Source: Corallococcus sp. AS-1-6 (lineage in GTDB: Bacteria > Myxococcota > Myxococcia > Myxococcales > Myxococcaceae). Taken from it: 64,000 bases of DNA. This document shows, one piece after another, positions 1 through 64,000 of the stretch. The stretch is taken from assembly GCF_020037015.1 (NCBI RefSeq), contig NZ_JAIQDE010000018.1:62001-126000 (forward strand), written 5' to 3'. The notes beneath the pieces are model-generated. The model did no database searches, was not told the origin of the DNA, and was given only the letters and a program-made list of their open reading frames with translations. A program made the position numbers and the translations under genes. Position 1 is the first letter of the stretch. Every line of letters starts with the position of its first letter.

Positions 1-257
1 GGCGCGTGGACGTGGAGGGGCGCCTGGAGGCGCAGGTGTTCCAGCGGAACCTCTCCGTGGCGGCAGGCGGTATGGCGATGGGAATGGGCCAGCGGGGAGC
101 CCGCTACCTCGTGTCGAGCGAGGCGCGGTGGCGGTTCCTGAGCGGGGCGCTCTATGCGGTGGGGCAGGGCGGAACGCTGCTGTTTCCCACTCCAGAGGGA
201 ACGCTGCGGCCGGGAGTGTTCGCGGCCGTGGGGCTGGGGGTGGATCATGTGCGCTGA
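1..257 (+). CDS. C-terminal fragment of an upstream gene, function unknown
   Basis: An open frame enters from the left edge and stops with TGA at 255-257. About 84 residues are visible. The visible part is rich in Gly, Ala and Val, has alternating hydrophobic residues and ends in GLGVDHVR, which would suit the last strands of a beta-barrel or beta-sandwich protein. That reading is an inference only. The stop overlaps the start of the following lipoprotein gene (ATG at 247), so the two are probably translationally coupled. No family can be named from this tail. Confidence 0.55.
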   Translation, partial: RVDVEGRLEAQVFQRNLSVAAGGMAMGMGQRGARYLVSSEARWRFLSGALYAVGQGGTLLFPTPEGTLRPGVFAAVGLGVDHVR

Positions 258-2427
258 GAATCGGCTGCACGTCGGACCCTGCCTCGTACTGATGGCGGCC
301 CTCCTCGCTTCGGGCTGCGTGCCACTCCCCGCGAAGTCGCGCCCTGTAGCGAGCCTGGCTTTCAGTCCCTTGTCCGCGGTCGCCCAGACGGCGAACCGCA
401 CGGCGGCAGGCGTGTACCAGGAGGAGGACGCGGGTGCCCCGACTGGGGAGCGCGTGATGGCTCCCCTTGGCTTTCGACGCGGCCCCTTGACGGAAGCCGC
501 CGAAAGGCTGGGGGCGCGCGGCCCGGGAGAGGTGAGCGATATCGCCTTCGCTTGCGGTGCCAAGGCCGTGCCTTCCGGTTGGCCCCACCTGGACTCCAGC
601 CAGGAAGTGCTGGCGCCCTTCCTCGCGTGTGCATCTCCAGCCGAGTTCGTGGCCATGCAGCGCGGAGTGGACATGGCCTCGCTGGTGGAGTCGATGGAGG
701 GCTGGGACGCCGTCCGGCTGGGCGCCCTGGGGCCTCTCGATGCGCGGGCATCGGAGGTCCTCGGCCGTCAGCGCGCTGCGTTCCTCGTCGCCGCCACTGA
801 GAAGTATGGCGTGCCGTACGCAGAGGTTCTTGCCCTCTTCGTTCTTCATTCGGCCTTCGACGACGAGCTGCGCGAGTTGGTGCGGCTGCTGGCGCGCGAC
901 AAGCAGTTGGAAGAGACGCTGGGGAGCATGGCCACGGTCCGCGAGGAGCTGAAGCGGCGGGGCCTGTCGCTGGAGGGCTTTCCTGAGCGAGGCGAGCAGG
1001 CCCGGGACGTGCTGCGTGGGCTGGGGCGCGCGGGCCGGGACATGCTCTCCAGCACTTCCGTGAGTGGCGAGGCCCGGTTCACGGAGCTCATGGCGCTGCG
1101 GGAGCAGATGCCGGCGCCCTACCAGGCGGCCCTCGACGAAGTGCGGAAGGCCTTGCTGGAACGGCACTACTCGCCCGGAAGTCTCTCCGCGGGCGCCTTC
1201 GATCACCTGACGTTCGGAGTGCCGCTGGGCGTCTACCACCTGGTGTCGGAGACGGGGCACGGGGCGTACTCGCTGGCGCAGGGCAGGTACGAACAGGCCA
1301 GCCGGGAGCTGGCACCGGCGGCACTGGCGGTGGCCCTGTATGCAGGGGGCAAGGGCGCAAGGGCCCTTGTGGAGGCGCGCGGAGGGTTGAGGCGGCTCCA
1401 GGTGCCCGCGCTGGACTTCGAGCGAACGAAGGTGCTGCTCGAACGCCTGGAGGAGCAACTGGGCGTCAACGCCGCTCGCGATCTGCTGCGCTACCTCCAG
1501 GCGAGCCGAGAGGGCGCGCGGGTCGCCGCTGAATGGGGGGAGGCGGGGCTGCTGGCGCTGTACGAGGCGCGCGGAAATCCTGCGAAGGCGCACGCGGTGC
1601 TGGCCGAGGCGCGTCGCGATTCCACCCGAGCTGCCGCGACGAAAAGCGTGGCCGGGAGGGCCGGCGGCTCCGCGTTGCCAACGCAGGATGCCGGCGTGTC
1701 CGCGGTGGAGGCGGCGAAAGCCAAACTGATCCAGGCGGAGCTGGAGGCTTCGGGCCTGCGCCTTCCCAAGGACGCGGAGCTGCTCAAGCAACTGGCTCCC
1801 AAGCTGGATGCACCTCCGGCAGGAGTTGAGAAGGGGGCGAGCCTCTGGCGCGACTACGTCACCTACCGGGAGCGGCGGCTCCAGGAGATTCAGGGCGGTG
1901 CGGACGTCAAGGGACCCCTGAAGTGGGCGGGCTACCAGGAGATGTTCGCCCACTACTCCCGGGGCATGGCCTTCGAGAAAGCCATGGTTGCCCTCCTTGA
2001 GGAGGATGCAGCCCGCCCTCAGGCGCAGCGCCGATGGCTCAGGGACTTCGACCAACCTCGCATCGAGACGCACGTGGGAGTGATGAAGTCGGACCTGCGC
2101 TTCGCGGACGTGCTCGTCATCGAGGAACGACCTGCTCCTGGTACTTCTCCTCGCGTTGAGACCTTCAGCTTCAAGAGCCGGGACCTTTCACGGTTCGGAA
2201 CAGACGCCATCACGGCTCAAATGTTCGAGGACGCGAGCGCTGCATTGAGGTACTACGGCGAGACCTTGAACATTCGCCGCCCTGGCATGCAGATGGATGT
2301 GCGGGTTCAGAAGGTTCGCTTGATTTATGAGGGAGGAAGACTCAAGCCCAGAGACACGGGAGACCTGGTCCGGGCCTTGATGAATACACGTGATGCGATC
2401 ACGGGAGTGGAGGTCGTGTTCCAATGA
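247..2427 (+). CDS. Large lipoprotein, candidate outer-membrane-exchange polymorphic toxin
   Basis: The protein has 726 residues. I chose ATG 247 because it puts a clean lipoprotein signal peptide (lipobox ASGC, Cys24) at the N-terminus; an earlier GTG at 154 would bury it. A long helical Ala/Arg/Glu-rich middle follows. A compact C-terminal domain of about 150 residues (from roughly residue 575) contains ETHVGV, a FADVLVIEE strand and ETFSFKSRDLS. The Asp/Glu then Lys layout on adjacent predicted strands is reminiscent of PD-(D/E)xK-type nucleases, but this is a guess from a few residues. The stop overlaps the next gene by 4 nt (ATGA). A big lipoprotein with a short variable C-terminus followed immediately by a partner gene matches the organisation of SitA-type toxins of Myxococcus. 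GC falls towards the 3' end, consistent with a swapped toxin tip. Confidence 0.6.
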   Translation: MCAENRLHVGPCLVLMAALLASGCVPLPAKSRPVASLAFSPLSAVAQTANRTAAGVYQEEDAGAPTGERVMAPLGFRRGPLTEAAERLGARGPGEVSDIAFACGAKAVPSGWPHLDSSQEVLAPFLACASPAEFVAMQRGVDMASLVESMEGWDAVRLGALGPLDARASEVLGRQRAAFLVAATEKYGVPYAEVLALFVLHSAFDDELRELVRLLARDKQLEETLGSMATVREELKRRGLSLEGFPERGEQARDVLRGLGRAGRDMLSSTSVSGEARFTELMALREQMPAPYQAALDEVRKALLERHYSPGSLSAGAFDHLTFGVPLGVYHLVSETGHGAYSLAQGRYEQASRELAPAALAVALYAGGKGARALVEARGGLRRLQVPALDFERTKVLLERLEEQLGVNAARDLLRYLQASREGARVAAEWGEAGLLALYEARGNPAKAHAVLAEARRDSTRAAATKSVAGRAGGSALPTQDAGVSAVEAAKAKLIQAELEASGLRLPKDAELLKQLAPKLDAPPAGVEKGASLWRDYVTYRERRLQEIQGGADVKGPLKWAGYQEMFAHYSRGMAFEKAMVALLEEDAARPQAQRRWLRDFDQPRIETHVGVMKSDLRFADVLVIEERPAPGTSPRVETFSFKSRDLSRFGTDAITAQMFEDASAALRYYGETLNIRRPGMQMDVRVQKVRLIYEGGRLKPRDTGDLVRALMNTRDAITGVEVVFQ

Positions 2428-3758
2428 GGCATCTGAATCTTTGGGAGTCAAGGTCGGCGGACCATCTCGTGTTGTCATTTGAAGCGGCCTTTGACGGCGC
2501 TGCTCCGTGTGAGGATGCGCTGGCACCGATGCTCGAAATCCTGGAGGAACATGCGGGCGAGTGGATGCCGGATGTCGCCGGAGGGAATCGTGACCGCAAA
2601 TACTCCCGGGATGCGGTCTGGAGGGCGCTGAAGGAAAGGCGTAGGGGCGGGGTCACGTTCATGGGGTTTTATCGAACGCGAGAACCTGCGTTGGATATGT
2701 CGTTGAGCCTTCGGCTCCCTCCGCTGCCTTGTGGCATTTCCGTCTTGGCTCACATTGATTCGCTCCCGCTGTTTTCCGAAGAGGCGCCGTGCGTTCGCCT
2801 TGTTGGGATGGTTCGTGCGTGGGCCTCGCGCTACCCGACGTCATACGCATCGGCCCACAGTTCCGCCGATAGCCAACTGTCGGGTGCTCCCCATTTTGGC
2901 AGGGACAACGAAGCCGTCTGGAGGGATGGTTTCGATAAAGTCTATGAGCTGTCCTGGCTCAATGTCTTCGGCACGAAGCTGGTGGAGACGGTAGGCCGCG
3001 AGCGGATGCTCTCGACGCCCGCGCATCTCGTGGAAGAACTCCCCAACGGCTCCGTCCTCCTGGTGCTGCGGCCCACCGCCGCTGACTTCGCCAATGAGGA
3101 GGCGCGCATCGCCCAGGCCCGCGCCCATGTGCACCTCCGGCCGGAGCTTGATTTCGACACGGTACTGCGGGCCCTGCGAGAGCGCAGTGCCGCGCTCGCT
3201 CCGGTAGCGCCACGCTATGACCCCGACCTGGCACCGCTCCTCTCCCGGATGCCGTACGAAGTCCCCATCAGCGAGCGGCAGAGGAAGATCGCCGAGCTCA
3301 ACGACTTCCGGCCGCCCGTGCCGGAGGAATGGCTCCCGGCCGCACTCCCGTCGGACGTCGAGGACCCGGAGCGCATCCTCAGTGACTACGACGACCTGTC
3401 AGAAGGCCTCGTGGCGGCGCTGCACACCCAGGTGCCCAGCATCTTCGATGAGACGCCTGAGGCCCTCACGGACCTCGACTTCTACTTCTGGAGGGAGCGC
3501 TTCCCGGAGCGGTACACGCGCGACCTCATCGACGGACATACCGCGCCGGCCCTGGGGGCCTACCTCGGACGCACGCTGGTACGTCGGCTGGGCGGGACGT
3601 GGGTGCTTCGGCAAAGGCTGGAGCAGTCGCAGGTACGTGTGGGCCAGCGTGTCTGGCTTCCGTTCCTCCGCGCCCGCCGCTACATGCAGTCCTGTCAGTC
3701 ACTGCTGGACTGCTCGCTCACGCAGTTCTTCCGGGAGGCGGAGCGGCACCGCGACTGA
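2424..3758 (+). CDS. Immunity-like protein (Imm52-type N-terminal half) with a conserved C-terminal extension
   Basis: The protein has 444 residues, with its ATG overlapping the toxin stop by 4 nt. The first 230 residues or so (LSFEAAFDGAAP..., LSLRLPP..., ELPNGSVLLVLRPTAADF) resemble the Imm52 family of cytosolic immunity proteins. The last 200 or so (FYFWRERFPERYTRDLIDG, GAYLGRTLVRRLGGTW, QVRVGQRVWLPFLRARR) form a separate domain I cannot name. Codon use changes inside the gene: about 2424-2960 is clearly less GC-rich than 2960-3758. This suggests a foreign immunity module joined to a resident domain. The expected role is to neutralise the preceding toxin in the cytoplasm. Alternatively, the C-terminal half could be an independent gene product fused in this strain. 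Confidence 0.6.
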   Translation: MRHLNLWESRSADHLVLSFEAAFDGAAPCEDALAPMLEILEEHAGEWMPDVAGGNRDRKYSRDAVWRALKERRRGGVTFMGFYRTREPALDMSLSLRLPPLPCGISVLAHIDSLPLFSEEAPCVRLVGMVRAWASRYPTSYASAHSSADSQLSGAPHFGRDNEAVWRDGFDKVYELSWLNVFGTKLVETVGRERMLSTPAHLVEELPNGSVLLVLRPTAADFANEEARIAQARAHVHLRPELDFDTVLRALRERSAALAPVAPRYDPDLAPLLSRMPYEVPISERQRKIAELNDFRPPVPEEWLPAALPSDVEDPERILSDYDDLSEGLVAALHTQVPSIFDETPEALTDLDFYFWRERFPERYTRDLIDGHTAPALGAYLGRTLVRRLGGTWVLRQRLEQSQVRVGQRVWLPFLRARRYMQSCQSLLDCSLTQFFREAERHRD

Positions 3759-3818
3759 CTTGAACCCGGGCACGAATGGAGCGCGGGCCCCGGGCGTGAA
3801 GTAGGCTTCGCTCCCGCC

Positions 3819-4586
3819 ATGCAGCTCGCCATCCCCCATGCCCCTCGCGGTGTCCGGCTCTCCCAGGTGCCTGGGGCGGTGGCGCGCTTGGTGCGCGGGG
3901 TGGTGCTGGGCCTGGCGATCATCGCGGTGCTGGGCCTGGGCGCCAGCTACGTCGGCCGGTACTTCATCGAGGAGCAGCGCTTCACGTCCCGCGCGGAGCT
4001 GGTGGACGCGGTGGTGGGCGCCAGCCACGCGCCGCCCGTGCATGAGCGCGAGGACGCGGAGGGCACGCTGGACGTCCTCTACACGTTCGCCAACGAGGAT
4101 CACTCCGTGTCGGGGGTGCGCACGAGCGCGGACCACGCGGCGGGCCTGGGCCACGGCGCCCGGGTGCAGTTGCTGGTGGATCCGTCCCAGCCGGGGCGCC
4201 CCCGCGAGGCGACCCATGCGCGGGCCCAGGCGGCCCGGGTGGGCCTGCTGCCCTGGGGACTGGGCCTGGGCGCGCTGGTGGCCCTGGGCGGCTTCGCCTG
4301 GGAGGTGCGGCGGCTGTGGCGCCGGGAGGTGGTGCCCCTGCGCCTGGGCGCGCTGGTGTGGCTCACCCCGGATGACGGCTACCTGCCGGAAGGGAAGGGC
4401 GAGGCCGTCTTCCCCGCGCACTTCTTCCGCCAGGACGTGAAACACGCCGTGCGGGCGCGCTGCCGCCCCCAGCGGGCCCCGGTGCGCAACGGCGGCAAGG
4501 TGCTGGCGGCCGTGGTGCCCTCCGAGCCGGGCTGGTGCCGCGTCATCGACGAGGAGCTGGCGCGGACGCTGGGCTGGGTGCGCTGA
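3819..4586 (+). CDS. DUF3592-like membrane protein
   Basis: The protein has 255 residues. There is a membrane segment near residues 26-48 (VVLGLAIIAVLGLGASY) and a second near 147-165 (GLLPWGLGLGALVALGGFAW). Between them is an extracytoplasmic beta-rich region containing VLYTFANEDHSVSG and VQLLVDPSQPGRPRE. That is the DUF3592 pattern of two helices flanking a small beta domain with a VxYDPxNP-like motif. A soluble C-terminal region of about 85 residues follows. The function of the family is unknown. The gene is monocistronic. TAGGCT at 3802-3807 lies 11 nt before ATG and no ribosome site is visible, so the transcript may have little or no leader. Confidence 0.7.
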   Translation: MQLAIPHAPRGVRLSQVPGAVARLVRGVVLGLAIIAVLGLGASYVGRYFIEEQRFTSRAELVDAVVGASHAPPVHEREDAEGTLDVLYTFANEDHSVSGVRTSADHAAGLGHGARVQLLVDPSQPGRPREATHARAQAARVGLLPWGLGLGALVALGGFAWEVRRLWRREVVPLRLGALVWLTPDDGYLPEGKGEAVFPAHFFRQDVKHAVRARCRPQRAPVRNGGKVLAAVVPSEPGWCRVIDEELARTLGWVR

Positions 4587-4670
4587 CGGACGGACAGGTG
4601 GGGTTGAAAAGTTGCTGGCCCCCGGAGGCCGTGTGACACACGCCTGTAGCTGCAACGTCCGGAGGCTCTC

Positions 4671-6431
4671 ATGCGCGTTCGCTTCTCCCACTTCGTGCTG
4701 CCCGTGCTGCTCCTCACGGCCCCGAGCGCCGTCGGAGCCGCCAAGCGCAACGAAGCGGAGGAGGCGTACCAGCAGGCCCGCCGCGCCTACTACGCGCTGA
4801 AGGACGACGCGTCCCGCCGCAAGCTGCGCCACCACTGGCTCAACGTGGTGCACCGCTTCGAGTCCGTGGCCACGCGCTTCCCCAAGAGCGACCGCGCCCC
4901 CGATGCCCTCTTCACCGCGGGCGACCTGCTCCAGGAGCTGAGCCGCATCTCCTTCGTGGACGAGGACCTGCAGGCGGCCATCACGGACTACTCGAAGCTG
5001 GTGGAGGCGCACCCGAAGCACCGGCTCGCGGACGACGCGGCGCTGGCGCTGGCGCGCATCCACGTCAACCGCCTGGACAAGCCGGAGGCGGCCCGGAAGA
5101 TCCTCAACGAGTCCCTGGCCACCAACCCCAAGGGCGACCAGGTCAAGGAGCTCAAGTCGCTGCTGGCCTCGCTGCCGCCGCCCAGCAAGACGCCGCCCGC
5201 GAAGCCCACGGTGAAGCCGCTGCCCCCGGTGCTGAAGCCCACGCCGGACACCGCCGTCGCCGCCGCGCCCCCCAGCTCGCCGCTGGTGGACGCCATCTCC
5301 AAGCTCGCCCGCGAGCCGTCGCCGGTGCCGCACGCGCCGGTCCCGGCCCTCGACACCGCCGCGAAGGACGCCACGGCGAACGTCGTGGACGCGCCCACCG
5401 TCGCCGACCGCGCCAATGACGTGAAGGACTCCGCGAAGGCTCCGGAGGCGGTGGCGTCCGCGCCCGGGACGTCGCAGCCCCCGAAGCCGGAGGTCCGCGT
5501 GGAGGTCGCGGCCGTGGCGTCGAAGGCGCCCGCTCCGCTGGTGGACAGCGCCCCGGTGGCGCCGAAGCCCGCCGCTCCGGAGGCCGTGGCCTCGTCGAAG
5601 ACGGCGCGTCCGGCGTCGCCCGCTCCGGAGGCGCCGCGCCCGGTGACGGCGCCGGTGGACGCGCAGGTGGCGCAGGCGCGGCTCAAGGCGGTGGCGAAGC
5701 AGTCCCGCCACGCGGAGCTGACGCTGGCGGAGCAACTGGGGCTGAAGGTGCGCCGCGTGGTCATCGACGCGGGCCACGGCGGCCATGACTCCGGCGCCAT
5801 CGGCAAGGCGGGGACGAAGGAGAAGGACGTGGCGCTGGCCATCTCCAAGAAGGTCGCGGACGGCCTGCGGGAGAAGGGCCTGGAGGTGGTGCTCACCCGC
5901 GACGACGACACGTTCATCCGCCTGGAGGACCGCGCGAAGCTGGCCAACGAGGCGCACGGCGACCTGTTCATCTCGGTGCACTGCAACTCGGCGGCGACGC
6001 ACAAGCTGCGCGGCATCGAGACGTACACGCTCAACACGTCCGCGGACCGCTACTCCATCCGCCTGGCCGCTCGCGAGAACGCGTCCTCGGAGAAGGGCAT
6101 CAGCGACCTCCAGTTCATCCTCGCGGACCTGGCCACCAAGGCGAACACGGAGGAGTCGAGCCGGCTGGCGAGCGCCGTGCAGCACAACCTGGTGACGGGC
6201 CTGTCCGGCAAGTACGACGGCATCAAGGACCTGGGCCACAAGGAGGCGCTGTTCTACGTGCTCCTGGGCGCGAAGATGCCCGCCATCCTGGTGGAGACGT
6301 CCTTCCTGTCGCACTCGGAGGAGGAGAAGCGCCTGGCGTCCGAGCGCTACCAGGACGAGGTGGCGAAGAACATCGTGCTGGGAGTGGAAGAGTTCCTCGG
6401 TGATCGCCGCCGCGTGGCCAAGGTAGATTGA
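4671..6431 (+). CDS. N-acetylmuramoyl-L-alanine amidase with N-terminal TPR-like region
   Basis: The protein has 586 residues. A Sec signal peptide (cleavage after AVGA) is followed by TPR-like helices (about 25-175) and a low-complexity Ala/Pro/Val linker (about 175-340). The C-terminus is an Amidase_3 zinc domain. The expected metal ligands are His369 (DAGHGGHDSG), Glu384, His437 (SVHCNS), and the general base is Glu542 (LVETSFLS). The enzyme cleaves the amide bond between MurNAc and the stem peptide and acts in the periplasm, probably in septal peptidoglycan splitting or remodelling. The TPR part may bind partners in place of an AMIN domain. CGGAGG about 5 nt before ATG supports the start. 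The next gene begins 23 nt downstream. Confidence 0.92.
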   Translation: MRVRFSHFVLPVLLLTAPSAVGAAKRNEAEEAYQQARRAYYALKDDASRRKLRHHWLNVVHRFESVATRFPKSDRAPDALFTAGDLLQELSRISFVDEDLQAAITDYSKLVEAHPKHRLADDAALALARIHVNRLDKPEAARKILNESLATNPKGDQVKELKSLLASLPPPSKTPPAKPTVKPLPPVLKPTPDTAVAAAPPSSPLVDAISKLAREPSPVPHAPVPALDTAAKDATANVVDAPTVADRANDVKDSAKAPEAVASAPGTSQPPKPEVRVEVAAVASKAPAPLVDSAPVAPKPAAPEAVASSKTARPASPAPEAPRPVTAPVDAQVAQARLKAVAKQSRHAELTLAEQLGLKVRRVVIDAGHGGHDSGAIGKAGTKEKDVALAISKKVADGLREKGLEVVLTRDDDTFIRLEDRAKLANEAHGDLFISVHCNSAATHKLRGIETYTLNTSADRYSIRLAARENASSEKGISDLQFILADLATKANTEESSRLASAVQHNLVTGLSGKYDGIKDLGHKEALFYVLLGAKMPAILVETSFLSHSEEEKRLASERYQDEVAKNIVLGVEEFLGDRRRVAKVD

Positions 6432-6454
6432 CGCGTTCGTCGTCGTCAGTCCCC

Positions 6455-9400
6455 ATGGCCGAGCAGTCCCCTCCGTCCAGCCCCAAGCCCTCGCCGGCCC
6501 CCCACGCGCCCCCGTTCCAGACGGAGGCGGAGCTGCGCGCGTGGCTGCACGCGGAGGGCCTGGAGCACCTGGGCCGCCTGAGCCTGGCGCTGCTCACGCC
6601 CCGCGTGGAGGCCGCGTACCTGCCGCAGGTGCGCGCGGTCATCTCCCGCCGCAGGCTGGTGGAGCTGCTGGCGCAGGACTCGCTCGACCGCTGGACGGCG
6701 GAGATGCTGCCCACGCCGCGCATGCGGGACCTGCTGCCGAGGCTCGCCTGGCGCTACGTGGAGGACGAGCGGCAGGGCGCCATCGAGGCCCGGGCCTCCG
6801 TGGCGGAGCGGCTGGAGCCCCCGGCCGACATCCGCACGCACGCGGTCCACGGGCTGCTCCTCGCGTGGCGCGCCCGGGTGCCGTCCAGCGTCGCGCCGCG
6901 TCCGGAGCGCGCGCTGCCGCTGGAGGCGCTGGTGGAGGAGCCGGACCTGCCGGGCTTCCGCCTCAAGGAGACGCGCATCTCCGAGCTGCCCGTGTCCCCG
7001 GCGGGCTCGGGCTTCATCCTCGCGGAGGCGCGGCTGACGTTCAGCCCGTCCAGCGTGACGGCGGACTGCACGTGCGGCGCCACGTTCTGCGTGCATCAGT
7101 TGGCGGCGGCGGACACGGCGCTCCTGTGGCTGCGGCAGCGCTGGACGGAGGCCTTCGGAGAGACGCTGGAGGAGCTGGTCCGGCCCGCGTGGGCGCGGAC
7201 GCTGCGCGCGCTGGAGCGGGCGGTGGAGGAGAGCCCGGGCGGCGGCGGAGGCGTGGAGATCTCCTGGCGGCTGGACGTCATCGAAGGCTACGGCGTGGAG
7301 GTCGCGCCCTACGCGCACCGGCGCACGAAGAAGGGCCAGCGCACGCCGGGGACGAAGGTCGGCCGGCGCAAGCTGCTCCAGGAGTACGGCTCGCAGTTGA
7401 GCCCCGCGGACTCGCGCATCGCCGCGCTGCTCCCGGACAGCACGGCCCCCGCGTCACGCGCGCTGCTGTTCGAGCTGATGGATCACCCGCGCCTGTCGCT
7501 GGAGGGCACGCAGGACATCCCCGTGCGCATCGAGCGCGAGAAGGTGGGCCTGGTCGCGGAGGACCGGAGCGGCACCGTGGTGGTGAACGCGGGCGTGGAC
7601 GGCACCGTGCTGCCCACGCCGCTGCTGGAGCGCGTGCGCAAGGCGAAGCCGGAGGACGCGGTGTTCCTCTGGGACGACGGAGCGCACGTGCTCACGGTGC
7701 TGGACGTGAGCCCGGAGGTGCGCGCCATGGCCACGGTGCTCCAGCGGCACGGCAACGCGTTCCCCCCGGAGAGCCACGGGGCGCTGCTGGAGCACCTGTC
7801 GAAGCTCTCCGGACGCCTGCCGGTGTCCATGCCCCGCAGCGTGATGGGGGAGTCCATCGCGCCGCAGCAGCTCCCGGTGCTGCGGCTGGAGGGACAACCC
7901 GGAGGCGCGGTGCGGCTGGAGCTGCGGCTGCGCGCGCTGCCGGACGCCCCCGCGCTCCTGCCCGGCAACGGGGCGCGCGACGTGCACGTGCGGCGCGACA
8001 CGCGGTCCTTCCACGCGGTGCGCGACTTCGCGCGCGAGCTGGCGGTGGCCGAGGCGCTCCAGGCCCAGCTTCCCTTGAAGACGGCGGAGCCGCAGGAGCT
8101 GCCGTTCTGCTTCCTCTTCCACAGCGCGCAGGGCGGGCTGGCGGTGCTGGCCGCGTGCGCGGACATGGAGCCCCGGCCGGAGCTGGAGTGGGTGGGCGCG
8201 TCCATGCGGCTCATGCCCAGCCGGGGCGCGGCCGACCTGAAGGTCGTCCTGGAGCGCAAGCGCGAGTGGTTCGGCGTGATGGGCGGCCTGTCCGTGGAGG
8301 GCGAGCGGGTGGAGCTGGCGCGGCTGCTGGACTCGGCCCGGCGCAGGGAGCGCTTCGTCCAGGTGGACGCGCGCACCTGGGTGGAGATCGAAGCGGCGCT
8401 GCGCGAGCACCTGGAGCGGCTGGCGGATCACGCGTACCTGTCCCGGCACGGGCTGGAGGTGGGCCCGTCCGCGGCGGAGGCCCTGACGGCGCTGGGCACC
8501 GCGGGCGCGCACATCGACGCGGACGTGTCCTGGAAGTCGCTGGTCGAGCGCATCTTCGCGGCGAAGGACCTGAAGCCCCGGGTGCCCGCGACGCTCAAGA
8601 CGCAGTTGCGCGACTACCAGTTGGAGGGCTTCCGCTGGCTTGCGCGGCTGGCGTCGTGGAACGCGGGTGGGGTGCTCGCGGACGACATGGGGTTGGGCAA
8701 GACGGTGCAGGCCCTGGCCGTGCTGCTGGAGCGCGCGAAGCACGGGCCCGCGCTGGTGCTGGCCCCCACGTCGGTGGCCTTCAACTGGCGGGACGAGGCG
8801 AAGCGCTTCGCGCCGTCGCTGAAGGTGACCCTCTTCTCCGACTCGGACGACCGGGGCGGCACGCTGGAGCGGCTGGGGCCACGGGACGTGCTGGTGCTCA
8901 GCTACGGCCTGCTCGTGCGCGACATCGAGCGGCTGGCCGCGCTGCGCTTCTCCACCATCGTCTTCGACGAGGCCCAGGCGCTGAAGAACGCGGCCACGCA
9001 GCGCTTCCGCGCGGCGCGGGCGCTCCAGGGCGACTTCAAGTTCGCGCTGTCCGGCACGCCCATGGAGAACCACCTGGGCGAGCTGTGGGCCGTCTTCGGC
9101 GTCGTCTTCCCGGGGCTGCTGGGCAGCCTGGAGGCGTTCCGCAGCCGCTTCGCGGTGCCGATCGAGAAGCAGGTGGACCCGACGGCGGGGCCCGCGCTGG
9201 CCCGGGTGATCCAGCCCTTCCTCCTGCGCCGCACCAAGGCCCAGGTGGAGGCGCAGTTGCCGCCGCGCACGGACGTGCACGTCCCCGTCATCCTGTCCCC
9301 ACCGGAGTGGACGCTCTACGAGGACGCGCGCCTGGCGGCCCTGTCCGACCTGGAGATCCGCAAGTCGAAGATGAAGGACCAGGAGCGGCGCATCGAGGTC

Positions 9401-10027
9401 CTGGCGGCGCTGACGCGGCTGCGGCTGCTCGCGTCGCACCCGCGCCTGTACGACAAGACGTCCAAGCTGGAGTCCTCCAAGCTGGAGCGCTTCCTGGAGC
9501 TCGTCCAGGAGCTGCGCGAGGAGGGCCACCGTGCACTGGTGTTCAGCCAGTTCACGTCCCACCTGGCGCTGATCCGCGAGGTGCTGGACGCCCAGGGCGT
9601 CGCCTACGAGTACCTGGACGGCTCGACGCCGGCCGGTGAGCGGGCGGAGTGCGTGCGCGCCTTCCAGGAGGGCGACGCGCCCCTGTTCCTGATCTCACTC
9701 AAGGCGGGCGGCTTCGGCCTCAACCTGACGGCCGCGACCAGCGTCATCCACCTGGACCCCTGGTGGAACCCCGCCGTGGAGGATCAGGCCTCCGATCGCG
9801 CCCACCGCATCGGCCAGCAGCGCCCCGTCACGGTCTACCGGCTGGTGGCACGCGGGACGATTGAAGAGCAGATGCTCTCCCTCCATGAGCAGAAGCGGGC
9901 CCTGGTGGCCGGCGTGCTGGAGGGCAAGGACGCCGCGGCCCGCCTGTCCACCCAGGAGCTGCTCGGGTTGCTCGCGCAGCGGCTGCCGGGCATCGACGGG
10001 CTCGATTCCGACGCGACGAAGCACTGA
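6455..10027 (+). CDS. SWI2/SNF2-family ATPase with SWIM zinc finger
   Basis: The protein has 1190 residues. I prefer ATG 6455 to the TTG nine codons upstream, which would overlap the amidase stop. A SWIM finger (C205-x-C207-x4-C212-x-H214) lies in the N-terminal half, followed by a long divergent middle. The two RecA lobes of an SNF2 motor come next: Walker A DDMGLGKT with Lys749, DEAQ box at 838, SGTPMENHLGELW, then LISLKAGGFGLNL, DPWWNPAVE and DRAHRIGQ (motifs V and VI). The protein is expected to be a DNA-translocating ATPase that remodels protein-DNA complexes, with the finger mediating DNA or protein contacts. Its target is unknown. It is the last gene of its strand, with a convergent neighbour. 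Confidence 0.93.
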   Translation: MAEQSPPSSPKPSPAPHAPPFQTEAELRAWLHAEGLEHLGRLSLALLTPRVEAAYLPQVRAVISRRRLVELLAQDSLDRWTAEMLPTPRMRDLLPRLAWRYVEDERQGAIEARASVAERLEPPADIRTHAVHGLLLAWRARVPSSVAPRPERALPLEALVEEPDLPGFRLKETRISELPVSPAGSGFILAEARLTFSPSSVTADCTCGATFCVHQLAAADTALLWLRQRWTEAFGETLEELVRPAWARTLRALERAVEESPGGGGGVEISWRLDVIEGYGVEVAPYAHRRTKKGQRTPGTKVGRRKLLQEYGSQLSPADSRIAALLPDSTAPASRALLFELMDHPRLSLEGTQDIPVRIEREKVGLVAEDRSGTVVVNAGVDGTVLPTPLLERVRKAKPEDAVFLWDDGAHVLTVLDVSPEVRAMATVLQRHGNAFPPESHGALLEHLSKLSGRLPVSMPRSVMGESIAPQQLPVLRLEGQPGGAVRLELRLRALPDAPALLPGNGARDVHVRRDTRSFHAVRDFARELAVAEALQAQLPLKTAEPQELPFCFLFHSAQGGLAVLAACADMEPRPELEWVGASMRLMPSRGAADLKVVLERKREWFGVMGGLSVEGERVELARLLDSARRRERFVQVDARTWVEIEAALREHLERLADHAYLSRHGLEVGPSAAEALTALGTAGAHIDADVSWKSLVERIFAAKDLKPRVPATLKTQLRDYQLEGFRWLARLASWNAGGVLADDMGLGKTVQALAVLLERAKHGPALVLAPTSVAFNWRDEAKRFAPSLKVTLFSDSDDRGGTLERLGPRDVLVLSYGLLVRDIERLAALRFSTIVFDEAQALKNAATQRFRAARALQGDFKFALSGTPMENHLGELWAVFGVVFPGLLGSLEAFRSRFAVPIEKQVDPTAGPALARVIQPFLLRRTKAQVEAQLPPRTDVHVPVILSPPEWTLYEDARLAALSDLEIRKSKMKDQERRIEVLAALTRLRLLASHPRLYDKTSKLESSKLERFLELVQELREEGHRALVFSQFTSHLALIREVLDAQGVAYEYLDGSTPAGERAECVRAFQEGDAPLFLISLKAGGFGLNLTAATSVIHLDPWWNPAVEDQASDRAHRIGQQRPVTVYRLVARGTIEEQMLSLHEQKRALVAGVLEGKDAAARLSTQELLGLLAQRLPGIDGLDSDATKH

Positions 10028-10270
10028 ACGCTCTTTCCGTGGTTTTTCGCGGGGGCGTTCGTGCGCCTGAACAGGCACTGAACAGACTTTTAGCCATTTC
10101 CGCCCCGCAGTAACCTGAACGGTCGAGCAGTCCCAGGTTCCTGATCGGCCATGCCTACATGAAACAGTGATCAGGTGGGTGGGGCGTGCCGTCTGTCGGT
10201 GGACACACCCGCCCGATCAGAAACGCCACGCCCACATGATCGCGCTTTCAGCGGGTCGCGACCCACCCAG

Positions 10271-10301
10271 TGAAACATGTATTAATAAAATACATGTTTC
10301 A
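10271..10301. terminator. Perfect 13-bp AT-rich stem-loop, possible bidirectional terminator
   Basis: TGAAACATGTATT pairs exactly with AATACATGTTTCA around a 5-nt loop (AATAA). It sits between the ends of two convergent genes, where a bidirectional terminator is expected, but the stem is AT-rich, which is odd for this genome. It could instead be a protein-binding palindrome or an element relic. Confidence 0.45.
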
Positions 10302-10322
10302 TCTTGGAGTATCTGTCTGGAG

Positions 10323-10338
10323 ATGCAATTGATTGCAT
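10323..10338. repeat. Short palindrome ATGCAAT-TG-ATTGCAT
   Basis: Seven-base arms surround a 2-nt centre. It lies 14 bp from the end of thiD, beside the 13-bp hairpin. Either a binding site or part of the convergent terminator region is possible. Confidence 0.35.
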
Positions 10339-10352
10339 TGGATATCTGTGTT

Positions 10353-11162
10353 TCAGTCGTGAATCAGCGGGAAGAAGTGGCCGATCGGGCCGTTCCCGTG
10401 GCCCACGGCGAGCGGGTAGCGCAGGGCGGAGGTGACGTACTCCTTCGCCAGCCGCACGGCCTCCAGCGGCGCGGTCCCCAGCGCGAGCCTCGCGGCGATC
10501 GCCGCCGACAGCGTGCAGCCGGTGCCGTGCGTGTTCGGCGTGTCCACGGGCGCCACGGACAGCGTCTCCATGCGCGTGCCGTCGAACCACACGTCCGTGC
10601 CGCGCAGCGCGCCGGGCATGCCGCCGCCCTTCACCAGCACCACGCGGGAGCCCAGGGCGTGGATGCGCCGGGCCGCCTCGCGCATGTCCTCCAGCGTCTG
10701 GATGTCCATGCCCGCGAGCAGCTTCGCTTCATGGCGGTTGGGCGTGAGGATGGCCGCCAGGGGCAGCATGCGCGTGCGCAGCGCCTCCACGGCCTCGTCG
10801 TCGATGAGCTGCGAGCCCGCGCGGGACACCATCACGGGATCCACCACGATGGGCCCCAGCGACACGCGGGCCAGTTGACTCGCCACGGCTTCAATCAGCG
10901 GGCGCTGGGCCAGCATGCCCACCTTGACCGCGTCCACGCGCATGTCCGACGCGACGGCGTCCACCTGCGCGGTGACGGACTCGGGCGGCAGCAGGTCCAC
11001 GCGGGTGACGCCCCGCGTGTTCTGCGCGGTGATGGCCGTCACGGCGCTGGTGCCGTGCACGCGGTGGAAGGAGAAGGTGCGGAGGTCGGCCTGGATGCCC
11101 GCGCCGCCGCCGCTGTCCGAGCCGGCGATGGTGAGGGCGGTTGCGACAGGGAAGGGCTTCAT
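10353..11162 (-). CDS. thiD: Hydroxymethylpyrimidine/phosphomethylpyrimidine kinase
   Basis: The protein has 269 residues, the usual ThiD length. It has the ribokinase-like fold signature: [17 protein letters not shown] near the N-terminus, [13 protein letters not shown], and VDPVMVS followed by [11 protein letters not shown]. Near the C-terminus, [15 protein letters not shown] carries the anion-hole Gly-Thr-Gly-Cys. The enzyme phosphorylates HMP to HMP-P and then HMP-PP in thiamine synthesis in the cytoplasm. It stands alone with no other thiamine gene nearby. No TPP riboswitch is visible. Instead TAGGAT (11172-11177, minus strand) lies 9 nt before ATG, so the transcript is probably leaderless or nearly so. 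Confidence 0.95.
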
Positions 11163-11206
11163 GGGCGCGGCATCCTAGCCGCGCCCCGGCGCACGCGACC
11201 CTGGAA

Positions 11207-12217
11207 CTAGAAGCGGTTCTGCCGGGCCTGGTCGAAGTCCACGCGGTGCTTCAGGTAGAGCGTGTCCAGCATGTGGTTGCTGATGGGGTTCAGGTTGCCG
11301 TCGGTGAAGCGGTGCACCACCGCCCCCTTGCCCGCGTCCTTCAGGAAGGCCAGCGGATCCACGTCGCCGCCCAGGCCGGTGAGCGTGGGCACGGGGTCCG
11401 CGTTGTTGACGTAGTGCACGTACTGGGGGCCGTCCGGGTACTTCGTGGACGCGGCGCCGAAGGTCTCCACCTGCAGGTGGCTCAGCTTCGCCTCCACCTG
11501 CGCCGGGGACAGCCCGTCCTCCACGCGCAGCCGCTTCGCCACGTCGTTCAAAGCGCGCGCCGTGATGAGGCCGCCCTGGCTGTAGCCCACCAGGTGCACG
11601 TCACGGCCGGCCTTCAGCTCCGAGTAGAGCGTGTCCGCCAGCGTGTCCACGGCGGGGTTGCGGCCCTTGTCCAGCTTGTCCGTCACGCACTGGCCCAGGT
11701 CCTTCACCAGGCCTTCCGTCGCGTTGTGGATGCCCACCACCTTCGCGCCGGAGCTGTCCGCCAGCGCCTGCATCTCGTTCAACTGCCCCGACGTGGGCGT
11801 CATGATGCCGTTGACGTAGAGGATCGTCTTGTCCGGGTTCGGGTCGTTCTTCGGCGTGACGCCCGGCACGTCGCCTGGCTTCGTCGTCGGCGGGAGCACC
11901 TTGCCGCCCGCGCCCACGAACATGCCGTCCTGCGCGCGGTCCGGCTTCGCGCCGCCCAAGAGGCTGGTGATCTCCCGCACCGTGGTGGCGTTGAAGACGT
12001 TCGCCCCCATCTCCACGAAGCGGGGGATGTCCTTGATGCCGCCCACCGCCGCGTCGATGAGGCCGCCCAGCAGGTTCTTCCGCTGCGCCGGCTGCTCGAA
12101 GGAGGACCTCTGGAACGCGGGCTGATGCGCCGCCGGCTTCTTCCCGAGCGGCTCCGCGGCCGTCTTCGGGGTGGAGGACGGCACGGCGAGGGAGCGGGTG
12201 CGGTCGATCGTGCTCAA
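11207..12217 (-). CDS. Lipase-like alpha/beta-hydrolase
   Basis: The protein has 336 residues. I chose TTG at 12217 (MSTIDRTRSLAVP) because GGAGG sits about 6 nt upstream; the longer frame would begin inside that site. After a disordered N-terminus of about 55 residues and a helical section, a hydrolase core contains TILYVNGIMTPT (first strand and oxyanion region) and VGYSQGG, with the nucleophile Ser213 in a G-x-S-x-G elbow. Later come VHYVNNADPVPTL (likely acid-bearing loop) and ISNHMLDTLYL (likely His). The substrate is unknown; a phospholipid or other ester is plausible. There is no signal peptide. Myxobacteria carry several such cytosolic-looking lipases. Confidence 0.72.
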   Translation of the reverse strand: MSTIDRTRSLAVPSSTPKTAAEPLGKKPAAHQPAFQRSSFEQPAQRKNLLGGLIDAAVGGIKDIPRFVEMGANVFNATTVREITSLLGGAKPDRAQDGMFVGAGGKVLPPTTKPGDVPGVTPKNDPNPDKTILYVNGIMTPTSGQLNEMQALADSSGAKVVGIHNATEGLVKDLGQCVTDKLDKGRNPAVDTLADTLYSELKAGRDVHLVGYSQGGLITARALNDVAKRLRVEDGLSPAQVEAKLSHLQVETFGAASTKYPDGPQYVHYVNNADPVPTLTGLGGDVDPLAFLKDAGKGAVVHRFTDGNLNPISNHMLDTLYLKHRVDFDQARQNRF

Positions 12218-12294
12218 GGGAACCTCCAACCACCGGGGGAAGTGGGTCTGGGGAGGTTATCCCCATCCGGCCCCGGAAGTTGCGTCCCCTCGCG

Positions 12295-13038
12295 TCACGG
12301 CGTGGTGAGCGCCTGCTTCGTGGCGGGCAGCCCGCGCGTGGCCTCGGCTTCGGAGGTGTTGGACTCCACCGACGCCTCGTGGACCTCCTTGTAGAACCGG
12401 CGGCCGAAGATGACGCCCAGCACCAGCGACACCACCATGCCCACCGCGGACACCACGGTCATCACCGTGCGGCCCTGCGCCAGGCCGCTGCCGAACTGCG
12501 CGGTGAGGAAGGTGCCCGGGATGGTGCCCAGCACCACGCCCAGCACGGATGGCCAGAAGCGCGCGCCGCTCGCGGCCCCGGCGATCAGCATGATGTCCGT
12601 GGGGCACAGCGGGTTGAGGCACGCCAGGAACGTGAACTGGAAGTCGTGCCGCCGCGCCGCCTTGGCGATGGCCGCGTACTTGCTGCCGCACAGGCGCTGC
12701 ATGGGCCGCGTGCCCAGCTTGCGAGCGACGAAGTAGAGCAGGGTGGCGGACAGGAAGCTGCCTGTTAGTGAATAGAGGGTCGCGGCAAGGGTTCCGAACA
12801 TCATCCCGCCCACCGCGGTGAGCACCTGACCCGGCAGGAGCGTCAGGGGCCTCACGGCCAGGAAGGCCACGTAGGCCAGGGGGGCGTAGTCGCCCAGGGG
12901 CAGCAGCACCTCCCGGATGGTGCGCTGATCGATGAAGTCCGGCCCCAAGAGCCGGAGCATCACCAGACCGCCAATGGAGACGACCATGGGCGCGAGGATC
13001 CGCAACCAGGTCTTCAGCCCACTCCTGACGCTCGCCAA
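12295..13038 (-). CDS. DedA/VTT-domain membrane protein
   Basis: The protein has 247 residues from TTG 13038, which follows GGGGAGG by 5 nt; the frame upstream of it looks non-coding. It has about five hydrophobic helices. The VTT/SNARE-associated core runs from RPLTLLPGQVLTAVGGMMFG through GSFLSATLLYFVARKLG to CLNPLCPTDIMLIAGA and LGTIPGTFLTAQFGSG, including the family's F/LxR and G-rich re-entrant segments. DedA/TVP38 proteins act in the inner membrane in lipid-carrier flipping and envelope homeostasis; which lipid is moved here is not known. It is transcribed away from the KGG gene, and 77 bp separate it from the downstream lipase-like gene. Confidence 0.85.
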   Translation of the reverse strand: MASVRSGLKTWLRILAPMVVSIGGLVMLRLLGPDFIDQRTIREVLLPLGDYAPLAYVAFLAVRPLTLLPGQVLTAVGGMMFGTLAATLYSLTGSFLSATLLYFVARKLGTRPMQRLCGSKYAAIAKAARRHDFQFTFLACLNPLCPTDIMLIAGAASGARFWPSVLGVVLGTIPGTFLTAQFGSGLAQGRTVMTVVSAVGMVVSLVLGVIFGRRFYKEVHEASVESNTSEAEATRGLPATKQALTTP

Positions 13039-13353
13039 TGCAACCTCCCCACACCCGCCAGACCCATGTGTCAGGCGTTGCGCACAAGGTGGGATCCGGG
13101 CAGGGAATCGGCAACGTGGGCTGAATTGTTGTGAACAGCGAGAGCGTCCTGCCGGGCAATCACCCGTCCCGTCCGGATGCCCAGCAGGCCTGACAAGCGC
13201 GCGAAATCCTTGGGGATTATGCATGCAATGTCAGGAGAGAACGGCTGGCGGTGTACGGAGCTTGCTTGCATCGGGGCGCTTCCGTCCCAAGGTTTCAGGC
13301 AAGGGACACCAAGGCGCGGACGGGGTTGGGCAGTCATGAGAGGAGACACGGAC
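13039..13353. other. 315-bp divergent intergenic region between the DedA and KGG genes
   Basis: No convincing ORF is present. It must hold promoters for both neighbours. On the plus strand, CTGACA (13190-13195) and TTATGC (13218-13223) are 22 bp apart, too far for a good sigma-70 site. GCATGCAATG around 13221 and the lower-GC stretch 13200-13230 mark the likely promoter area. A GAGAGGAG ribosome site at 13338-13345 serves the KGG gene. Confidence 0.4.
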
Positions 13354-13800
13354 ATGTCGGACAAGGACAACAAGGGCAGCATGACGGTGGCCGAGGCGGG
13401 TCGTAAGGGCGGAGAGACGGTCCGCAACGAGCGCGGTCGCGAGTTCTACGAGACCATCGGCCGCAAGGGCGGAGCGACGGTGAAGGCCGAGCGCGGACGC
13501 TCCTTCTACGAGGAGATCGGCCGCAAGGGCGGCGAGACCGTGAAGGCCGAGCGCGGCGCGAAGTTCTACGAGGAGATCGGCAAGAAGGGCGGCGATCGCG
13601 TCAAGGCCACCCGCGGACCGAACTTCTATGAGGAGATCGGCCGCAAGGGCGGGCAGAAGGTCAAGAAGCTGATCGAAGAGGGCAAGCGCGCCGCCCGCGC
13701 CGCCATGGAGGGCCAGGCCGGGAATGCCCCCGCGTCCGAGGGCACCTCCGCTCCGGCGACGCCGCCGGAGGAGCCCGCGCAGCCGGGCGGCAACGAGTAA
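13354..13800 (+). CDS. KGG-repeat stress-type protein
   Basis: The protein has 148 residues, starting at ATG 13354 with GAGAGGAG 8 nt upstream. It contains five tandem KGG motifs (R/K-K-G-G followed by a basic/acidic stretch and FYEEIG), each unit about 20 residues, between residues 15 and 110. The tail is Pro/Ala-rich. The family is the KGG/Em-like group (PF10685), hydrophilic glycine-rich proteins linked to general stress in bacteria such as E. coli YmdF/YciG. The molecular role is not established. The extended repeat array is longer than the two or three units usual in enterobacteria. Confidence 0.88.
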   Translation: MSDKDNKGSMTVAEAGRKGGETVRNERGREFYETIGRKGGATVKAERGRSFYEEIGRKGGETVKAERGAKFYEEIGKKGGDRVKATRGPNFYEEIGRKGGQKVKKLIEEGKRAARAAMEGQAGNAPASEGTSAPATPPEEPAQPGGNE

Positions 13801-13839
13801 CGGGGGACAGGAAGCGCGGTCTTCCGGTATGACGGCCGC

Positions 13840-14178
13840 GTGTACCTGGTCATCACGTTCCTCGAACAGGTGGAGACGACCGAGCGGGCGATCCGCCGGC
13901 TCCGGGAGTTCGGCATCCCGGAACCGCTGGTCATCCGAGCGCGCAGCGCCGCCGCGGCCCTGTCCGCGGAGGTCCCGGTGTTCGCCGGGCTGCGCAGCCT
14001 CGCGCTGGGCGCGGACGAGGACCGCGTCGTCCTCGTGAGCGTGCTGCCCTCCCTGCCGCAGGAGGAGCTGGACCGCATCATCCAGCGCGTGCAGTTGGAG
14101 ATGGACGCGGACGACCCGCCCATGGGCCGCCTGGTGGCCCTGCCTGTCCTGGCGGCGCCCACGCATCGGCGGGGATGA
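13840..14178 (+). CDS. PII-like protein
   Basis: The protein has 112 residues. Start GTG 13840 lies 6 nt after TATGAC (13828-13833). The beta-alpha-beta beginning (YLVITFLEQVETTERAIRRL) and the second half (VVLVSVLPSLPQEELDRI) fit a ferredoxin-like PII trimer fold. The conserved glutamine-signalling T-loop of GlnB is not apparent. It precedes two antiporter genes by 32 bp, so it probably regulates them by binding a nucleotide or other ligand. PII-like proteins linked to sodium transporters are known as a group; placement in that group is an inference from context. Confidence 0.62.
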   Translation: MYLVITFLEQVETTERAIRRLREFGIPEPLVIRARSAAAALSAEVPVFAGLRSLALGADEDRVVLVSVLPSLPQEELDRIIQRVQLEMDADDPPMGRLVALPVLAAPTHRRG

Positions 14179-14204
14179 CGCGCGGGGGCGCGCGGGTGTA
14201 AGCA
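14175..14204 (+). promoter_or_regulatory. Candidate promoter just before the first antiporter gene
   Basis: ATGACG (14175-14180), an 18-bp spacer and TAAGCA (14199-14204) are followed 6 nt later by GTG 14211. If used, the transcript would start at or within a base or two of the start codon. Confidence 0.35.
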
Positions 14205-14210
14205 CGCTGC

Positions 14211-15446
14211 GTGCAAGCGCTGCTCGTCTTCCTCATCGTCGCGGCGTTGTCGCTGCTCGCGTCCAGCCGGTCGCTCCTGGATCCGGGCCGCTTCCCGGCG
14301 CTGGCGCGGCTCGCGGCCAGCGGCCTCTTGTTCCTCATCTTCGGGGCCCTGCTGGGCCCGTCCCTGCTGGGCGTGCTCACCCCGCGCAACCTGGAGTCGC
14401 TGAGCCCGCTGGTGGCGCTGGGGCTGGGGACGGGCGGCGTGCTGTTGGGGCTCAACCTGGAGCCGCGCCTGCTGCGGCTGCTGCCCCGGCCCGTGTACGC
14501 GGCGGCGGTCGCGCAAGCGGGCACGGCGTTCCTCTTCGTCGCGCTGCCCCTGTCCGTCCCGCTGCTGTTGTCCATGGGCTTGAGGCCCATGATGGCGGTG
14601 GGCGCGGCGGCGCTGCTGGGCGCGGCGGCGAGCCTGTCCTCCGGCCACTTCGCGGTGCTGGGCTACCGCAACGGGCGGATGGAGCGCGCGCGGGGCCTGG
14701 GTGTGGCGCTGCTCACGATGATGGACGACGCGGTGGGCCTGGGCGTGCTCGCGCTGGGCCTGGTGCTGGGCGTCACCGGCAACGCGGCGGAGGGGCTGGG
14801 CCTGCTGTCGCTGGCGCTGCTGTTGGGCGTGGCGTGCGGGGCGCTGCTGGCGTTCCTCACGCATTCGCTGAAGGACCTGGCGGAGCAGACCACGGTGACG
14901 CTGGGCATGGTGGCGCTGGTGGGCGGCGCGGCGGCGTACCTGCGGCTGTCCTCGCTCCTGGCGGGCGTGGCCTGCGGCGCGACGCTGGCGCTGATGGGCG
15001 GACGCACGGCGGAGCGGGTGGCGCGGGCGCTCTCGCGCGTGGAGCGGCCCACGTACCTGGTGCTGGTGTTCCTGGTGGGCAGCCACATCCAGGCCCGCGA
15101 CGTGTCCGCCTGGGCGCTGTTGCCCGCGTTCGTGGGGCTGCGCTTCCTGGGCAAGGTGCTGGGGGGGAGGTTCGCGCAGCGGCTCACGGCGGGCGTGTTG
15201 GACCTGCCGCCGCGCTTCGGCTACGCGCTCATCTCCCAGGGCGGCCTGGCGCTGTGCCTGGTGGCCGAGTACGTGCTGCTGGTGCCCGGCTCGCTGTCCC
15301 AGCGGGTGCTGGACGTGGTGGCGGTGGGCGCGGTCGTCAACGAGATGCTCGCGCACGGGGCCTTCCGGCACGTGCTGGCCGCGGAGGCCCGGGCCACGGC
15401 CTCCCAGGCCACGCCGCCCGCCGGTGACGCGGGGGTGGCGGCGTGA
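14211..15446 (+). CDS. Cation:proton antiporter, CPA2-type (first of pair)
   Basis: The protein has 411 residues with about 12 hydrophobic helices, from GTG 14211. It has a Na_H_Exchanger domain. LLTMMDDAVGLGVLALG carries the acidic pair expected in the ion-binding helix, and a FLVGSHIQARD segment near residue 280 and FGYALISQGGLALCL near residue 340 are typical of CPA2 proteins. It is expected to exchange Na+ or K+ for H+ across the inner membrane. The last 4 nt overlap the second antiporter (GTGA). The presence of two non-identical antiporters and a PII-like gene in one operon suggests a regulated, possibly heteromeric, transporter. Confidence 0.85.
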   Translation: MQALLVFLIVAALSLLASSRSLLDPGRFPALARLAASGLLFLIFGALLGPSLLGVLTPRNLESLSPLVALGLGTGGVLLGLNLEPRLLRLLPRPVYAAAVAQAGTAFLFVALPLSVPLLLSMGLRPMMAVGAAALLGAAASLSSGHFAVLGYRNGRMERARGLGVALLTMMDDAVGLGVLALGLVLGVTGNAAEGLGLLSLALLLGVACGALLAFLTHSLKDLAEQTTVTLGMVALVGGAAAYLRLSSLLAGVACGATLALMGGRTAERVARALSRVERPTYLVLVFLVGSHIQARDVSAWALLPAFVGLRFLGKVLGGRFAQRLTAGVLDLPPRFGYALISQGGLALCLVAEYVLLVPGSLSQRVLDVVAVGAVVNEMLAHGAFRHVLAAEARATASQATPPAGDAGVAA

Positions 15447-16741
15447 AGGGGTCCATCTTCCGGTTGCTGCTGCTCGTGGCGCTCCTGGCGGCCATCACCC
15501 AGGCGCAGGTGGTGCGCGCGGACGCGGGCACGCCGGTGCTGCTGGCGGCGGGCGCGCTGCTTTTGTGCGGCCTGTTCGCGGGCAAGGTGGCCAAGGGCAT
15601 GGGCCTGCCGCGCCTCACCGGCTACCTGCTGGTGGGCGTGGCGGTGGGGCCGTACGCGCTGGGCTTCATCCCCAACGCGGGCGTGAAGGGGCTGGAGCTG
15701 GTGAAGGGGCTGGCGGTGAGCCTCATCGCGCTCGTCGCGGGCACGGAGCTGCACCTGGGGCTCATCCGCCGGGTGGGCGCGCGCGTGGCGCTGCTGTGCG
15801 CGGCGGTGTGCGGGGTGACGTTCGCGGTGTGCTTCGGGGCGACGTTCGCGCTCAAGCCCGTGCTGCCGTTCCTGACCCCCATGACGGTGCCGCAGGCGCT
15901 GGCGGTGAGCGCGCTGCTGTCCACGGTGGTGGTGTCGTTCTCCCCCACGGTGACCATCGCCATCGTGCAGGAGACGTCCGCGCGCGGCCCCTTCACGGAG
16001 TTCCTGATGGCGCTGGTCATCATCGGGGACCTGTTCGTGATGGTGGCCTTTGGCCTGGCGGCGGGCATCACCCGCGCGACGTTCGGCGACGGGCTGGACC
16101 TGCCCGCGCTGGTGGGCGGGGTGGGGTGGGAGCTGTTCGGCTCCGTGGCCGTGGGGTGCCTGCTGGCGGTGGCCATGCTCCTGTACATGCGGGGCGTCAA
16201 CCGCGAGCTGCCGCTGTTCCTCGTGGGGCTGTCGTTCGCGGCGGCCGAGGGCGGGGCGCGGCTGCACCTGTCGCCGCTCCTGGTGTCGCTGGCGGCCGGG
16301 GCGCTCATCGCGAACCTGGACGAGCGCGAGGGCCGGCGCATCCACCAGGCCATCAACCAGGCGGGCCTGCCGGTGTTCGCGCTCTTCTTCGCCGCGGCGG
16401 GCGCGGGGCTGAAGCTGGACGCGCTGGTGACCGTGGGGCCGGCGGCGCTGCTGCTCGTGGCGCTGCGCGGCCTGGCCATCTGGGGCGCGTGCCGCAGGTT
16501 CGCGCCCGCGGAGGACCCGCGCCTCAAGCAATACCTGTGGATGGGGCTCATCTCCCAGGCGGGCGTGACGTTCGGCCTGGCGGCGCTGGTGTCGCGCACC
16601 TTCCCGTCCTTCGGGCCGCAGGTGGAGGTGCTCATCGTCGCGATGATCACCGCGCACGAGCTGGTGGGGCCCGTCCTCACCCGGCGCGCGCTCCTGGGCA
16701 GTGGCGAAATCCGTGCGGAGGAGGCGGGCGGCGGCGCATAG
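15443..16741 (+). CDS. Cation:proton antiporter, CPA2-type (second of pair)
   Basis: The protein has 432 residues with 12-13 predicted helices. The Na_H_Exchanger signatures include GKVAKGMGLPRLTGYLLVG early, SLIALVAGTELHLGLIRR, FLMALVIIGDLFVMVAFG (acidic residue in the membrane) and YLWMGLISQAGVTFGLA near the end. It differs substantially from the preceding paralogue and retains an N-terminal signal-anchor-like helix. Translation is coupled through the 4-nt GTGA overlap. The probable role is Na+(K+)/H+ exchange under control of the PII-like protein. Confidence 0.85.
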   Translation: MKGSIFRLLLLVALLAAITQAQVVRADAGTPVLLAAGALLLCGLFAGKVAKGMGLPRLTGYLLVGVAVGPYALGFIPNAGVKGLELVKGLAVSLIALVAGTELHLGLIRRVGARVALLCAAVCGVTFAVCFGATFALKPVLPFLTPMTVPQALAVSALLSTVVVSFSPTVTIAIVQETSARGPFTEFLMALVIIGDLFVMVAFGLAAGITRATFGDGLDLPALVGGVGWELFGSVAVGCLLAVAMLLYMRGVNRELPLFLVGLSFAAAEGGARLHLSPLLVSLAAGALIANLDEREGRRIHQAINQAGLPVFALFFAAAGAGLKLDALVTVGPAALLLVALRGLAIWGACRRFAPAEDPRLKQYLWMGLISQAGVTFGLAALVSRTFPSFGPQVEVLIVAMITAHELVGPVLTRRALLGSGEIRAEEAGGGA

Positions 16742-16796
16742 TGGGGGCACACCCCCTCTCACGCCCGGGGGTGGCCTCTGCCAGGAGCCTGCCGTC

Positions 16797-17417
16797 ATGC
16801 CCGCCGCCGTCGCTCCCATCCTCGAGGTGGACGTGGATCACCCCTCGCCCCGCCACGTCGCGCGCGCGGTGGAGGTGTTGGAGAAGGGCGGCCTCATCGC
16901 CTACCCCACGGACACGTACTACGGGCTCGGCTGTGATTTGAACGCCAAGAAGGCCATCGAGCGGCTGTACCAGCTCAAGGGCCGCGACAAGAAGAAGCCC
17001 CTGTCCCTGCTGTGCCCGGACCTGTCGGACGTGGCCCGCTACGCGCACGTGAGCAACTTCGCCTACCGCGCCATGAAGGGGCTCACCCCCGGGGCCTTCA
17101 CCTTCATCCTGGAGGCCACGCGCCTGGTGCCGGAGGTGATGATGACGAAGCAGAAGCAGGTGGGCCTGCGCGTGCCGGACGCCGTCCTGCCCCGCGAGCT
17201 GGCCAAGGCGCTCGGCCGCCCGCTCATCACCACGTCGGCGACCCATACCGACGGTACGGTTCTCTCGGACGCGCGGGACATCAAGACGGCGCTGGGGCAC
17301 GGGCTGGATCTGATCCTGGACGGTGGCGTCACGTTGAACGAGCCGTCCACGGTGGTTTCACTGATAGGCGATACGCTTGAAATCCTGAGGCAGGGCAAGG
17401 GTAGTCTGGAGTCCTGA
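16797..17417 (+). CDS. Sua5/YciO/YrdC-family protein
   Basis: The protein has 206 residues from ATG 16797, with AGGAG upstream. The YrdC-like core is clear: AYPTDTYYGLGCD, LKGRDKKKPLSLLC (the Lys-Arg/Ser nucleotide-binding signature), LTPGAFTFILEAT, VGLRVPD and PLITTSAT. The S-x-N motif of true TsaC is replaced by SATHTDG, and the length matches the YciO subgroup rather than Sua5 with its C-terminal domain. YrdC/Sua5 makes threonylcarbamoyl-AMP for tRNA t6A; YciO proteins are paralogues whose in vivo role is less certain. I favour YciO-like. Confidence 0.85.
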   Translation: MPAAVAPILEVDVDHPSPRHVARAVEVLEKGGLIAYPTDTYYGLGCDLNAKKAIERLYQLKGRDKKKPLSLLCPDLSDVARYAHVSNFAYRAMKGLTPGAFTFILEATRLVPEVMMTKQKQVGLRVPDAVLPRELAKALGRPLITTSATHTDGTVLSDARDIKTALGHGLDLILDGGVTLNEPSTVVSLIGDTLEILRQGKGSLES

Positions 17418-17440
17418 AATCCTTTCCAGAGGGGGAAGCC

Positions 17441-18427
17441 TTGGCCGAGGGGGACCTACCAGCAACGCCTGTCGTGGATTCACCGGAGCGGGTGCCGGGC
17501 GCGCTCGCGCTGCTGGGCCTGTTGGTGCTCCGTCCCATTGATCTGCATTACCGGCTGCGCGAGGCGGGCATCCGCTCGCCGGCGGGCCGCATCGGGCAGT
17601 TGTGGCGGGAGCAGGCCGAGGGAGGCCGCGCCGCCGGGGCCTACGTGGCGCGGATGCTGCTCCTGCTCGTCGTGCTGTCGCCGACCCTCACGGTGCTGGC
17701 GGGGCTGGGGCTGCGGCTGATGGGCGTGCCGATGCGGGGCGTGTACCTGGTCTCCGCGGCGCTGTGCAGCGCGGTGGGGCTGGTGGTGGCGCTGGTGTCG
17801 GGGCTCGCGTCCGGGGTGCTGCTGGGCTCGCTGGCGAGCGTGTCCATGCTGGCGGGGCTGCACGCCACGGCGGGCGGCGCCTTCGGCCCGGAGCACGGCG
17901 GCGGGGCGGCGATGACGGTGGGCCTGTGCCTGGGCATCGTGTCCGGCCTGTCCGCGGGGAGCATTGGCGGCCTGTCCAGCGGGCGCGGTCCGTCCGTGCG
18001 CAACGTGCAGGTGGCGGCCATCGCGACGAGCCTGGTGCCCATGCTGGTGTGGAGCAGCGCCTCGACGGTGTCCTTCGCGGGCGCGGTGGCGGCGAGCGCG
18101 CTGGTGGCCTTCCTGACGTGCGCGTTCCGGCTGCCGTTCTACGCGCTGGAGGTGCTGGCGCAGGCGGTGGCGTACGCGGTGGAGCGCTTCACGGGGAGGC
18201 CCACGCTGCGCTGGGTGCCGGTGCGCCACCACAACCTGAGCTACCTGCCGCACCCGTTCCTCGGCCGCCACCTGGCGCTGGCGGTGCGCTCGCGGCCGGC
18301 GGAGGTGCTGGCGGTGGCGGACGCGTGCCTGCGCTCGCCGGGCAACATCCTGGTGGGCTGGCCCTGGGTGGTGGAGGCGCTGGAGCGCGCGCACGCCCAG
18401 GAGGCCTCGGCGGAGCCCCAGGCCTGA
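17441..18427 (+). CDS. Multi-spanning membrane protein, unknown function
   Basis: The protein has 328 residues from TTG 17441, 23 bp after the YciO-like gene and preceded by AGAGGGGG. A soluble N-terminus (RPIDLHYRLREAGIRSP) is followed by about six hydrophobic, Gly/Ala/Ser-rich helices (residues about 65-240). A cytosolic C-terminal part contains WVPVRHHNLSYLPHP, which is highly polar and could be a conserved loop. I recognise no family. The GGLSSG and GSLASVSMLAG glycine patterns recall small channels or scramblases but do not identify one. Confidence 0.7.
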   Translation: MAEGDLPATPVVDSPERVPGALALLGLLVLRPIDLHYRLREAGIRSPAGRIGQLWREQAEGGRAAGAYVARMLLLLVVLSPTLTVLAGLGLRLMGVPMRGVYLVSAALCSAVGLVVALVSGLASGVLLGSLASVSMLAGLHATAGGAFGPEHGGGAAMTVGLCLGIVSGLSAGSIGGLSSGRGPSVRNVQVAAIATSLVPMLVWSSASTVSFAGAVAASALVAFLTCAFRLPFYALEVLAQAVAYAVERFTGRPTLRWVPVRHHNLSYLPHPFLGRHLALAVRSRPAEVLAVADACLRSPGNILVGWPWVVEALERAHAQEASAEPQA

Positions 18428-18451
18428 AGGCGCGGGGGGGCCGTCAGGGAG

Positions 18452-18479
18452 TTGCCGCGAGGCGCGCGTCCGGTAGCCT
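18452..18479 (+). promoter_or_regulatory. Candidate promoter for the xer recombinase gene
   Basis: TTGCCG (18452-18457), a 16-bp spacer and TAGCCT (18474-18479) precede ATG 18489 by 9 nt. There is no Shine-Dalgarno between, so a leaderless or very short-leader transcript is predicted. Confidence 0.42.
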
Positions 18480-18488
18480 CCGGGGACC

Positions 18489-19424
<936 letters not shown>

Positions 19425-19591
19425 GGGGGACCCTGGACCGCGGGGAGGGGCGCGGGGCGTGCGTCGCGCGCGAACGCACGCGCTTGCGGTGAAGACGCGC
19501 GCCGGGCGCTGACGCGCTCCCGCGGAAGCAGGTTCGCGGGGGAAACGACGCATTCCCGGGCGGTGGATCGCCGTGTGCAGTGCAGGACGGC

Positions 19592-19616
19592 GGCGGCGGA
19601 CATGGCGTCCGCCGCC
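19592..19616. repeat. Perfect 10-bp GC-rich stem-loop
   Basis: GGCGGCGGAC and GTCCGCCGCC flank the 5-nt loop ATGGC. It lies in the 257-bp gap between xerD and the heme lipoprotein gene, 65 bp before the latter. No T-tract follows, so it is a weak terminator candidate or a leader structure. Confidence 0.45.
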
Positions 19617-19681
19617 CTGTCGCACGGTCTCGCGTTCCACCCCACTCGGGCGCGGTGTGGCCCACGAAGGTCTGCTCGTCC

Positions 19682-21205
19682 ATGAAGCAATCTCGCCAAT
19701 TCCTGATGTCCGGCGTCCTGGGCCTCACCGGCTGCCTGGCGCTGTCCCTCTCCGCCTGCACGGTGCCGGAGGCGAACGCGGCGGAAGCGAAGCCGGCGCC
19801 CAAGAAGGCGCCCGCCGCCAAGGTGGTGCCGGCCTCCGCCACCACCCCCGAGGCGTCCGCGAAGGTCCGCACGCCGTTCGCCGCGGCCCGCGAGGCCTTC
19901 GAGCGCAACGCCGTGAACGCCAACCCCTTCGCGGACAACAACGGCAGCATCCCGCCGGCCTCGCAGTACTCGGGCCCGCTGTTCAGCCTCAGCCACGACT
20001 ATCCGGCCACGCCCGTGGCGCCGCCGGCCAACCCGCCGTGGATCGCCGCGCTCAAGGGGCAGCCCATCTCCAAGACGAACGCGCTCGCGTACGTCTACGC
20101 GCTGAAGAACTACATCGCGCCGTCCATGCAGACGCTGCTCTACAACTATCCCCAGTGGGATGCGGCGAAGGAGGGCTGGTACAACGAGCCGTGGCTCGCC
20201 TCCATCCGCGAGAGCATCCACGGCACGTACGTGGGCTCCGAGTTCCCCGCGTCCACCTTCGCCGCGTCCGGCCTCAAGGTCGACATGACGACGTACGTGC
20301 TGACCTACTACGACAGGGTGGCGGCGTACGCGCTGGGGCAGGTGTGGGGCAAGACGGCGATGACGCCCACGCTCACCAACACGTCCGCGCAGTTCCCGGA
20401 GGGGTCCATCGTCATCAAGGTCGCGCTGACCAGCGCGCTGGCCAAGGACTGGCCGGTGATGCAGGGCGCGTCGCTGTGGCCCGTCTACGTGCCGCCGCCC
20501 AACGGGCCCGCGGGCGCGAAGCCGCAGGTGATGAACGCGTCGATCATGCAGTTCGACATCATCGTCAAGGACACCAAGACGGCGCCCAAGACGGGCTGGG
20601 TGTTCTCCACGCTCGTCTATGACATGCGCGTGCCGGGCACCCCGTGGGACAAGATGATCCCCCTGGGCGCGATGTGGGGGGATGATCCCGACGTCAACTC
20701 CACGCTGAACCCGGGCATGCCGCTGCAGGAGACGGTCATCAACCCCGCGGCGCCCGCGTACTCCACGGCGACGCTGGGGTGGGGCGGCCGCCTCTCCGGC
20801 CCGAACGACGGCGCGGTGGTGGCGCCGGCCTCCATCAACGGGCAGATCGTGCCGGCCGTGCAGGCCTCGTCGTGCATGAGCTGCCACAGCGTGGCCGAGT
20901 GGCCCATGAAGACGTTCCTGCTGCCCACCACCACGATGCCGCCGACGACCGTGGGGGACGCGCTGGTGCTCGAGCAGCCCGGTTCGCAGGCCTGGATGAA
21001 GTGGTTCCAGGACAACCCGGGCAACGTGCCGCTGGACCCCGGGACGGTGCCCATGGACTTCGATATGGTGTTTGCCTTCAAGTCGCTGCCCGCGTGGCAG
21101 CAGGCGACCCAGGGCAACAGCGGCATGAAGGCCTTCGAGGCCGTCGATCAGCTCCGCGGCAAGCCGACCGTCAACCCGCGGGATCTCAAGTACAACGGCC
21201 AGTAG
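19682..21205 (+). CDS. Putative monoheme c-type lipoprotein
   Basis: The protein has 507 residues from ATG 19682. The signal peptide offers two possible lipidation cysteines, Cys18 (LTGC) and Cys26 (LSAC). An Ala/Lys/Pro-rich linker follows, then a large globular region with many Trp, Tyr and Pro residues. A single heme-c motif C398-M-S-C401-H402 is present; a Met that could serve as distal ligand lies in the following stretch (about residues 407-420). It should sit in the periplasm or outer membrane after lipidation. It is directly followed, 24 bp later, by a flavoprotein gene in the same direction, so an electron-transfer pair is plausible. The overall family was not recognised. Confidence 0.62.
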   Translation: MKQSRQFLMSGVLGLTGCLALSLSACTVPEANAAEAKPAPKKAPAAKVVPASATTPEASAKVRTPFAAAREAFERNAVNANPFADNNGSIPPASQYSGPLFSLSHDYPATPVAPPANPPWIAALKGQPISKTNALAYVYALKNYIAPSMQTLLYNYPQWDAAKEGWYNEPWLASIRESIHGTYVGSEFPASTFAASGLKVDMTTYVLTYYDRVAAYALGQVWGKTAMTPTLTNTSAQFPEGSIVIKVALTSALAKDWPVMQGASLWPVYVPPPNGPAGAKPQVMNASIMQFDIIVKDTKTAPKTGWVFSTLVYDMRVPGTPWDKMIPLGAMWGDDPDVNSTLNPGMPLQETVINPAAPAYSTATLGWGGRLSGPNDGAVVAPASINGQIVPAVQASSCMSCHSVAEWPMKTFLLPTTTMPPTTVGDALVLEQPGSQAWMKWFQDNPGNVPLDPGTVPMDFDMVFAFKSLPAWQQATQGNSGMKAFEAVDQLRGKPTVNPRDLKYNGQ

Positions 21206-21229
21206 ACCCCTGACTGACGGGAGGACCCC

Positions 21230-23146
21230 ATGCCCATCTTCGACAAGGCCATTATCGGCGCCGGTGGCGGCGCCATGTACTACCTCGATGCGCGCATGGG
21301 GTCCGACCTCACGTCGGACGTCCGGGAGCAGTTCAAGAAGCAGTTCGGGAAGATCAAGGACCTGGAGGCGCGCAAGAAGGCGCTGGCGCACCTGATGTTC
21401 GTCGGTGACAAGGACATCGACATGCAGGAGGCGCCGCGGGACAAGTCGCTGCTGGATCTCACGTCCAAGCGCGCCGTGTTCAAGAACACGGTGCTCATCG
21501 GCATGAGCAACCCGTGGCACATCCGCAAGAACGACCAGTACACGGGGCGGGGCGGCAACTACGTCGTCAATCACACCCGCCAGGTCATCAGCACCCGGCC
21601 GCTCTCCTCCTTCAAGAACACCCAGTCCCGGAGCACGGTGAAGTCCGAGTGGGAGAAGGTCTTCAGCACGAGTGACTCCGTGGTCGGAGAGGACGTCCTG
21701 TTCGAGCAGTCCCAGGGCTACACGACCCGCGAGAGCTTCAAGGACGAGTGGCTGAACGTCATCGGCCGCGCCATGAACCTGGGCCTGACCCGGATCTGGG
21801 GCAACGTGACGAAGATCGAGTGGAAGCCGGACGACGACGAGGACAAGGCCCACTTCGAGATCACCTTCACGCCGACGACGTCGGAGAAGGTGCGGGGCCC
21901 CATCCAGGCCCGCGAGATGCTCCTGATGACGGGCAACGGGAGCTACCTCAAGCCCACGGAGGCCAACGGCATCAAGGCCCCCAAGGGGTGGGAGAAGGAC
22001 CGGCGCATCATGGACATGGATCAGCTCATGCGCTTCCTCGTGACGAACGGGAAGAAGCGCAAGCGGATCGTCGTCCAGGGCGGCAACGCGGCCATCGACG
22101 CGGTCGAGCAGTCCATCCGCTATGGCCATGAGGTGCACTGGCTGGTGCGCTCCGGGGTGAACATCCTCGCCAACTCCCTGCTCGTGCACGCCCCCAAGCT
22201 CGCCAAGAGCGGGACCTATGTGCACCAGTCCGTCACGTCGGAGTTCAAGAAGGGCGTGAGCCTGGCGGAGGTCGAAAGCACCAACAGCACGGTGCTCAGC
22301 GTGAAGGCCTACTCGCTGGAGGACACGAAGACGGGCAAGGGCGAGGACGAGGTCATCACCAAGACGAAGAAGCTCGTCACGGAGATCCAGGACGTCGACT
22401 GCTACGTCTACTGCATCGGGCAGGAGGTGAACGACAGTCCGTCCGGGGTGGCGAAGCTGCTGGTCAGCAGCAACCTCCTCACCCAGAAGGGCCGGGGAGT
22501 CGACGAGTCGGAGCTGGAGCTCATCTGCGACGAGGGCTGGCTCTTCCGGAACCTGTCGCTGCGCGAGAACGCCGTGAAGGAGGCCGCCATCGGGCTCCGG
22601 AAGCGGTTCTCGGAGCGGTGCCGCATCGACGTCCTGGGCGCGGCGTCGTTCATGCTGGTCTCTCCCCAGGGAAAGCTCGGGAGCAAGCTGAAGCCGCTGA
22701 CGAACTACCAGATCCAATCCGTGGCGGACGTGCGCCAGTTGGCGGCGCTCAAGGACGTGATGCGGGCGTACTGCAACACCCTGAGCGGCGCTTCGCTGGA
22801 TCCGAAGAACGTCAACTTCCTGGGCGGCACGAAGAACGAGATCGCCGCCTTCATCGCCATGCACCACGAGTTCATCCCGCCGGTCGTCGCGGACGAGCTC
22901 ACCCAGTTCCTCATGCGCGTGCGGACGCGCGAGGAGTTCACCAACGGCTACACCGGGGACGAGATGACGGCCATCCGGGACGCGCTGAAGGGGATCGACT
23001 CGTACTTCAAGACCCACGATGAGGTCCGGAAGTTCCTGGAGGAGAAGATGACCCAGGTGGTGATGGACTACCGGAAGCTCATGCTCGCGCCGTTCCAGCA
23101 GGAGATCTCCACCTTGCGGTGGACGGACATCCTCCGGGAGGACTGA
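21230..23146 (+). CDS. Large FAD/NAD(P)-binding-like oxidoreductase, unusual
   Basis: The protein has 638 residues, ATG 21230 with GGGAGG upstream. The N-terminus has a Rossmann-like IIGAGGGAMYYL. MLLMTGNGSYLKP near residue 230 resembles the TG(D/N)G flavin motif. RIVVQGGNAAIDAVEQ near residue 285 with VHWLVRSG is a second dinucleotide fold like that in flavin monooxygenases and thioredoxin-reductase relatives. The N-terminal glycine pattern is not canonical and about 60 residues separate it from any further FAD motif, so cofactor binding is inferred. The C-terminal 170 residues are helical and unmatched. There is no signal peptide, so it is cytoplasmic, in contrast to the exported heme lipoprotein before it. 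Confidence 0.6.
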   Translation: MPIFDKAIIGAGGGAMYYLDARMGSDLTSDVREQFKKQFGKIKDLEARKKALAHLMFVGDKDIDMQEAPRDKSLLDLTSKRAVFKNTVLIGMSNPWHIRKNDQYTGRGGNYVVNHTRQVISTRPLSSFKNTQSRSTVKSEWEKVFSTSDSVVGEDVLFEQSQGYTTRESFKDEWLNVIGRAMNLGLTRIWGNVTKIEWKPDDDEDKAHFEITFTPTTSEKVRGPIQAREMLLMTGNGSYLKPTEANGIKAPKGWEKDRRIMDMDQLMRFLVTNGKKRKRIVVQGGNAAIDAVEQSIRYGHEVHWLVRSGVNILANSLLVHAPKLAKSGTYVHQSVTSEFKKGVSLAEVESTNSTVLSVKAYSLEDTKTGKGEDEVITKTKKLVTEIQDVDCYVYCIGQEVNDSPSGVAKLLVSSNLLTQKGRGVDESELELICDEGWLFRNLSLRENAVKEAAIGLRKRFSERCRIDVLGAASFMLVSPQGKLGSKLKPLTNYQIQSVADVRQLAALKDVMRAYCNTLSGASLDPKNVNFLGGTKNEIAAFIAMHHEFIPPVVADELTQFLMRVRTREEFTNGYTGDEMTAIRDALKGIDSYFKTHDEVRKFLEEKMTQVVMDYRKLMLAPFQQEISTLRWTDILRED

Positions 23147-23174
23147 GCCGGGGCGGACGGCCTTCGCACCATCC

Positions 23175-23190
23175 TGACAGAAGGCTGTCA
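23175..23190. promoter_or_regulatory. Inverted repeat TGACAG-AAGG-CTGTCA upstream of the GST gene
   Basis: Six-base arms with a 4-nt spacer lie between the flavoprotein stop (23146) and a TACGTT hexamer (23202-23207). It could be an operator for the GST gene or a short terminator for the preceding pair. No T-run follows it. Confidence 0.3.
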
Positions 23191-23213
23191 CAGGGGCGGC
23201 CTACGTTCGCGGC

Positions 23214-23936
23214 ATGACCTCGAACGCACTTCCGTCCCTGACCCTGCTGGAGCTCGCCGACCCGGGCCTGCCGGGCATCGAGAGCTATTCGCCCTTCTGC
23301 CTGAAGGTCCACCGGGCCCTGAAGTACGCGGGGCTGCCCTACGCGCGCGGCTGCGCGGACAACCCGGCGATGCACCGCGCGCACAACCCCACCGGACAGG
23401 TGCCGGTGCTGCTGGTGGGAGCGGAGGCGGTGCCGGACTCCACGGCCATCCTCGCGCGCATCCAGCAGTTGGCGCCGGGCCGCATCGACGCGTCGCCGGA
23501 GGCGCTGCTCTGGGAGGAGCTGGCGGACACGTCGCTCAACGGCTTCCTGGTCGCGTCGCGCTGGGCGGATGACCGCAACTGGCCCCGGACGCGCGCCGCG
23601 TTCTTCCACTTCATGCCGGCGCCGGTGCGCGCGGTGGTCCCGACGCTGATCCGCCGCAAGCAGGTGGAGCGCCTGGTGGCGCGCGACGTCTGGCGTGCGG
23701 GGCCGGAGGCCTGCTGGCGCCGGTTCGGGGCGCTGCTGGACCAGTTGGACGCCCGGGCGCCGGAGCAGGGCTTCTGGCTGTCAGGGGCGCTGAGCGTGGC
23801 GGACCTGGCGCTGTTCGGGCAGTTACACAGCCTGCGGACGCCGCTCACGCCCTGGCAGGGGGCGGAGGTGGAGCGGCGCAAGCGGTTGAGCGCGTGGCTC
23901 GGCCGGGTGGACGCGGCGACCCGCACCGCGAGCTGA
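23214..23936 (+). CDS. Glutathione S-transferase family protein
   Basis: The protein has 240 residues. The N-terminal thioredoxin-like domain contains SYSPFCLKVHRALKYAGLPY (Ser/Cys active-site region), the cis-proline motif GQVPVLL and the GSH-binding VPDSTAI. An all-helical C-terminal domain follows with SVADLALFGQL. Glutathione conjugation or reduction is expected; the substrate is unknown. TACGTT (23202-23207) ends 6 nt before ATG 23214. A 6-bp inverted repeat (TGACAG/CTGTCA, 23175-23190) sits where a regulator would overlap the promoter. Confidence 0.85.
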   Translation: MTSNALPSLTLLELADPGLPGIESYSPFCLKVHRALKYAGLPYARGCADNPAMHRAHNPTGQVPVLLVGAEAVPDSTAILARIQQLAPGRIDASPEALLWEELADTSLNGFLVASRWADDRNWPRTRAAFFHFMPAPVRAVVPTLIRRKQVERLVARDVWRAGPEACWRRFGALLDQLDARAPEQGFWLSGALSVADLALFGQLHSLRTPLTPWQGAEVERRKRLSAWLGRVDAATRTAS

Positions 23937-24113
23937 GGGCCGCGAAGGGCGCACACAGGGTCCGGAAGGACTTCGCCGCACGAGCGCCGTGCGCGCGTTT
24001 CCGTCGGATTGCGGAGGATCGTGCGCGCCTGGAAGCACACCATCCAACGATCAAACATTGGACAGCGCCATCGCACGGACGTGCCGGTGAGGACTTCATC
24101 TACGGTTGCGCGC

Positions 24114-24557
24114 ATGAACCCGACCCCGCACACGCCCCCCACTGGCGAACCCGTTCCCCTTCAAGCGACCACGACGGAGTCGCTCGACGCGCTCATCCAG
24201 CGCGTCGACGGCATGTCGGAGGTGGAGCTGGATCACCTCCCGTTGGGGATGATCCAGCTCGACGGGCAGGGCCGGATCCTCAAATTCAACCGGACCGAGG
24301 CCGCGCTGGCGCGCATCCAGGCGAGCGAGCAGATCGGCAAGAATTTCTTCTACGACGTCGCGCCGTGCACGCGCGTGCGGGAGTTCTTCGGCCTGTTCCA
24401 GGAGGGCGTGCGGGCGAAGAAGCTCTACCAGACGTTCGGCTTCGTCTTCCGCTTCGCGCACGGCGCGCGCCACGTGGCCATCACACTGTTCTACAGCGAC
24501 AAGACGAATTCGGTCTGGGTGCTGGTGTCCGACAAGAAGATGCCCGACGCGCGCTGA
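24114..24557 (+). CDS. Photoactive yellow protein (PYP)-like PAS protein
   Basis: The protein has 147 residues from ATG 24114, 7 nt after TACGGT (24101-24106). From residue 36 it aligns without gaps to Halorhodospira PYP: IQLDGQGRIL, then IGKNFFYDVAPCT and FQEGV, and a terminal SVWVLV strand. The chromophore-linking Cys69 equivalent is Cys85 and Glu46 is conserved as Glu62. Tyr42 becomes Phe58, Thr50 becomes Ala66 and Arg52 becomes Ile68. It may bind p-coumarate with altered tuning, or be a PYP-fold sensor with another ligand. No tyrosine ammonia-lyase or coumaroyl-CoA ligase lies in the window. It is a free-standing cytosolic sensor with an N-terminal 35-residue extension. Confidence 0.85.
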   Translation: MNPTPHTPPTGEPVPLQATTTESLDALIQRVDGMSEVELDHLPLGMIQLDGQGRILKFNRTEAALARIQASEQIGKNFFYDVAPCTRVREFFGLFQEGVRAKKLYQTFGFVFRFAHGARHVAITLFYSDKTNSVWVLVSDKKMPDAR

Positions 24558-24638
24558 AGCCGCGTCAGCGCACGAAGCCCGCCACGGGGCTTCCCCTCGG
24601 GTCGAGCCGCACGCTAGGGAGTGGGCCCGGAGGGGTCC

Positions 24639-25889
24639 ATGGCCTTTCGAGTCCCGCTCGCCGTCCTGCTCCTCGCCGTGCTCAGTGCGTGTGCGGCCCC
24701 GAGGGGCAGGGTGCGGCTGGATACAGGCGAAGGTGCCCCCATCGAGTTCAGCCCGGCGTCTCCCGTCCGGGCGGTGACCGTGGGGGAGGGGGCCTTTGAA
24801 CAGGCGCTGACCGGGCTGGTCCTGGTCACGCCGCTGCGCCTCCGGGCTTCGCGGCCAGTCGACTGGGTGCGCGCTTCCCATCCCACGGGCGAAACGGACC
24901 GTGCGTTCGGAGGCTTCTGCGAGCCGGGCCTCCGTCGGAGTGGCTGCATCTCGCTGCTCGAAGACGTGATGGGGCTGAGCGACTGGGACAAGTTCGGCGT
25001 GGCGCTGACGCTGTCCCTCGACCCGCTCAAGGAGAGCATCGCGAGGGCCGTGGAGGAGACCCTGGCGCCCCAGCTCTTCTACGCGGTGATCGCCACGGGG
25101 CTCGTGACCTGGGCGGCGCTGGCCGCCAATCCCGAGCCTGCGTTCACCAAGGCCGCGGCGGTCATCTCCGCGCTGCTGCTGATCTACCTGGGCGCGGAGA
25201 CGTTCCTGGAGCTGATTGACGCGAGTCAGGACCTGAAGCTCGCGACGGATCAGGCCACCACCTGGAAGGAGCTGGATGCGTCCGGCCAGCGCTTCGCCGC
25301 CCGGGTCGGTCCCTCCATCGCACGGGTGATGGTCCTCGCGTTCACGGTCGCGGTGAGCCACGGCATGACCGGTGGCGCCTCGTTGCTGGCGGCCAGGATC
25401 GCGACGCTGCCGAACTTCCCGGGAGGCGCGGCGGTGGCCTCACGTGTCGGCATCAACGTCGCGAGCCTCGAGCAGGTGAGGGCGGTGTCCGTCTCGGGTG
25501 GCATCATCACGCTCGCCCTGCCATCCACGGCGGTCGCCATGGCGGCGAAGACTCCGGCCAGCACCCCGCCAGGAGGGGCGCGTTCCTGGAACTCCTTCAG
25601 CGCCCTCAAGAGGGCCCGAGGACCCGCGGGGCCGGGGAAGCAGTGGCACCACATCGTCGAGCAGACGGACGGCAACGTGCAGCGCTTCGGTCCCCAGGCC
25701 GTGCACAACACCGAGAACGTGATCGCGATTGACGAAGCCGTCCACCAACGGATCAGCGCCTACTACTCGTCGAAGGAAGTCGCTCTCACGGGCCCACAGA
25801 CCATTCGGCAATGGTTAAGCAGCCAGTCCTTTCAGGCGCAACGCGACTTCGGAATAGAGACCCTCATTCGCTTTGGAGCTCTTCCTTGA
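24639..25889 (+). CDS. SitA-like lipoprotein toxin with His-His nuclease-type C-terminus
   Basis: The protein has 416 residues from ATG 24639, which follows a GGAGGGG site. The lipobox is LSAC (Cys18). Hydrophobic helices at about 140-187 and 225-245 may help membrane passage. The C-terminal 80 residues hold GKQWHHIVEQ (His337, His338), FGPQAVHNTENVIAI and HQRISAYYSS, a pattern of HNH/AHH-type toxin nucleases. Myxobacterial SitA lipoproteins are passed between kin by TraA/TraB outer-membrane exchange and kill non-immune partners. The stop overlaps the partner gene. Rare TTA (25815) and ATA (25854) codons in the toxin end suggest an exchanged tip. Confidence 0.82.
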   Translation: MAFRVPLAVLLLAVLSACAAPRGRVRLDTGEGAPIEFSPASPVRAVTVGEGAFEQALTGLVLVTPLRLRASRPVDWVRASHPTGETDRAFGGFCEPGLRRSGCISLLEDVMGLSDWDKFGVALTLSLDPLKESIARAVEETLAPQLFYAVIATGLVTWAALAANPEPAFTKAAAVISALLLIYLGAETFLELIDASQDLKLATDQATTWKELDASGQRFAARVGPSIARVMVLAFTVAVSHGMTGGASLLAARIATLPNFPGGAAVASRVGINVASLEQVRAVSVSGGIITLALPSTAVAMAAKTPASTPPGGARSWNSFSALKRARGPAGPGKQWHHIVEQTDGNVQRFGPQAVHNTENVIAIDEAVHQRISAYYSSKEVALTGPQTIRQWLSSQSFQAQRDFGIETLIRFGALP

Positions 25890-26248
25890 GCACCCGGAAG
25901 TTTCAAAAGGCCAGCATCGAAGAACTCGTCCAGTGGTACGCGGAGGCGTCCATCGCATATGGCCAGTCGCTGGAGGCTGCGGACTCACGGTCCGCCAATC
26001 GCGCCGCCGACAAGATCTCCGCAGCCTATCGGGAGCTTCGGAGCCGTGGCGCGACGTCCCAGCTCCTCCCCCTTCTCCAGAGCGAGAACGAAACCGTCCG
26101 AACGAACGTCGCGGCTCATGCCATGGAGTTTGCTCCCGAGTTCGGTGAGCCGGTACTGCTCTGGATCGAGAAGCGTCCAGGGCGCAATGGGCTCGCTGCG
26201 CATTACGTCCTCAAGGCCTGGCGCGAGGGCACGCTCAAGTTCCCCTGA
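25886..26248 (+). CDS. DUF2019 protein, likely immunity partner
   Basis: The protein has 120 residues. The TTG start at 25886 overlaps the toxin stop (TTGA) and has GGAG 8 nt upstream. The sequence is typical of DUF2019: SIEELVQWYAEASIAYGQ, NRAADKISAAYRELRSRG, then HEAT-like helices and the characteristic ending LKAWREGTLKFP. DUF2019 members often sit next to toxin genes in myxobacteria. The expected role is cytosolic binding and inhibition of the adjacent SitA-like nuclease. The pairing is inferred from overlap and position. Confidence 0.82.
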   Translation: MSTRKFQKASIEELVQWYAEASIAYGQSLEAADSRSANRAADKISAAYRELRSRGATSQLLPLLQSENETVRTNVAAHAMEFAPEFGEPVLLWIEKRPGRNGLAAHYVLKAWREGTLKFP

Positions 26249-26251
26249 GCG

Positions 26252-27439
26252 TCAGCTCCCGCCCAGGTCCCCCAGGTTCAACCCGTACGGATCCGTCGTC
26301 GTCCGCCTTGGCCCGGGCTCTGGCGCACCGGGCGCCAGGGGCGCCACGCGGATCAGCCCCGCGGCCCTCAGCCGTTCCACGGACCGGGACGCGGCCAGCT
26401 CTCCCATCGCCGCCGTGCGCAGCGCCTGACGGATGCTCCGGCTGCCCCTCAGCTTCGAGTACAGGTACAGGTCGTCCGCCGTCAGGTCCGCCGGGGCAGG
26501 GCGGGGGATGGGCTCGAACACCAGCCTCCCGTCCAACGCGAACAGCGCGTCACTCAACGCCAGCGTCAGCCCCACCTCCGCCTCGCGGTACAGCGCGTGC
26601 GCCTCCGGCACCGGGCCCCGCTCCAGCACCTGCGCCGCCAACGCCACCGCCAGGTCGTACTTTCGCGACGACAGGAACGCGCGCACCAGCGCCAACAGCT
26701 CCGTGAACTCCGTGGACTCGCCCACCGTGGGGCCCGTCGACCGGTGCGGCGCCAGCGCCCCCCGCCGGTACAGGTGCAGCACCCAGCGCGCCGCGAACAA
26801 CGGCGCCTCCCTCGCGCTCGCCAAGAGCTCGCCCAGCGTCGCGCCTCCGGCCGCCAGGTCCAGGAGCACGTCCTCCTCCTCGGAGAACGTCTCCACCGCG
26901 AACTCGCGGAACACCCGGAACGTGGTGTCCAGGCGCGGGAAGATGTCCCGGAACTGCGCCCACTCCTGCACCCGCGCCACCGCGTCCCGGTGCAGCGTGC
27001 TCAACGGCAGCCGCAGGCCCACCGCCCGGCCGGACAGGGGTAGCCCCGGCGTGAACTCCACCTCGCCCGACTCCCAGGTGTAGCAGTCGAACAGCGCCTC
27101 GCGCGCCTTGTGCTCCATCGCCTCCGTCAACTGCGACAGTTCCACGAAGCAGCGCTGCACCAGGAACGTGCCGTAGGGCAGGTTCGCCCCCTCCGCCGCC
27201 TCGAACGCCGCCGCCGCCCGGGGCGCTTCCAGGATGCGCAGGTTCACCAGCACCTGCGCCAGGTGCTCCCTCGGATCCGTGGAGGCCACCCCCACCAGGT
27301 GCCCGTCCCGCAGGTAGAACTCCCGGCGCACCGCGCCCCGCTCCACCCGCAGCGTCCCCTCCACCCCTGGCGTCGCGTACAGCGGGGGCAACACCAACTG
27401 GAGCCGGTAGCTGGCCAGGTTTCCTGTGAACGCTTCCAT
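26252..27439 (-). CDS. DUF4388-type regulatory protein
   Basis: The protein has 395 residues from ATG 27439, with GGAGG 11 nt upstream. The first 150 residues (MEAFTGNLASYRLQLVLPPL, LRVERGAVRREFYLRDGHLV, a helical part with LVQRCFVELSQLTEAM, then LFDCYTWESGEVEFTPG) are the DUF4388/PATAN domain arrangement found in many myxobacterial signalling proteins. A helical central region and a C-terminal winged-helix-like segment (SIRQALRTAAMGELAASRSVERLRAAGLIRV) follow. It is probably a cytosolic adaptor or regulator. It is convergent with the DUF2019 gene (3 bp apart) and divergent from trpS. Confidence 0.78.
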   Translation of the reverse strand: MEAFTGNLASYRLQLVLPPLYATPGVEGTLRVERGAVRREFYLRDGHLVGVASTDPREHLAQVLVNLRILEAPRAAAAFEAAEGANLPYGTFLVQRCFVELSQLTEAMEHKAREALFDCYTWESGEVEFTPGLPLSGRAVGLRLPLSTLHRDAVARVQEWAQFRDIFPRLDTTFRVFREFAVETFSEEEDVLLDLAAGGATLGELLASAREAPLFAARWVLHLYRRGALAPHRSTGPTVGESTEFTELLALVRAFLSSRKYDLAVALAAQVLERGPVPEAHALYREAEVGLTLALSDALFALDGRLVFEPIPRPAPADLTADDLYLYSKLRGSRSIRQALRTAAMGELAASRSVERLRAAGLIRVAPLAPGAPEPGPRRTTTDPYGLNLGDLGGS

Positions 27440-27683
27440 CCGGGGGCGCCCTCCAAGGCAGGTCGCATGCTGCGCCGGCCGCCAGGGTAACTGGGAGACC
27501 CGAGACGTCTCAACCCCTCGAAACTCCTGGACTTTTCCTGCCCGGACGAAATGTTCCAGCAAGGCCGGGCATGCGGGTGTCAGGCATTGAAAGGGCCCAC
27601 CTGTCCCAACGGAAGGTTGCAGCGTGACGGCGGGTGTGCGAACGAACCGTGTCCTCCACCCGTCATTCGGAGCGCGAATCGCG

Positions 27684-28697
27684 ATGCGGATTCTCTCAGG
27701 CGTCCAGTCGTCCGGAAGGCTGCACATCGGCAACTATTACGGGGCGATGCGGCAGTTCGTGCAGCTCCAGGACCAGGGCGAGGCCTACTACTTCATCGCC
27801 AACTACCACGCGCTCACCACCGTGAGGGACCCGAAGCTCGCGCTGGAGCTGACGCGCGACGCGGCGCTCACGTACCTGTCGCTGGGCCTGGATCCGAAGA
27901 AGGCCGTCCTCTTCCGCCAGAGCGACGTGAAGGAGGTCCTGGAGCTCAACTGGATCCTCGGCACCGTGGTGCCCCAGGCCCACCTGGAGCGCGCCCACAG
28001 CTACAAGGACAAGGTCGCCCGCGGCATCAGCCCGGACTTCGGCCTCTACGCGTACCCCGTCCTCATGTCCGCGGACATCCTGCTCTACAGCGCGGATCAG
28101 GTGCCGGTGGGCAAGGACCAGATTCAGCACATCGAGTTCGCGCGCGACTGGGCCGTGAAGTTCAACACCCAGTACGTCCCCGGCTACGACCCGGCGGACC
28201 CGGAAGGGAAGGAGCGGGGCCACGCGCCCGGCATCCTCAAGCTGCCCTCCGCCTTCGTGCAGGAGAACGCCGCCACCGTGCCCGGCATCGACGGACAGAA
28301 GATGTCCAAGTCGTACGGCAACACGCTGGAGCTGTTCGGCGAGGAGAAGGACATCAAGAAGCGCATCATGTCCATCAAGACGGACTCCACGCCCGTGGAC
28401 GCGCCCAAGCCCACCGTGGACGCGCCGCTCTATGATCTGCTCAAGCTGATGCTCCCGCCCGGCGAGTTCTCCGACGTGGACGCGTCCTGGAAGGCCGGCG
28501 GCAAGGGCTACGGCGACTTCAAGAAGAAGCTCCTGGACGCCTTCCACGTCACCTTCGGCCCCGCCCGCCAGCGCCGCCAGGAGCTGCTCAACGACCCCGG
28601 CGAGTTGGAGCGCATCCTCAAGGACGGCGCCGACCGCGCCCGGGCGGAAGCCACCCGCCTGATGGACCAGGTGAGACGGGCCGTGGGAATCCCCTGA
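27684..28697 (+). CDS. trpS: Tryptophanyl-tRNA synthetase
   Basis: The protein has 337 residues from ATG 27684; an in-frame GTG at 27624 would add 20 atypical residues. It is a class I synthetase with HIGN at 14-17 (GRLHIGNYYG) and KMSKS at 206-210, plus the AYYFIANYHALTT and ADILLYSADQVPVGKDQ segments for Trp and ATP binding. It charges tRNA-Trp in the cytoplasm. The length equals the compact bacterial form. The 244-bp divergent upstream region has no visible T-box, in line with a Gram-negative. Confidence 0.96.
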   Translation: MRILSGVQSSGRLHIGNYYGAMRQFVQLQDQGEAYYFIANYHALTTVRDPKLALELTRDAALTYLSLGLDPKKAVLFRQSDVKEVLELNWILGTVVPQAHLERAHSYKDKVARGISPDFGLYAYPVLMSADILLYSADQVPVGKDQIQHIEFARDWAVKFNTQYVPGYDPADPEGKERGHAPGILKLPSAFVQENAATVPGIDGQKMSKSYGNTLELFGEEKDIKKRIMSIKTDSTPVDAPKPTVDAPLYDLLKLMLPPGEFSDVDASWKAGGKGYGDFKKKLLDAFHVTFGPARQRRQELLNDPGELERILKDGADRARAEATRLMDQVRRAVGIP

Positions 28698-28835
28698 ACG
28701 CCCGTTCCTGTTCAAATGTTTGACCCCCCTGGGAGGCATTGCTAAGGAGGTCTGTCCCTCCGGCGCTCGTAAAGGCTGGAATTTCGGCCCCTTCCGCATG
28801 ACGAAGTTCCCATCCCCCCAGAAGGACGCCGGCCG

Positions 28836-29711
28836 GTGAGCGAAGGTCGCAAGCCCCCACCGCCCGACGACCTCCCGCCAGACCCCGACGGGGAGGGATT
28901 GCCGCGCACGCCCGGAGACGCCTTCCGGGTGGCGCTGCCCAACTTCGAGGGTCCCCTGGACCTGCTGCTCCACCTCATCAAGGAGCACCGGGTCGACATC
29001 TTCGACATCCCGCTGGCGCTGATCACCGCCAAGTACCTCGAGTACCTCGAGCGGATGCGGGAGCTGAACCTGGACATCGCCGGGGAGTTCCTGGTGATGG
29101 CCTCCACGCTCGCCCACCTGAAGAGCCGCATGCTCCTGCCCCGGCAGGACGCGGCCCAGGTGCCCGAAGGCGCGGACGTGCTCGCCTCGGTGGAGGAGGC
29201 TCAGGACCCTCGCGCGGAGCTGGTGCGCAGGCTCCTGGAGTACCAGAAGTACAAGGAGGCCGCGGAGCACCTGGCCAAGCAGGACATCCTGGACCGGGAC
29301 GTGTTCGCCCGGAAGGTGCCCGTGGAGGCGGTCCCCATCCCGGAGGACGAGGTCGGGCTCCAGGAGATCTCCGTCCTCAAGCTGGTGGAGGCGCTCGACC
29401 GCGTGCTCGAGCGGCTGACGCCCAAGGTGCAGCACGAGGTGGTGCTGGAGCGCGTCAGCCTGTCCGAGGCCATCCTCCGGCTGGCGGAGCGGCTCAAGAA
29501 GGACGGGCAGGTGGTGTTCGAGGCGCTGTTCACGGAGGCGGCCACGCGCCAGGAGGTGGTCATCACCTTCATCGCCATGCTGGAGATGGTGAAGCGCCGC
29601 CTCATCAAGGTCTTCCAGGAGGAGCCCCTGGGCCCCATCCAGGTGACGCCCAACGGGGACGCGCTGGAGAAGCTCATCCCCACGGAGGTCGACGAGAGTG
29701 ACTACCGGTAA
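28836..29711 (+). CDS. scpA: Segregation and condensation protein A
   Basis: The protein has 291 residues from GTG 28836. After a Pro-rich 27-residue leader comes the ScpA core: VALPNFEGPLDLLLHLIKEH, IFDIPLALITAKYLEYL, AGEFLVMASTLAHLKSRMLL, and the C-terminal winged helix FEALFTEAATRQEVVITFIAMLEM. It is the kleisin of the SMC-ScpAB condensin and bridges the SMC heads. It overlaps scpB by 14 nt. Confidence 0.96.
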   Translation: MSEGRKPPPPDDLPPDPDGEGLPRTPGDAFRVALPNFEGPLDLLLHLIKEHRVDIFDIPLALITAKYLEYLERMRELNLDIAGEFLVMASTLAHLKSRMLLPRQDAAQVPEGADVLASVEEAQDPRAELVRRLLEYQKYKEAAEHLAKQDILDRDVFARKVPVEAVPIPEDEVGLQEISVLKLVEALDRVLERLTPKVQHEVVLERVSLSEAILRLAERLKKDGQVVFEALFTEAATRQEVVITFIAMLEMVKRRLIKVFQEEPLGPIQVTPNGDALEKLIPTEVDESDYR

Positions 29712-30699
29712 CGGTCCCGACGACGCTGACGAGACGCCCGCCCCCGGCACGCCCGGCGGCCCCGGACAGTTCTCCGAGGAGGAGATCGCCGCCGTCACCG
29801 GCCCCGGCCCGGACGACGCGGAGCTGGACGGGGTGGAGGCGGCCGCCATCGAGGAGGACTCGGACGACACCGACAACGTCCCGGACCTCCAGTCCTCCTT
29901 CGAGAAGCTGGTCGCCAAGAGCCGCAACCTCTCCCCGGACCGCATCCGCACGGTGCTGGAGAGCGTGCTCTTCGTCGCCGAGCGCCCCCTCAACGTGGAC
30001 GAGCTCTACCAGGCCACCGGCATCCCCCGGGAGCCCATCCTCCAGGCGCTGGATCAGCTCTCCGGCATCCACCGCGAGGGCATCAGCGGCGTCGTCCTCT
30101 ACGAGGTGGCGGGCGGGTGGCAGTTCCGCACGGATCCCCACTCCGCGGAGTACGTCCGGCGCTACCTCCGGGTGAAGCCGCAGCGGCTCACCCGGGCGGC
30201 GGTGGAGACGCTGGCCATCATCGCGTACCGGCAGCCCGTCACCCGCCCGGAGCTGGAGGACATCCGCGGCGTGGACTGCGGCGCGGTGCTCAAGGCGTTG
30301 ATGGACCGCAAGCTGGTGAAAATCCTGGGCAAGCGGGAAGAAGTCGGCCGCCCCATTCTTTATGGAACCACGCGCGAGTTCCTGGAGTTCTTCGCGCTGA
30401 AGGACCTGTCCGCGCTGCCCACGCTCCGTGAATTCCATGAATTGACCCAGGAGCACCGGGAGATCGTGGAGAAGGAGGCGGCGCCCCCGGCTCCGAAGGC
30501 GGAGGGGACGGTGGCGGCGCTGTCGGACCCGAACTTCACGAAGCGGATGGAGAAGAACGAGGCGGCCAGCGAGGCCGCCCTGGAGGAGCTGGAGGAGGCC
30601 ATGGCCGCCGCGGAGCGGAGCCAGAAGGTCAGCGCCAGCATCCTGGAAAGCCCCCCTTCGCCCGAGAAGGGTGATAGCGAGGGGCCCAAGCCCGAGTGA
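29698..30699 (+). CDS. scpB: Segregation and condensation protein B
   Basis: The protein has 333 residues from GTG 29698, inside the scpA end. Two winged-helix domains are present: LESVLFVAERPLNVDELYQ, GVVLYEVAGGWQFRTDP and AAVETLAIIAYRQPVTRPEL, followed by RPILYGTTREFLEFF. The protein is longer than the usual 190-200 residues. It has an acidic N-terminal extension of about 75 residues and a charged C-terminal tail of about 90 residues. ScpB dimers bind ScpA and regulate SMC loading. It is the second gene of scpA-scpB, with the pseudouridine synthase 27 bp on, a common bacterial order. Confidence 0.95.
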   Translation: MTTGNGPDDADETPAPGTPGGPGQFSEEEIAAVTGPGPDDAELDGVEAAAIEEDSDDTDNVPDLQSSFEKLVAKSRNLSPDRIRTVLESVLFVAERPLNVDELYQATGIPREPILQALDQLSGIHREGISGVVLYEVAGGWQFRTDPHSAEYVRRYLRVKPQRLTRAAVETLAIIAYRQPVTRPELEDIRGVDCGAVLKALMDRKLVKILGKREEVGRPILYGTTREFLEFFALKDLSALPTLREFHELTQEHREIVEKEAAPPAPKAEGTVAALSDPNFTKRMEKNEAASEAALEELEEAMAAAERSQKVSASILESPPSPEKGDSEGPKPE

Positions 30700-30726
30700 C
30701 GGGCGGCAACTGGAAGAAGGCAAGGC

Positions 30727-33402
30727 ATGGCGGCGGAACGTTTGCAGAAGTACCTGGCTCGCGCGGGAGTGGCTTCGCGCCGGCACGCGGAAGAACTCAT
30801 CACCTCCGGTCGCGTCGGAGTGAACAACGAGACGGTGACGGAGCTGGGCAGCCGGGTGGAGCCCGGGGTGGACCTGGTGACCGTGGATGGGAAGCTCGTC
30901 ACGCCGCCGGAAGAATCGTCGTACTACCTGCTCTACAAGCCCGTGGGCGTCGTGACGACGCTGTCGGATCCGCAGGGCCGGCCCACGGTGGCCAGCTACG
31001 TGGAGGAGACGGGCCGCCGCCTGTTCCCCGTGGGCCGTCTGGACTACGACGCCGAAGGGGCGCTGCTCTTCACGGATGACGGCGCGCTGGCGCACAAGCT
31101 CACGCACCCGAGCTTCCAGGTGCCTCGCACGTACCTGGCGAAGGTGAAGGGCGTGCCGGACATGCCCACGCTGGAGAAGCTGCGCGGGGGCGTGCGGCTG
31201 GAAGACGGCATGGCCACGCCGGTGTCCGTGGACATCTTCGAGAAGGCCGAGCGCAACACCTGGCTGAAGATCGTGGTGGCGGAGGGCCGTCCGCACCTCA
31301 TCAAGCGCCTGTGCGCGGCGGTGGGGCACCCGGTGGTGCGCCTGTTCCGTCCGAACTACGCGGGCATCGGCGTGGAGGGCCTGCGCCCCGGTGAGCTGCG
31401 GAAGCTGAAGACCGCGGAGGTGATGCAGCTCACGGAGGTGGCGGAGGGCCGTGCGCAGCCGAACGCGTCGGACCTGAAGCTGCCGCCGCGCCGTCACGGG
31501 CGCTCGGCGCCGGGCTTCGGCGGGGCGGATGACGACGACGTCGAGCTGTCGATGGACGACGACGCGCCGGTGGCGCCGCGCAAGACGGAGCGCGCGGCCA
31601 AGAAGGCCGCGACGGGGCCCAAGACCCGCGAGGCGCGTCCGGAGCGCAAGGAGTGGAAGGGCGTGCAGGACGGAGGCACGCGTCCGCCGAAGTTCGCGAA
31701 GCGCGGGGCGACGCTGGCCACGGACGACGACGCGGACCTGGAGGACGTGCCGACGTTCGACGACGACGGTGACGAGGTGGAGTCGGACGCCGCCGAGGGA
31801 GCCACGTACGGCAAGGCCGCGCGAGGCGCGGGACGTTCCAGCAAGACCGAGGGTGAGCGAGCCCCCCGTGGCGCCGCGCGGTTCGGCAAGCCGGCCGGCG
31901 CGGGGCGCTCCGAGGGTGGTGCGTCGCGCGGTGGCAGCCGGTTCGGTGCCGAGGGTGGCGCGTCCCGTGGCGGTGGCCGGTTTGGTGCCGAGGATGGTGC
32001 GTCGCGCGGTGGCAGCCGCTTCGGCAAGCCGGCCGGTGCGGGCCGTGGTGGTGATGAGGCTCCGCGCGGGCGTTTCGGCAAGCCGGCCCGTGCTGGCACG
32101 GAGGGCGATGCTCCTCGCGGCGGTGGCCGCTTCGGCAAGCCCGCGAGCCGCTTCGGTGGTGAAGAGGGCGGTGCTCCGCGTGGCGCGGGCCGTTTCGGCA
32201 AGCCCGCGAGCCGCTTCGGTGGCGAAGAGGGTGGCGCTCCTCGCGGCGCGGGCCGCTTCGGCAAGCCCGCGAGCCGCTTCGGCGGTGAAGAGGGTGGCGC
32301 TCCTCGCGGCGGTGGCCGTTTCGGCAAGCCCACGAGCCGCTTCGGTGGCGAAGAGGGCGGCGCTCCTCGCGGTGGCGGTCGCTTCGGCAAGCCGGCCCGT
32401 GCTGGCGCGGAGGGAGATGCTCCCCGTAGCGGTGGCCGCTTCGGCAAGCCCGCGGGTCGTTTCGGCGATGACGAGGGCGGCGCTCGTGGCGCGGGCCGCT
32501 TCGGAAAGCCGGCCCGGGAAAGCCGCGATGGTGATGAGGCTCCGCGCAGCAGCTTCGGCAGGCCTGCCCGTGCCGGTGCCGAGGGTGGTGCGTCGCGCGG
32601 TGGCAGCCGCTTCGGCAAGCCTTCGGGCCGCTTCGGCGGTGAAGAGGGCGGTGCGCCTCGCGGTGGCGGCCGTTTCGGCAAGCCCGCAGGCCGTGGTGGT
32701 GACGAAGGCGCCCCTCGTGGTGGCGGTCGCTTCGGTGCCGAGGGTGGTGCGTCGCGCGGTGGCGGCCGCTTCGGCAAGCCCGCAGGCCGCTTCGGTGCCG
32801 AGGGCGGTGCGCCTCGCGGTGGCGGCCGTTTCGGCAAGCCCGCGGGTCGCTTCGGTGACGAAGGCGGTGCACCTCGCGGTGGTGGTCGCTTCGGCAAGCC
32901 GGCCGGCGCGGGCCGTGGCGGTGACGAAGGTGGCGCTCCTCGCGGCCGCTTCGGCAAGCCGGCGGGTGGAAGCCGCTTCGGTGGCGAAGAGGGTGGCGCT
33001 CGTGGCGGTGGCCGCTTCGGCAAGCCCGCTGGCGCAGGCCGCTCCGAAGGCGGTGCTCCTCGCGGTGGCAGCCGCTTCGGCAAGCCCGCTGGCGGTGACC
33101 GCCCCGAGCGTCGCGAGTGGAAGCCCCGTGGCGAGTCCGCGGGCCGTCCCGAGCGTCGCGAGTGGAAGCCCCGTGGCGAGGACTCCGGCAGCCGGTCTCG
33201 CGGCGGCGGTGAGTCCTCGTCCAGCGGCTCGGGCGAGCGCATCGTCCGCGCGGGCGTGAAGAAGGCGCCCCCGGGCGAGCGCGGCGGCGGATACCAGGAC
33301 TTCAAGGAGCGCAAGACACGCGCCTCCGAGCCGCGCTGGAACAGCAAGGCGCCTCGGGGAGGGGCAGGCCGTCCGCCCCCTCGCGGTGGCCGCTCCCGCT
33401 GA
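30727..33402 (+). CDS. RluB/RsuA-family pseudouridine synthase with giant RFGKP-repeat tail
   Basis: The protein has 891 residues, three times the usual size. The S4 RNA-binding domain (about 1-60) is followed by the synthase core, with catalytic Asp106 in GRLDYDAEGALL, YLLYKPVGVVTT and RPHLIKRLCAAVGHPV. An acidic linker (about 260-375) leads to a tail (about 378-795) with 18 RFGKP motifs separated by Gly/Ser/Arg- and Glu-containing spacers. Two EWKPRGE repeats and a basic end follow. It modifies uridine in 23S or 16S rRNA. The tail resembles RGG regions that bind RNA and may condense it, but such a function here is inferred. Placement after scpAB is common for rluB. Confidence 0.92.
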   Translation: MAAERLQKYLARAGVASRRHAEELITSGRVGVNNETVTELGSRVEPGVDLVTVDGKLVTPPEESSYYLLYKPVGVVTTLSDPQGRPTVASYVEETGRRLFPVGRLDYDAEGALLFTDDGALAHKLTHPSFQVPRTYLAKVKGVPDMPTLEKLRGGVRLEDGMATPVSVDIFEKAERNTWLKIVVAEGRPHLIKRLCAAVGHPVVRLFRPNYAGIGVEGLRPGELRKLKTAEVMQLTEVAEGRAQPNASDLKLPPRRHGRSAPGFGGADDDDVELSMDDDAPVAPRKTERAAKKAATGPKTREARPERKEWKGVQDGGTRPPKFAKRGATLATDDDADLEDVPTFDDDGDEVESDAAEGATYGKAARGAGRSSKTEGERAPRGAARFGKPAGAGRSEGGASRGGSRFGAEGGASRGGGRFGAEDGASRGGSRFGKPAGAGRGGDEAPRGRFGKPARAGTEGDAPRGGGRFGKPASRFGGEEGGAPRGAGRFGKPASRFGGEEGGAPRGAGRFGKPASRFGGEEGGAPRGGGRFGKPTSRFGGEEGGAPRGGGRFGKPARAGAEGDAPRSGGRFGKPAGRFGDDEGGARGAGRFGKPARESRDGDEAPRSSFGRPARAGAEGGASRGGSRFGKPSGRFGGEEGGAPRGGGRFGKPAGRGGDEGAPRGGGRFGAEGGASRGGGRFGKPAGRFGAEGGAPRGGGRFGKPAGRFGDEGGAPRGGGRFGKPAGAGRGGDEGGAPRGRFGKPAGGSRFGGEEGGARGGGRFGKPAGAGRSEGGAPRGGSRFGKPAGGDRPERREWKPRGESAGRPERREWKPRGEDSGSRSRGGGESSSSGSGERIVRAGVKKAPPGERGGGYQDFKERKTRASEPRWNSKAPRGGAGRPPPRGGRSR
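31858..33110 (+). repeat. Imperfect in-frame tandem repeats coding the RFGKP tail
   Basis: About 1.25 kb encodes repeated units of roughly 17-24 codons built around CGCTTCGGCAAGCC, with 18 FGKP and one FGRP copies. Units are diverged at synonymous sites, so the array is old rather than a fresh expansion, although 32140-32400 has several nearly identical units in a row. Confidence 0.85.
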
Positions 33403-33411
33403 AACACCCCT

Positions 33412-33448
33412 CCTCCTGGGTCGCTCCGTCGGTGGGCGGCCCGGGAGG
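33412..33448. terminator. Possible terminator after the pseudouridine synthase
   Basis: CCTCCTGGG (33412-33420) pairs with CCCGGGAGG (33440-33448), with one mismatch, around a 19-nt loop, in the 97-bp gap before the HEAT lipoprotein. No T-run follows, so this is tentative. Confidence 0.3.
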
Positions 33449-33499
33449 GCGTTGATATAACCGCCGCCTACCTCCAGCGTCCGCCGCTCCGGGAGAACG

Positions 33500-35617
33500 A
33501 TGCGAATCCGCGTGCGACCCCTCTTCCTCGCCCTGACCCTCCTCGTCGGGTGCAACGGCAACCGGGATCAGCTCCTCGCGGAGATCCAGGACCCCCGTCC
33601 CGAAATCCGCGCCGCGGCCGTGAGGAAGCTCGCCGAGCAGAACAACGCGGACGACCTGGTCCTCTTCACCCGCGCCGCCAAGGACCTCTCCGCCATCGTC
33701 CGCGGTGAGGCCGCCAGCGCGCTCGGGGAGAGCCAGGACCCGCGCGTCGTGGACCTCCTCGGAGAGCTCCTGGAGGATCCCGACGAGGCCGTGCAGGGCC
33801 AGGCCGCCCTGGCGCTCGCCAAGGTGAAGAACGACAAGGCCAAGGCGTACCTCACGCTCCAGTACGGACGGCGGGGCCGCGCCACGCGCCGGGTCATCGT
33901 CCAGGCCCTCAAGAGCGCCAACGTCCCCGGCGCCATGGCCACCGTCGTCGCCGCCGAGTCCAAGGGCCTCTGGGACCGCAACCTCCTGGCCCTCACCGAG
34001 GGCGCGCTCCCGGAGCGCGTGGGCGCCGCGGAGGAGCTGGGCAAGAGCGGCCGCGCGGAGGCGGTGAACCGGCTGCTGCCCATGGTGCGCGACAGCCAGG
34101 TCATCCTCGCCGCCGCCGCCGTGCGCGGCCTGGGCGACGCGGGCGACACCCGCGCGGTGGCCCCCATCGCGCTGCTGCTCGACGAGAGCTTCCCGGAGCT
34201 GCGCGAGTCCGCCATCGGCGCGCTGATGAAGCTGCAGGACCCGACCGCCGCGACGAAGCTCCAGGCGGTGGCGGTGGAGAAGAGCGCGGTGAGCCCGCTG
34301 GCCACCGACGCCATCCTGACCTTCCCGCGCACGCCCGCGACGGACGCCGCGCTGTGCGCCATCGCGCTCGACGGCGCCCGGGACGAAGCCCTGGACGCCG
34401 CCCGCGCCATGCGTTCGCGAGGCGGCTGCCCGGCGGAGCCCATCGCGGACCGGCTGTCGCGCCCGGCCACCGCGGCGTCGGGGCTACAGGCGGTGACGGG
34501 CCTGGGCCCGGCGGCGCAGGCGCTGCTGCCCAAGGTGACGCCGTGGCTCAACCAGCCGGACGCCGGGCCGCGCACGCTCGCGGTGGAGGCGGTGACGCAC
34601 GTGGGCGATGCCTCCGTGGTGCCCGTCATCCAGAAGCTCTACGAGCAGGAGGTCGCCGGGCTCGCGACGCTGCGCGCAGACTGGATCCCGCAGGCGCTGC
34701 CGCAGAAGTACGCCGCGGACCTGGATCCGTCGGCCCCGCGCCCGGACGCGGCGAAGGGGAAGGAAGATCCCCGGTCCTCCAAGCACGCGCAGCTCTTCGA
34801 GCGGCTCCAGGCCCTCAACGCGGCCCGCGCCAAGCAGGCCGGGCGGGTGGTGGTGCCGCCGCGAGTCCCCTCGGAGCTGAGCGACGACGTGGAGCCCGCG
34901 AAGCTGCAGCCGCTGGCCACGCTGCTCACCGCGCTGGGGGCGCTCAAGGCGCCCGGAGCGCTGGAGATCCTCAAGGGCTACGCGGACGACGCGAGCCCGG
35001 TGCTGCGCGCGGCGGCGCTGGTGGGGCTCGCGTCCGTGGGGCCGGAGGGCATCGAGGTGACCCGCGCGGCGCTGCTGGAGCCCGACCGCGAGCTGCAGAA
35101 GACGCTGGCGCTGGCGCTGGCGGAGCAGGGCGAGGCCGGGCAGCTCGCGCTGGTGGAATCGCTGCCGAAGATGGGCAGCGAGAAGCTGGTGGTCCTGGAT
35201 GCGCTGACGCGCGTGGGGCCGCCGCCGGCGTCCGCGTCGGAGGCGTTGCAGGTCGTGGTGAAGGAGGGTGGGGCGGAGGCGGCGCTCGCGGCGCAGTTGC
35301 TGGGGCGGATGGGCGCGAAGGGCGCGGTGCCCACGCTGCTCAAGGCGCTGGACGACTCCAACAGCGTGGCCCGGCGCGACGTGCTGCTGGCGCTGGGAGC
35401 CATGGGTGACGCGAAGTCCGCGGAGGTGGTGGGGCGGGACCTGTACCACGACCTGCCGGAGATCCGCGCCGCGGCGGCCACGGCGCTGCGCAAGATGAAC
35501 ACCGGCGCGGAGGCCGAGCCGCTGGACGCGCTGAAGGGCGACTACTTCCGCGAGGTCCGCGTCGCGGCGGGGGCCTCGCCGACGAAGGAAGGCACGGCGG
35601 CCGGCGGGGCGCGGTGA
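33500..35617 (+). CDS. HEAT-repeat lipoprotein
   Basis: The protein has 705 residues from ATG 33500, with GGGAGAA upstream. The lipobox LVGC places the acylated residue at Cys18. The rest is an almost continuous array of HEAT/PBS-like two-helix repeats (for example DPRPEIRAAAVRKLAEQ, IVRGEAASALGESQDPR, PVLRAAALVGLASVG, SNSVARRDVLLALGAMG), interrupted by a charged linker near 400-460. It is an extracytoplasmic scaffold by location and fold; the partner is unknown. It ends directly at the ATG of the next gene (TGA then ATG), so the two are translationally coupled and probably act together. Confidence 0.8.
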   Translation: MRIRVRPLFLALTLLVGCNGNRDQLLAEIQDPRPEIRAAAVRKLAEQNNADDLVLFTRAAKDLSAIVRGEAASALGESQDPRVVDLLGELLEDPDEAVQGQAALALAKVKNDKAKAYLTLQYGRRGRATRRVIVQALKSANVPGAMATVVAAESKGLWDRNLLALTEGALPERVGAAEELGKSGRAEAVNRLLPMVRDSQVILAAAAVRGLGDAGDTRAVAPIALLLDESFPELRESAIGALMKLQDPTAATKLQAVAVEKSAVSPLATDAILTFPRTPATDAALCAIALDGARDEALDAARAMRSRGGCPAEPIADRLSRPATAASGLQAVTGLGPAAQALLPKVTPWLNQPDAGPRTLAVEAVTHVGDASVVPVIQKLYEQEVAGLATLRADWIPQALPQKYAADLDPSAPRPDAAKGKEDPRSSKHAQLFERLQALNAARAKQAGRVVVPPRVPSELSDDVEPAKLQPLATLLTALGALKAPGALEILKGYADDASPVLRAAALVGLASVGPEGIEVTRAALLEPDRELQKTLALALAEQGEAGQLALVESLPKMGSEKLVVLDALTRVGPPPASASEALQVVVKEGGAEAALAAQLLGRMGAKGAVPTLLKALDDSNSVARRDVLLALGAMGDAKSAEVVGRDLYHDLPEIRAAAATALRKMNTGAEAEPLDALKGDYFREVRVAAGASPTKEGTAAGGAR

Positions 35618-37819
35618 ATGGAGTCCCGCGCGCTCAAGGACAAGGCGACGGAGGCCTTCGGTAAGGGCCGCTTCGCCAAGGCCGCCGAGCTGTACGAGGA
35701 CTACTGCCAGGCGGAGCCGAAGGACCACCAGAGCCGCCTGCGCATGGGCGATGCGTGGGCCAAGGCCGGACAGCGTGACCGCGCCGTCTCCGCGTACCAG
35801 TCCGCGGCGGAGGGCTTCGCGAAGGAGGGCTTCCTCCCGCGCGCCATCGCCGCGAGCAAGCTGATCCTCGAGCTGGATCCGTCCCACCAGGGCGTGCAGC
35901 AGATGCTCGCGGACCTGTACGCGCGACGGGGCACGCCGGCCACGTCCAGGGCGAAGCCGAAGGACACCGCGCCCACCGCCGCGAGCCTCGTCACCCAACG
36001 GGAGCCCCCGCCGGAGGCCACCCACCCCGTGCCCCCGGAGCCGCTGGAGGCCGGCGGAGCACCGGTGGACCTGTCGGACTCACTCCCGCCCGAGCTGGCC
36101 CTGTCGAGCGCACCCGCGCCCGTCGCGGACGACGCCGAGGTGGTCCTCTCCGTCGAGGTGGAACTCGCGCCCGCGCAGGACGTGCCCGAAGCGCCCGTGA
36201 CGCCCGAGGCGCCCGCGGTGCACGGCTCCGCCGCGCCAACGACAGCGAGCCATCCCGCGCCGCCTGTAGCCGTTCCCCCGCCGTCGGCGGCCGTCCCCGC
36301 GCCGCCTGCGGCGGCCCCCGCGTCACCTGCGGTTGTTCCCGCGCCGCCTGTAGCCGTTCCCCCGCCTTCGGCGGCCGTCCCCGCGCCGCCTGCGGCCGTC
36401 CCCGCGCCGCCTGCGGCGGCCCCCGCGTCACCTGCGGCCGTCCCCGAGTCGCCTGTAACCGTTCCCCCGCGGTCGGCGGCCGTTCCAGCGCCGCCTGAGA
36501 CACACGCGGTGCATGTCGCCGCCGCGCCAGCCGCCGCACCCGCGCTGACGGGCCAGTCCGTTCGAGTCGCACCGCCGTCCCCAGCTCCCATGTTCGAGCT
36601 TCCCCAGATCCGGACGCCCAGCGGGCGCTGGCAGGCGCTCGCGCCGCCCATCACGGGCCCCGACACAGCGCCGGCCCCCACCGAGCCGAAGCCTCCCGCG
36701 CAGGCCGCGCCCCCCGGCCTGCGCCCCCGCCGCGTCGACACGCCCTCCAGGCCTACGGCCACGGTCGCCGCCGGAGCCTCCGTGGTGCCCACCACCGCCG
36801 GAGCCCCGGAGCCCTGGCGCGCGTCCCTGCGCGTCTCCAGCTTCACGGAGCTGGAGATCGAAGCAGACTCGCTGCTGCACGCGGTGGAGCTCGCGGCCCA
36901 GCGCGGACTGGCCGAACACGCGCAGGAGGAGGAGCCCGTCCACGAGCTGACCGAGGAGGCCGGGCCCGGTACCTGGGACGCGCTGCCGTCCATCCCGCTG
37001 TTCTCCGACCTGCCGCGCGACGCGTTCATCCAGCTCTTCGAACGCTGCCCCCTGCGGCGCTTCGGCCCCGGCGAGCGCATCCTCGCGCAGGGTACCCACG
37101 GCGACGCCTTCTACGTCATCTGCGAAGGCAGCGTGCGCGTCTTCAGAGAAGAGGACGGCCGCCGCCAGGACCTGGCCACGCTGGAGGTCGGCGCCTTCTT
37201 CGGCGAGATGGCGCTCCTGTCCGGAGCCCCGCGCGCCGCCTCCGTGGAGTCCGTATCCGACGACACGCAGGTGCTCGAGATCTCCGCCGCCGTGCTCGCC
37301 ACGCTCTCGCGCAGCCATCCGCCCGTCGCCAGGGCCCTCAAGAAGTTCTGCCGCGAGCGGCTCCTCGCGAACGTGATGAACAGCTCCGCGCTGTTCCGCC
37401 CCTTCAACCGCAAGGACCGCCGCAATCTGGTGGAGCGCTTCCGGGCCCGCGACGTGGAGCGCGGCGACGTCATCATCCGCGAAGGCGACGCCACGGACGG
37501 TCTCTACGTCGTCCTCTCCGGCGAGGTGGAGGTCCACAAGAGCGCGCAGCGGCTGACCCTCCTGAAGGAAGGGGACCTCTTCGGGGAGATCTCCCTCCTG
37601 CAGAAGACGCCGGCCACCGCCACCGTGGAGGCCACGCGCCACACCACGCTGCTGCGCCTGCCGCGCGAGGACTTCGACTCGCTCATCTCCAGCCACCCGC
37701 AGGTGCTGATGCTCGTCTCGGACCTGAGCGACGAACGCCTGCGCCGCACGGAGCACGTGCTGGGCACCCAGACGGGTAGCGCCCAGGCGGACGACGAGGA
37801 CGACCTCATCCTCGTCTGA
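35618..37819 (+). CDS. TPR plus double cyclic-nucleotide-binding-domain protein
   Basis: The protein has 733 residues. TPR helices (about 1-110) are followed by a long Pro/Ala/Val-rich disordered region (about 115-400) containing repeated AVPAPPA-type units, then two cyclic-nucleotide-binding domains. The first (about 455-560) has FFGEMALLSGAPRAAS, keeping the arginine that contacts the phosphate. The second (about 580-690) has LFGEISLLQKTPATAT, where that arginine is replaced, so it probably does not bind in the standard way. It is a cytosolic cAMP/cGMP-responsive scaffold without a DNA-binding or kinase domain. It is coupled to the HEAT lipoprotein and lies 109 bp before the T6SS operon, which has its own promoter. 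Confidence 0.85.
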   Translation: MESRALKDKATEAFGKGRFAKAAELYEDYCQAEPKDHQSRLRMGDAWAKAGQRDRAVSAYQSAAEGFAKEGFLPRAIAASKLILELDPSHQGVQQMLADLYARRGTPATSRAKPKDTAPTAASLVTQREPPPEATHPVPPEPLEAGGAPVDLSDSLPPELALSSAPAPVADDAEVVLSVEVELAPAQDVPEAPVTPEAPAVHGSAAPTTASHPAPPVAVPPPSAAVPAPPAAAPASPAVVPAPPVAVPPPSAAVPAPPAAVPAPPAAAPASPAAVPESPVTVPPRSAAVPAPPETHAVHVAAAPAAAPALTGQSVRVAPPSPAPMFELPQIRTPSGRWQALAPPITGPDTAPAPTEPKPPAQAAPPGLRPRRVDTPSRPTATVAAGASVVPTTAGAPEPWRASLRVSSFTELEIEADSLLHAVELAAQRGLAEHAQEEEPVHELTEEAGPGTWDALPSIPLFSDLPRDAFIQLFERCPLRRFGPGERILAQGTHGDAFYVICEGSVRVFREEDGRRQDLATLEVGAFFGEMALLSGAPRAASVESVSDDTQVLEISAAVLATLSRSHPPVARALKKFCRERLLANVMNSSALFRPFNRKDRRNLVERFRARDVERGDVIIREGDATDGLYVVLSGEVEVHKSAQRLTLLKEGDLFGEISLLQKTPATATVEATRHTTLLRLPREDFDSLISSHPQVLMLVSDLSDERLRRTEHVLGTQTGSAQADDEDDLILV

Positions 37820-37892
37820 CGGCGCCCCCCTGGGTCCCCAGGCGTGCATCCCACCCCGCGAGTCACCTGAAGCAGCCGGGATGGGCGCCAGG

Positions 37893-37921
37893 TTGTGACG
37901 CCCGGAAGCGCCCGCTATCCT
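37893..37921 (+). promoter_or_regulatory. Candidate sigma-70-type promoter at the head of the T6SS operon
   Basis: TTGTGA (37893-37898), a 17-bp spacer and TATCCT (37916-37921) are followed 7 nt later by ATG 37929. This is the best -35/-10 pair in the window and predicts a leaderless transcript. Confidence 0.5.
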
Positions 37922-37928
37922 GCCCGGC

Positions 37929-38846
37929 ATGGCTGGAGGCCAGCACGCGACAGCGGGATTGGGGCCCGACGACATCGCCGAGCTGGAAGCCCTTGGCTCC
38001 GAGCCCGGCTATGACGTGTTCCTGGCCCCCGCGCGTGCCCTCGAAGGCGCCGTGGAGGAGTGCCGCTCCAACATCGCGCTCGCCTTCCACAACACGAAGC
38101 GCGGCGTGGAGAGCGTGCTCGCCCGGGAGGCGGAGCTCGCCGCGCTCCCGGGCGTCAACGTCGAGGAGCTGCGCGAACTGCCGCTGCTCGCCCAGGGCCT
38201 GGCCTGGGCCGCGCTGCGCATCCAGCGCGACATGCGCGCCAGCACCTTCGGAGCCCTCTTCGACCGCGCCCAGCAACTGCGCCGCAAGCTGCTCAAGACC
38301 GCGGAGGCGCTCGCGGAGGCCGCCTTCCTCTCCGCCGCGGACGTGGCGTCCGCCCACAGCGAGGGCCACCGCGACGTGGTGGGGGACTGCCTGGGACTCG
38401 TGGCGCTGTTCCGCCTGCACGAGGCGAAGCTCGCCGGCCGCTCGCCCGTCACCCCCGAGGACGTGAACGAGGTGGAGCGCGTGGCGCAGCAACTGCGCGC
38501 CCTGCTCGCGGCCCCCGGGGAGGCCCGCGAGGACGGGAGCTCACCGCTGCTCTTCGAGGCCACGGAGACGCGCGACCGCTTCTGGACGCTGCTCCTCCGG
38601 CGCCACGACATCCTCTGGCGCTGCGGCGCGTGGCTCTTCGGCCGGGACGTGGACATCCACGTCCCGCCGCTCCAGGCCCGTCACCCGCTGGTGCGCGCCG
38701 TCGTGCCCACGTCCATTGAACGCGCGAAGCCGCAGCAGACGCCCGCGAAGCGCGGGGCGACCCCCATCGACTACGCCCCGGACAGCAACGTGCGCTCCAA
38801 GGTCCGCTTCATGGTGAAGGTCGGCTTCGACTTTCCCTCGCGGTAG
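37929..38846 (+). CDS. Unknown protein, first gene of the T6SS operon
   Basis: The protein has 305 residues, largely helical, with no signal peptide or membrane helix. Notable segments are DVFLAPARALEGAVEECR, FHNTKRGVESVL, RDRFWTLLLRRHDILWRCGAWLFG and the C-terminal SKVRFMVKVGFDFPSR. I recognise no family. It precedes the ANL-like gene by 6 bp and has its own promoter, so it should be made with the T6SS parts. It may be an accessory baseplate, chaperone or regulatory protein. Confidence 0.65.
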   Translation: MAGGQHATAGLGPDDIAELEALGSEPGYDVFLAPARALEGAVEECRSNIALAFHNTKRGVESVLAREAELAALPGVNVEELRELPLLAQGLAWAALRIQRDMRASTFGALFDRAQQLRRKLLKTAEALAEAAFLSAADVASAHSEGHRDVVGDCLGLVALFRLHEAKLAGRSPVTPEDVNEVERVAQQLRALLAAPGEAREDGSSPLLFEATETRDRFWTLLLRRHDILWRCGAWLFGRDVDIHVPPLQARHPLVRAVVPTSIERAKPQQTPAKRGATPIDYAPDSNVRSKVRFMVKVGFDFPSR

Positions 38847-38852
38847 ACACCC

Positions 38853-40568
38853 ATGCCTTTCGACGTGAAGGACATCCTCCGGCAACTGGAAGCCGGCTTC
38901 GCTCCGGAGTCCGGGGCCCCGAAGTGGTGGCAGGAGAGCTGGGAGGATCCGGAAGGGTTCGCCGTGGCGCTCGCGGACGCCCACGCGGGCCGGGGCGTCC
39001 CGCCACCCAAGAGCCGCCCGGGCCAGCAGTACGACTTCTTCCACGATCTCATCGTGCGCCACGTCGCGCTGGAGCGCCCCGCGTTCCGCACGCACCAGCG
39101 CATCCAGGGCTGGCAGGCCCTGGGCTACCGCACGCTGCACGACCTGGCCTCGCGCCGCGCCAGCGAGTGGGCGGACCAGGGCGTGGAGCCGGGCGCGAAG
39201 GTGTGCCTGGTCCACGGCGTGGGGCAGGAGCTGCTCGTGTCGCTGCTGGCCACGCTGAAGCTGGGCGGCTGCTTCACGCTCCTGCCGCCCATGGGCCCGC
39301 GCGCCATGGCCACCCGGCTGGAGTCCCTGACGCCGGACTTCATCGCCGCGGAGCCCCACCAGCTCCCGCTCCTCAAGGGCCACGAGCAGCTCCTGCTCAA
39401 GAGCCAGGGGAGGGGAGCGCCGGGCTTCACGTCCCACACGTACAAGCCCACGGACGTGGTGGGGCTGCTCTTCTCGCCGCTGGTGGATCCGCCGCACACG
39501 CCGGTGCCCCTCACCGCGGAGAACGCGTGGAAGGGCGCCATCGGCGACGGGATGCTCACCTTCGGCCTGTCGCAGGGGGACCTCCTCGCGGCGCCGGACT
39601 TCCCGGTGCTCCAGCACCTGCCGGCGCTCCTCTTCGCCACGCTCCTGCGCGGCGCCACCTACCTGCACCTGGAGATGGCGGACCTGGCGCTCAACCCGGC
39701 CCCGCTCCTGGAGCACCCGCTGCGCGCCCTGGGCGTCACGCCGAAGCTGAGAGACCTGCTCGTGCGCCACCGCGCCAGCCTGCGCAACGTGCAGCACTGG
39801 TTCCGCAGCCCGGAGGAGCCCTTCGACGCCCAGGCGTGGCGGGCGTGGGTGAAGCAGTGCGGCCTCCAGGGCGTGCCGTCCTCCAACGTCCTCATCGACG
39901 CGTCCGTCGGCGGCGCGGTGCTGGTGTCGTCGCGCGGCGTGAACGAGCCGGCCACGGACGTGCACACGGACGTCCTCCCCGTGCCGGGCCGCGCGTGGAC
40001 GCTGAAGGATCCGAACGAGAGCGGGCAGGGCGCCCCCACGGACGTGGGCGTCTTCACGCTGCTGCCGGACAAGGAATACCCGCCGGGTCACGTCCTGCTC
40101 GCGCGGATCCGCCAGCGCTACCACTACGCGGGCACCCTGGGCTTCCGGCACGACGGCCGCCCCTACTCCGCGAAGGAGGTCACCGCCGCGCTGGAGGACC
40201 TGCCGTTCCTCGCGGGCACCAGCGTGGTGCCCGTGTCCACCGGCGGCCTCGCCAGCCACTCCCGCTTCATCCTCCTGGCCTTCACCGGGGCCACGCCTGC
40301 TCCCTCGTCCGGCGAGCAGGAGATCCACCGGCGCATCGAAATGCTGCTGGGCGGGGACTTCCTGCCCGACCGCATCGAGTTCTTTCCGCTCTTTCCCCAC
40401 CGGGTGAAGGGCGCGGTCGACGACGCGTGGTGCGCCTCGCAGTTCTTCACCGGCGCGCTGCACAAGAAGGCGAGGGACCCGATGTTCCAGGCCCTCACCG
40501 CCCTGCGAGGACGGCTGCTGGAAAGCGCCGAGGCTTCAGGCGATGATGATCCGTCGTCAGCGCGCTGA
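38853..40568 (+). CDS. Degenerate ANL (adenylate-forming) enzyme-like protein in the T6SS operon
   Basis: The protein has 571 residues. The overall pattern is that of an acyl-CoA synthetase/AMP ligase: a substrate-entry N-terminus, LASRRASEWADQGVEPGAKV, LLATLKLGGCFTLLPP, DVVGLLFSPL where the P-loop Thr/Ser/Gly-rich motif should be, and near the end VGVFTLLPD, YHYAGTLGFRHDGRPYSAKE. The P-loop lacks its Gly/Thr residues, the TGD motif reads AGT, and the conserved GR-x-K-D and catalytic Lys near the C-terminus are missing. It is probably catalytically inactive. Between a T6SS accessory gene and a PAAR-like gene, it may act as an adaptor for effector loading. The family call is inferred. Confidence 0.6.
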   Translation: MPFDVKDILRQLEAGFAPESGAPKWWQESWEDPEGFAVALADAHAGRGVPPPKSRPGQQYDFFHDLIVRHVALERPAFRTHQRIQGWQALGYRTLHDLASRRASEWADQGVEPGAKVCLVHGVGQELLVSLLATLKLGGCFTLLPPMGPRAMATRLESLTPDFIAAEPHQLPLLKGHEQLLLKSQGRGAPGFTSHTYKPTDVVGLLFSPLVDPPHTPVPLTAENAWKGAIGDGMLTFGLSQGDLLAAPDFPVLQHLPALLFATLLRGATYLHLEMADLALNPAPLLEHPLRALGVTPKLRDLLVRHRASLRNVQHWFRSPEEPFDAQAWRAWVKQCGLQGVPSSNVLIDASVGGAVLVSSRGVNEPATDVHTDVLPVPGRAWTLKDPNESGQGAPTDVGVFTLLPDKEYPPGHVLLARIRQRYHYAGTLGFRHDGRPYSAKEVTAALEDLPFLAGTSVVPVSTGGLASHSRFILLAFTGATPAPSSGEQEIHRRIEMLLGGDFLPDRIEFFPLFPHRVKGAVDDAWCASQFFTGALHKKARDPMFQALTALRGRLLESAEASGDDDPSSAR

Positions 40569-40582
40569 AAAAGGAGCGGTCC

Positions 40583-40969
40583 ATGGGTGCGCAGGTCGTG
40601 ATGGGAGCGATGCTCCAATGCAGCTTCGGGATGGCGCCCTCGTCGCTGATGGTGCTGCCCGTGAACCGGGTGATGGCCACCACGCCCGCGGCGAACATCA
40701 TGGACAACAAGCCGTTCATGAACATCCTGCCCTTCGGCATGTGCCAGTCCCTGGCCAACCCCATGGTGGCGGCGGCGACCGCGGCGGCCTTCGGCGCGCT
40801 CACCCCCATGCCCTGCATCCCCGTCACCGCGGCCCCCTGGATGCCCGGGTGTCCCAAGGTGCTGATCGGCAACATGCCGGCGCTGGAGAGCAACTCCAAG
40901 TGCATGTGCAACTGGGGCGGCGTCATCCAGATCACCGCCCCCGGACAGATGGTGGCCATCGATGGGTAG
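40583..40969 (+). CDS. DUF4280/PAAR-like spike-tip protein
   Basis: The protein has 128 residues from ATG 40583, with AAGGAG upstream. It resembles DUF4280: a short MGAQVVMGAMLQCSFGMAP start, then TTPAANIMDNKPFMNILPFGMCQSLANP, Cys-containing loops (PMPCIPVTAAPWMPGCP) and the final KCMCNWGGVIQITAPGQ. PAAR-like proteins cap the VgrG trimer and sharpen the spike, or carry effectors. The cysteines could bind a metal at the tip. It overlaps the next gene by 8 nt. Confidence 0.88.
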   Translation: MGAQVVMGAMLQCSFGMAPSSLMVLPVNRVMATTPAANIMDNKPFMNILPFGMCQSLANPMVAAATAAAFGALTPMPCIPVTAAPWMPGCPKVLIGNMPALESNSKCMCNWGGVIQITAPGQMVAIDG

Positions 40970-42050
40970 CCCCGCGCAGGTGTTGGAGCCCGTGGACTTC
41001 ACGCTGCTCGACGTGGAGTTCACCACCGCCCCCGTACCGCTCGACGAGTCCGAGGGACCGGATCCGCGCCTGGAGGCCATCACCGGCTTCGTCGCCAAGA
41101 GCGAGTACGCGGACGCCTCCCGCGCCGCCGCCGCGCTCCTGCGCCAGGGCGTGCGCGACATCCGCCTGGTGGGCCCGTACCTCTTCGGCCACTTCTTCGC
41201 GGACGGCATGAAGGCGCTGCCCGTCCTGTTCCGCTCCCTCAAGCGCACGCTGACGGAGAACTGGGACTTCTTCGGCCCGGTGGAGAAGAAGCTCGTCTTC
41301 GCGGACACCGGCCTGCGCTGGCTGCTGAAGATGATGGGCAAGCACCTGGAGCACCACTCGCGCCTCAAGGACGCGCAATGGCAGGCCTGGAGCGCGCCCG
41401 GCAACCGCGAGCCCATGGAAGAGGCCCTGGCCCTGGGCGACCCGCTCATCGCCGCCCTCGCCATCCTGCAGAAGAGCGCGTGCATGGACGCCATGCGCAC
41501 GCTGCTCGGCGCGCTGCGCTCCCACGCCCAGGCCGTGCCCTTCCTGCCTCCGCCGGAGGAGCCCCGGCCCGCCGCGGCGCCGGAGCCCGAGCTCGCCGCC
41601 GCTCCGGAGGACGACGAGGAGGAAGAGGACGACGAAGAAGGGGAGGAGGAAGAGGAGGTCCGCCCCGCGCGCCGCAAGAAGGCCGCCCGCCAGGAGGCGC
41701 AGGACACGGGGCCTGGCGTGCCCATGTCTCCCGCGCTCGCGCTGCTGGTCCGCAAGCTGTCTGCCTTCGAGGCGCTGGTGGAGCGCGAGGACTACACCAA
41801 GGCGAGCGTCATCGCCGTGGACGTGCTCGCCACGGTGGAGCGCTTCGACCCGCGCGTGTACCTGCCGCAGCTCTTCTCCGGCTTCTTCAACGGCCTGACG
41901 CAGCACGCGGAGGCCATCGAGCCCATGCTGCACAACACGGAGACGCTGTCCTTCCGCGCCATGGATCAGCTCTACCGCGTGGACCTGGAAGCGTTCCTCG
42001 TCGCCCAGGCGCGCCCGCCGCGCGGCGGCGGCCCGGAATACGACGAATAG
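40962..42050 (+). CDS. T6SS-associated protein, TssA/IglI-like
   Basis: The protein has 362 residues. A helical N-terminus (ITGFVAKSEYADASRAAAALL) and a C-terminal ALALLVRKLSAFEALVEREDY are joined by a strongly acidic linker (about 200-225) followed by a basic patch. The two halves show TssA-like repeats of small helices, and an IglI-type annotation is plausible from context. No TssA ImpA_N motif is certain. It occupies the slot where a TssA-like baseplate cap would be expected, between the PAAR-like and TssG-like genes. Confidence 0.6.
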   Translation: MGSPAQVLEPVDFTLLDVEFTTAPVPLDESEGPDPRLEAITGFVAKSEYADASRAAAALLRQGVRDIRLVGPYLFGHFFADGMKALPVLFRSLKRTLTENWDFFGPVEKKLVFADTGLRWLLKMMGKHLEHHSRLKDAQWQAWSAPGNREPMEEALALGDPLIAALAILQKSACMDAMRTLLGALRSHAQAVPFLPPPEEPRPAAAPEPELAAAPEDDEEEEDDEEGEEEEEVRPARRKKAARQEAQDTGPGVPMSPALALLVRKLSAFEALVEREDYTKASVIAVDVLATVERFDPRVYLPQLFSGFFNGLTQHAEAIEPMLHNTETLSFRAMDQLYRVDLEAFLVAQARPPRGGGPEYDE

Positions 42051-42054
42051 CCCC

Positions 42055-42951
42055 ATGGCACTGGAGCGCGAACAGCCGGGCCGCAAGCTCACCGTCGAGG
42101 AGCGCATCAGCGAGCGCATCCGCAGCTTCGACGTGCCGGCCCTCCTGGACCTGCTCGCCAAGGAGGGCTACGGCGAGGCGGAGGTGGAGTTCCGCAGCCA
42201 CCGCAGCACCGTGCACCAGCCCCACCTGGTGCACGCCATCGAGTTCACCCGCCACCCGCGCAAGCGCGTGGTCATCACCGTCAACCTGGGCCTGCTCAGC
42301 CTGCAGACGCCGCTGCCCTCGTTCCTCTTCCAGGCCATGGACCGCCTGGAGCAGGACACGATGGCGGACTTCCTGGGTTACTTCGACCACCTGCTGCTGC
42401 GGACCCGCTTCGCGGGCCAGTTCCCGGACCGCGACGAGTCCCTGCTGCCCGGCTGGGAGCACTCCACCGCGCACCGGCTGCGCCTGCTTCGGCTCGCGTG
42501 CCCCAGCAGCCTGCACTGGCTGTTCGCCAAGGTCTTCCCGGAGGCGGAGGTGGTGGTGCGCCGCGAGACGCGCCGCCAGCGCATCGAAGCCAAGGGCATC
42601 CGCCTGGGCGCCGCCGCGCTCGGAGACGGCAGCGCGGTGGGCGGCTTCGCCACCGTCCCCACCGGCGGGGTGGAGGTGCGGCTGTTCCTCAACGAGCCGC
42701 ACTCCGGCACCGGCACCCCCTGGGCCGTGGAGGCCCGCCGGCGCCTCAACACCCGCATCCTCCCGAGCCTCGCGGAGACCCCGCTCGCGCTCGCCGTCAT
42801 CCTGTGCCTGCGTGATCAGAGCAGCTACGCGCGGCTGATCGACGGAAGCCACCTGGGCTACGAGCCGTTGGTAGGAGGCCCGGAACAGACCCAGGAGGTC
42901 CTCCTGTTCACGGGGGACACCGCTCAACTGCGATCATCCGAACCCCGCTAG
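42055..42951 (+). CDS. tssG: TssG-like T6SS baseplate protein
   Basis: The protein has 298 residues. It begins with FDVPALLDLLAKEGYGEAEVEF and contains LLSLQTPLPSFLFQAMDRL, then FLGYFDHLLLRTRFAGQFP. These correspond to the GxxGPLP and FLDxFHHR segments of TssG. Similarity is modest, and the protein is about 30 residues shorter than typical TssG. The end of the protein (LRDQSSYARLIDGSHLGYEP) is also compatible. TssG forms the wedge with TssE, TssF and TssK. Gene order (after PAAR, before the tssB promoter) is unusual because tssF lies 7 kb away. Confidence 0.65.
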   Translation: MALEREQPGRKLTVEERISERIRSFDVPALLDLLAKEGYGEAEVEFRSHRSTVHQPHLVHAIEFTRHPRKRVVITVNLGLLSLQTPLPSFLFQAMDRLEQDTMADFLGYFDHLLLRTRFAGQFPDRDESLLPGWEHSTAHRLRLLRLACPSSLHWLFAKVFPEAEVVVRRETRRQRIEAKGIRLGAAALGDGSAVGGFATVPTGGVEVRLFLNEPHSGTGTPWAVEARRRLNTRILPSLAETPLALAVILCLRDQSSYARLIDGSHLGYEPLVGGPEQTQEVLLFTGDTAQLRSSEPR

Positions 42952-42969
42952 ACCTGTCATGTCGGCTGG

Positions 42970-42999
42970 TTGACGGGAATTCCTGATCGCGCCTAGGCT
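42970..42999 (+). promoter_or_regulatory. Candidate internal promoter before tssB
   Basis: TTGACG (42970-42975), 18-bp spacer and TAGGCT (42994-42999) lie in the only sizeable gap (137 bp) inside the T6SS cluster. The predicted leader to GTG 43089 is about 80 nt. It would let the sheath, tube and baseplate block be made independently of the upstream five genes. Confidence 0.5.
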
Positions 43000-43088
43000 G
43001 TAAATGTTCACTCGGCAGGGCGTACTCCCGGGGCGGCTCCAGTAGGACTGGGGGGAATCCGACGCACTGCGAATGTCAGGGAGTCACC

Positions 43089-43730
43089 GTGGCCATTCAG
43101 GACCAGCTTCCCAAATCCCGCATCACCCTCACGTACCGCACCACCATCAACGGCGAGCAGGAGACGGTGAACCTGCCGTTGCGCCTCCTGGTCATGGGCG
43201 ACTTCTCGCTGGGATCCTCCGAGGACCGCAAGACGGACCTGGAGACGCGCAAGCTGCGGTCCGTGGACGGCCGCAACCTCGACGAGTTGATGAAGGACAT
43301 GAAGATGTCCGCCAACTTCGAGGTCCCCAACCGCATCAACCCGGACGTGGAGTCGGAGCTGAACGTCACGCTCCCCATCGACCGGATGAAGTCCTTCCAC
43401 CCGGATGAGATCGTCAAGCACGTGCCGAAGCTCAAGGCGCTGCTGCTCCTGAAGACGCTCCTCGTGGAGATGCAGTCGAACATCGACAACCGCAAGGACC
43501 TGCGCCGCGAGCTCTACGAGCTGTTCTCCAAGCCGGACGCGCTCAAGGAGCTGCTCAACGAGCTGAAGGGCTACGAGACCATGCGCCTGCCCTCCGGTGA
43601 GACCGCGAAGACGGACGCGCCCGCCGCCGGTGCCGCCGCCGCTGGCAAGCCCGCCGGGGGCGCCGCCGCCGCCACGGCCGCGGTCGCCGCCACCGTCGCC
43701 GCGGGCGCCAAGCCCCCGGCCGCTTCCTGA
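43089..43730 (+). CDS. tssB: T6SS contractile sheath small subunit TssB
   Basis: The protein has 213 residues from GTG 43089, preceded by GGGAG. The VipA core is clear: LPKSRITLTYRTTINGEQ, LPLRLLVMGDFSLG, RNLDELMKDMKMSANFEVPN and LTVTLPIDRMKSF-like. With TssC it builds the sheath that contracts to fire the tube. The C-terminal 50 residues are a low-complexity Ala/Gly/Pro tail not present in standard TssB of about 165 residues. The tail would hang from the sheath exterior and might replace or block a ClpV recognition helix. Confidence 0.95.
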   Translation: MAIQDQLPKSRITLTYRTTINGEQETVNLPLRLLVMGDFSLGSSEDRKTDLETRKLRSVDGRNLDELMKDMKMSANFEVPNRINPDVESELNVTLPIDRMKSFHPDEIVKHVPKLKALLLLKTLLVEMQSNIDNRKDLRRELYELFSKPDALKELLNELKGYETMRLPSGETAKTDAPAAGAAAAGKPAGGAAAATAAVAATVAAGAKPPAAS

Positions 43731-43770
43731 TCCGCCTTCCCAACCCTTCGACTTCTAAAAGGACTCCGCC

Positions 43771-45258
43771 ATGGCTGAGACCACCTACCTGAAGCGCCTG
43801 TTCACCAGCGTCCGGCTCGATCCGCCCCAGGAATCGGCGCCGATGATCACCACCAACTTCGCCCCCGCGGGCGATGAGCAGCAGGTCACCCTGGAGAGCC
43901 GCTTCCTCTCCAGCGTCGCCGCGCTCCTGCAGAACGTGGCCCCCGTGGAGGGCCCGGACAACACCGCCCGCTTCGACAAGGGCCAGGTGCTGGACGTCAT
44001 CAGCCGCATCGACCGCATGATCGACGCGCAGATGAACGAGATCCTCCACAACGAGACCTTCCAGAAGCTGGAGTCCACGTGGCGCGGCCTGGAGGACCTG
44101 GTCGACCACACCAACTTCAAGGCCAACATCGCCATCGACATCCTGGACGTCGCCAAGGATGAGCTGGCGGAGGACTTCGAGAACAACTCCAGCAACATCT
44201 TCGCCGGAGCGCTGTTCGACAAGGTCTACATCCAGGAGTACGACCAGTACGGCGGCCGCCCCTTCGGCGCCATCGTGGGCCTGTACGACTTCTCCTCGTC
44301 GCCCGCGGACCTCACCTGGCTGCAGCGCATGGCCAAGGTCTCCAACGCCGCGCACGCGCCGTTCATCTCCGCCGTGAACCACAAGTTCTTCGGCTGCGAG
44401 ACCATCGAGGAGATGGAGGCCATCAAGAACCTGGAGGGCGTGCTCGCCCACCCGCGCTTCGGCCGCTGGAACGCGTTCCGCGACACGGAGGAGGCCGCGT
44501 ACGTGGGCCTGACCTTCCCGCGCTACGTGCTGCGCCTGCCCTGGCACCCGGACAAGAACCCCTGCGACGTCCTCAACTTCACCGAGACGGCGCGCGGCGA
44601 CTCCGACAAGTACCTCTGGGGCAACTCCGCCATCCTGCTCGCGCGCAACATGGTGAAGGCGTTCGAGATCTCCGGCTGGTGCCAGTCCATCCGCGGCCCC
44701 AAGGGCGGCGGTCTGATCACGGGCCTGCCCGTGGACACCTTCTCCCTGCGCGGCCAGGAGGAGATCAAGGCCCCGGTGGAGATCGCGATCCCCGACTACC
44801 GCGAGTACGAGTTCGCGCGCTCGGGCTTCATCCCGCTCGTGTACCGCAAGGGTTCCAGCGACGCGACGTTCTTCAGCACCCAGTCCGCCAAGGTCGCCAA
44901 GACGTTCAAGGACCCCAAGGACTCGGAGAACTCGCAGCTCGTCACCAACCTGGCCTACACGTTCTCCATCACGCGTCTGGCGCACTACGTGAAGTGCATC
45001 ATGCGCGACAACATCGGCAACACGGCGGACGCGCCCTACATCCAGCGGCAGTTGGACTCGTGGCTGTCCAACTACGTCACGACCGTGGCCAACCCGGACG
45101 ACCTCACCGTGCGCCGCTTCCCGTTCAAGGCGAGCAGCGTGACGGTGTTCCCGCGTCCCGGTGAGATCGGTTGGTATGACTGCAAGCTGGCCGTGCTCCC
45201 GCACATCCAGTTCGAAGGCCTCAACGTGGAGCTGATGCTCGAGTCGCGGCTCGGTTAA
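43771..45258 (+). CDS. tssC: T6SS contractile sheath large subunit TssC
   Basis: The protein has 495 residues, normal size, from ATG 43771 with AAAAGGA upstream. The family core is strong: LDVISRIDRMIDAQMNEILH, WRGLEDLVDHTNF, EEYDQYGGRPFGAIVGLYDF-like, RFGRWNAFRDTEEAAYVGL, GLPVDTFSLRGQEEIKAPVE and ARLLESRLG-type end. It forms the sheath with TssB in the cytoplasm. A hairpin follows in the gap before the tube gene. Confidence 0.97.
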   Translation: MAETTYLKRLFTSVRLDPPQESAPMITTNFAPAGDEQQVTLESRFLSSVAALLQNVAPVEGPDNTARFDKGQVLDVISRIDRMIDAQMNEILHNETFQKLESTWRGLEDLVDHTNFKANIAIDILDVAKDELAEDFENNSSNIFAGALFDKVYIQEYDQYGGRPFGAIVGLYDFSSSPADLTWLQRMAKVSNAAHAPFISAVNHKFFGCETIEEMEAIKNLEGVLAHPRFGRWNAFRDTEEAAYVGLTFPRYVLRLPWHPDKNPCDVLNFTETARGDSDKYLWGNSAILLARNMVKAFEISGWCQSIRGPKGGGLITGLPVDTFSLRGQEEIKAPVEIAIPDYREYEFARSGFIPLVYRKGSSDATFFSTQSAKVAKTFKDPKDSENSQLVTNLAYTFSITRLAHYVKCIMRDNIGNTADAPYIQRQLDSWLSNYVTTVANPDDLTVRRFPFKASSVTVFPRPGEIGWYDCKLAVLPHIQFEGLNVELMLESRLG

Positions 45259-45272
45259 GCCGCTTCCCACTT

Positions 45273-45294
45273 GGGGCAGGTGAGCGCCTGCCCC
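45273..45294 (+). terminator. Stem-loop between tssC and the tube gene
   Basis: GGGGCAGG (45273-45280) and CCTGCCCC (45287-45294) form a perfect 8-bp stem with a 6-nt loop. No T-tract follows, so it may cause RNA processing, partial attenuation or protection of the tube mRNA, rather than termination. Confidence 0.45.
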
Positions 45295-45313
45295 CCTTAC
45301 CCTGGAGTGACAG

Positions 45314-45898
45314 ATGCCCCAGTTTTCGCGCAACCTGGACGTGTATCAGGGTTTCAACTTCAAGAAGGACAAGCAGACCCCCGTGGGCTACATCACCGCC
45401 ATCACCATTGGCGGCGAGGCGCTGGCGGCGGATCAGGAGACCATCAAGGATCCTGAGAACCCGGACGCGGCCATCGCCGACAAGGTCGTCGCGGTGCTCA
45501 ACCACTACCTGTGGGAGACGGGCGTGACGGACGCCATGTACTTCTCCGGCCAGGTGTCGGTGGCGAACAAGCAGAAGGTGGCGGAGATGCTGCTGGGCAA
45601 CTTCAGCAACATCGAAGTCAACTTCAAGTACGTCATCTACGAGTACGACCCCATCGGGAAGAAGTACTTCAAGTCGAACTTCCTCGACGCGGAGATGAAG
45701 GGCCTGCTCGAGAAGAACGGCGACGACCTGAACATGTCCATCGCGGACAACGAGTCGCGTGAGGTGCAGTCGCCCAAGAACTTCACGTTCCAGATCGGCA
45801 TCAAGCCGCAGGCGACCGAGCAGTCGCTGAACCTGGCCACCTCCTCCGCGAAGAAGATCGCGAAGAAGTGGGGCATCACCGAGGCGGCCGCCAAGTAG
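45314..45898 (+). CDS. T6SS tube protein, Hcp-like (diverged)
   Basis: The protein has 194 residues. It begins with QFSRNLDVYQGFNFKKDKQT and includes NHYLWETGVTDAMYFSGQV, FSNIEVNFKYVIYEYDPIGKK, and FTFQIGIKPQATEQSLN near the end, a beta-rich pattern of a tail-tube or Hcp fold. It lacks the classic Hcp N-terminal signature and is 25-30 residues longer. It lies where hcp is expected, after tssBC. It would stack as hexameric rings inside the sheath. Two hairpins flank the gene. An alternative is a T6SS accessory protein of unknown role, but no other gene in the cluster fits Hcp. Confidence 0.66.
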   Translation: MPQFSRNLDVYQGFNFKKDKQTPVGYITAITIGGEALAADQETIKDPENPDAAIADKVVAVLNHYLWETGVTDAMYFSGQVSVANKQKVAEMLLGNFSNIEVNFKYVIYEYDPIGKKYFKSNFLDAEMKGLLEKNGDDLNMSIADNESREVQSPKNFTFQIGIKPQATEQSLNLATSSAKKIAKKWGITEAAAK

Positions 45899-45925
45899 CA
45901 TCGGCCGCGGTCCGGGTCTAAACCA

Positions 45926-45952
45926 GGCCGGGAGCAGGTTTCGCTCCCGGCC
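45926..45952 (+). terminator. Strong 10-bp GC stem-loop after the tube gene
   Basis: GGCCGGGAGC (45926-45935) pairs perfectly with GCTCCCGGCC (45943-45952) around a 7-nt loop, in the 86-bp gap before tssK. The following bases are GGGTTC, not a T-run, so partial termination or 3'-end protection of the tube mRNA is more likely than a full stop. Confidence 0.55.
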
Positions 45953-45984
45953 GGGTTCAGGCGGGTGGAAGGAAAGAACGGCGT

Positions 45985-47235
45985 ATGCAGCGGTACAAGC
46001 TCGCACGGGTCCGCTGGCACGTAGGCCAGACGCTTCTTCCGGAGCATTTCGTCGCGCAGGAGGACGCGCTGGACGCGGAGATCCGCCTCCACTCCACGCT
46101 GTCCGGCCTGCCTTCCTACGGCGTCGCGAACCTGGCCTGGAACGAGTCGCTCCTGCAGAGCGGCAGCCTGTCCATCTCCGCGCTCACCGTCGTCACCAAG
46201 TCCGGGGACCTGCTGGACGTCCCGGGCAACTCCGTCATCTCGCCCCTGTCGCTCGAAGCCGTGGGCAGGACGGAGTTCATCGTCTACCTGCACGTGCTCA
46301 AGGAGACCGTCAGCGCGGAGGGCATCCGCCTGTACGCGGATGATCCGCCGGTGCTCCAGCGCGTGCTCCACAAGCTCCAGTTGTCCACGGAGCCGGTGCT
46401 GGACGGGACCATCGGCTCCCTGGGGCTGGCCGCCGTGTCGCAGGACGAGGACGGCGCGTGGCACACGTCCCCGGACTGGGTGCCGCCGCTCCTGCTCGTG
46501 GGGCCCAACCCCTTCCTGGAGAAGCTGCTCTCCACGCTGGATGACCTGCTGGATCAGGTGCGCCAGCAACTGCTCACCAACATCTCGGACACGTACCTGC
46601 GCACGGACCGGCTCACCAACGCGCGCCGGGCGCTCTTCGAAGTGCAGCGGCTCATCGCGCTGCGCCGGGACATGTTCCGGCAGGTGTACGTGCACCCGTA
46701 CCACCTGTTCGACGCGCTCCGCCGGCTGTACTTCGAGGCGTGCTGCTACCTGGAGATGCTCCCGGACGAGCAGATGCCGGTGTACCAGCACGAGGGCCTC
46801 AACGAGTCCCTGGGCGGGTGGATCCGCCTGCTCCAGCGCAGCTTCCAGCCGGAGGCCACGCGCTCCACGCACAAGGCCTTCCAGGCGAAGGAGGGCCAGT
46901 TCCAGATGACGCCGCTGCCGCCGGAGATCCGCTCCGCCAGCGAGGCGTACCTCCTGGTGCAGCGCACCCAGCCCGGGGAGCGCACGCCGCTGGACGGCGT
47001 GAAGCTGGCCAGCCCCTCCCGGCTGCCGCTGGTGCGCCGCCAGGCCCTGAAGGGCGTGCCCTTCAAGCACGTGCCGTATCCGTCCTTCCCGCACGCGCTG
47101 GGGCCGGAGATCGACTGGTACCTGCTCAGCCAGGGCGAGGAGTGGCAGCACGCGCTGCGCGAGGACGGCCTGGCCTTCTACGTGACGCCCGCGCTCCGGG
47201 GCGCCCAGACCTCGCTGTTCTGGCGGAGGAGCTAG
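45985..47235 (+). CDS. tssK: T6SS baseplate protein TssK
   Basis: The protein has 416 residues from ATG 45985, with GGAAGGAAA upstream. TssK features are clear: VRWHVGQTLLPEHFVAQED at the start (LxPxHFxxQ), the LVDVPGNSVISPLSLE-like beta domain, then LYRQLYV-type C-terminal shoulder and head. It is about 30 residues shorter than typical TssK. It joins baseplate wedges to the TssJLM membrane complex. Confidence 0.93.
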   Translation: MQRYKLARVRWHVGQTLLPEHFVAQEDALDAEIRLHSTLSGLPSYGVANLAWNESLLQSGSLSISALTVVTKSGDLLDVPGNSVISPLSLEAVGRTEFIVYLHVLKETVSAEGIRLYADDPPVLQRVLHKLQLSTEPVLDGTIGSLGLAAVSQDEDGAWHTSPDWVPPLLLVGPNPFLEKLLSTLDDLLDQVRQQLLTNISDTYLRTDRLTNARRALFEVQRLIALRRDMFRQVYVHPYHLFDALRRLYFEACCYLEMLPDEQMPVYQHEGLNESLGGWIRLLQRSFQPEATRSTHKAFQAKEGQFQMTPLPPEIRSASEAYLLVQRTQPGERTPLDGVKLASPSRLPLVRRQALKGVPFKHVPYPSFPHALGPEIDWYLLSQGEEWQHALREDGLAFYVTPALRGAQTSLFWRRS

Positions 47236-47240
47236 ACGCC

Positions 47241-47630
47241 ATGGCGCGCGCACCGTTCCTGGACAAGTTCGCGGCCCGCAGGGAGCACGCCAACAGCCGC
47301 GACAGCCTGGAGCACGTGATGCGCAACATCGAAGCCGTGCTCAACACGAAGAAGGGCTACGGCTTCTTCATGCACGACTTCGGGCTGGGCGGGTACACGG
47401 AGAAGCTGGGCACGCGCGAGCTGGTGGAGGCGCTCACCGCGGAGATCCAGCAGGAGATCACCCGGCACGAGCCGCGGCTGGTGGACCCGGAGGTGAAGCT
47501 GCGCGGCCGCGACAGCGCGCTGTGGCTGTACTTCGACTGCAAGGGCACCTTCGACGGGCAGCCCTGCCACCTGTCGCTGCTGTTCCACTCCACCACCGGC
47601 CGGGTGCGCGTGCAGGCGGAGGACACCTGA
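47241..47630 (+). CDS. tssE: T6SS baseplate protein TssE (gp25-like)
   Basis: The protein has 129 residues from ATG 47241, 5 bp after tssK. The gp25 fold is recognisable from RDSLEHVMRNIEAVLNTKKGYGF, then LVEALTAEIQQEITRHEPRLVDPEV and LYFDCKGTFDGQ. It starts sheath polymerisation on the baseplate. The stop (TGA) overlaps the vgrG ATG by 1 nt. Confidence 0.93.
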   Translation: MARAPFLDKFAARREHANSRDSLEHVMRNIEAVLNTKKGYGFFMHDFGLGGYTEKLGTRELVEALTAEIQQEITRHEPRLVDPEVKLRGRDSALWLYFDCKGTFDGQPCHLSLLFHSTTGRVRVQAEDT

Positions 47631-49318
47631 TGGCCTTCGCCGACCGCCTGGACCTGGGCCTGACGCTCACCATCGGCGGGACGGCGCACGCCATCCCCTC
47701 ATCGGACGTGCTCGCCTTCGAGCTGGATCTGCACGGCTGGGGGCACGAGGGGAGGGTGGAGTTCCGCGTGCTCGACGAGACGGCGCACGGCGGACAGAAG
47801 CAGGACACGCTGCTGGCGGACTTCCTCAAGCCGGACCTGGCGGAGGTGGCGCTGGAGCTGAAGGCCGTGCACTCCGACACGGCGACGAAGCCCACCTTCA
47901 CCTCGCTGAAGGTGAAGGGGCTGGTGCAGGAGAAGGCCCTCACGGAGGAGGCCGTCGCCCGGGCCAAGGGCGCGGGCATCACCTACCGCCACTACACCGT
48001 GCGCTTCGTGGACCCCGCGCGGCTCTTGTGGACGCAGCACCACCCGTGCGTGCTCTACACGCAGAAGACGCTCCAGGACGTGCTGGACGCGCACAAGGGC
48101 GACAAGATCACCCTGGCCAATGACTGGGCCGCGGAGCTGGACAAGACGCTGCCGCTCATCTTCCTGGGCCTGGCCCCGGAGTCCGGCGCCAGCTTCTACG
48201 ACTTCGTCGTCTGGTTCGTGCACACGCGCAACGGCGTGCTGGCGTACGACTACACGGCGCAGGGCTACCAACTGCGCGCGACGAAGGACGCCACCGGGAC
48301 GCCCCTCACGCTGCGCGCGGCGGACGTGGACCGCGTGTCGGTGGTGTTCCCGGAGGTGGCGCGCCACGACGTGGCCATCCTCAACGCGGCCGCGGAGAGC
48401 CCCAAGAATCAGGCCATCACCAACGCCCAGGCCGTCACCGGCATCCGCCAGGACGTGCTGCTGCGCACGGACATCGCGGACGACGTGCAGGCCCGCGTGA
48501 CGCTGGAGACGGCGCGCCTCAAGATTCGCGGCCTGGAGGTGGAGCTGGACTGGAACCGCTTCCCGGCGGTGGCCTTCGCCCCGGGCGCGCTGGTGAAGCT
48601 GCCGGACACGGCCGGGTGGACGGCCGCGGGCGTGCCGGCCACGCAGGACTTCCGGGTGCGCCGGATGAGCCTGCGCGCGGAGCCGCTGCCCGTGGAGGAG
48701 GGGGAGCTGCCTTCGGGCGGGGACGCGTCCGGTCCCTCGGGCGACGAGCCCGTGCGGCGGCCCAAGCCGGAGAGCCGCTTCCTCATCTCGCTCACCACGC
48801 GGCTGGAGAAGAAGGCGGAGGCGCACGTGGACCTGCCGCCCTTCACCGCGCCGGTGTACCCGCGCTTCGTGGAGGGGCTCGTCGTCAGCGAGGTGGGCGA
48901 GCAGAAGGACGAGACCTGGCAGGCGTACACGGACGAGGCCACGTCGCTGGACAGCTACAAGGTGAAGCTGCCGCTGTTCGCCAACCAGATCGTCCAGGTG
49001 CCCTTCAACGCGAACCTGCAGCCGGGGCACTTCTACTTCCCTGCCTACAAGGGCGCCCGGGTGCTGGTGGCGCTGGACTTCCTGCGCGCGTGGCTCAAGC
49101 GCAACCTGGACTGGCGGGCGGGCGCGCGGCTGCCCTCGGACGGGCAGGGCGTGCACCTGCTCGTCGGAAAGACGACGACGAGCGGCACGTCCATGAGGCA
49201 CTTCTACGAGGACAACAAGCCGCTGTGGCGCCTGCAGCGCACGAACGAAAGCGACACGGAGAAGGTCGAGCTCAAGGAAGGCAACCTGCTCATCCTGGTG
49301 AAGGAAGAGTCCGCCTGA
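47630..49318 (+). CDS. vgrG: T6SS VgrG spike hub, lacking the C-terminal needle
   Basis: The protein has 562 residues from ATG 47630 (TGATG overlap with tssE). The N-terminal gp27-like hub is visible: LTLTIGGTAHAIPSSDVL, then YRHYTVRFVDPARLLWTQHH, SFYDFVVWFVHTRNGVLAYDY and beta-strand repeats with RHDVAILNAA. The gp5-like OB part is about residues 430-540 (YPRFVEGLVVSEVGEQ, FYFPAYKGARVLVALDF). The beta-helix needle usually fused to VgrG is absent here and is encoded by the next gene. VgrG trimers sit at the tip of the tube and are injected. Confidence 0.9.
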   Translation: MAFADRLDLGLTLTIGGTAHAIPSSDVLAFELDLHGWGHEGRVEFRVLDETAHGGQKQDTLLADFLKPDLAEVALELKAVHSDTATKPTFTSLKVKGLVQEKALTEEAVARAKGAGITYRHYTVRFVDPARLLWTQHHPCVLYTQKTLQDVLDAHKGDKITLANDWAAELDKTLPLIFLGLAPESGASFYDFVVWFVHTRNGVLAYDYTAQGYQLRATKDATGTPLTLRAADVDRVSVVFPEVARHDVAILNAAAESPKNQAITNAQAVTGIRQDVLLRTDIADDVQARVTLETARLKIRGLEVELDWNRFPAVAFAPGALVKLPDTAGWTAAGVPATQDFRVRRMSLRAEPLPVEEGELPSGGDASGPSGDEPVRRPKPESRFLISLTTRLEKKAEAHVDLPPFTAPVYPRFVEGLVVSEVGEQKDETWQAYTDEATSLDSYKVKLPLFANQIVQVPFNANLQPGHFYFPAYKGARVLVALDFLRAWLKRNLDWRAGARLPSDGQGVHLLVGKTTTSGTSMRHFYEDNKPLWRLQRTNESDTEKVELKEGNLLILVKEESA

Positions 49319-49331
49319 GGCGGGAGGGACG

Positions 49332-49958
49332 ATGGGAGCTTCAGGACCGGGAGCGGCGGGAACGCTGGTCTGCAAGATCGAGCTGGACAAGAAGGGCGGC
49401 ATCACCGTCCAGGTCGACAATGGGGATGACAAGATCACCCAGACCATCGTGATGGACGGCACCAGCATCACCATCACGGTGAAGGGCCAGCAGGAGACGA
49501 GCACCATCGTGCAGAAGCAGGACAGCATCGTGGTGACGGTGAAGGACCTGACCTTCGACACCGACACCATCACGATGAAGTCCAAGGGCGTCTCCAAGTG
49601 GACCAGCCAGGACACGCTCACGGTGGAGAGCACCAAGGACATGACGCTCAAGACGAGCGCCAAGCTCACGCAGACGGCCACCAGCGACGCGAAGCTGTCC
49701 TCCAGCGCGAACGTGAACATCGAGGCCACGTCCAAGCTGGCCATGAAGGGCAACATGGGCGCGGAGATGGTGACCTCCGGCGGCGAGGCCAAGGTGGACG
49801 GCGTGACGCTGAAGCTGGCCGGCAAGTCGCAGGCGGAGATGTCCGGCGCGATGACCAAGGTGTCCGGCACCGGCAAGCTCGACCTGGAGAGCTCCGGCAT
49901 GGCGAACCTGAAGGGCTCCATCACCAGCGTGGGCGGCACGCTGGTGAAGCTGGGCTGA
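49332..49958 (+). CDS. Separate beta-helix needle protein of the VgrG spike
   Basis: The protein has 208 residues from ATG 49332, 13 bp after vgrG. Nearly the whole sequence alternates polar and Thr/Val/Ile residues in short strands (ITQTIVMDGTSITITVKG, SIVVTVKDLTFDTDTITMKS, TLTVESTKDMTLKTSAKL), ending in SITSVGGTLVKLG. This is the pattern of the triple-stranded beta-helix (gp5 C-terminus) of VgrG/T4 spikes. It is very likely the missing C-terminal needle of the preceding VgrG, made as a separate polypeptide. The split could let the needle be exchanged between spikes. Confidence 0.78.
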   Translation: MGASGPGAAGTLVCKIELDKKGGITVQVDNGDDKITQTIVMDGTSITITVKGQQETSTIVQKQDSIVVTVKDLTFDTDTITMKSKGVSKWTSQDTLTVESTKDMTLKTSAKLTQTATSDAKLSSSANVNIEATSKLAMKGNMGAEMVTSGGEAKVDGVTLKLAGKSQAEMSGAMTKVSGTGKLDLESSGMANLKGSITSVGGTLVKLG

Positions 49959-50014
49959 AGACGGACGGCTGACCCACACATGGCGACGACTGACGTACGG
50001 CGGGAGAGCGGGCG

Positions 50015-51661
50015 GTGAAGGACTTCTCGGAGAAGATCTACCTGGACTTCCTGTCGGAGCTGGACGGGCTGGAGCGCTTCCGCCAGCGCTTCCAGGAGCG
50101 GCACCCGGCGGCCCCGTTGGACCGCGAGGACCCGGACGTGCGCCGCCTCATCGAGGCGATGGCGTTCTTCTCCGTGCAGACGCGTCACGCCACGCTGCAC
50201 AACCTGCGCTCCACCTGGCGCCGGCTGTTCGCGGGCTTCTTCGACTTCCTCCTGGAGCCCGTGCCCGCCGCCGCCATGGCGCAGGCCGTGCCCACGGAGA
50301 AGATGGTGGAGCCGGTGCTGCTCACCCGGGGCACGGAGCTGCGCCTGACGCCCGCGGAAGGGGTGGCGGGCTCCTTCCGGCTCCAGCGCGACCTGCGCGT
50401 GCTGCCCATCTTCCTCAAGGGCACGGACGTGGTGCCCCAGGTGCGCAGCGGCCACCGGCTCATCCTCCGCTTCGAGTCCCGCTTCGCGCGCAAGGACGCC
50501 ATCGACGTGCTCAGCCTGCACGTGCGGCACCTGGACGACTACCGCTCGTCGCTGGCGGTGTTCCACGCGCTGCGCAAGCACGTGAAGCAGGTGAGCGTCG
50601 TATACGACGAGGAGGCGGACGAGCACTCCGTGGGCAGCCCCTGCGAGGTGTCCTTCAACCGGGACCCGCCCGCGCCGGACGACAGCGGCCTCTACGCGCA
50701 CCCGTTCCAGCGCCTGCGCGCCTTCTTCCAGTTCCCGGAGCAGCAGCTCTTCGTGCACGTGAAGGTGCCGCCGCCGCGCGGCAGCTCCTGGATGCGGTTC
50801 TGCCTCTGCCTGGACCTGGACAAGGACTGGAACGTCGGCCGCTCGCTGCACCCGGACTTCTTCCAGCTCTTCACCGTGCCGGTGGTGAACCTCAAGGCGG
50901 AGCCCGCGCAGGTGGTGGTGGCGGACGGCACGCGCGCGGAGCACCCCATCATCAGCATGAGCGCGGGGCGCGAGTTCACCCTGCACTCGGTGACGGGCGT
51001 CTTCGAGATGACCAAGGCGGGCCTGGCCCCGCTGCGGCCCGCCTTCCTGCCTGGCAAGGGCCCCAGCTACGAGGTGGACGAGACCTTCGACGAGAAGCTC
51101 GCGTCCCGGCAGAGCCTCATCGTGCGCATGCCGGAGGCCTTCACGGCGCCGCGAAAGATCGTGCTGGAGGCCCTGTGGCACCAGCCGCAGTTCTCCGCGC
51201 AGGCGGCGGGCAGGGTGGACGTGTCCGTGCCGGGCCGTCACATCGAGGGCCTGAAATGGCAGACGGTGGGCAGCCTCCAGCCGCACCGCGACAGCGTGCT
51301 GCGGGATGACGTGGAGGCGTTGACGCAGTTCCTCGCGTGGAAGGCGAAGCCCACGCTGGGCCGGGACGAGGTGGTCGCCCTGCTGGGTCACCTGGGGACC
51401 CCCGCGGAGAGCCCGTTCCGCCGCGTCCTTCCGTGGCTCAAGGAGTTGAAGTTCAGTGTCGTGCCCGACAGCGCGCTCAAGGGGTCGGGGCTCCGCCACG
51501 CGTATGAAGCCGTGATGGAGCCCTTCGACCAGAGCTTCGAGCCTGTCGTCATCTGCTTTCTTGAGCAGTTGAGGGACCTGCTTGATGCTTGGAACAACGA
51601 GGCGACGGTTGATCTCAAGGCCTCGGTGGCGGGTTTGGGGCCGCTACAGCTTCCAACATAG
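50015..51661 (+). CDS. tssF: T6SS baseplate protein TssF
   Basis: The protein has 548 residues from GTG 50015. TssF traits are SEKIYLDFLSELDGLERF near the N-terminus, DRVDPDVRRLIEAMAFFSVQT-like, LLTRGTELRLTPAEGVAG, and the FTVPVVNLKAEPAQVVV beta domain, with RAEHPIISM near residue 320. It is about 40-60 residues shorter than typical TssF (about 590-620). It forms the baseplate wedge with TssE and TssG. The small gap to tssL (12 bp) shows co-transcription. Confidence 0.9.
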   Translation: MKDFSEKIYLDFLSELDGLERFRQRFQERHPAAPLDREDPDVRRLIEAMAFFSVQTRHATLHNLRSTWRRLFAGFFDFLLEPVPAAAMAQAVPTEKMVEPVLLTRGTELRLTPAEGVAGSFRLQRDLRVLPIFLKGTDVVPQVRSGHRLILRFESRFARKDAIDVLSLHVRHLDDYRSSLAVFHALRKHVKQVSVVYDEEADEHSVGSPCEVSFNRDPPAPDDSGLYAHPFQRLRAFFQFPEQQLFVHVKVPPPRGSSWMRFCLCLDLDKDWNVGRSLHPDFFQLFTVPVVNLKAEPAQVVVADGTRAEHPIISMSAGREFTLHSVTGVFEMTKAGLAPLRPAFLPGKGPSYEVDETFDEKLASRQSLIVRMPEAFTAPRKIVLEALWHQPQFSAQAAGRVDVSVPGRHIEGLKWQTVGSLQPHRDSVLRDDVEALTQFLAWKAKPTLGRDEVVALLGHLGTPAESPFRRVLPWLKELKFSVVPDSALKGSGLRHAYEAVMEPFDQSFEPVVICFLEQLRDLLDAWNNEATVDLKASVAGLGPLQLPT

Positions 51662-51673
51662 TCAAACACTCTC

Positions 51674-52315
51674 ATGAAACTGGAGCATTGGAACGCACTC
51701 CTGGCAACGCAGCGACGCGTGCGCCAGCTCCTCGACCGGGCGCTGCCCGCCGAGCCCGCCCCGGGTGCGCGCCGGCCGCAGGGCAGGGTGGGGCAGGAAG
51801 CGCTGGGCCACCTGGAGCAGGCGCTGATGGTGGAGCTGGAGCGCCTGCGCGCCGCGTTCGGCGCGGACATGCGCCCGGACGAAGTGGAGGATCTGATCCG
51901 CCCCTTCGTCTTCTTCCTGGATGAGTGGGTGCTCCGGCGGCTGGCGGACGCGGAGCAACATCTCTGGCCGCTCCTGCAGCAGAACCTGTTCCAGGTGGAT
52001 GCGGGCGGAGACCTCTTCTACGAGTTCGTGGAAGAGAAGTTGCGTCGCAACGATACGCCCTCCATCGTCTTCGAGATGATCCGCTTCTGCCTGGCCGCGG
52101 GCTTCACGGGCCGCCTCGTGGGGCAGCCGGAGCGCATCCGCGAACTCAAGGACCGCATCTCCCAGCGCATCCCGCAGCCGGCCGCCATGGCGCCGCCCGC
52201 GCCGGTGGTGCCCGCGGCGGTGCCCACCGTCTATGACTTCCCGGTGCGCTACTACGCCGTGACGGCGGCCATCGTGCTGGGGCTGCCCGTCTTCCTGTGG
52301 TGGGTCTCCAATTGA
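51674..52315 (+). CDS. tssL: T6SS membrane complex protein TssL (DotU-like)
   Basis: The protein has 213 residues. The DotU/IcmH cytoplasmic domain is clear: VEDLIRPFVFFLDEWVL, then QNLFQVDAGGDLFYEFVEEKL, FCLAAGFTGRLVGQPERI. A single C-terminal transmembrane helix (about 190-210) precedes a very short tail (WWVSN). There is no OmpA-like peptidoglycan-binding domain. It anchors with TssM in the inner membrane. The stop overlaps the next gene. Confidence 0.92.
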   Translation: MKLEHWNALLATQRRVRQLLDRALPAEPAPGARRPQGRVGQEALGHLEQALMVELERLRAAFGADMRPDEVEDLIRPFVFFLDEWVLRRLADAEQHLWPLLQQNLFQVDAGGDLFYEFVEEKLRRNDTPSIVFEMIRFCLAAGFTGRLVGQPERIRELKDRISQRIPQPAAMAPPAPVVPAAVPTVYDFPVRYYAVTAAIVLGLPVFLWWVSN

Positions 52316-52629
52316 GGCCCTTCCCGACACACGACGCACGGCCTCCCGCGCCGGCCCCCAAGGCTCCTCCCCGGACGCTCGCGCTGCTGGACGCGCTGGA
52401 GCAGCGGGTGGGCGCGGAGCTGGGGTCGCTGAAGGAGGGCGTGCAGCCGCTGCTGGACTCCGTGCGCGAGGGCCTGCTGGCGCTGGATCCGCCCGGGGAC
52501 GGGATGCTGCCGTCGCCGCAGGAGCAGGAGAAGCTGCGCGCGAAGCTGACCTCCACGCTGGAGGAGGCCGAGGACGTGCTGGAAGCGCTCCAGTTGGCCG
52601 TGAAGCCGGGCGGAAGGAGCGGCGGCTGA
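52312..52629 (+). CDS. Small protein between tssL and tssM, unknown
   Basis: The protein has 105 residues if TTG 52312 is used; it overlaps the tssL stop by 4 nt. GTG at 52297 or 52300 is an alternative. It has a Pro/Ala-rich beginning, then helices with TLALLDALEQRVGAELGSLKEG, and LTSTLEEAEDVLEALQLA near the end. No signal peptide or membrane helix is visible. It is probably a T6SS accessory that binds TssL or TssM. Its start is uncertain and its family unknown. Confidence 0.6.
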   Translation: MRPFPTHDARPPAPAPKAPPRTLALLDALEQRVGAELGSLKEGVQPLLDSVREGLLALDPPGDGMLPSPQEQEKLRAKLTSTLEEAEDVLEALQLAVKPGGRSGG

Positions 52630-52630
52630 C

Positions 52631-55600
52631 GTGGGCGCGATCCAGTCCATGCTGGCGGCCTTGAAGGCCCATTGGGTGCTCGTGCTGGGCATCGTGGTGG
52701 TGCTCGCGGCCATTGGCGTGGGCGTGACGCTCTGGTGGCGCAAGCGGCAGCAGGGCGGCCCGTCGCTCGCGGGCGAGCAGAAGCCGCTCGGCTCCGGTCA
52801 GCTCCTGGCCGTGCGCAGGCAGTTCCTGGCGAAGCTGCCGTGGCGCTTCCGCGCGTCCGTGCGGGACTTCCCCACGCTGGTGGTGCTGGGCCCGGCGGGC
52901 AGCGGCAAGTCGGACCTCATCGAGGCGGAGGTGGACTGGGAGCGGCAGCAGCGCCAGTTCATGCCCAGCTACACGGACGACCCGCTCCTCAAGGTGTTCC
53001 TGGGGCCGGAGGTCGTGGTGCAGGAGCTGGCCGCGCCCGTGCTGGAGGACGACTCGCGCCACGCGCGGCGCGCGCTGCGCCGGCTGTGGAAGGCCACCTT
53101 CGGGCGCCGGCACGTGGGCCGGGCCGTCATCGTCCTGAAGGTGAACTGGCTGCTGGAGACGTCTCCGGACGAGGTGAAGCGCGTCACCCAGCTCCTGCGC
53201 GGCAAGGTCAACCTCCTGTCGGAGGTGTGCCAGGCGCCCGTGGAGACGCGGCTGGTCCTCACGCACATGGACACGCTGGACGGCTACGCGGACTTCGCGC
53301 AGCTCCTGCGCAAGAACGGCGTGCCGCTGGAGCTGGAGGTTCCGCCGCCCGGCAGGGAAGGGGAGCTGGGAGAGGCGCTCCAGCCCATGGAGAAGTACCT
53401 GGCGCTGGGGCTCACCTCGCTCGCGCCGGACGCGTTCGAGCGGCTGGCGTCCTTCTACTCGCGCGGCGGCGAGGCGTTCGCGGCGCTGGGGCGCTTCGTG
53501 TCCACGCTGCTGGAGGGCGGCTCGCTGGCGTACCCGCTGAACCTCAAGCGCGTGTACCTGTCCTCGGGAGGGCCGGACGCCCAGCCCACGGGCGCGCTGG
53601 CGGTGCAGGCGGACCAGCCGGCGGAGCTGCTCGTCCGGGACTACCGCTGGATGCACCTGCGCCGGTGCGCGGCCATCCTCGCGGTGGGGTGCCTGCCGGT
53701 GCTGCTGGCGTACGCGCACTTCTACCGCCTGCTGTTGCGCGCGCAGGACAAGCTGGACGCGTTCCAGGTGACGGTGCAGCGGCTGGAGGAGCGCAACCAG
53801 AGCGTGTCCGGCTCCGTGGTGGAGTCCCAGACGAGCGACGCGGTGCGGGCGATGGAGGCCCTCTGGGGCGCCACGCGCTACTGGCCGCCCCTGGCGCACA
53901 GCTTCACCGACGAGTGGGAGGAGCTGCGCTCGCGGCTCGCGCGCAGCATCCGGATGTCCTACCTGAAGCCGATGCTGGAGAAGTGCCAGGACCAGTGCCG
54001 GCGCTGCGCGAGCCAGATTCCCGGCTGCCAGCCCGCGCCCGCCTTCGCCAGCCGGGGCACGCGCGCCACGCCGCTGATCCCGGCGCCCGCCGTGGACGAC
54101 AGTTGCCACATGGAGACGCTGTGCCGTCCGGAGCAGGTGCTCTACACGCTGGGCGTGCTGTACGCGTCGCGCAACGAGGACCTGGGCAAGTTCGTGCTGA
54201 ACAGCGTGCACGGCGCGCACAAGAAGCAACTGGGGTGGACGGCGGAGGCCTTCGGGCTGAGCCTGGCCAGCACCGACCAGGAGCACAACTGGCTGGAGGC
54301 GATGGGGCTGGCGGAGCCGATGATCGCCAACTACGTCATCGCCAGCGACAGGCCCTTCGACGAGAACGTCCCCTGGACGCGCTGGCCCTACGTCTGGCTG
54401 TCGCTGGACGGCCTGCTGGGCCCGTGGCGCGACCACTTCATGCAGTTGCAGGACACGCTGGCCGCGAAGGAGCTGGACCTGGCCCGCTGGCGCGCGCTCG
54501 CGGACGACCGGGAGCGCCTGCGCGCCTCGCTGGCGGAGAGCGCGCCGTACAACTCCGCCCGCAAGGTGATGGACCTCATCAACGCGTCGGACGCGGAGCC
54601 GGACGCCAGCCAGTTGAAGGGCGTGGGCAGCCTGCTGGACTCGCTGGACTGGCTGCGCCAGAACCGCCAGACGCTGGAGGCCCTCCTGCGCATGGAGGAC
54701 GAGACGGACGCCGCGCTGCGCGCCGCCGCCCGCATGACGCCCGCGGAGCTGCTCACCCGCGCGGACGGCCTCTTCGCCCCCAGCGACGGTGACGCGCGCT
54801 ACCAGGTGGAGGTCCTCCGGCGCGACTTCGATTTCCGTCCCATGGACGTGTCGCGGCAGCTCCTGGACAAGGTGCTGCGCTCGCTGAAGGAGACGGGCCG
54901 CACGCCGTTCGACGGCAACGCGCTCAACCCGCGCACGGGGGAGACGACGTCGGAGGTCGCCACCGAAGGGGTGGGGGACGACGACACGGAGTTCGCCAGC
55001 GGGACGGCCCCGGTGGTGGGCAAGGTGCTGGGCAAGGCCGCCTTCGAGGCGCAGTTGAGCCCGCTGGTGGACGAGTTCACGGAGCGGCTCGCCAAGTCCA
55101 GCCTGTCCCGCGAGGAGGCCGTGGAGCGCGCCACCTTCGTGCAGGGCAAGGTGCAGACCTTCGCCAGGCGCTACGGCCAGGACCTCTACGCGACGTACCG
55201 GGGCTACCGCTTCCGCACCACGCCGCGAGGCTCGCTGGCCAGCGACCTGTCCGTGCTGCTGCAGCCGTCCTCGCCGCTGGAGGCGATGCTGCGCGACGTG
55301 GCGGTCCGCGCCGGCGTGGGCCCGCTGGAGAGCGAGTACTACGCGCCCATGCGCGAGGCGGTGGCGCCATTCAAGCCGGTGGTGCAGTTGATGACGCCGG
55401 ACAAGAGCGGCGTGCTCGTGGAGCTGGCGGCCTACACCACGCTGGTGTCGCAGCTTCAGCAGGAGCTGTCCGGCGTGAAGCCCGCGGCCGCGAAGCCCGC
55501 CGCCCCCAAGGACGCGGCGGCGCCCGGCGCGACGGCGTCCTCGGCGGGCTCGCAGTTGGCGGAGATGCTGTCGCCGGTGGGGCGCGTGGCGCTGAGCATG

Positions 55601-56449
55601 CTGCTGGAGGAGGAGGACTCGTACCTGCGCCGGGTGGACGCGTGGCTGGATCAGCACGGCCTGGTGGGCGAGTTCCGCCAGCCGTTCCGCCAGCCCTTCA
55701 TCGTCGTGCGCAACCGGGGCCGCGCGGAGCTGGAGCGCGTCATCGCGGAGCAGTGGACCTACCAGGCCCGCCGCACGCTGGATCCGCTGGTGAAGCGCTA
55801 TCCGTTCAACCCCAGCGCGTCGCTGGAAGTGGACCCGGTGGAGCTGGAGGTGCTGCGCCGCAAGGACGGGGCCTTCTGGGGCTTCGTCACGCAGGTGCTG
55901 GCGCCGGTGGTGGAGGAGCGCGGGACGGACTGGACGCTGCGCTATCCGCTGAAGTCGCGGCTGCTGCTGCCCCCGCGCATGCTCACCGCGCTGGGCCAGT
56001 TGGGCCGCCTGTCGAAGCTGCTGTGGGACGACGAGGGCAAGCCCCGGCCCATCCCCATGCAGGTGCGCCCGCTGCCGCTGCCGACGGCGCCCACGCCGGA
56101 CAGCTTCGTGACGCTGTCGTACCTGAAGTGCGGCGGGGCGGCGTCGTTCGGCTTCAACCAGCGGCCGGCGTGGGGAGAGTTCCCCCTGAGCTGGTGGAGC
56201 CCGCAGCCGTCGTCCATCGGCGTGGAGCTGCGCTCGCCGTCGCAGGACGGGAAGCGCTACCGCTCCATGGAGATGTCCGAGTCGTCGTGGAACTGCTTCC
56301 GCCTGCTGGAGTCCGCGACGCTGACGGATCAGTCCAACGTGGTGTGGGTGCTGCCGGGCCGTGGACTGGCGGCGAACGAGAAGGTCCTGGAGATCAGCTT
56401 CGGGTTGCGCGGCGAGCCTTGGGCGCCATTCCGTGGGGTGGTGCCATGA
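52631..56449 (+). CDS. tssM: T6SS inner-membrane protein TssM (IcmF-like)
   Basis: The protein has 1272 residues from GTG 52631. A Walker A at 87-94 (GPAGSGKS) lies in the cytosolic NTPase domain, a second membrane segment at about 346-368 (CAAILAVGCLPVLLAYAHFY), then a large periplasmic region with the IcmF-related and DUF1215 domains. Only one hydrophobic helix is obvious near the N-terminus (about 13-34), where TssM normally has two. Several Cys (CQDQCRRCASQIPGC) occur after residue 450. TssM spans both membranes' space and binds TssJ. It overlaps tssJ by 4 nt. Confidence 0.95.
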   Translation: MGAIQSMLAALKAHWVLVLGIVVVLAAIGVGVTLWWRKRQQGGPSLAGEQKPLGSGQLLAVRRQFLAKLPWRFRASVRDFPTLVVLGPAGSGKSDLIEAEVDWERQQRQFMPSYTDDPLLKVFLGPEVVVQELAAPVLEDDSRHARRALRRLWKATFGRRHVGRAVIVLKVNWLLETSPDEVKRVTQLLRGKVNLLSEVCQAPVETRLVLTHMDTLDGYADFAQLLRKNGVPLELEVPPPGREGELGEALQPMEKYLALGLTSLAPDAFERLASFYSRGGEAFAALGRFVSTLLEGGSLAYPLNLKRVYLSSGGPDAQPTGALAVQADQPAELLVRDYRWMHLRRCAAILAVGCLPVLLAYAHFYRLLLRAQDKLDAFQVTVQRLEERNQSVSGSVVESQTSDAVRAMEALWGATRYWPPLAHSFTDEWEELRSRLARSIRMSYLKPMLEKCQDQCRRCASQIPGCQPAPAFASRGTRATPLIPAPAVDDSCHMETLCRPEQVLYTLGVLYASRNEDLGKFVLNSVHGAHKKQLGWTAEAFGLSLASTDQEHNWLEAMGLAEPMIANYVIASDRPFDENVPWTRWPYVWLSLDGLLGPWRDHFMQLQDTLAAKELDLARWRALADDRERLRASLAESAPYNSARKVMDLINASDAEPDASQLKGVGSLLDSLDWLRQNRQTLEALLRMEDETDAALRAAARMTPAELLTRADGLFAPSDGDARYQVEVLRRDFDFRPMDVSRQLLDKVLRSLKETGRTPFDGNALNPRTGETTSEVATEGVGDDDTEFASGTAPVVGKVLGKAAFEAQLSPLVDEFTERLAKSSLSREEAVERATFVQGKVQTFARRYGQDLYATYRGYRFRTTPRGSLASDLSVLLQPSSPLEAMLRDVAVRAGVGPLESEYYAPMREAVAPFKPVVQLMTPDKSGVLVELAAYTTLVSQLQQELSGVKPAAAKPAAPKDAAAPGATASSAGSQLAEMLSPVGRVALSMLLEEEDSYLRRVDAWLDQHGLVGEFRQPFRQPFIVVRNRGRAELERVIAEQWTYQARRTLDPLVKRYPFNPSASLEVDPVELEVLRRKDGAFWGFVTQVLAPVVEERGTDWTLRYPLKSRLLLPPRMLTALGQLGRLSKLLWDDEGKPRPIPMQVRPLPLPTAPTPDSFVTLSYLKCGGAASFGFNQRPAWGEFPLSWWSPQPSSIGVELRSPSQDGKRYRSMEMSESSWNCFRLLESATLTDQSNVVWVLPGRGLAANEKVLEISFGLRGEPWAPFRGVVP

Positions 56450-56958
56450 AGGGCAGGGGTGTGAGGCTGGCCGCGGGCCTGGTGACGGCGGTGGTGGCGG
56501 GGAGCTGCGCGGCGCCCAGCCTGACGGTGAACGTCAAGGCGCCCGCGGGCACCAACCAGGGCCGGCCGCTGTACATGCTCATCCGCACGGTGTCGAAGAC
56601 GTCGATGACGGAGGGCTACGCGGACGTCGCGGCCAAGGTCATCAGCCCGGACGAGTCCGTGCTCCAGACGGTGGTCATCTACCCGAGCCGCACGAAGCAG
56701 GTGAAGATCCCCCTGCCGCCGGAGCAGGCGGTGGCGGTGAGCTTCCTCTTCACCACGCCCAACGGCGCGTGGCAGGCGCTGCTGGACGTGCCGGTGCCCA
56801 AGACGGTGGACATCGAGCTCCAGGAGAGCCGCATCCGCACGGACCTGCCCAAGGGCGTGCCCGCGCAGGAGTCCACGCCCGCCGCGCCCGAGGCCCCCAA
56901 GGCCCCGGCCGCCCCCAAGGCGCCCGAGCCGCCCATGTCCCTGGCGTCTCCCAAGTAG
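56446..56958 (+). CDS. tssJ: T6SS outer-membrane lipoprotein TssJ
   Basis: The protein has 170 residues from ATG 56446 (ATGA overlap with tssM). The signal peptide has the lipobox AGSC (Cys21). A small beta-sandwich follows with SLTVNVKAPAGTNQGRPLYM, VVIYPSRTKQVKIPLPPEQ and FLFTTPNGAWQALLD. The C-terminal 40 residues are Pro/Ala/Lys-rich (APKAPAAPKAPEPP). TssJ anchors the membrane complex to the outer membrane. It is the last gene of the forward operon; the opposing operon ends only 6 bp away. Confidence 0.88.
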   Translation: MKGRGVRLAAGLVTAVVAGSCAAPSLTVNVKAPAGTNQGRPLYMLIRTVSKTSMTEGYADVAAKVISPDESVLQTVVIYPSRTKQVKIPLPPEQAVAVSFLFTTPNGAWQALLDVPVPKTVDIELQESRIRTDLPKGVPAQESTPAAPEAPKAPAAPKAPEPPMSLASPK

Positions 56959-56964
56959 GAGCGC

Positions 56965-59088
56965 TCAGGACGCGATCGCGTCCAGCTTCGGCCCCAGCGC
57001 GTTGAGCGCGGACGTCACCCGGCCGTTCGCCGCCGTCACCGGCTTCGCGAAGGCGCCCGCCTGGAGCTGGGCGCCAATCGCGTCGAGCGGGGAGAGGAGC
57101 TGCGGCTTCTGCCCCGTGGCCTGGGTGGAGACGGAGTCCACCTGCGTCTGCGCGCCCGCCTTCAGGCCCTCCGCGCGCTGCTTGAAGGCCGCGAGCACCG
57201 AGTCCACCTGGGAGGTCAGCGACGTCTCCGCGCTGGCGCGGGCCGTCTCCAGGGACGTCAGCCCGGCCGTGACGGATGAGCTCGTCGTGCCCAGGTGCGA
57301 GTCCAGCCGGCCCTTCGCGGACGTCACCTGGCCCTCCGCCGTGTCGCGGGCGGTCTGCATGGCCTGCACCGCCGCGTCGATGCCGGAGCCCACCTGCGCG
57401 TCCAGGGCCTCCAGGCGCTGGGGCACCTGCGTGTCCAGCGGCGTCACCCGGGCGGCGACCTGCTGCTTCATGGCTTCAATCTGCTGCACGCCCTGGTCCT
57501 TCACGGTGCCGATCTGCGTGACGGCCGCGGCGACGATCTGCCCCACCTGCGCGGTGGCCTGCTCGATGCCCTGGAGGACGGACTGGGTGAGCGTGCCCAT
57601 CTGCGTCACGGCCTGCGTCGTGGCCGCGTCGATCTGCGTCTGCGCCTGGGTCTGCACCGTCTCCACCTGCGAGACGATGGTCTGCTGCACCGTCTGGAGC
57701 TGCGTGCCCACCTGCGAGGAGATCGTCCCCAGTTGCGTGGTGATCTGCCCCACCACCTGGCTGATGCCCTGCACCGCGGGGCTGACCAGCGGCTTGGGCA
57801 GGTCCGCGGCCGGGATGGCGTCCAGGAGGCCCATGGCCCGCTCCAGCAGCGACTCCAGCGAGCCGACGATCTGCTGGAAGAGGGTCTGGAGCTGCTCCAG
57901 CAACTGCGGCAGCGCTTCGAAAAGCGCCATCACCTGCTGCTTGAGGGCGCTGACGGTGGCGACCAGCGAGTCCAGCGTGGTGAAGGCCGCCTCCAGCGTG
58001 GCCTTCAGCGGCGCCTTGACGGTCTCCACCGCCGTGAGCGCGCCCTGCACCACGCCGTCGATGGTGCCGCTCACCGTGGTGATGGCGGTCTCCACCTGCT
58101 TCTGCACCTGGTCGATGAGCTTCTCCACCGCCGTGAGCTGCGCGGTGACGCTGGCCACCTGGCCGGCGAGGGTCTTGCCCAGCGTGTCCAGCGCCCCGTC
58201 CGCCTGCGTCTTGCCCGCCGTCAGCGAGGGGGCCACCTGGGTGTCCAGCGGATCCACGATGGCGGCCGACGCCGCCGCCGCGGCCATGAGCTGATCCACC
58301 AGCGTCTTGCGCTGGCCCTCCAGCGCGGACTGCTGCTGCTGGTGGGTGTCCTTCGCCGCCGTGCCCGCGTTGACGATCTCCTGGTGCAGCGCCTTCAGCG
58401 CGCTCACGGGGTTCTTCACCGCGCCCTCCAGCGTGGCGGTGAGCTGGGCGCTCCGGCCCGTCGCCGCGTCGCGCGAGGCGGCCAGCCGCACCAGCACCGC
58501 CGACAGCGCCGCCGTGAGGGTGGACCCCACGCCCGTGAGGTCCTGCGTGAGCTGCGAGCGCGTCTGCTCGATCAGCGCGTAGCCCTGCGCGCGGCGGGCC
58601 TCCGTCTCCTCCTTGGAGCCCTTGCGCTTCGCGAGCTTCGCGTCGAACGACTGCTTGTCCGCGTCGCACTTCTGGGCCACCTGCTGCTGGAGCGCGGTGA
58701 GCTGCCCCTGCGACGCCTCCGCGGACGACTTCGCCTGCGCCTCCAGGCCCTGGCTCTTCGCCGTCGCCTCCTGGCCCAGCGACTCCGCCGTCGTGCGCGC
58801 CGTGGTGCTGGAGGCGGTCAGGGACTGCTGGTGGCCCTGCACCTCCGTGGCCAGCGCGTCGAAGCGGGGGGAGGGGTCCGCCAGCGTCACGTTCGCCGCG
58901 TTCACCTGCGTGAGCAGCGCGCCCAGCGACGCGCTGATGGAGGGGCGCAGCGCGGCGACCTGCTCCACGACGCCCTGGGCCAGGGCCTCCACCTCGCCCT
59001 TCGCGGTGGCGAGCCGCGGCGTGATGCCGGAGCCGAAGCCCTCCACGGCCGCCTTGTGCTTCGCCACGGTGGCGCGCAGCTCCTTCAT
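56965..59088 (-). CDS. 707-residue all-helical protein in a VgrG operon, candidate T6SS cargo
   Basis: The protein has 707 residues from ATG 59088, overlapping the second vgrG by 4 nt. It is almost entirely Gln/Ala/Thr/Val-rich heptad-like helix with very few aromatic residues and one cysteine. Frequent motifs are VETVQTQAQTQ, TTQLGTISSQVG, VVGQITTQLG. There is a central Pro-containing break (AIPAADLPKPLV, around residue 430). No catalytic motif or signal peptide is seen. A long coiled structure of this kind recalls tape-measure, apolipoprotein or pore-forming proteins. Direct coupling to a VgrG makes a secreted effector or effector scaffold the best guess. Confidence 0.62.
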   Translation of the reverse strand: MKELRATVAKHKAAVEGFGSGITPRLATAKGEVEALAQGVVEQVAALRPSISASLGALLTQVNAANVTLADPSPRFDALATEVQGHQQSLTASSTTARTTAESLGQEATAKSQGLEAQAKSSAEASQGQLTALQQQVAQKCDADKQSFDAKLAKRKGSKEETEARRAQGYALIEQTRSQLTQDLTGVGSTLTAALSAVLVRLAASRDAATGRSAQLTATLEGAVKNPVSALKALHQEIVNAGTAAKDTHQQQQSALEGQRKTLVDQLMAAAAASAAIVDPLDTQVAPSLTAGKTQADGALDTLGKTLAGQVASVTAQLTAVEKLIDQVQKQVETAITTVSGTIDGVVQGALTAVETVKAPLKATLEAAFTTLDSLVATVSALKQQVMALFEALPQLLEQLQTLFQQIVGSLESLLERAMGLLDAIPAADLPKPLVSPAVQGISQVVGQITTQLGTISSQVGTQLQTVQQTIVSQVETVQTQAQTQIDAATTQAVTQMGTLTQSVLQGIEQATAQVGQIVAAAVTQIGTVKDQGVQQIEAMKQQVAARVTPLDTQVPQRLEALDAQVGSGIDAAVQAMQTARDTAEGQVTSAKGRLDSHLGTTSSSVTAGLTSLETARASAETSLTSQVDSVLAAFKQRAEGLKAGAQTQVDSVSTQATGQKPQLLSPLDAIGAQLQAGAFAKPVTAANGRVTSALNALGPKLDAIAS

Positions 59089-61010
59089 TTCAACCCCGCG
59101 AGCGCGGCCTTGGCTTCCGCGGCGGCGCCGGAGAGCGCCCCCGTCTGGCCATCCACGCCGTTGAGCGCGCCGGTGAGCTTGGCGCGGGATTCAGCGGCCT
59201 TGCCCTTCACCTGGGCCTCCGCGGCGGCGAGGGCCGCGCCCGTCTCCTCGGTCGCCGCGTTCAGCTTGGCGTTCACCTCCGCCGTGGACTCCTTGTACGC
59301 CGCCGTCGCGTCGCTCACCGCGCCGTCCACGCCCGCGGTGAGGTCGCCCTTCGCCGTCTCCACCTGCGGCGTCACGTCGTACGTGGGCGTGGTGGTGGCG
59401 CCGCCGGGGTTCTCCTTCGTCTGGATGAGGAGGTGGCCCTCCGACAGGCGGATGATCTCCGTGTCGCTGGCGTTCACCCGCCCCAGGTTCCACACCGGCT
59501 TGTTGTCCTGGAAGTCGTGCGTGAGCGCCGTCTGGTTCGCGCCGTTCTTGCCGAAGAGGATCTGATCCCCCTGGCTGTCCTGGGGCATGCGCACGCCCTC
59601 GCCCCAGTCCAGGAAGCGGTGCAGCGCCGCGTGTTCGAAGTGCAGCGCCACCAGCACGCGCTCGTTCTTGTAGGGCGGGAAGTAGAACGTCCCCGGGAAC
59701 TCACCGGGCTCCGCCGGCACGCTCACCGTCTTGTTCCAGAGCGGAATCGCCACCCGGTAGTTCGTCACGGACGTCTTCTGATCATCCACCTGGAGGTAGA
59801 TGCGGTCCGAGGCCTCGCCGCCGGGGCTGTGCACCTTGCCCTCGACGTAGATGGGGTAGCGGGGCGGGCGGTACGCGGGCAGCTCCGGCACCGGATCCGA
59901 CTTCTGCTCCAGCAGCACGGACAGGGAGATCGTGTAGCCCTGCAACGTCTCCTGCTGCCCGTCGTGCGGCCCGGCCTGGAGCCCCACGCCGTCGAAGGCC
60001 AGCTCCGCGACGCGGTGGTCCTCGCCCAGGCCCGTGAGGTCCGGGCTCCACCGGCCTCCGTCCAGCTTGATCAACGCCCCCGGGTGCAGCGCGACGGGCG
60101 GCATGTCCAGGAACGCCAGCCGCAGCCGCCGCTTGCGCACGCGCAGGCGTCCCTTCTCCAGCGCCTGACGCTGCTCGGCCTCCGCCGCGATGGGCGTGCG
60201 CACCAGCATGTCGTGCTGGATGCCCGCCACCGCCTGGGGCTGCTCCAGCGCCACCGTGGTCGCCCCGGCGCCAAAGCCGTTGAGCACCCGCGCGCCGTGA
60301 CGGATGACGGGCGGCATCTCCACGTCCACGCGCGCCACGTGCTTGCGGCTGAGCCCGGTGGCGGTGCCCGTGGCCGGCTTCTTCGCGGAGAAGGTGTACG
60401 TGTCCTTGGGGCTGTCGTAGGTGAGCACACCGCCGCGCGTGTCCACGAACCAGAGGACGAAGTCGTAGAAGCTCGCGGCCACGTGGTCGTCGCCGATGCC
60501 CAGGCACACCATCGCGTGCTTCTCCTCCAGCGCGTCCCAGTCGTAGGTGAGCAGCAGGCCGCCGGGCTTGTGCGCGTCCAGGAGGTCCGACAGCTTCTTC
60601 GCCGTGTGCAGCTCCACCGGGCGGTGCTGCTTCCAGAGCACGCGCGCGGGGTCCTCGAAGGTGACGGTGTACTGGCGGAAGGCCACCGCCACGCTGTCCT
60701 TGTTGCCGTGCGCGGTGCCGCCGACGCGCTTCTCCGTGACAAGGCCCTGCACCACCAGCGGCGCGGCGGGCGGGTCGAAGACGCCGGACAGCGCCAGCCG
60801 CACCCGCACCAGGTCCGGCTTGCTGAACGCGGTGAACAGCGCCGCGTCCGCCTTTTCCAGCGCGGTCCAGAACGTCAGCTCGCAGCGGAAGCCGGTGGGC
60901 GTCATCCGCAGCGAGAAGTCCCGCACCTGGCCGCCCGGGATGGCGAACGCCTGCTCGCCCGCGGTGACGGTCAGCTCCAGCTTCAGCTTTTCGGAGAAGG
61001 GGAGCGCCAT
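59085..61010 (-). CDS. vgrG: Second VgrG-like spike protein with a helical C-terminal tail
   Basis: The protein has 641 residues from ATG 61010. It is a clear paralogue of the VgrG at 47630: LTVTAGEQAFAIPGG, YTVTFEDPARVLWKQHRP, SFYDFVLWFVDTRGGVLTYD, and FYFPPYKNERVLVALHFEH. From about residue 535 the sequence changes to an Ala/Glu/Lys-rich helix (AYKESTAEVNAKLNAATEE, EAQVKGKAAESRAKLTG) instead of a beta-helix needle. Downstream is a 707-residue helical protein in the same style, so the tail may form a coiled-coil with it. It lies in a reverse operon facing the T6SS cluster and could be an alternative spike with its own cargo. Confidence 0.86.
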   Translation of the reverse strand: MALPFSEKLKLELTVTAGEQAFAIPGGQVRDFSLRMTPTGFRCELTFWTALEKADAALFTAFSKPDLVRVRLALSGVFDPPAAPLVVQGLVTEKRVGGTAHGNKDSVAVAFRQYTVTFEDPARVLWKQHRPVELHTAKKLSDLLDAHKPGGLLLTYDWDALEEKHAMVCLGIGDDHVAASFYDFVLWFVDTRGGVLTYDSPKDTYTFSAKKPATGTATGLSRKHVARVDVEMPPVIRHGARVLNGFGAGATTVALEQPQAVAGIQHDMLVRTPIAAEAEQRQALEKGRLRVRKRRLRLAFLDMPPVALHPGALIKLDGGRWSPDLTGLGEDHRVAELAFDGVGLQAGPHDGQQETLQGYTISLSVLLEQKSDPVPELPAYRPPRYPIYVEGKVHSPGGEASDRIYLQVDDQKTSVTNYRVAIPLWNKTVSVPAEPGEFPGTFYFPPYKNERVLVALHFEHAALHRFLDWGEGVRMPQDSQGDQILFGKNGANQTALTHDFQDNKPVWNLGRVNASDTEIIRLSEGHLLIQTKENPGGATTTPTYDVTPQVETAKGDLTAGVDGAVSDATAAYKESTAEVNAKLNAATEETGAALAAAEAQVKGKAAESRAKLTGALNGVDGQTGALSGAAAEAKAALAGLK

Positions 61011-61017
61011 GCGGTGT

Positions 61018-61770
61018 TCACCGGGCCTTCGCCTGGACCTCCTCGCGGGTCAGCGCGCCCCGGGCCTCCAGCGCGTCCATCATCGCGCGCATCACGCGCG
61101 CCTGCTGCGCCACCATGCGCTCCAGGTCCGCTACCTGCTGCGTGAGCGCCTCCACCTTCGACGCCAGCTCCGCGTCGCGCACCACCGGCGGCGGCGTAGG
61201 CGTTCGCGGCGGGGCCTCGGCCTGCTGCGGCGGGGCCAGCTCGAAGGTGGCTTCGTCCATGCCGAAGGAGAGCGGCGTGGCGGCCGTGGAGGTGATCTCC
61301 CCGTGGTAGTGGTGCCGGATGGCGCGCTCGATGGAGGACGCCGTCGCCACCACGACCTGGAGCTTCTGGCCGGAGTGGAAGGCCAGCTCCTGGAGCGACT
61401 CCACGTTGGTGGGATCAGACGTGGCCACGGTGAGCGTCTTGGTGCCGGGCTCGTACGCGATGGGGAAGACGGTGTAGCGCTCGGCGATGTCCACGCGCAG
61501 CGCCTGGAGGGCGTTCGGGACGGGGACGTGCGTGTCCAGGTTCACGGTGGGGATGGCCAACTGCCGCGACAGGGCGTGCACCATGGAGCTCTCGTCCACG
61601 ACGCCCATCTGCACCAGGGTGAGGCCCAGCCGGCCGCCCCACTTGCGCTGCTCGGCGAGCGCGGTGCGCAACTGGGTTTCGGTGAGCAGGCCGGCGTCCA
61701 TCAGGATCTCGCCCAGCCGCCGCTTGCGGTTGGGGCCCGGGCCGGGGGGAACAGAAGGGGGAGGAGTCAC
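61018..61770 (-). CDS. MshEN (T2SSE_N)-domain protein, c-di-GMP-binding type
   Basis: The protein has 250 residues from GTG 61770, 8 nt after TATGCT (61779-61784, minus strand). Residues 18-41 and 47-70 are two copies of the MshEN motif (RLGxxLxxxGxxxxxxLxxALxxQ), separated by exactly five residues, which is the spacing that binds c-di-GMP in MshE. The GspE N-terminal fold continues to about residue 150. A Pro-rich linker precedes a C-terminal coiled coil (about 203-245). There is no ATPase domain. It begins the operon with the second VgrG (7-bp gap), suggesting that c-di-GMP could control this VgrG/cargo set. Stand-alone MshEN proteins are frequent in myxobacteria. Confidence 0.86.
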   Translation of the reverse strand: MTPPPSVPPGPGPNRKRRLGEILMDAGLLTETQLRTALAEQRKWGGRLGLTLVQMGVVDESSMVHALSRQLAIPTVNLDTHVPVPNALQALRVDIAERYTVFPIAYEPGTKTLTVATSDPTNVESLQELAFHSGQKLQVVVATASSIERAIRHHYHGEITSTAATPLSFGMDEATFELAPPQQAEAPPRTPTPPPVVRDAELASKVEALTQQVADLERMVAQQARVMRAMMDALEARGALTREEVQAKAR

Positions 61771-61848
61771 GGCCGGGCAGCATATCAGCGCTGGACACTC
61801 CCCAGGCCTCCGGTGGGTCACAAACAGGCCAGGGGGACGGGGATGGGA

Positions 61849-61854
61849 TAGCCT
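61849..61854 (+). promoter_or_regulatory. -10-like TAGCCT 7 nt before a start codon
   Basis: TAGCCT precedes ATG 61862 with no ribosome site in between. A matching -35 was not found. It belongs to the recurrent TANNNT pattern of possible leaderless genes in this window. Confidence 0.35.
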
Positions 61855-61861
61855 GGGGCCC

Positions 61862-62701
61862 ATGGTGCGAAGCCGAAGCCTCCTTTTCGCCGCAGTCCTC
61901 GTCGCCTTCACCGCCGGGTGCGCGTCCCAGCGCCTGTCCGGCGCGGACCTGGACCGGGTCCAGCGGCCCGCCTTCATCTCCCGCATCGAGGACGGCGCGG
62001 GCCCCAAGAGCAAGGTGTTCCAGGAGGACAGCGCGTACTCCGACAAGCTCAAGAAGCTGGAGCCCAAGGAGGCGGACCGCCGGCTCACCGTGAAGCTGCA
62101 GCAGGCGGTGACGCGCTTCGAGCTCTCCGAGCGCCTGCGCGTCACCACCCTGTCCCGCCTGCCGGAGGAGGCCCCCTGGACGGACGCGGTGGACCCCGCC
62201 CGGGTGGCCTCCGCGCTGGAGAGCTTCCTGGTGGAGGAGGTGCCCGCCAACGCGCCGGACTACGACTTGATGGCCCCGCTGGGCGCGGACACCATCGTGG
62301 AGTTCGTCATCCAGGACTACGGCATGCGCAGCGATGACGGGCACGCCGGGGCCTACCTCAAGGGGTACGGGCGCATGTTCCGGCTGGACGGGCGCTCGGA
62401 GCTGTGGCGCCGGCCGTTCGACCTGGACGCGGTGGAGCAGGGCGCGCCGCACCTGGATCCGTTCAAGGTCGGCAAGGAGCCGGAGCTGTTCCGCCTGGCC
62501 ATGACGGACCTGCTGGACAAGGTGGCGGACATGTTCGTGAAGGACCTGACGCCCAAGAACCGCAAGGGCGCGGCCCCCTCGGGCAGCACCGCGCCGGACA
62601 CCGTGCCCTCCGCCGTCACCCCGGCGCCCGAGCGCGCCCCGGCGCCCACGCCGCCCGAGCAGCAGCTCCCCCCGGGCGAGCTGCCGGATCCGGACGCCTA
62701 G
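61862..62701 (+). CDS. Lipoprotein, unknown function
   Basis: The protein has 279 residues. The lipobox is TAGC (Cys20). A globular region of about 200 residues includes ELSERLRVTTLSRLPEEAPW, DTIVEFVIQDYGMRS and ELWRRPFDLDAVEQGAP. A Pro/Ala-rich C-terminal tail (APAPTPPEQQLPPGELP) follows. I recognise no family. It is divergent from the MshEN gene by 91 bp and convergent with the permease, whose stop shares the CTAG at 62698-62701. Confidence 0.72.
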   Translation: MVRSRSLLFAAVLVAFTAGCASQRLSGADLDRVQRPAFISRIEDGAGPKSKVFQEDSAYSDKLKKLEPKEADRRLTVKLQQAVTRFELSERLRVTTLSRLPEEAPWTDAVDPARVASALESFLVEEVPANAPDYDLMAPLGADTIVEFVIQDYGMRSDDGHAGAYLKGYGRMFRLDGRSELWRRPFDLDAVEQGAPHLDPFKVGKEPELFRLAMTDLLDKVADMFVKDLTPKNRKGAAPSGSTAPDTVPSAVTPAPERAPAPTPPEQQLPPGELPDPDA

Positions 62702-63945
62702 AAGAGGGCGTGCTCGGCCAGCAGCACGCCCAGCCCCACGGCGAAGCTGATCAGCGTCACGGGCACCCCCACGCGCAGGTAGTCCACGAAGCCCATGCGG
62801 ACCTTGCCGCGCGCGGCCTCGAAGACGATGAGGTTGGCCACGCTGCCCACCAGCGTGAGGTTGCCCGCGAGCGTGGAGCCCAGCGCGAGCACGTGCCACG
62901 CCAGCTCCGGCTCCTGCATGGCCGGCACCCACGCCCGCGCGAGCATCACGAAGGGCACGTTGCTGAAGAGGTTGGACGCCACCAGCGTGAGGACGGCGAA
63001 GCCCAGCGTCTCGCGCCAGGGCGGCCCGGCCATCAGCGGGGAGAACACGTGGCGGATCTCCTCCGCCCAGCCCGCCTTGTTCACCCCGTGCACGACGACG
63101 AAGAGGCTGGCGAAGAAGAGCAGCAGCACCCAGTCCACCCGCTCCAGGGCCTCGCGCGGCTCGTGCCCGGACAGGGACATCACCAGCACGCCGCCCGCGA
63201 GCGCGCTCCAGCTCATGGGCAGGCCGGCGAAGAACGCCACCACCACGCCCAGCAGGCCGCCCAGCCCCAGCGCGAGCAGCCGGCGGTCCACCTCCAGCGG
63301 GGGCGGGTGCGTGTCGAAGCGCGCGGACGGCAGCGCCTTGCGGAACATGTAGAGCAGCGCCACGGCGACGACGGCGGTGGAGAGCACCGCGGGCAGGGCC
63401 ATGTACGCGGCGAACCGCGCGTAGCCCAGGCCGGACGCGCCCTGGATGAGCATGTTCTGCGGGTTGCCGGTGAAGGTGGCCACGGAGCCGCTGTTGCTGC
63501 CCATGCACACCGCCAGCAGGTACGGCGCGGGCGGCAGGCGCGCGTCCGCCACCACCACCAGCACCAGCGGCGTGAGGAACAGACACACGGTGTCGTTGAC
63601 GAGGAACGCGGACAGGAACGCGCTCACGAACGTCACGGCCACCAGGAGCAGCCGCGGCGTGTGCGCGACCTTGAGGGCCTTGGCCCCGGCGGCGCGGAAG
63701 AAGTTCGCCTGCGCCAGGTACACGGCCAGCAGCATCATCCCCAGCAGGAGGACGAGCGTGTCCATGTCGATGGCCTGCTGATCGCGGTCCGCGCTGTGGC
63801 CGAACACCTCGGCGGGCGTGACGACCCCGGCCACGACCATCAGCGTGGCGCCCAGCAGGGCACCTCCGGGGCGGTCCAGCTTGATGAAGGGCAGCCTCGC
63901 CCCGGCGATGAAGATGTACGTGAACAGGAAGATCGCGAGCGCCAC
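62698..63945 (-). CDS. ArsB/SLC13-like anion permease
   Basis: The protein has 415 residues from GTG 63945, 9 nt after TAGTGT (63955-63960, minus strand). It has about 10-12 membrane helices. The family repeats are visible: FLSAFLVNDTVCLFLTPLVLVV, VCMGSNSGSVATFTGNPQNML, and in the second half LVASNLFSNVPFVMLARAW, LGSTLAGNLTLVGSVANLIV (the ST-N-A motif). It probably exports arsenite-type or organic anions or takes up di-carboxylates; the substrate is not set by sequence alone. There is no arsR nearby. The stop is shared with the facing lipoprotein gene. Confidence 0.87.
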   Translation of the reverse strand: MALAIFLFTYIFIAGARLPFIKLDRPGGALLGATLMVVAGVVTPAEVFGHSADRDQQAIDMDTLVLLLGMMLLAVYLAQANFFRAAGAKALKVAHTPRLLLVAVTFVSAFLSAFLVNDTVCLFLTPLVLVVVADARLPPAPYLLAVCMGSNSGSVATFTGNPQNMLIQGASGLGYARFAAYMALPAVLSTAVVAVALLYMFRKALPSARFDTHPPPLEVDRRLLALGLGGLLGVVVAFFAGLPMSWSALAGGVLVMSLSGHEPREALERVDWVLLLFFASLFVVVHGVNKAGWAEEIRHVFSPLMAGPPWRETLGFAVLTLVASNLFSNVPFVMLARAWVPAMQEPELAWHVLALGSTLAGNLTLVGSVANLIVFEAARGKVRMGFVDYLRVGVPVTLISFAVGLGVLLAEHALF

Positions 63946-63954
63946 GGGCGCGGG

Positions 63955-63984
63955 ACACTAGGGTCCGCGCCTCGGGCCCGTCGA
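63955..63984 (-). promoter_or_regulatory. Candidate promoter for the ArsB/SLC13-like permease
   Basis: On the minus strand TCGACG (63984-63979), 18-bp spacer and TAGTGT (63960-63955) precede GTG 63945 by 9 nt, with no ribosome site. Predicted transcript is leaderless or nearly so. Confidence 0.38.
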
Positions 63985-64000
63985 GGTCCCCCGAAGCCGC

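Follow-up and report, generated by a model that had tools for sequence, protein, structure and literature searches.

A likely single-domain photoactive yellow protein with Phe42 and Ala50 in Corallococcus and its Myxococcaceae orthologues

Among bacterial blue-light sensors of its kind, photoactive yellow protein (PYP) has received the most study. Within a 64-kb window (the whole stretch of DNA analysed, 64,000 nucleotides) from the 9.5-Mb genome of Corallococcus, a soil myxobacterium, we find a gene whose product is likely a bona fide single-domain PYP that belongs to a Myxococcaceae-specific orthologous group and works as other PYPs do. We document here its homology, conserved residues, orthology, purifying selection, gene context and predicted fold; the features of the locus are collected in Table 1. 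The list of open reading frames also offered an upstream TTG start at 24009, but the ATG is favoured because congener sequences agree after the ATG and diverge upstream of it.

Table 1. Features of the Corallococcus pyp locus, in coordinates of the window; codons are named by Corallococcus residue.
Feature	Position	Strand	Remark
pyp gene, 147-aa single-domain PYP	24114..24557	+	ATG 24114 to TGA 24557
Glutathione S-transferase-like (GST) gene, upstream of pyp	23214..23936	+	neighbour kept in most congeners, not in other genera
Intergenic region before pyp, 177 bp	23937..24113	+
Imperfect inverted repeat CCAACG-ATCAAA-CATTGG	24044-24061		52 bases before pyp start
Phe58 codon (TTC)	24285..24287	+	H. 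halophila Tyr42
Glu62 codon	24297..24299	+	H. halophila Glu46 (proton donor)
Ala66 codon	24309..24311	+	H. halophila Thr50; change missed by the preliminary description
Ile68 codon	24315..24317	+	H. halophila Arg52; family consensus Leu (PMC12826048)
Cys85 codon	24366..24368	+	H. halophila Cys69 (chromophore thioester)

The open reading frame matches the photoactive yellow protein model TIGR02373 with an E value of 2e-27 and a score of 95.8 bits, below the equivalog cut-off of 143.05 bits, which is exceeded in none of 145 genomes of the order; a Vreelandella control reaches 181.4 bits. Sequence matches to PYPs in the PDB range from 7e-21 to 1e-18. The best of them is the Rhodospirillum centenum Ppr-PYP (1MZU, 7e-21), which, unlike the Corallococcus protein, is a PYP-phytochrome-kinase fusion with Tyr42, and 1F9I scores 2.9e-19. 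Alignment to Halorhodospira halophila PYP (1NWZ/2PHY, clade A) is gapless over residues 17–122 of that protein, with 42 of 106 positions identical (40%). An AlphaFold2 model (pLDDT 82.7), used as query in a PDB structure search, retrieved PYPs as its top 40 matches (best E 1.4e-11), other PAS domains appearing from 4e-6. Sequence model, PDB matches and fold thus agree with the preliminary description, which had reported a PYP homologue aligned gap-free through the chromophore loop.

Under the PAS_PYP definition of Xing et al. (2022), the similarity extends over the whole PAS domain, Cys69, on which that paper bases membership of the family, is conserved (C85), and the cysteine is accompanied by at least one of Tyr42 and Glu46, here Glu46 (E62); Tyr42, which is typical but not required by the definition, is replaced by Phe58, and this does not disqualify the protein. 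That a PAS domain of another kind merely resembles a PYP by chance is hardly credible. The TIGR02373 score does fall short of the curated cut-off and Pfam places the protein in the general PAS family, but that model, with its four PYP seeds, itself recovers only ~20% of PYPs (PMC9664959), PYPs come first in both the structure and the sequence searches, far ahead of other PAS domains, and our tree puts the protein among PYPs.

Throughout the domain, the H. halophila position plus 16 gives the Corallococcus position. The two proteins share the single-domain fold, Cys69, Glu46, Phe62, Ala67-Pro68 and Phe96, and eight of the nine published pocket residues are kept (Cys69, Glu46, Ile31, Phe62, Val66, Ala67, Pro68, Phe96), only Tyr42 being different; among 15 further conserved PYP residues 13 are kept, the exceptions being Phe28 (Leu44) and Gly86 (Lys102). 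Unlike the H. halophila protein, that of Corallococcus has Phe for Tyr42, Ala for Thr50, Ile for Arg52, Phe for both Tyr94 and Tyr98, and His for Met100. The alignment confirms all four residues named in the preliminary description (Cys85, Glu62, Phe58 and Ile68), but its picture of an altered pocket stands only as far as Y42F, which is real. By sequence the pocket is a known natural variant and not an unusual one, because Y42F is found in about 9% of natural PYPs (8.9% of 984, PMC12826048; ~9%, PMC9664959) and position 52 is Leu by consensus. The consensus of the 984 PYPs is Ala50 and Leu52, not Thr50 and Arg52 (PMC12826048); Arg52 is no family hallmark, and its replacement, on which the description had also drawn, says little.

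The change at position 50 matters more than that at position 52, because in the H. halophila Y42F mutant the hydrogen bond passes to Thr50 (PMC9664959). Like the Corallococcus protein, this mutant (1F9I) combines Phe42 with unchanged Glu46 and Cys69, but it retains Thr50 where the myxobacterial protein has Ala50. With the hydroxyls of Tyr42 and Thr50 both gone, Glu62 should be the sole remaining hydrogen-bond partner of the phenolate. A natural, fixed pocket of this composition would allow a test of whether Glu46 alone keeps the chromophore ionised, a question so far approached through mutants.

The signature F42/E46/A50/I52/C69/H100 is invariant in 23 orthologues of one myxobacterial family, the Myxococcaceae (Corallococcus, Pyxidicoccus, Hyalangium, Archangium and other genera), although Cys69 was part of the search pattern, so that its presence in every fetched named locus adds no independent support. 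Within Corallococcus the median dN/dS is ~0.14, which indicates purifying selection on pyp, and Phe, Glu and Cys at positions 42, 46 and 69 are kept in 20 of 20 sequences tested. Judged by these comparisons, the F42 group is a stable orthologous group and not a decaying gene. The literature searched yielded no characterised member of it, and we describe the combination F42/A50/I52/H100, specific to this group, from sequences. The same substitution at position 42 occurs, partly within the same phylum, in other natural Phe42 PYPs (~9% of 789–984 homologues; PMC9664959, PMC12826048), with which we group the Stigmatella aurantiaca PYP mentioned in PMC11832031. Myxococcota have been proposed as the place of PYP origin (PMC9664959).

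In a tree of 124 domains the F42 orthologues form one group, whose neighbour is a Tyr42 relative (L003; 83% SH-aLRT). Phe42 needs at least 11 changes on this tree, in which many forks are unresolved, and at least three of these changes are forced by well-supported branches, so that Phe42 probably arose more than once. Among 121 PYP domains, all 36 that have F42 also have Glu46, and all 10 E46Q replacements are on Tyr42; this pairing matches the published rule that Tyr42 and Glu46 are never lost together, as one hydrogen bond must remain (PMC9664959). Some genomes carry the F42 protein plus a second PYP with Tyr42.

For the chromophore, spectrum, photocycle, p-coumarate source and output of the Corallococcus PYP, we infer the following. 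The apo-protein would accept on Cys85 a p-coumaroyl thioester (p-coumaroyl-CoA or an acyl-carrier equivalent), probably borrowed or scavenged; light would isomerise the chromophore, Glu62 would lose its proton, and the protein, now partly unfolded, would signal to a putative partner. Because the hydroxyls of Tyr42 and Thr50 are missing, contact of the phenolate with Glu62 only is predicted to raise the chromophore pKa and to give a red-shifted blue band at ~455–465 nm mixed with a UV-A/violet band at ~350–400 nm. By analogy with characterised proteins, the spectrum is probably red-shifted or split between UV-A and blue, as would befit a dual UV-A/blue sensor and not a protein that has switched ligands. 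For the H. halophila Y42F mutant, absorption at 458 nm (PMC9062252) and an equilibrium with a ~400 nm form (PMC12826048) are on record. Of four Ala50 PYPs with known spectra, three show an additional band in the UV (446/360, 435/375 and 465/358 nm; Table 1 of PMC12826048, whose text names the Ala50 set). The absorption shift that the preliminary description derived from Y42F is, given the mutant's 458 nm, a fair expectation, though it was drawn without regard to the loss of Thr50.

The window holds no gene making or activating p-coumarate: it has no aromatic lyase and only a weak AMP-binding-like open reading frame. This absence had been noted correctly, but it is uninformative because only 5–10% of pyp genes have a tyrosine ammonia-lyase (TAL) nearby and about 30% a 4-coumarate:CoA ligase (pCL) (PMC9664959, PMC12826048); published surveys propose either TAL and pCL genes at other places in such genomes or uptake of p-coumarate from the surroundings. 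As a yardstick for chromophore genes we used the pyp-pCL-TAL operon of Vreelandella utahensis, in which ligase and TAL lie directly downstream of a gene for a H. halophila-type PYP (TIGR02373, 181 bits). Neither gene is near Corallococcus pyp, which in this respect also differs from that of H. halophila with its TAL/pCL operon. The AMP-binding-like frame (38853-40568) encodes a strongly diverged adenylate-forming protein of 571 residues, whose PF00501 score of 28.4 bits narrowly misses the Pfam cut-off. The frame lies within a cluster of type VI secretion genes (VipB sheath, VasE/TssK, IcmF, DUF4280; ~36–56 kb). Given this location and a match to only the N-terminal part of the family, we rejected it as a pCL.

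The whole Corallococcus genome encodes two MIO lyases. One is HutH (TIGR01225, 700 bits), with a Ser-His selectivity motif; the other (C4:162750-164306) is closest, among NCBIfam families, to the BagA/FevW tyrosine ammonia-lyases (423 bits, below cut-off). The selectivity motif of this second lyase is Tyr-His, as against His-Leu in the pyp-linked Vreelandella TAL, and tyrosine is therefore not assured as its substrate. On the same strand, 2–3 kb away, lies an AMP-ligase fused to an ApeI-like dehydratase domain, the genome's closest relative of the PYP-type 4-coumarate:CoA ligase. Among NCBIfam models it matches that of this ligase, TIGR02372, best, with 93.9 bits against a cut-off of 334.7; no match in the genome (94.6 bits) comes near the 284–291 bits of the true pyp-linked ligases of Vreelandella and Allochromatium. 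Two acyl carriers (ACPs), KS, KR, acyltransferases, a thioesterase and an exporter complete an aryl-polyene-like pigment cluster (contig C4, ~155–170 kb), which may supply the PYP chromophore. Our literature search on a link between aryl polyenes and TAL found nothing useful. The preliminary description had named the absence of any biosynthesis gene as an outcome that would tell against it; the genome does hold a candidate lyase and a TIGR02372-like ligase.

Among the F42-group members with flanks examined, none has TAL or pCL within ~9 kb of pyp; the same scan did detect chromophore genes beside pyp in Chromatiaceae, Vreelandella and Desulfobacteraceae. The aryl-polyene-type lyase is present in all 16 Corallococcus genomes, including five that are devoid of pyp, and outside the genus it does not co-occur with pyp (4/13 Phe42-pyp genomes vs 23/67 others, Fisher P = 1.0); we consequently rejected the aryl-polyene lyase cluster as a supply that tracks pyp. 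Nine pyp genomes lack this lyase. One pyp-bearing genome (G078), a single contig rated 100% complete, has HutH as its only MIO enzyme (SH motif; TIGR01225, 677 bits) and no 4-coumarate ligase, its best TIGR02372 match being a 63-bit C-terminal fragment. Since lyase and ligase are missing in some pyp genomes, part of the lineage, to judge from gene content, must draw its chromophore from recruited or promiscuous enzymes or from the environment, or must use something else instead. Only with this gap in the chromophore pathway of pyp-bearing genomes do our results reach a little further than published surveys, and complete pyp genomes without the pathway make the chromophore source directly testable in culturable strains. 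We regard it as unlikely that the F42/A50 group as such is cut off from p-coumarate biosynthesis, with either a different thioester ligand or a role as a scavenger-loaded UV-A/blue dual sensor; if true, this lineage would employ the PYP fold in a so far uncharacterised way.

Two other readings concern the ligand itself. A different ligand, which the preliminary description offered as the alternative to shifted absorption, is neither supported nor contradicted by the analysis. It is quite improbable, in our judgement, that the F42 group has moved to a different thioester-linked ligand, be it a cinnamoyl group of another kind, some other aromatic acyl group or an acyl-CoA signal, and senses something other than blue light via p-coumarate. 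Several pyp genomes, one of them single-contig and complete, have no homologue of a tyrosine-type ammonia-lyase or 4-coumarate ligase, but across the family pyp genes as a rule have no linked TAL or pCL (PMC12826048, PMC9664959), and the part could be played by many CoA ligases and by environmental p-coumarate. The equivalents of Tyr42, Thr50, Arg52, Met100, Tyr94 and Tyr98 are altered together, yet each of these substitutions occurs in other PYPs, eight of nine pocket residues are fixed, and Glu46, needed for proton transfer, is never lost. Divergent arrangement of pyp and a 4HBT acyl-CoA thioesterase gene could hint at an acyl-CoA connection, but the thioesterase adjoins pyp in only some genera.

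Very unlikely as well is a PYP fold with no ligand attached in vivo that takes part in protein-protein or redox signalling via its cysteine. No dedicated chromophore pathway tracks pyp, and p-coumarate binding has been lost in methylobacterial Ppr-PYPs (PMC9664959); the published non-binders, however, had lost Cys69, and the F42 group keeps Cys69, Glu46 and the FF..VAPCT loop under purifying selection. We thus favour a p-coumaroyl-bearing PYP that probably works as others do.

The surroundings of pyp vary within the group. In Corallococcus the gene has the GST-like gene on one side and, on the other, a gene for a SitA5-type polymorphic toxin; in other genera one side holds a gene for an Fe-S assembly protein or an acyl-CoA thioesterase and the opposite side a deoxynucleoside kinase and a GDPD gene, with Ser/Thr kinases a few kb off. 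Across the flanks compared, no signalling-gene neighbour of pyp is conserved throughout the F42 orthologous group. The GST-like gene was rejected as a functional partner, being conserved only within Corallococcus, and the thioesterase, deoxynucleoside kinase, GDPD and Ser/Thr kinase genes were rejected for their inconsistency across the group. Where pyp and the 4HBT acyl-CoA thioesterase gene diverge, in several genera, they lie ~100 bases apart (three loci, among them L085:5048-5566). The inverted repeat upstream of pyp is perfect in three congeners only and absent in other genera; we rejected it as a conserved pyp element, since only few congeners carry it. The SitA5-family toxin gene lies directly downstream of pyp (24621-26248; NF050093, 207.6 bits, above cut-off), and the DUF2019-like gene (weak match) that comes after it is likely a SitI-type immunity partner.

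In a distinct myxobacterial group, a PYP domain with Tyr42 sits within longer frames of ~350–645 codons (six loci), some with extra C-terminal sequence, which in one of them (L009) has a weak PAS match of its own. Another genome of this order has four PYP domains with E < 1e-10 and a fifth, weak match; two of the four outscore all others in the order.
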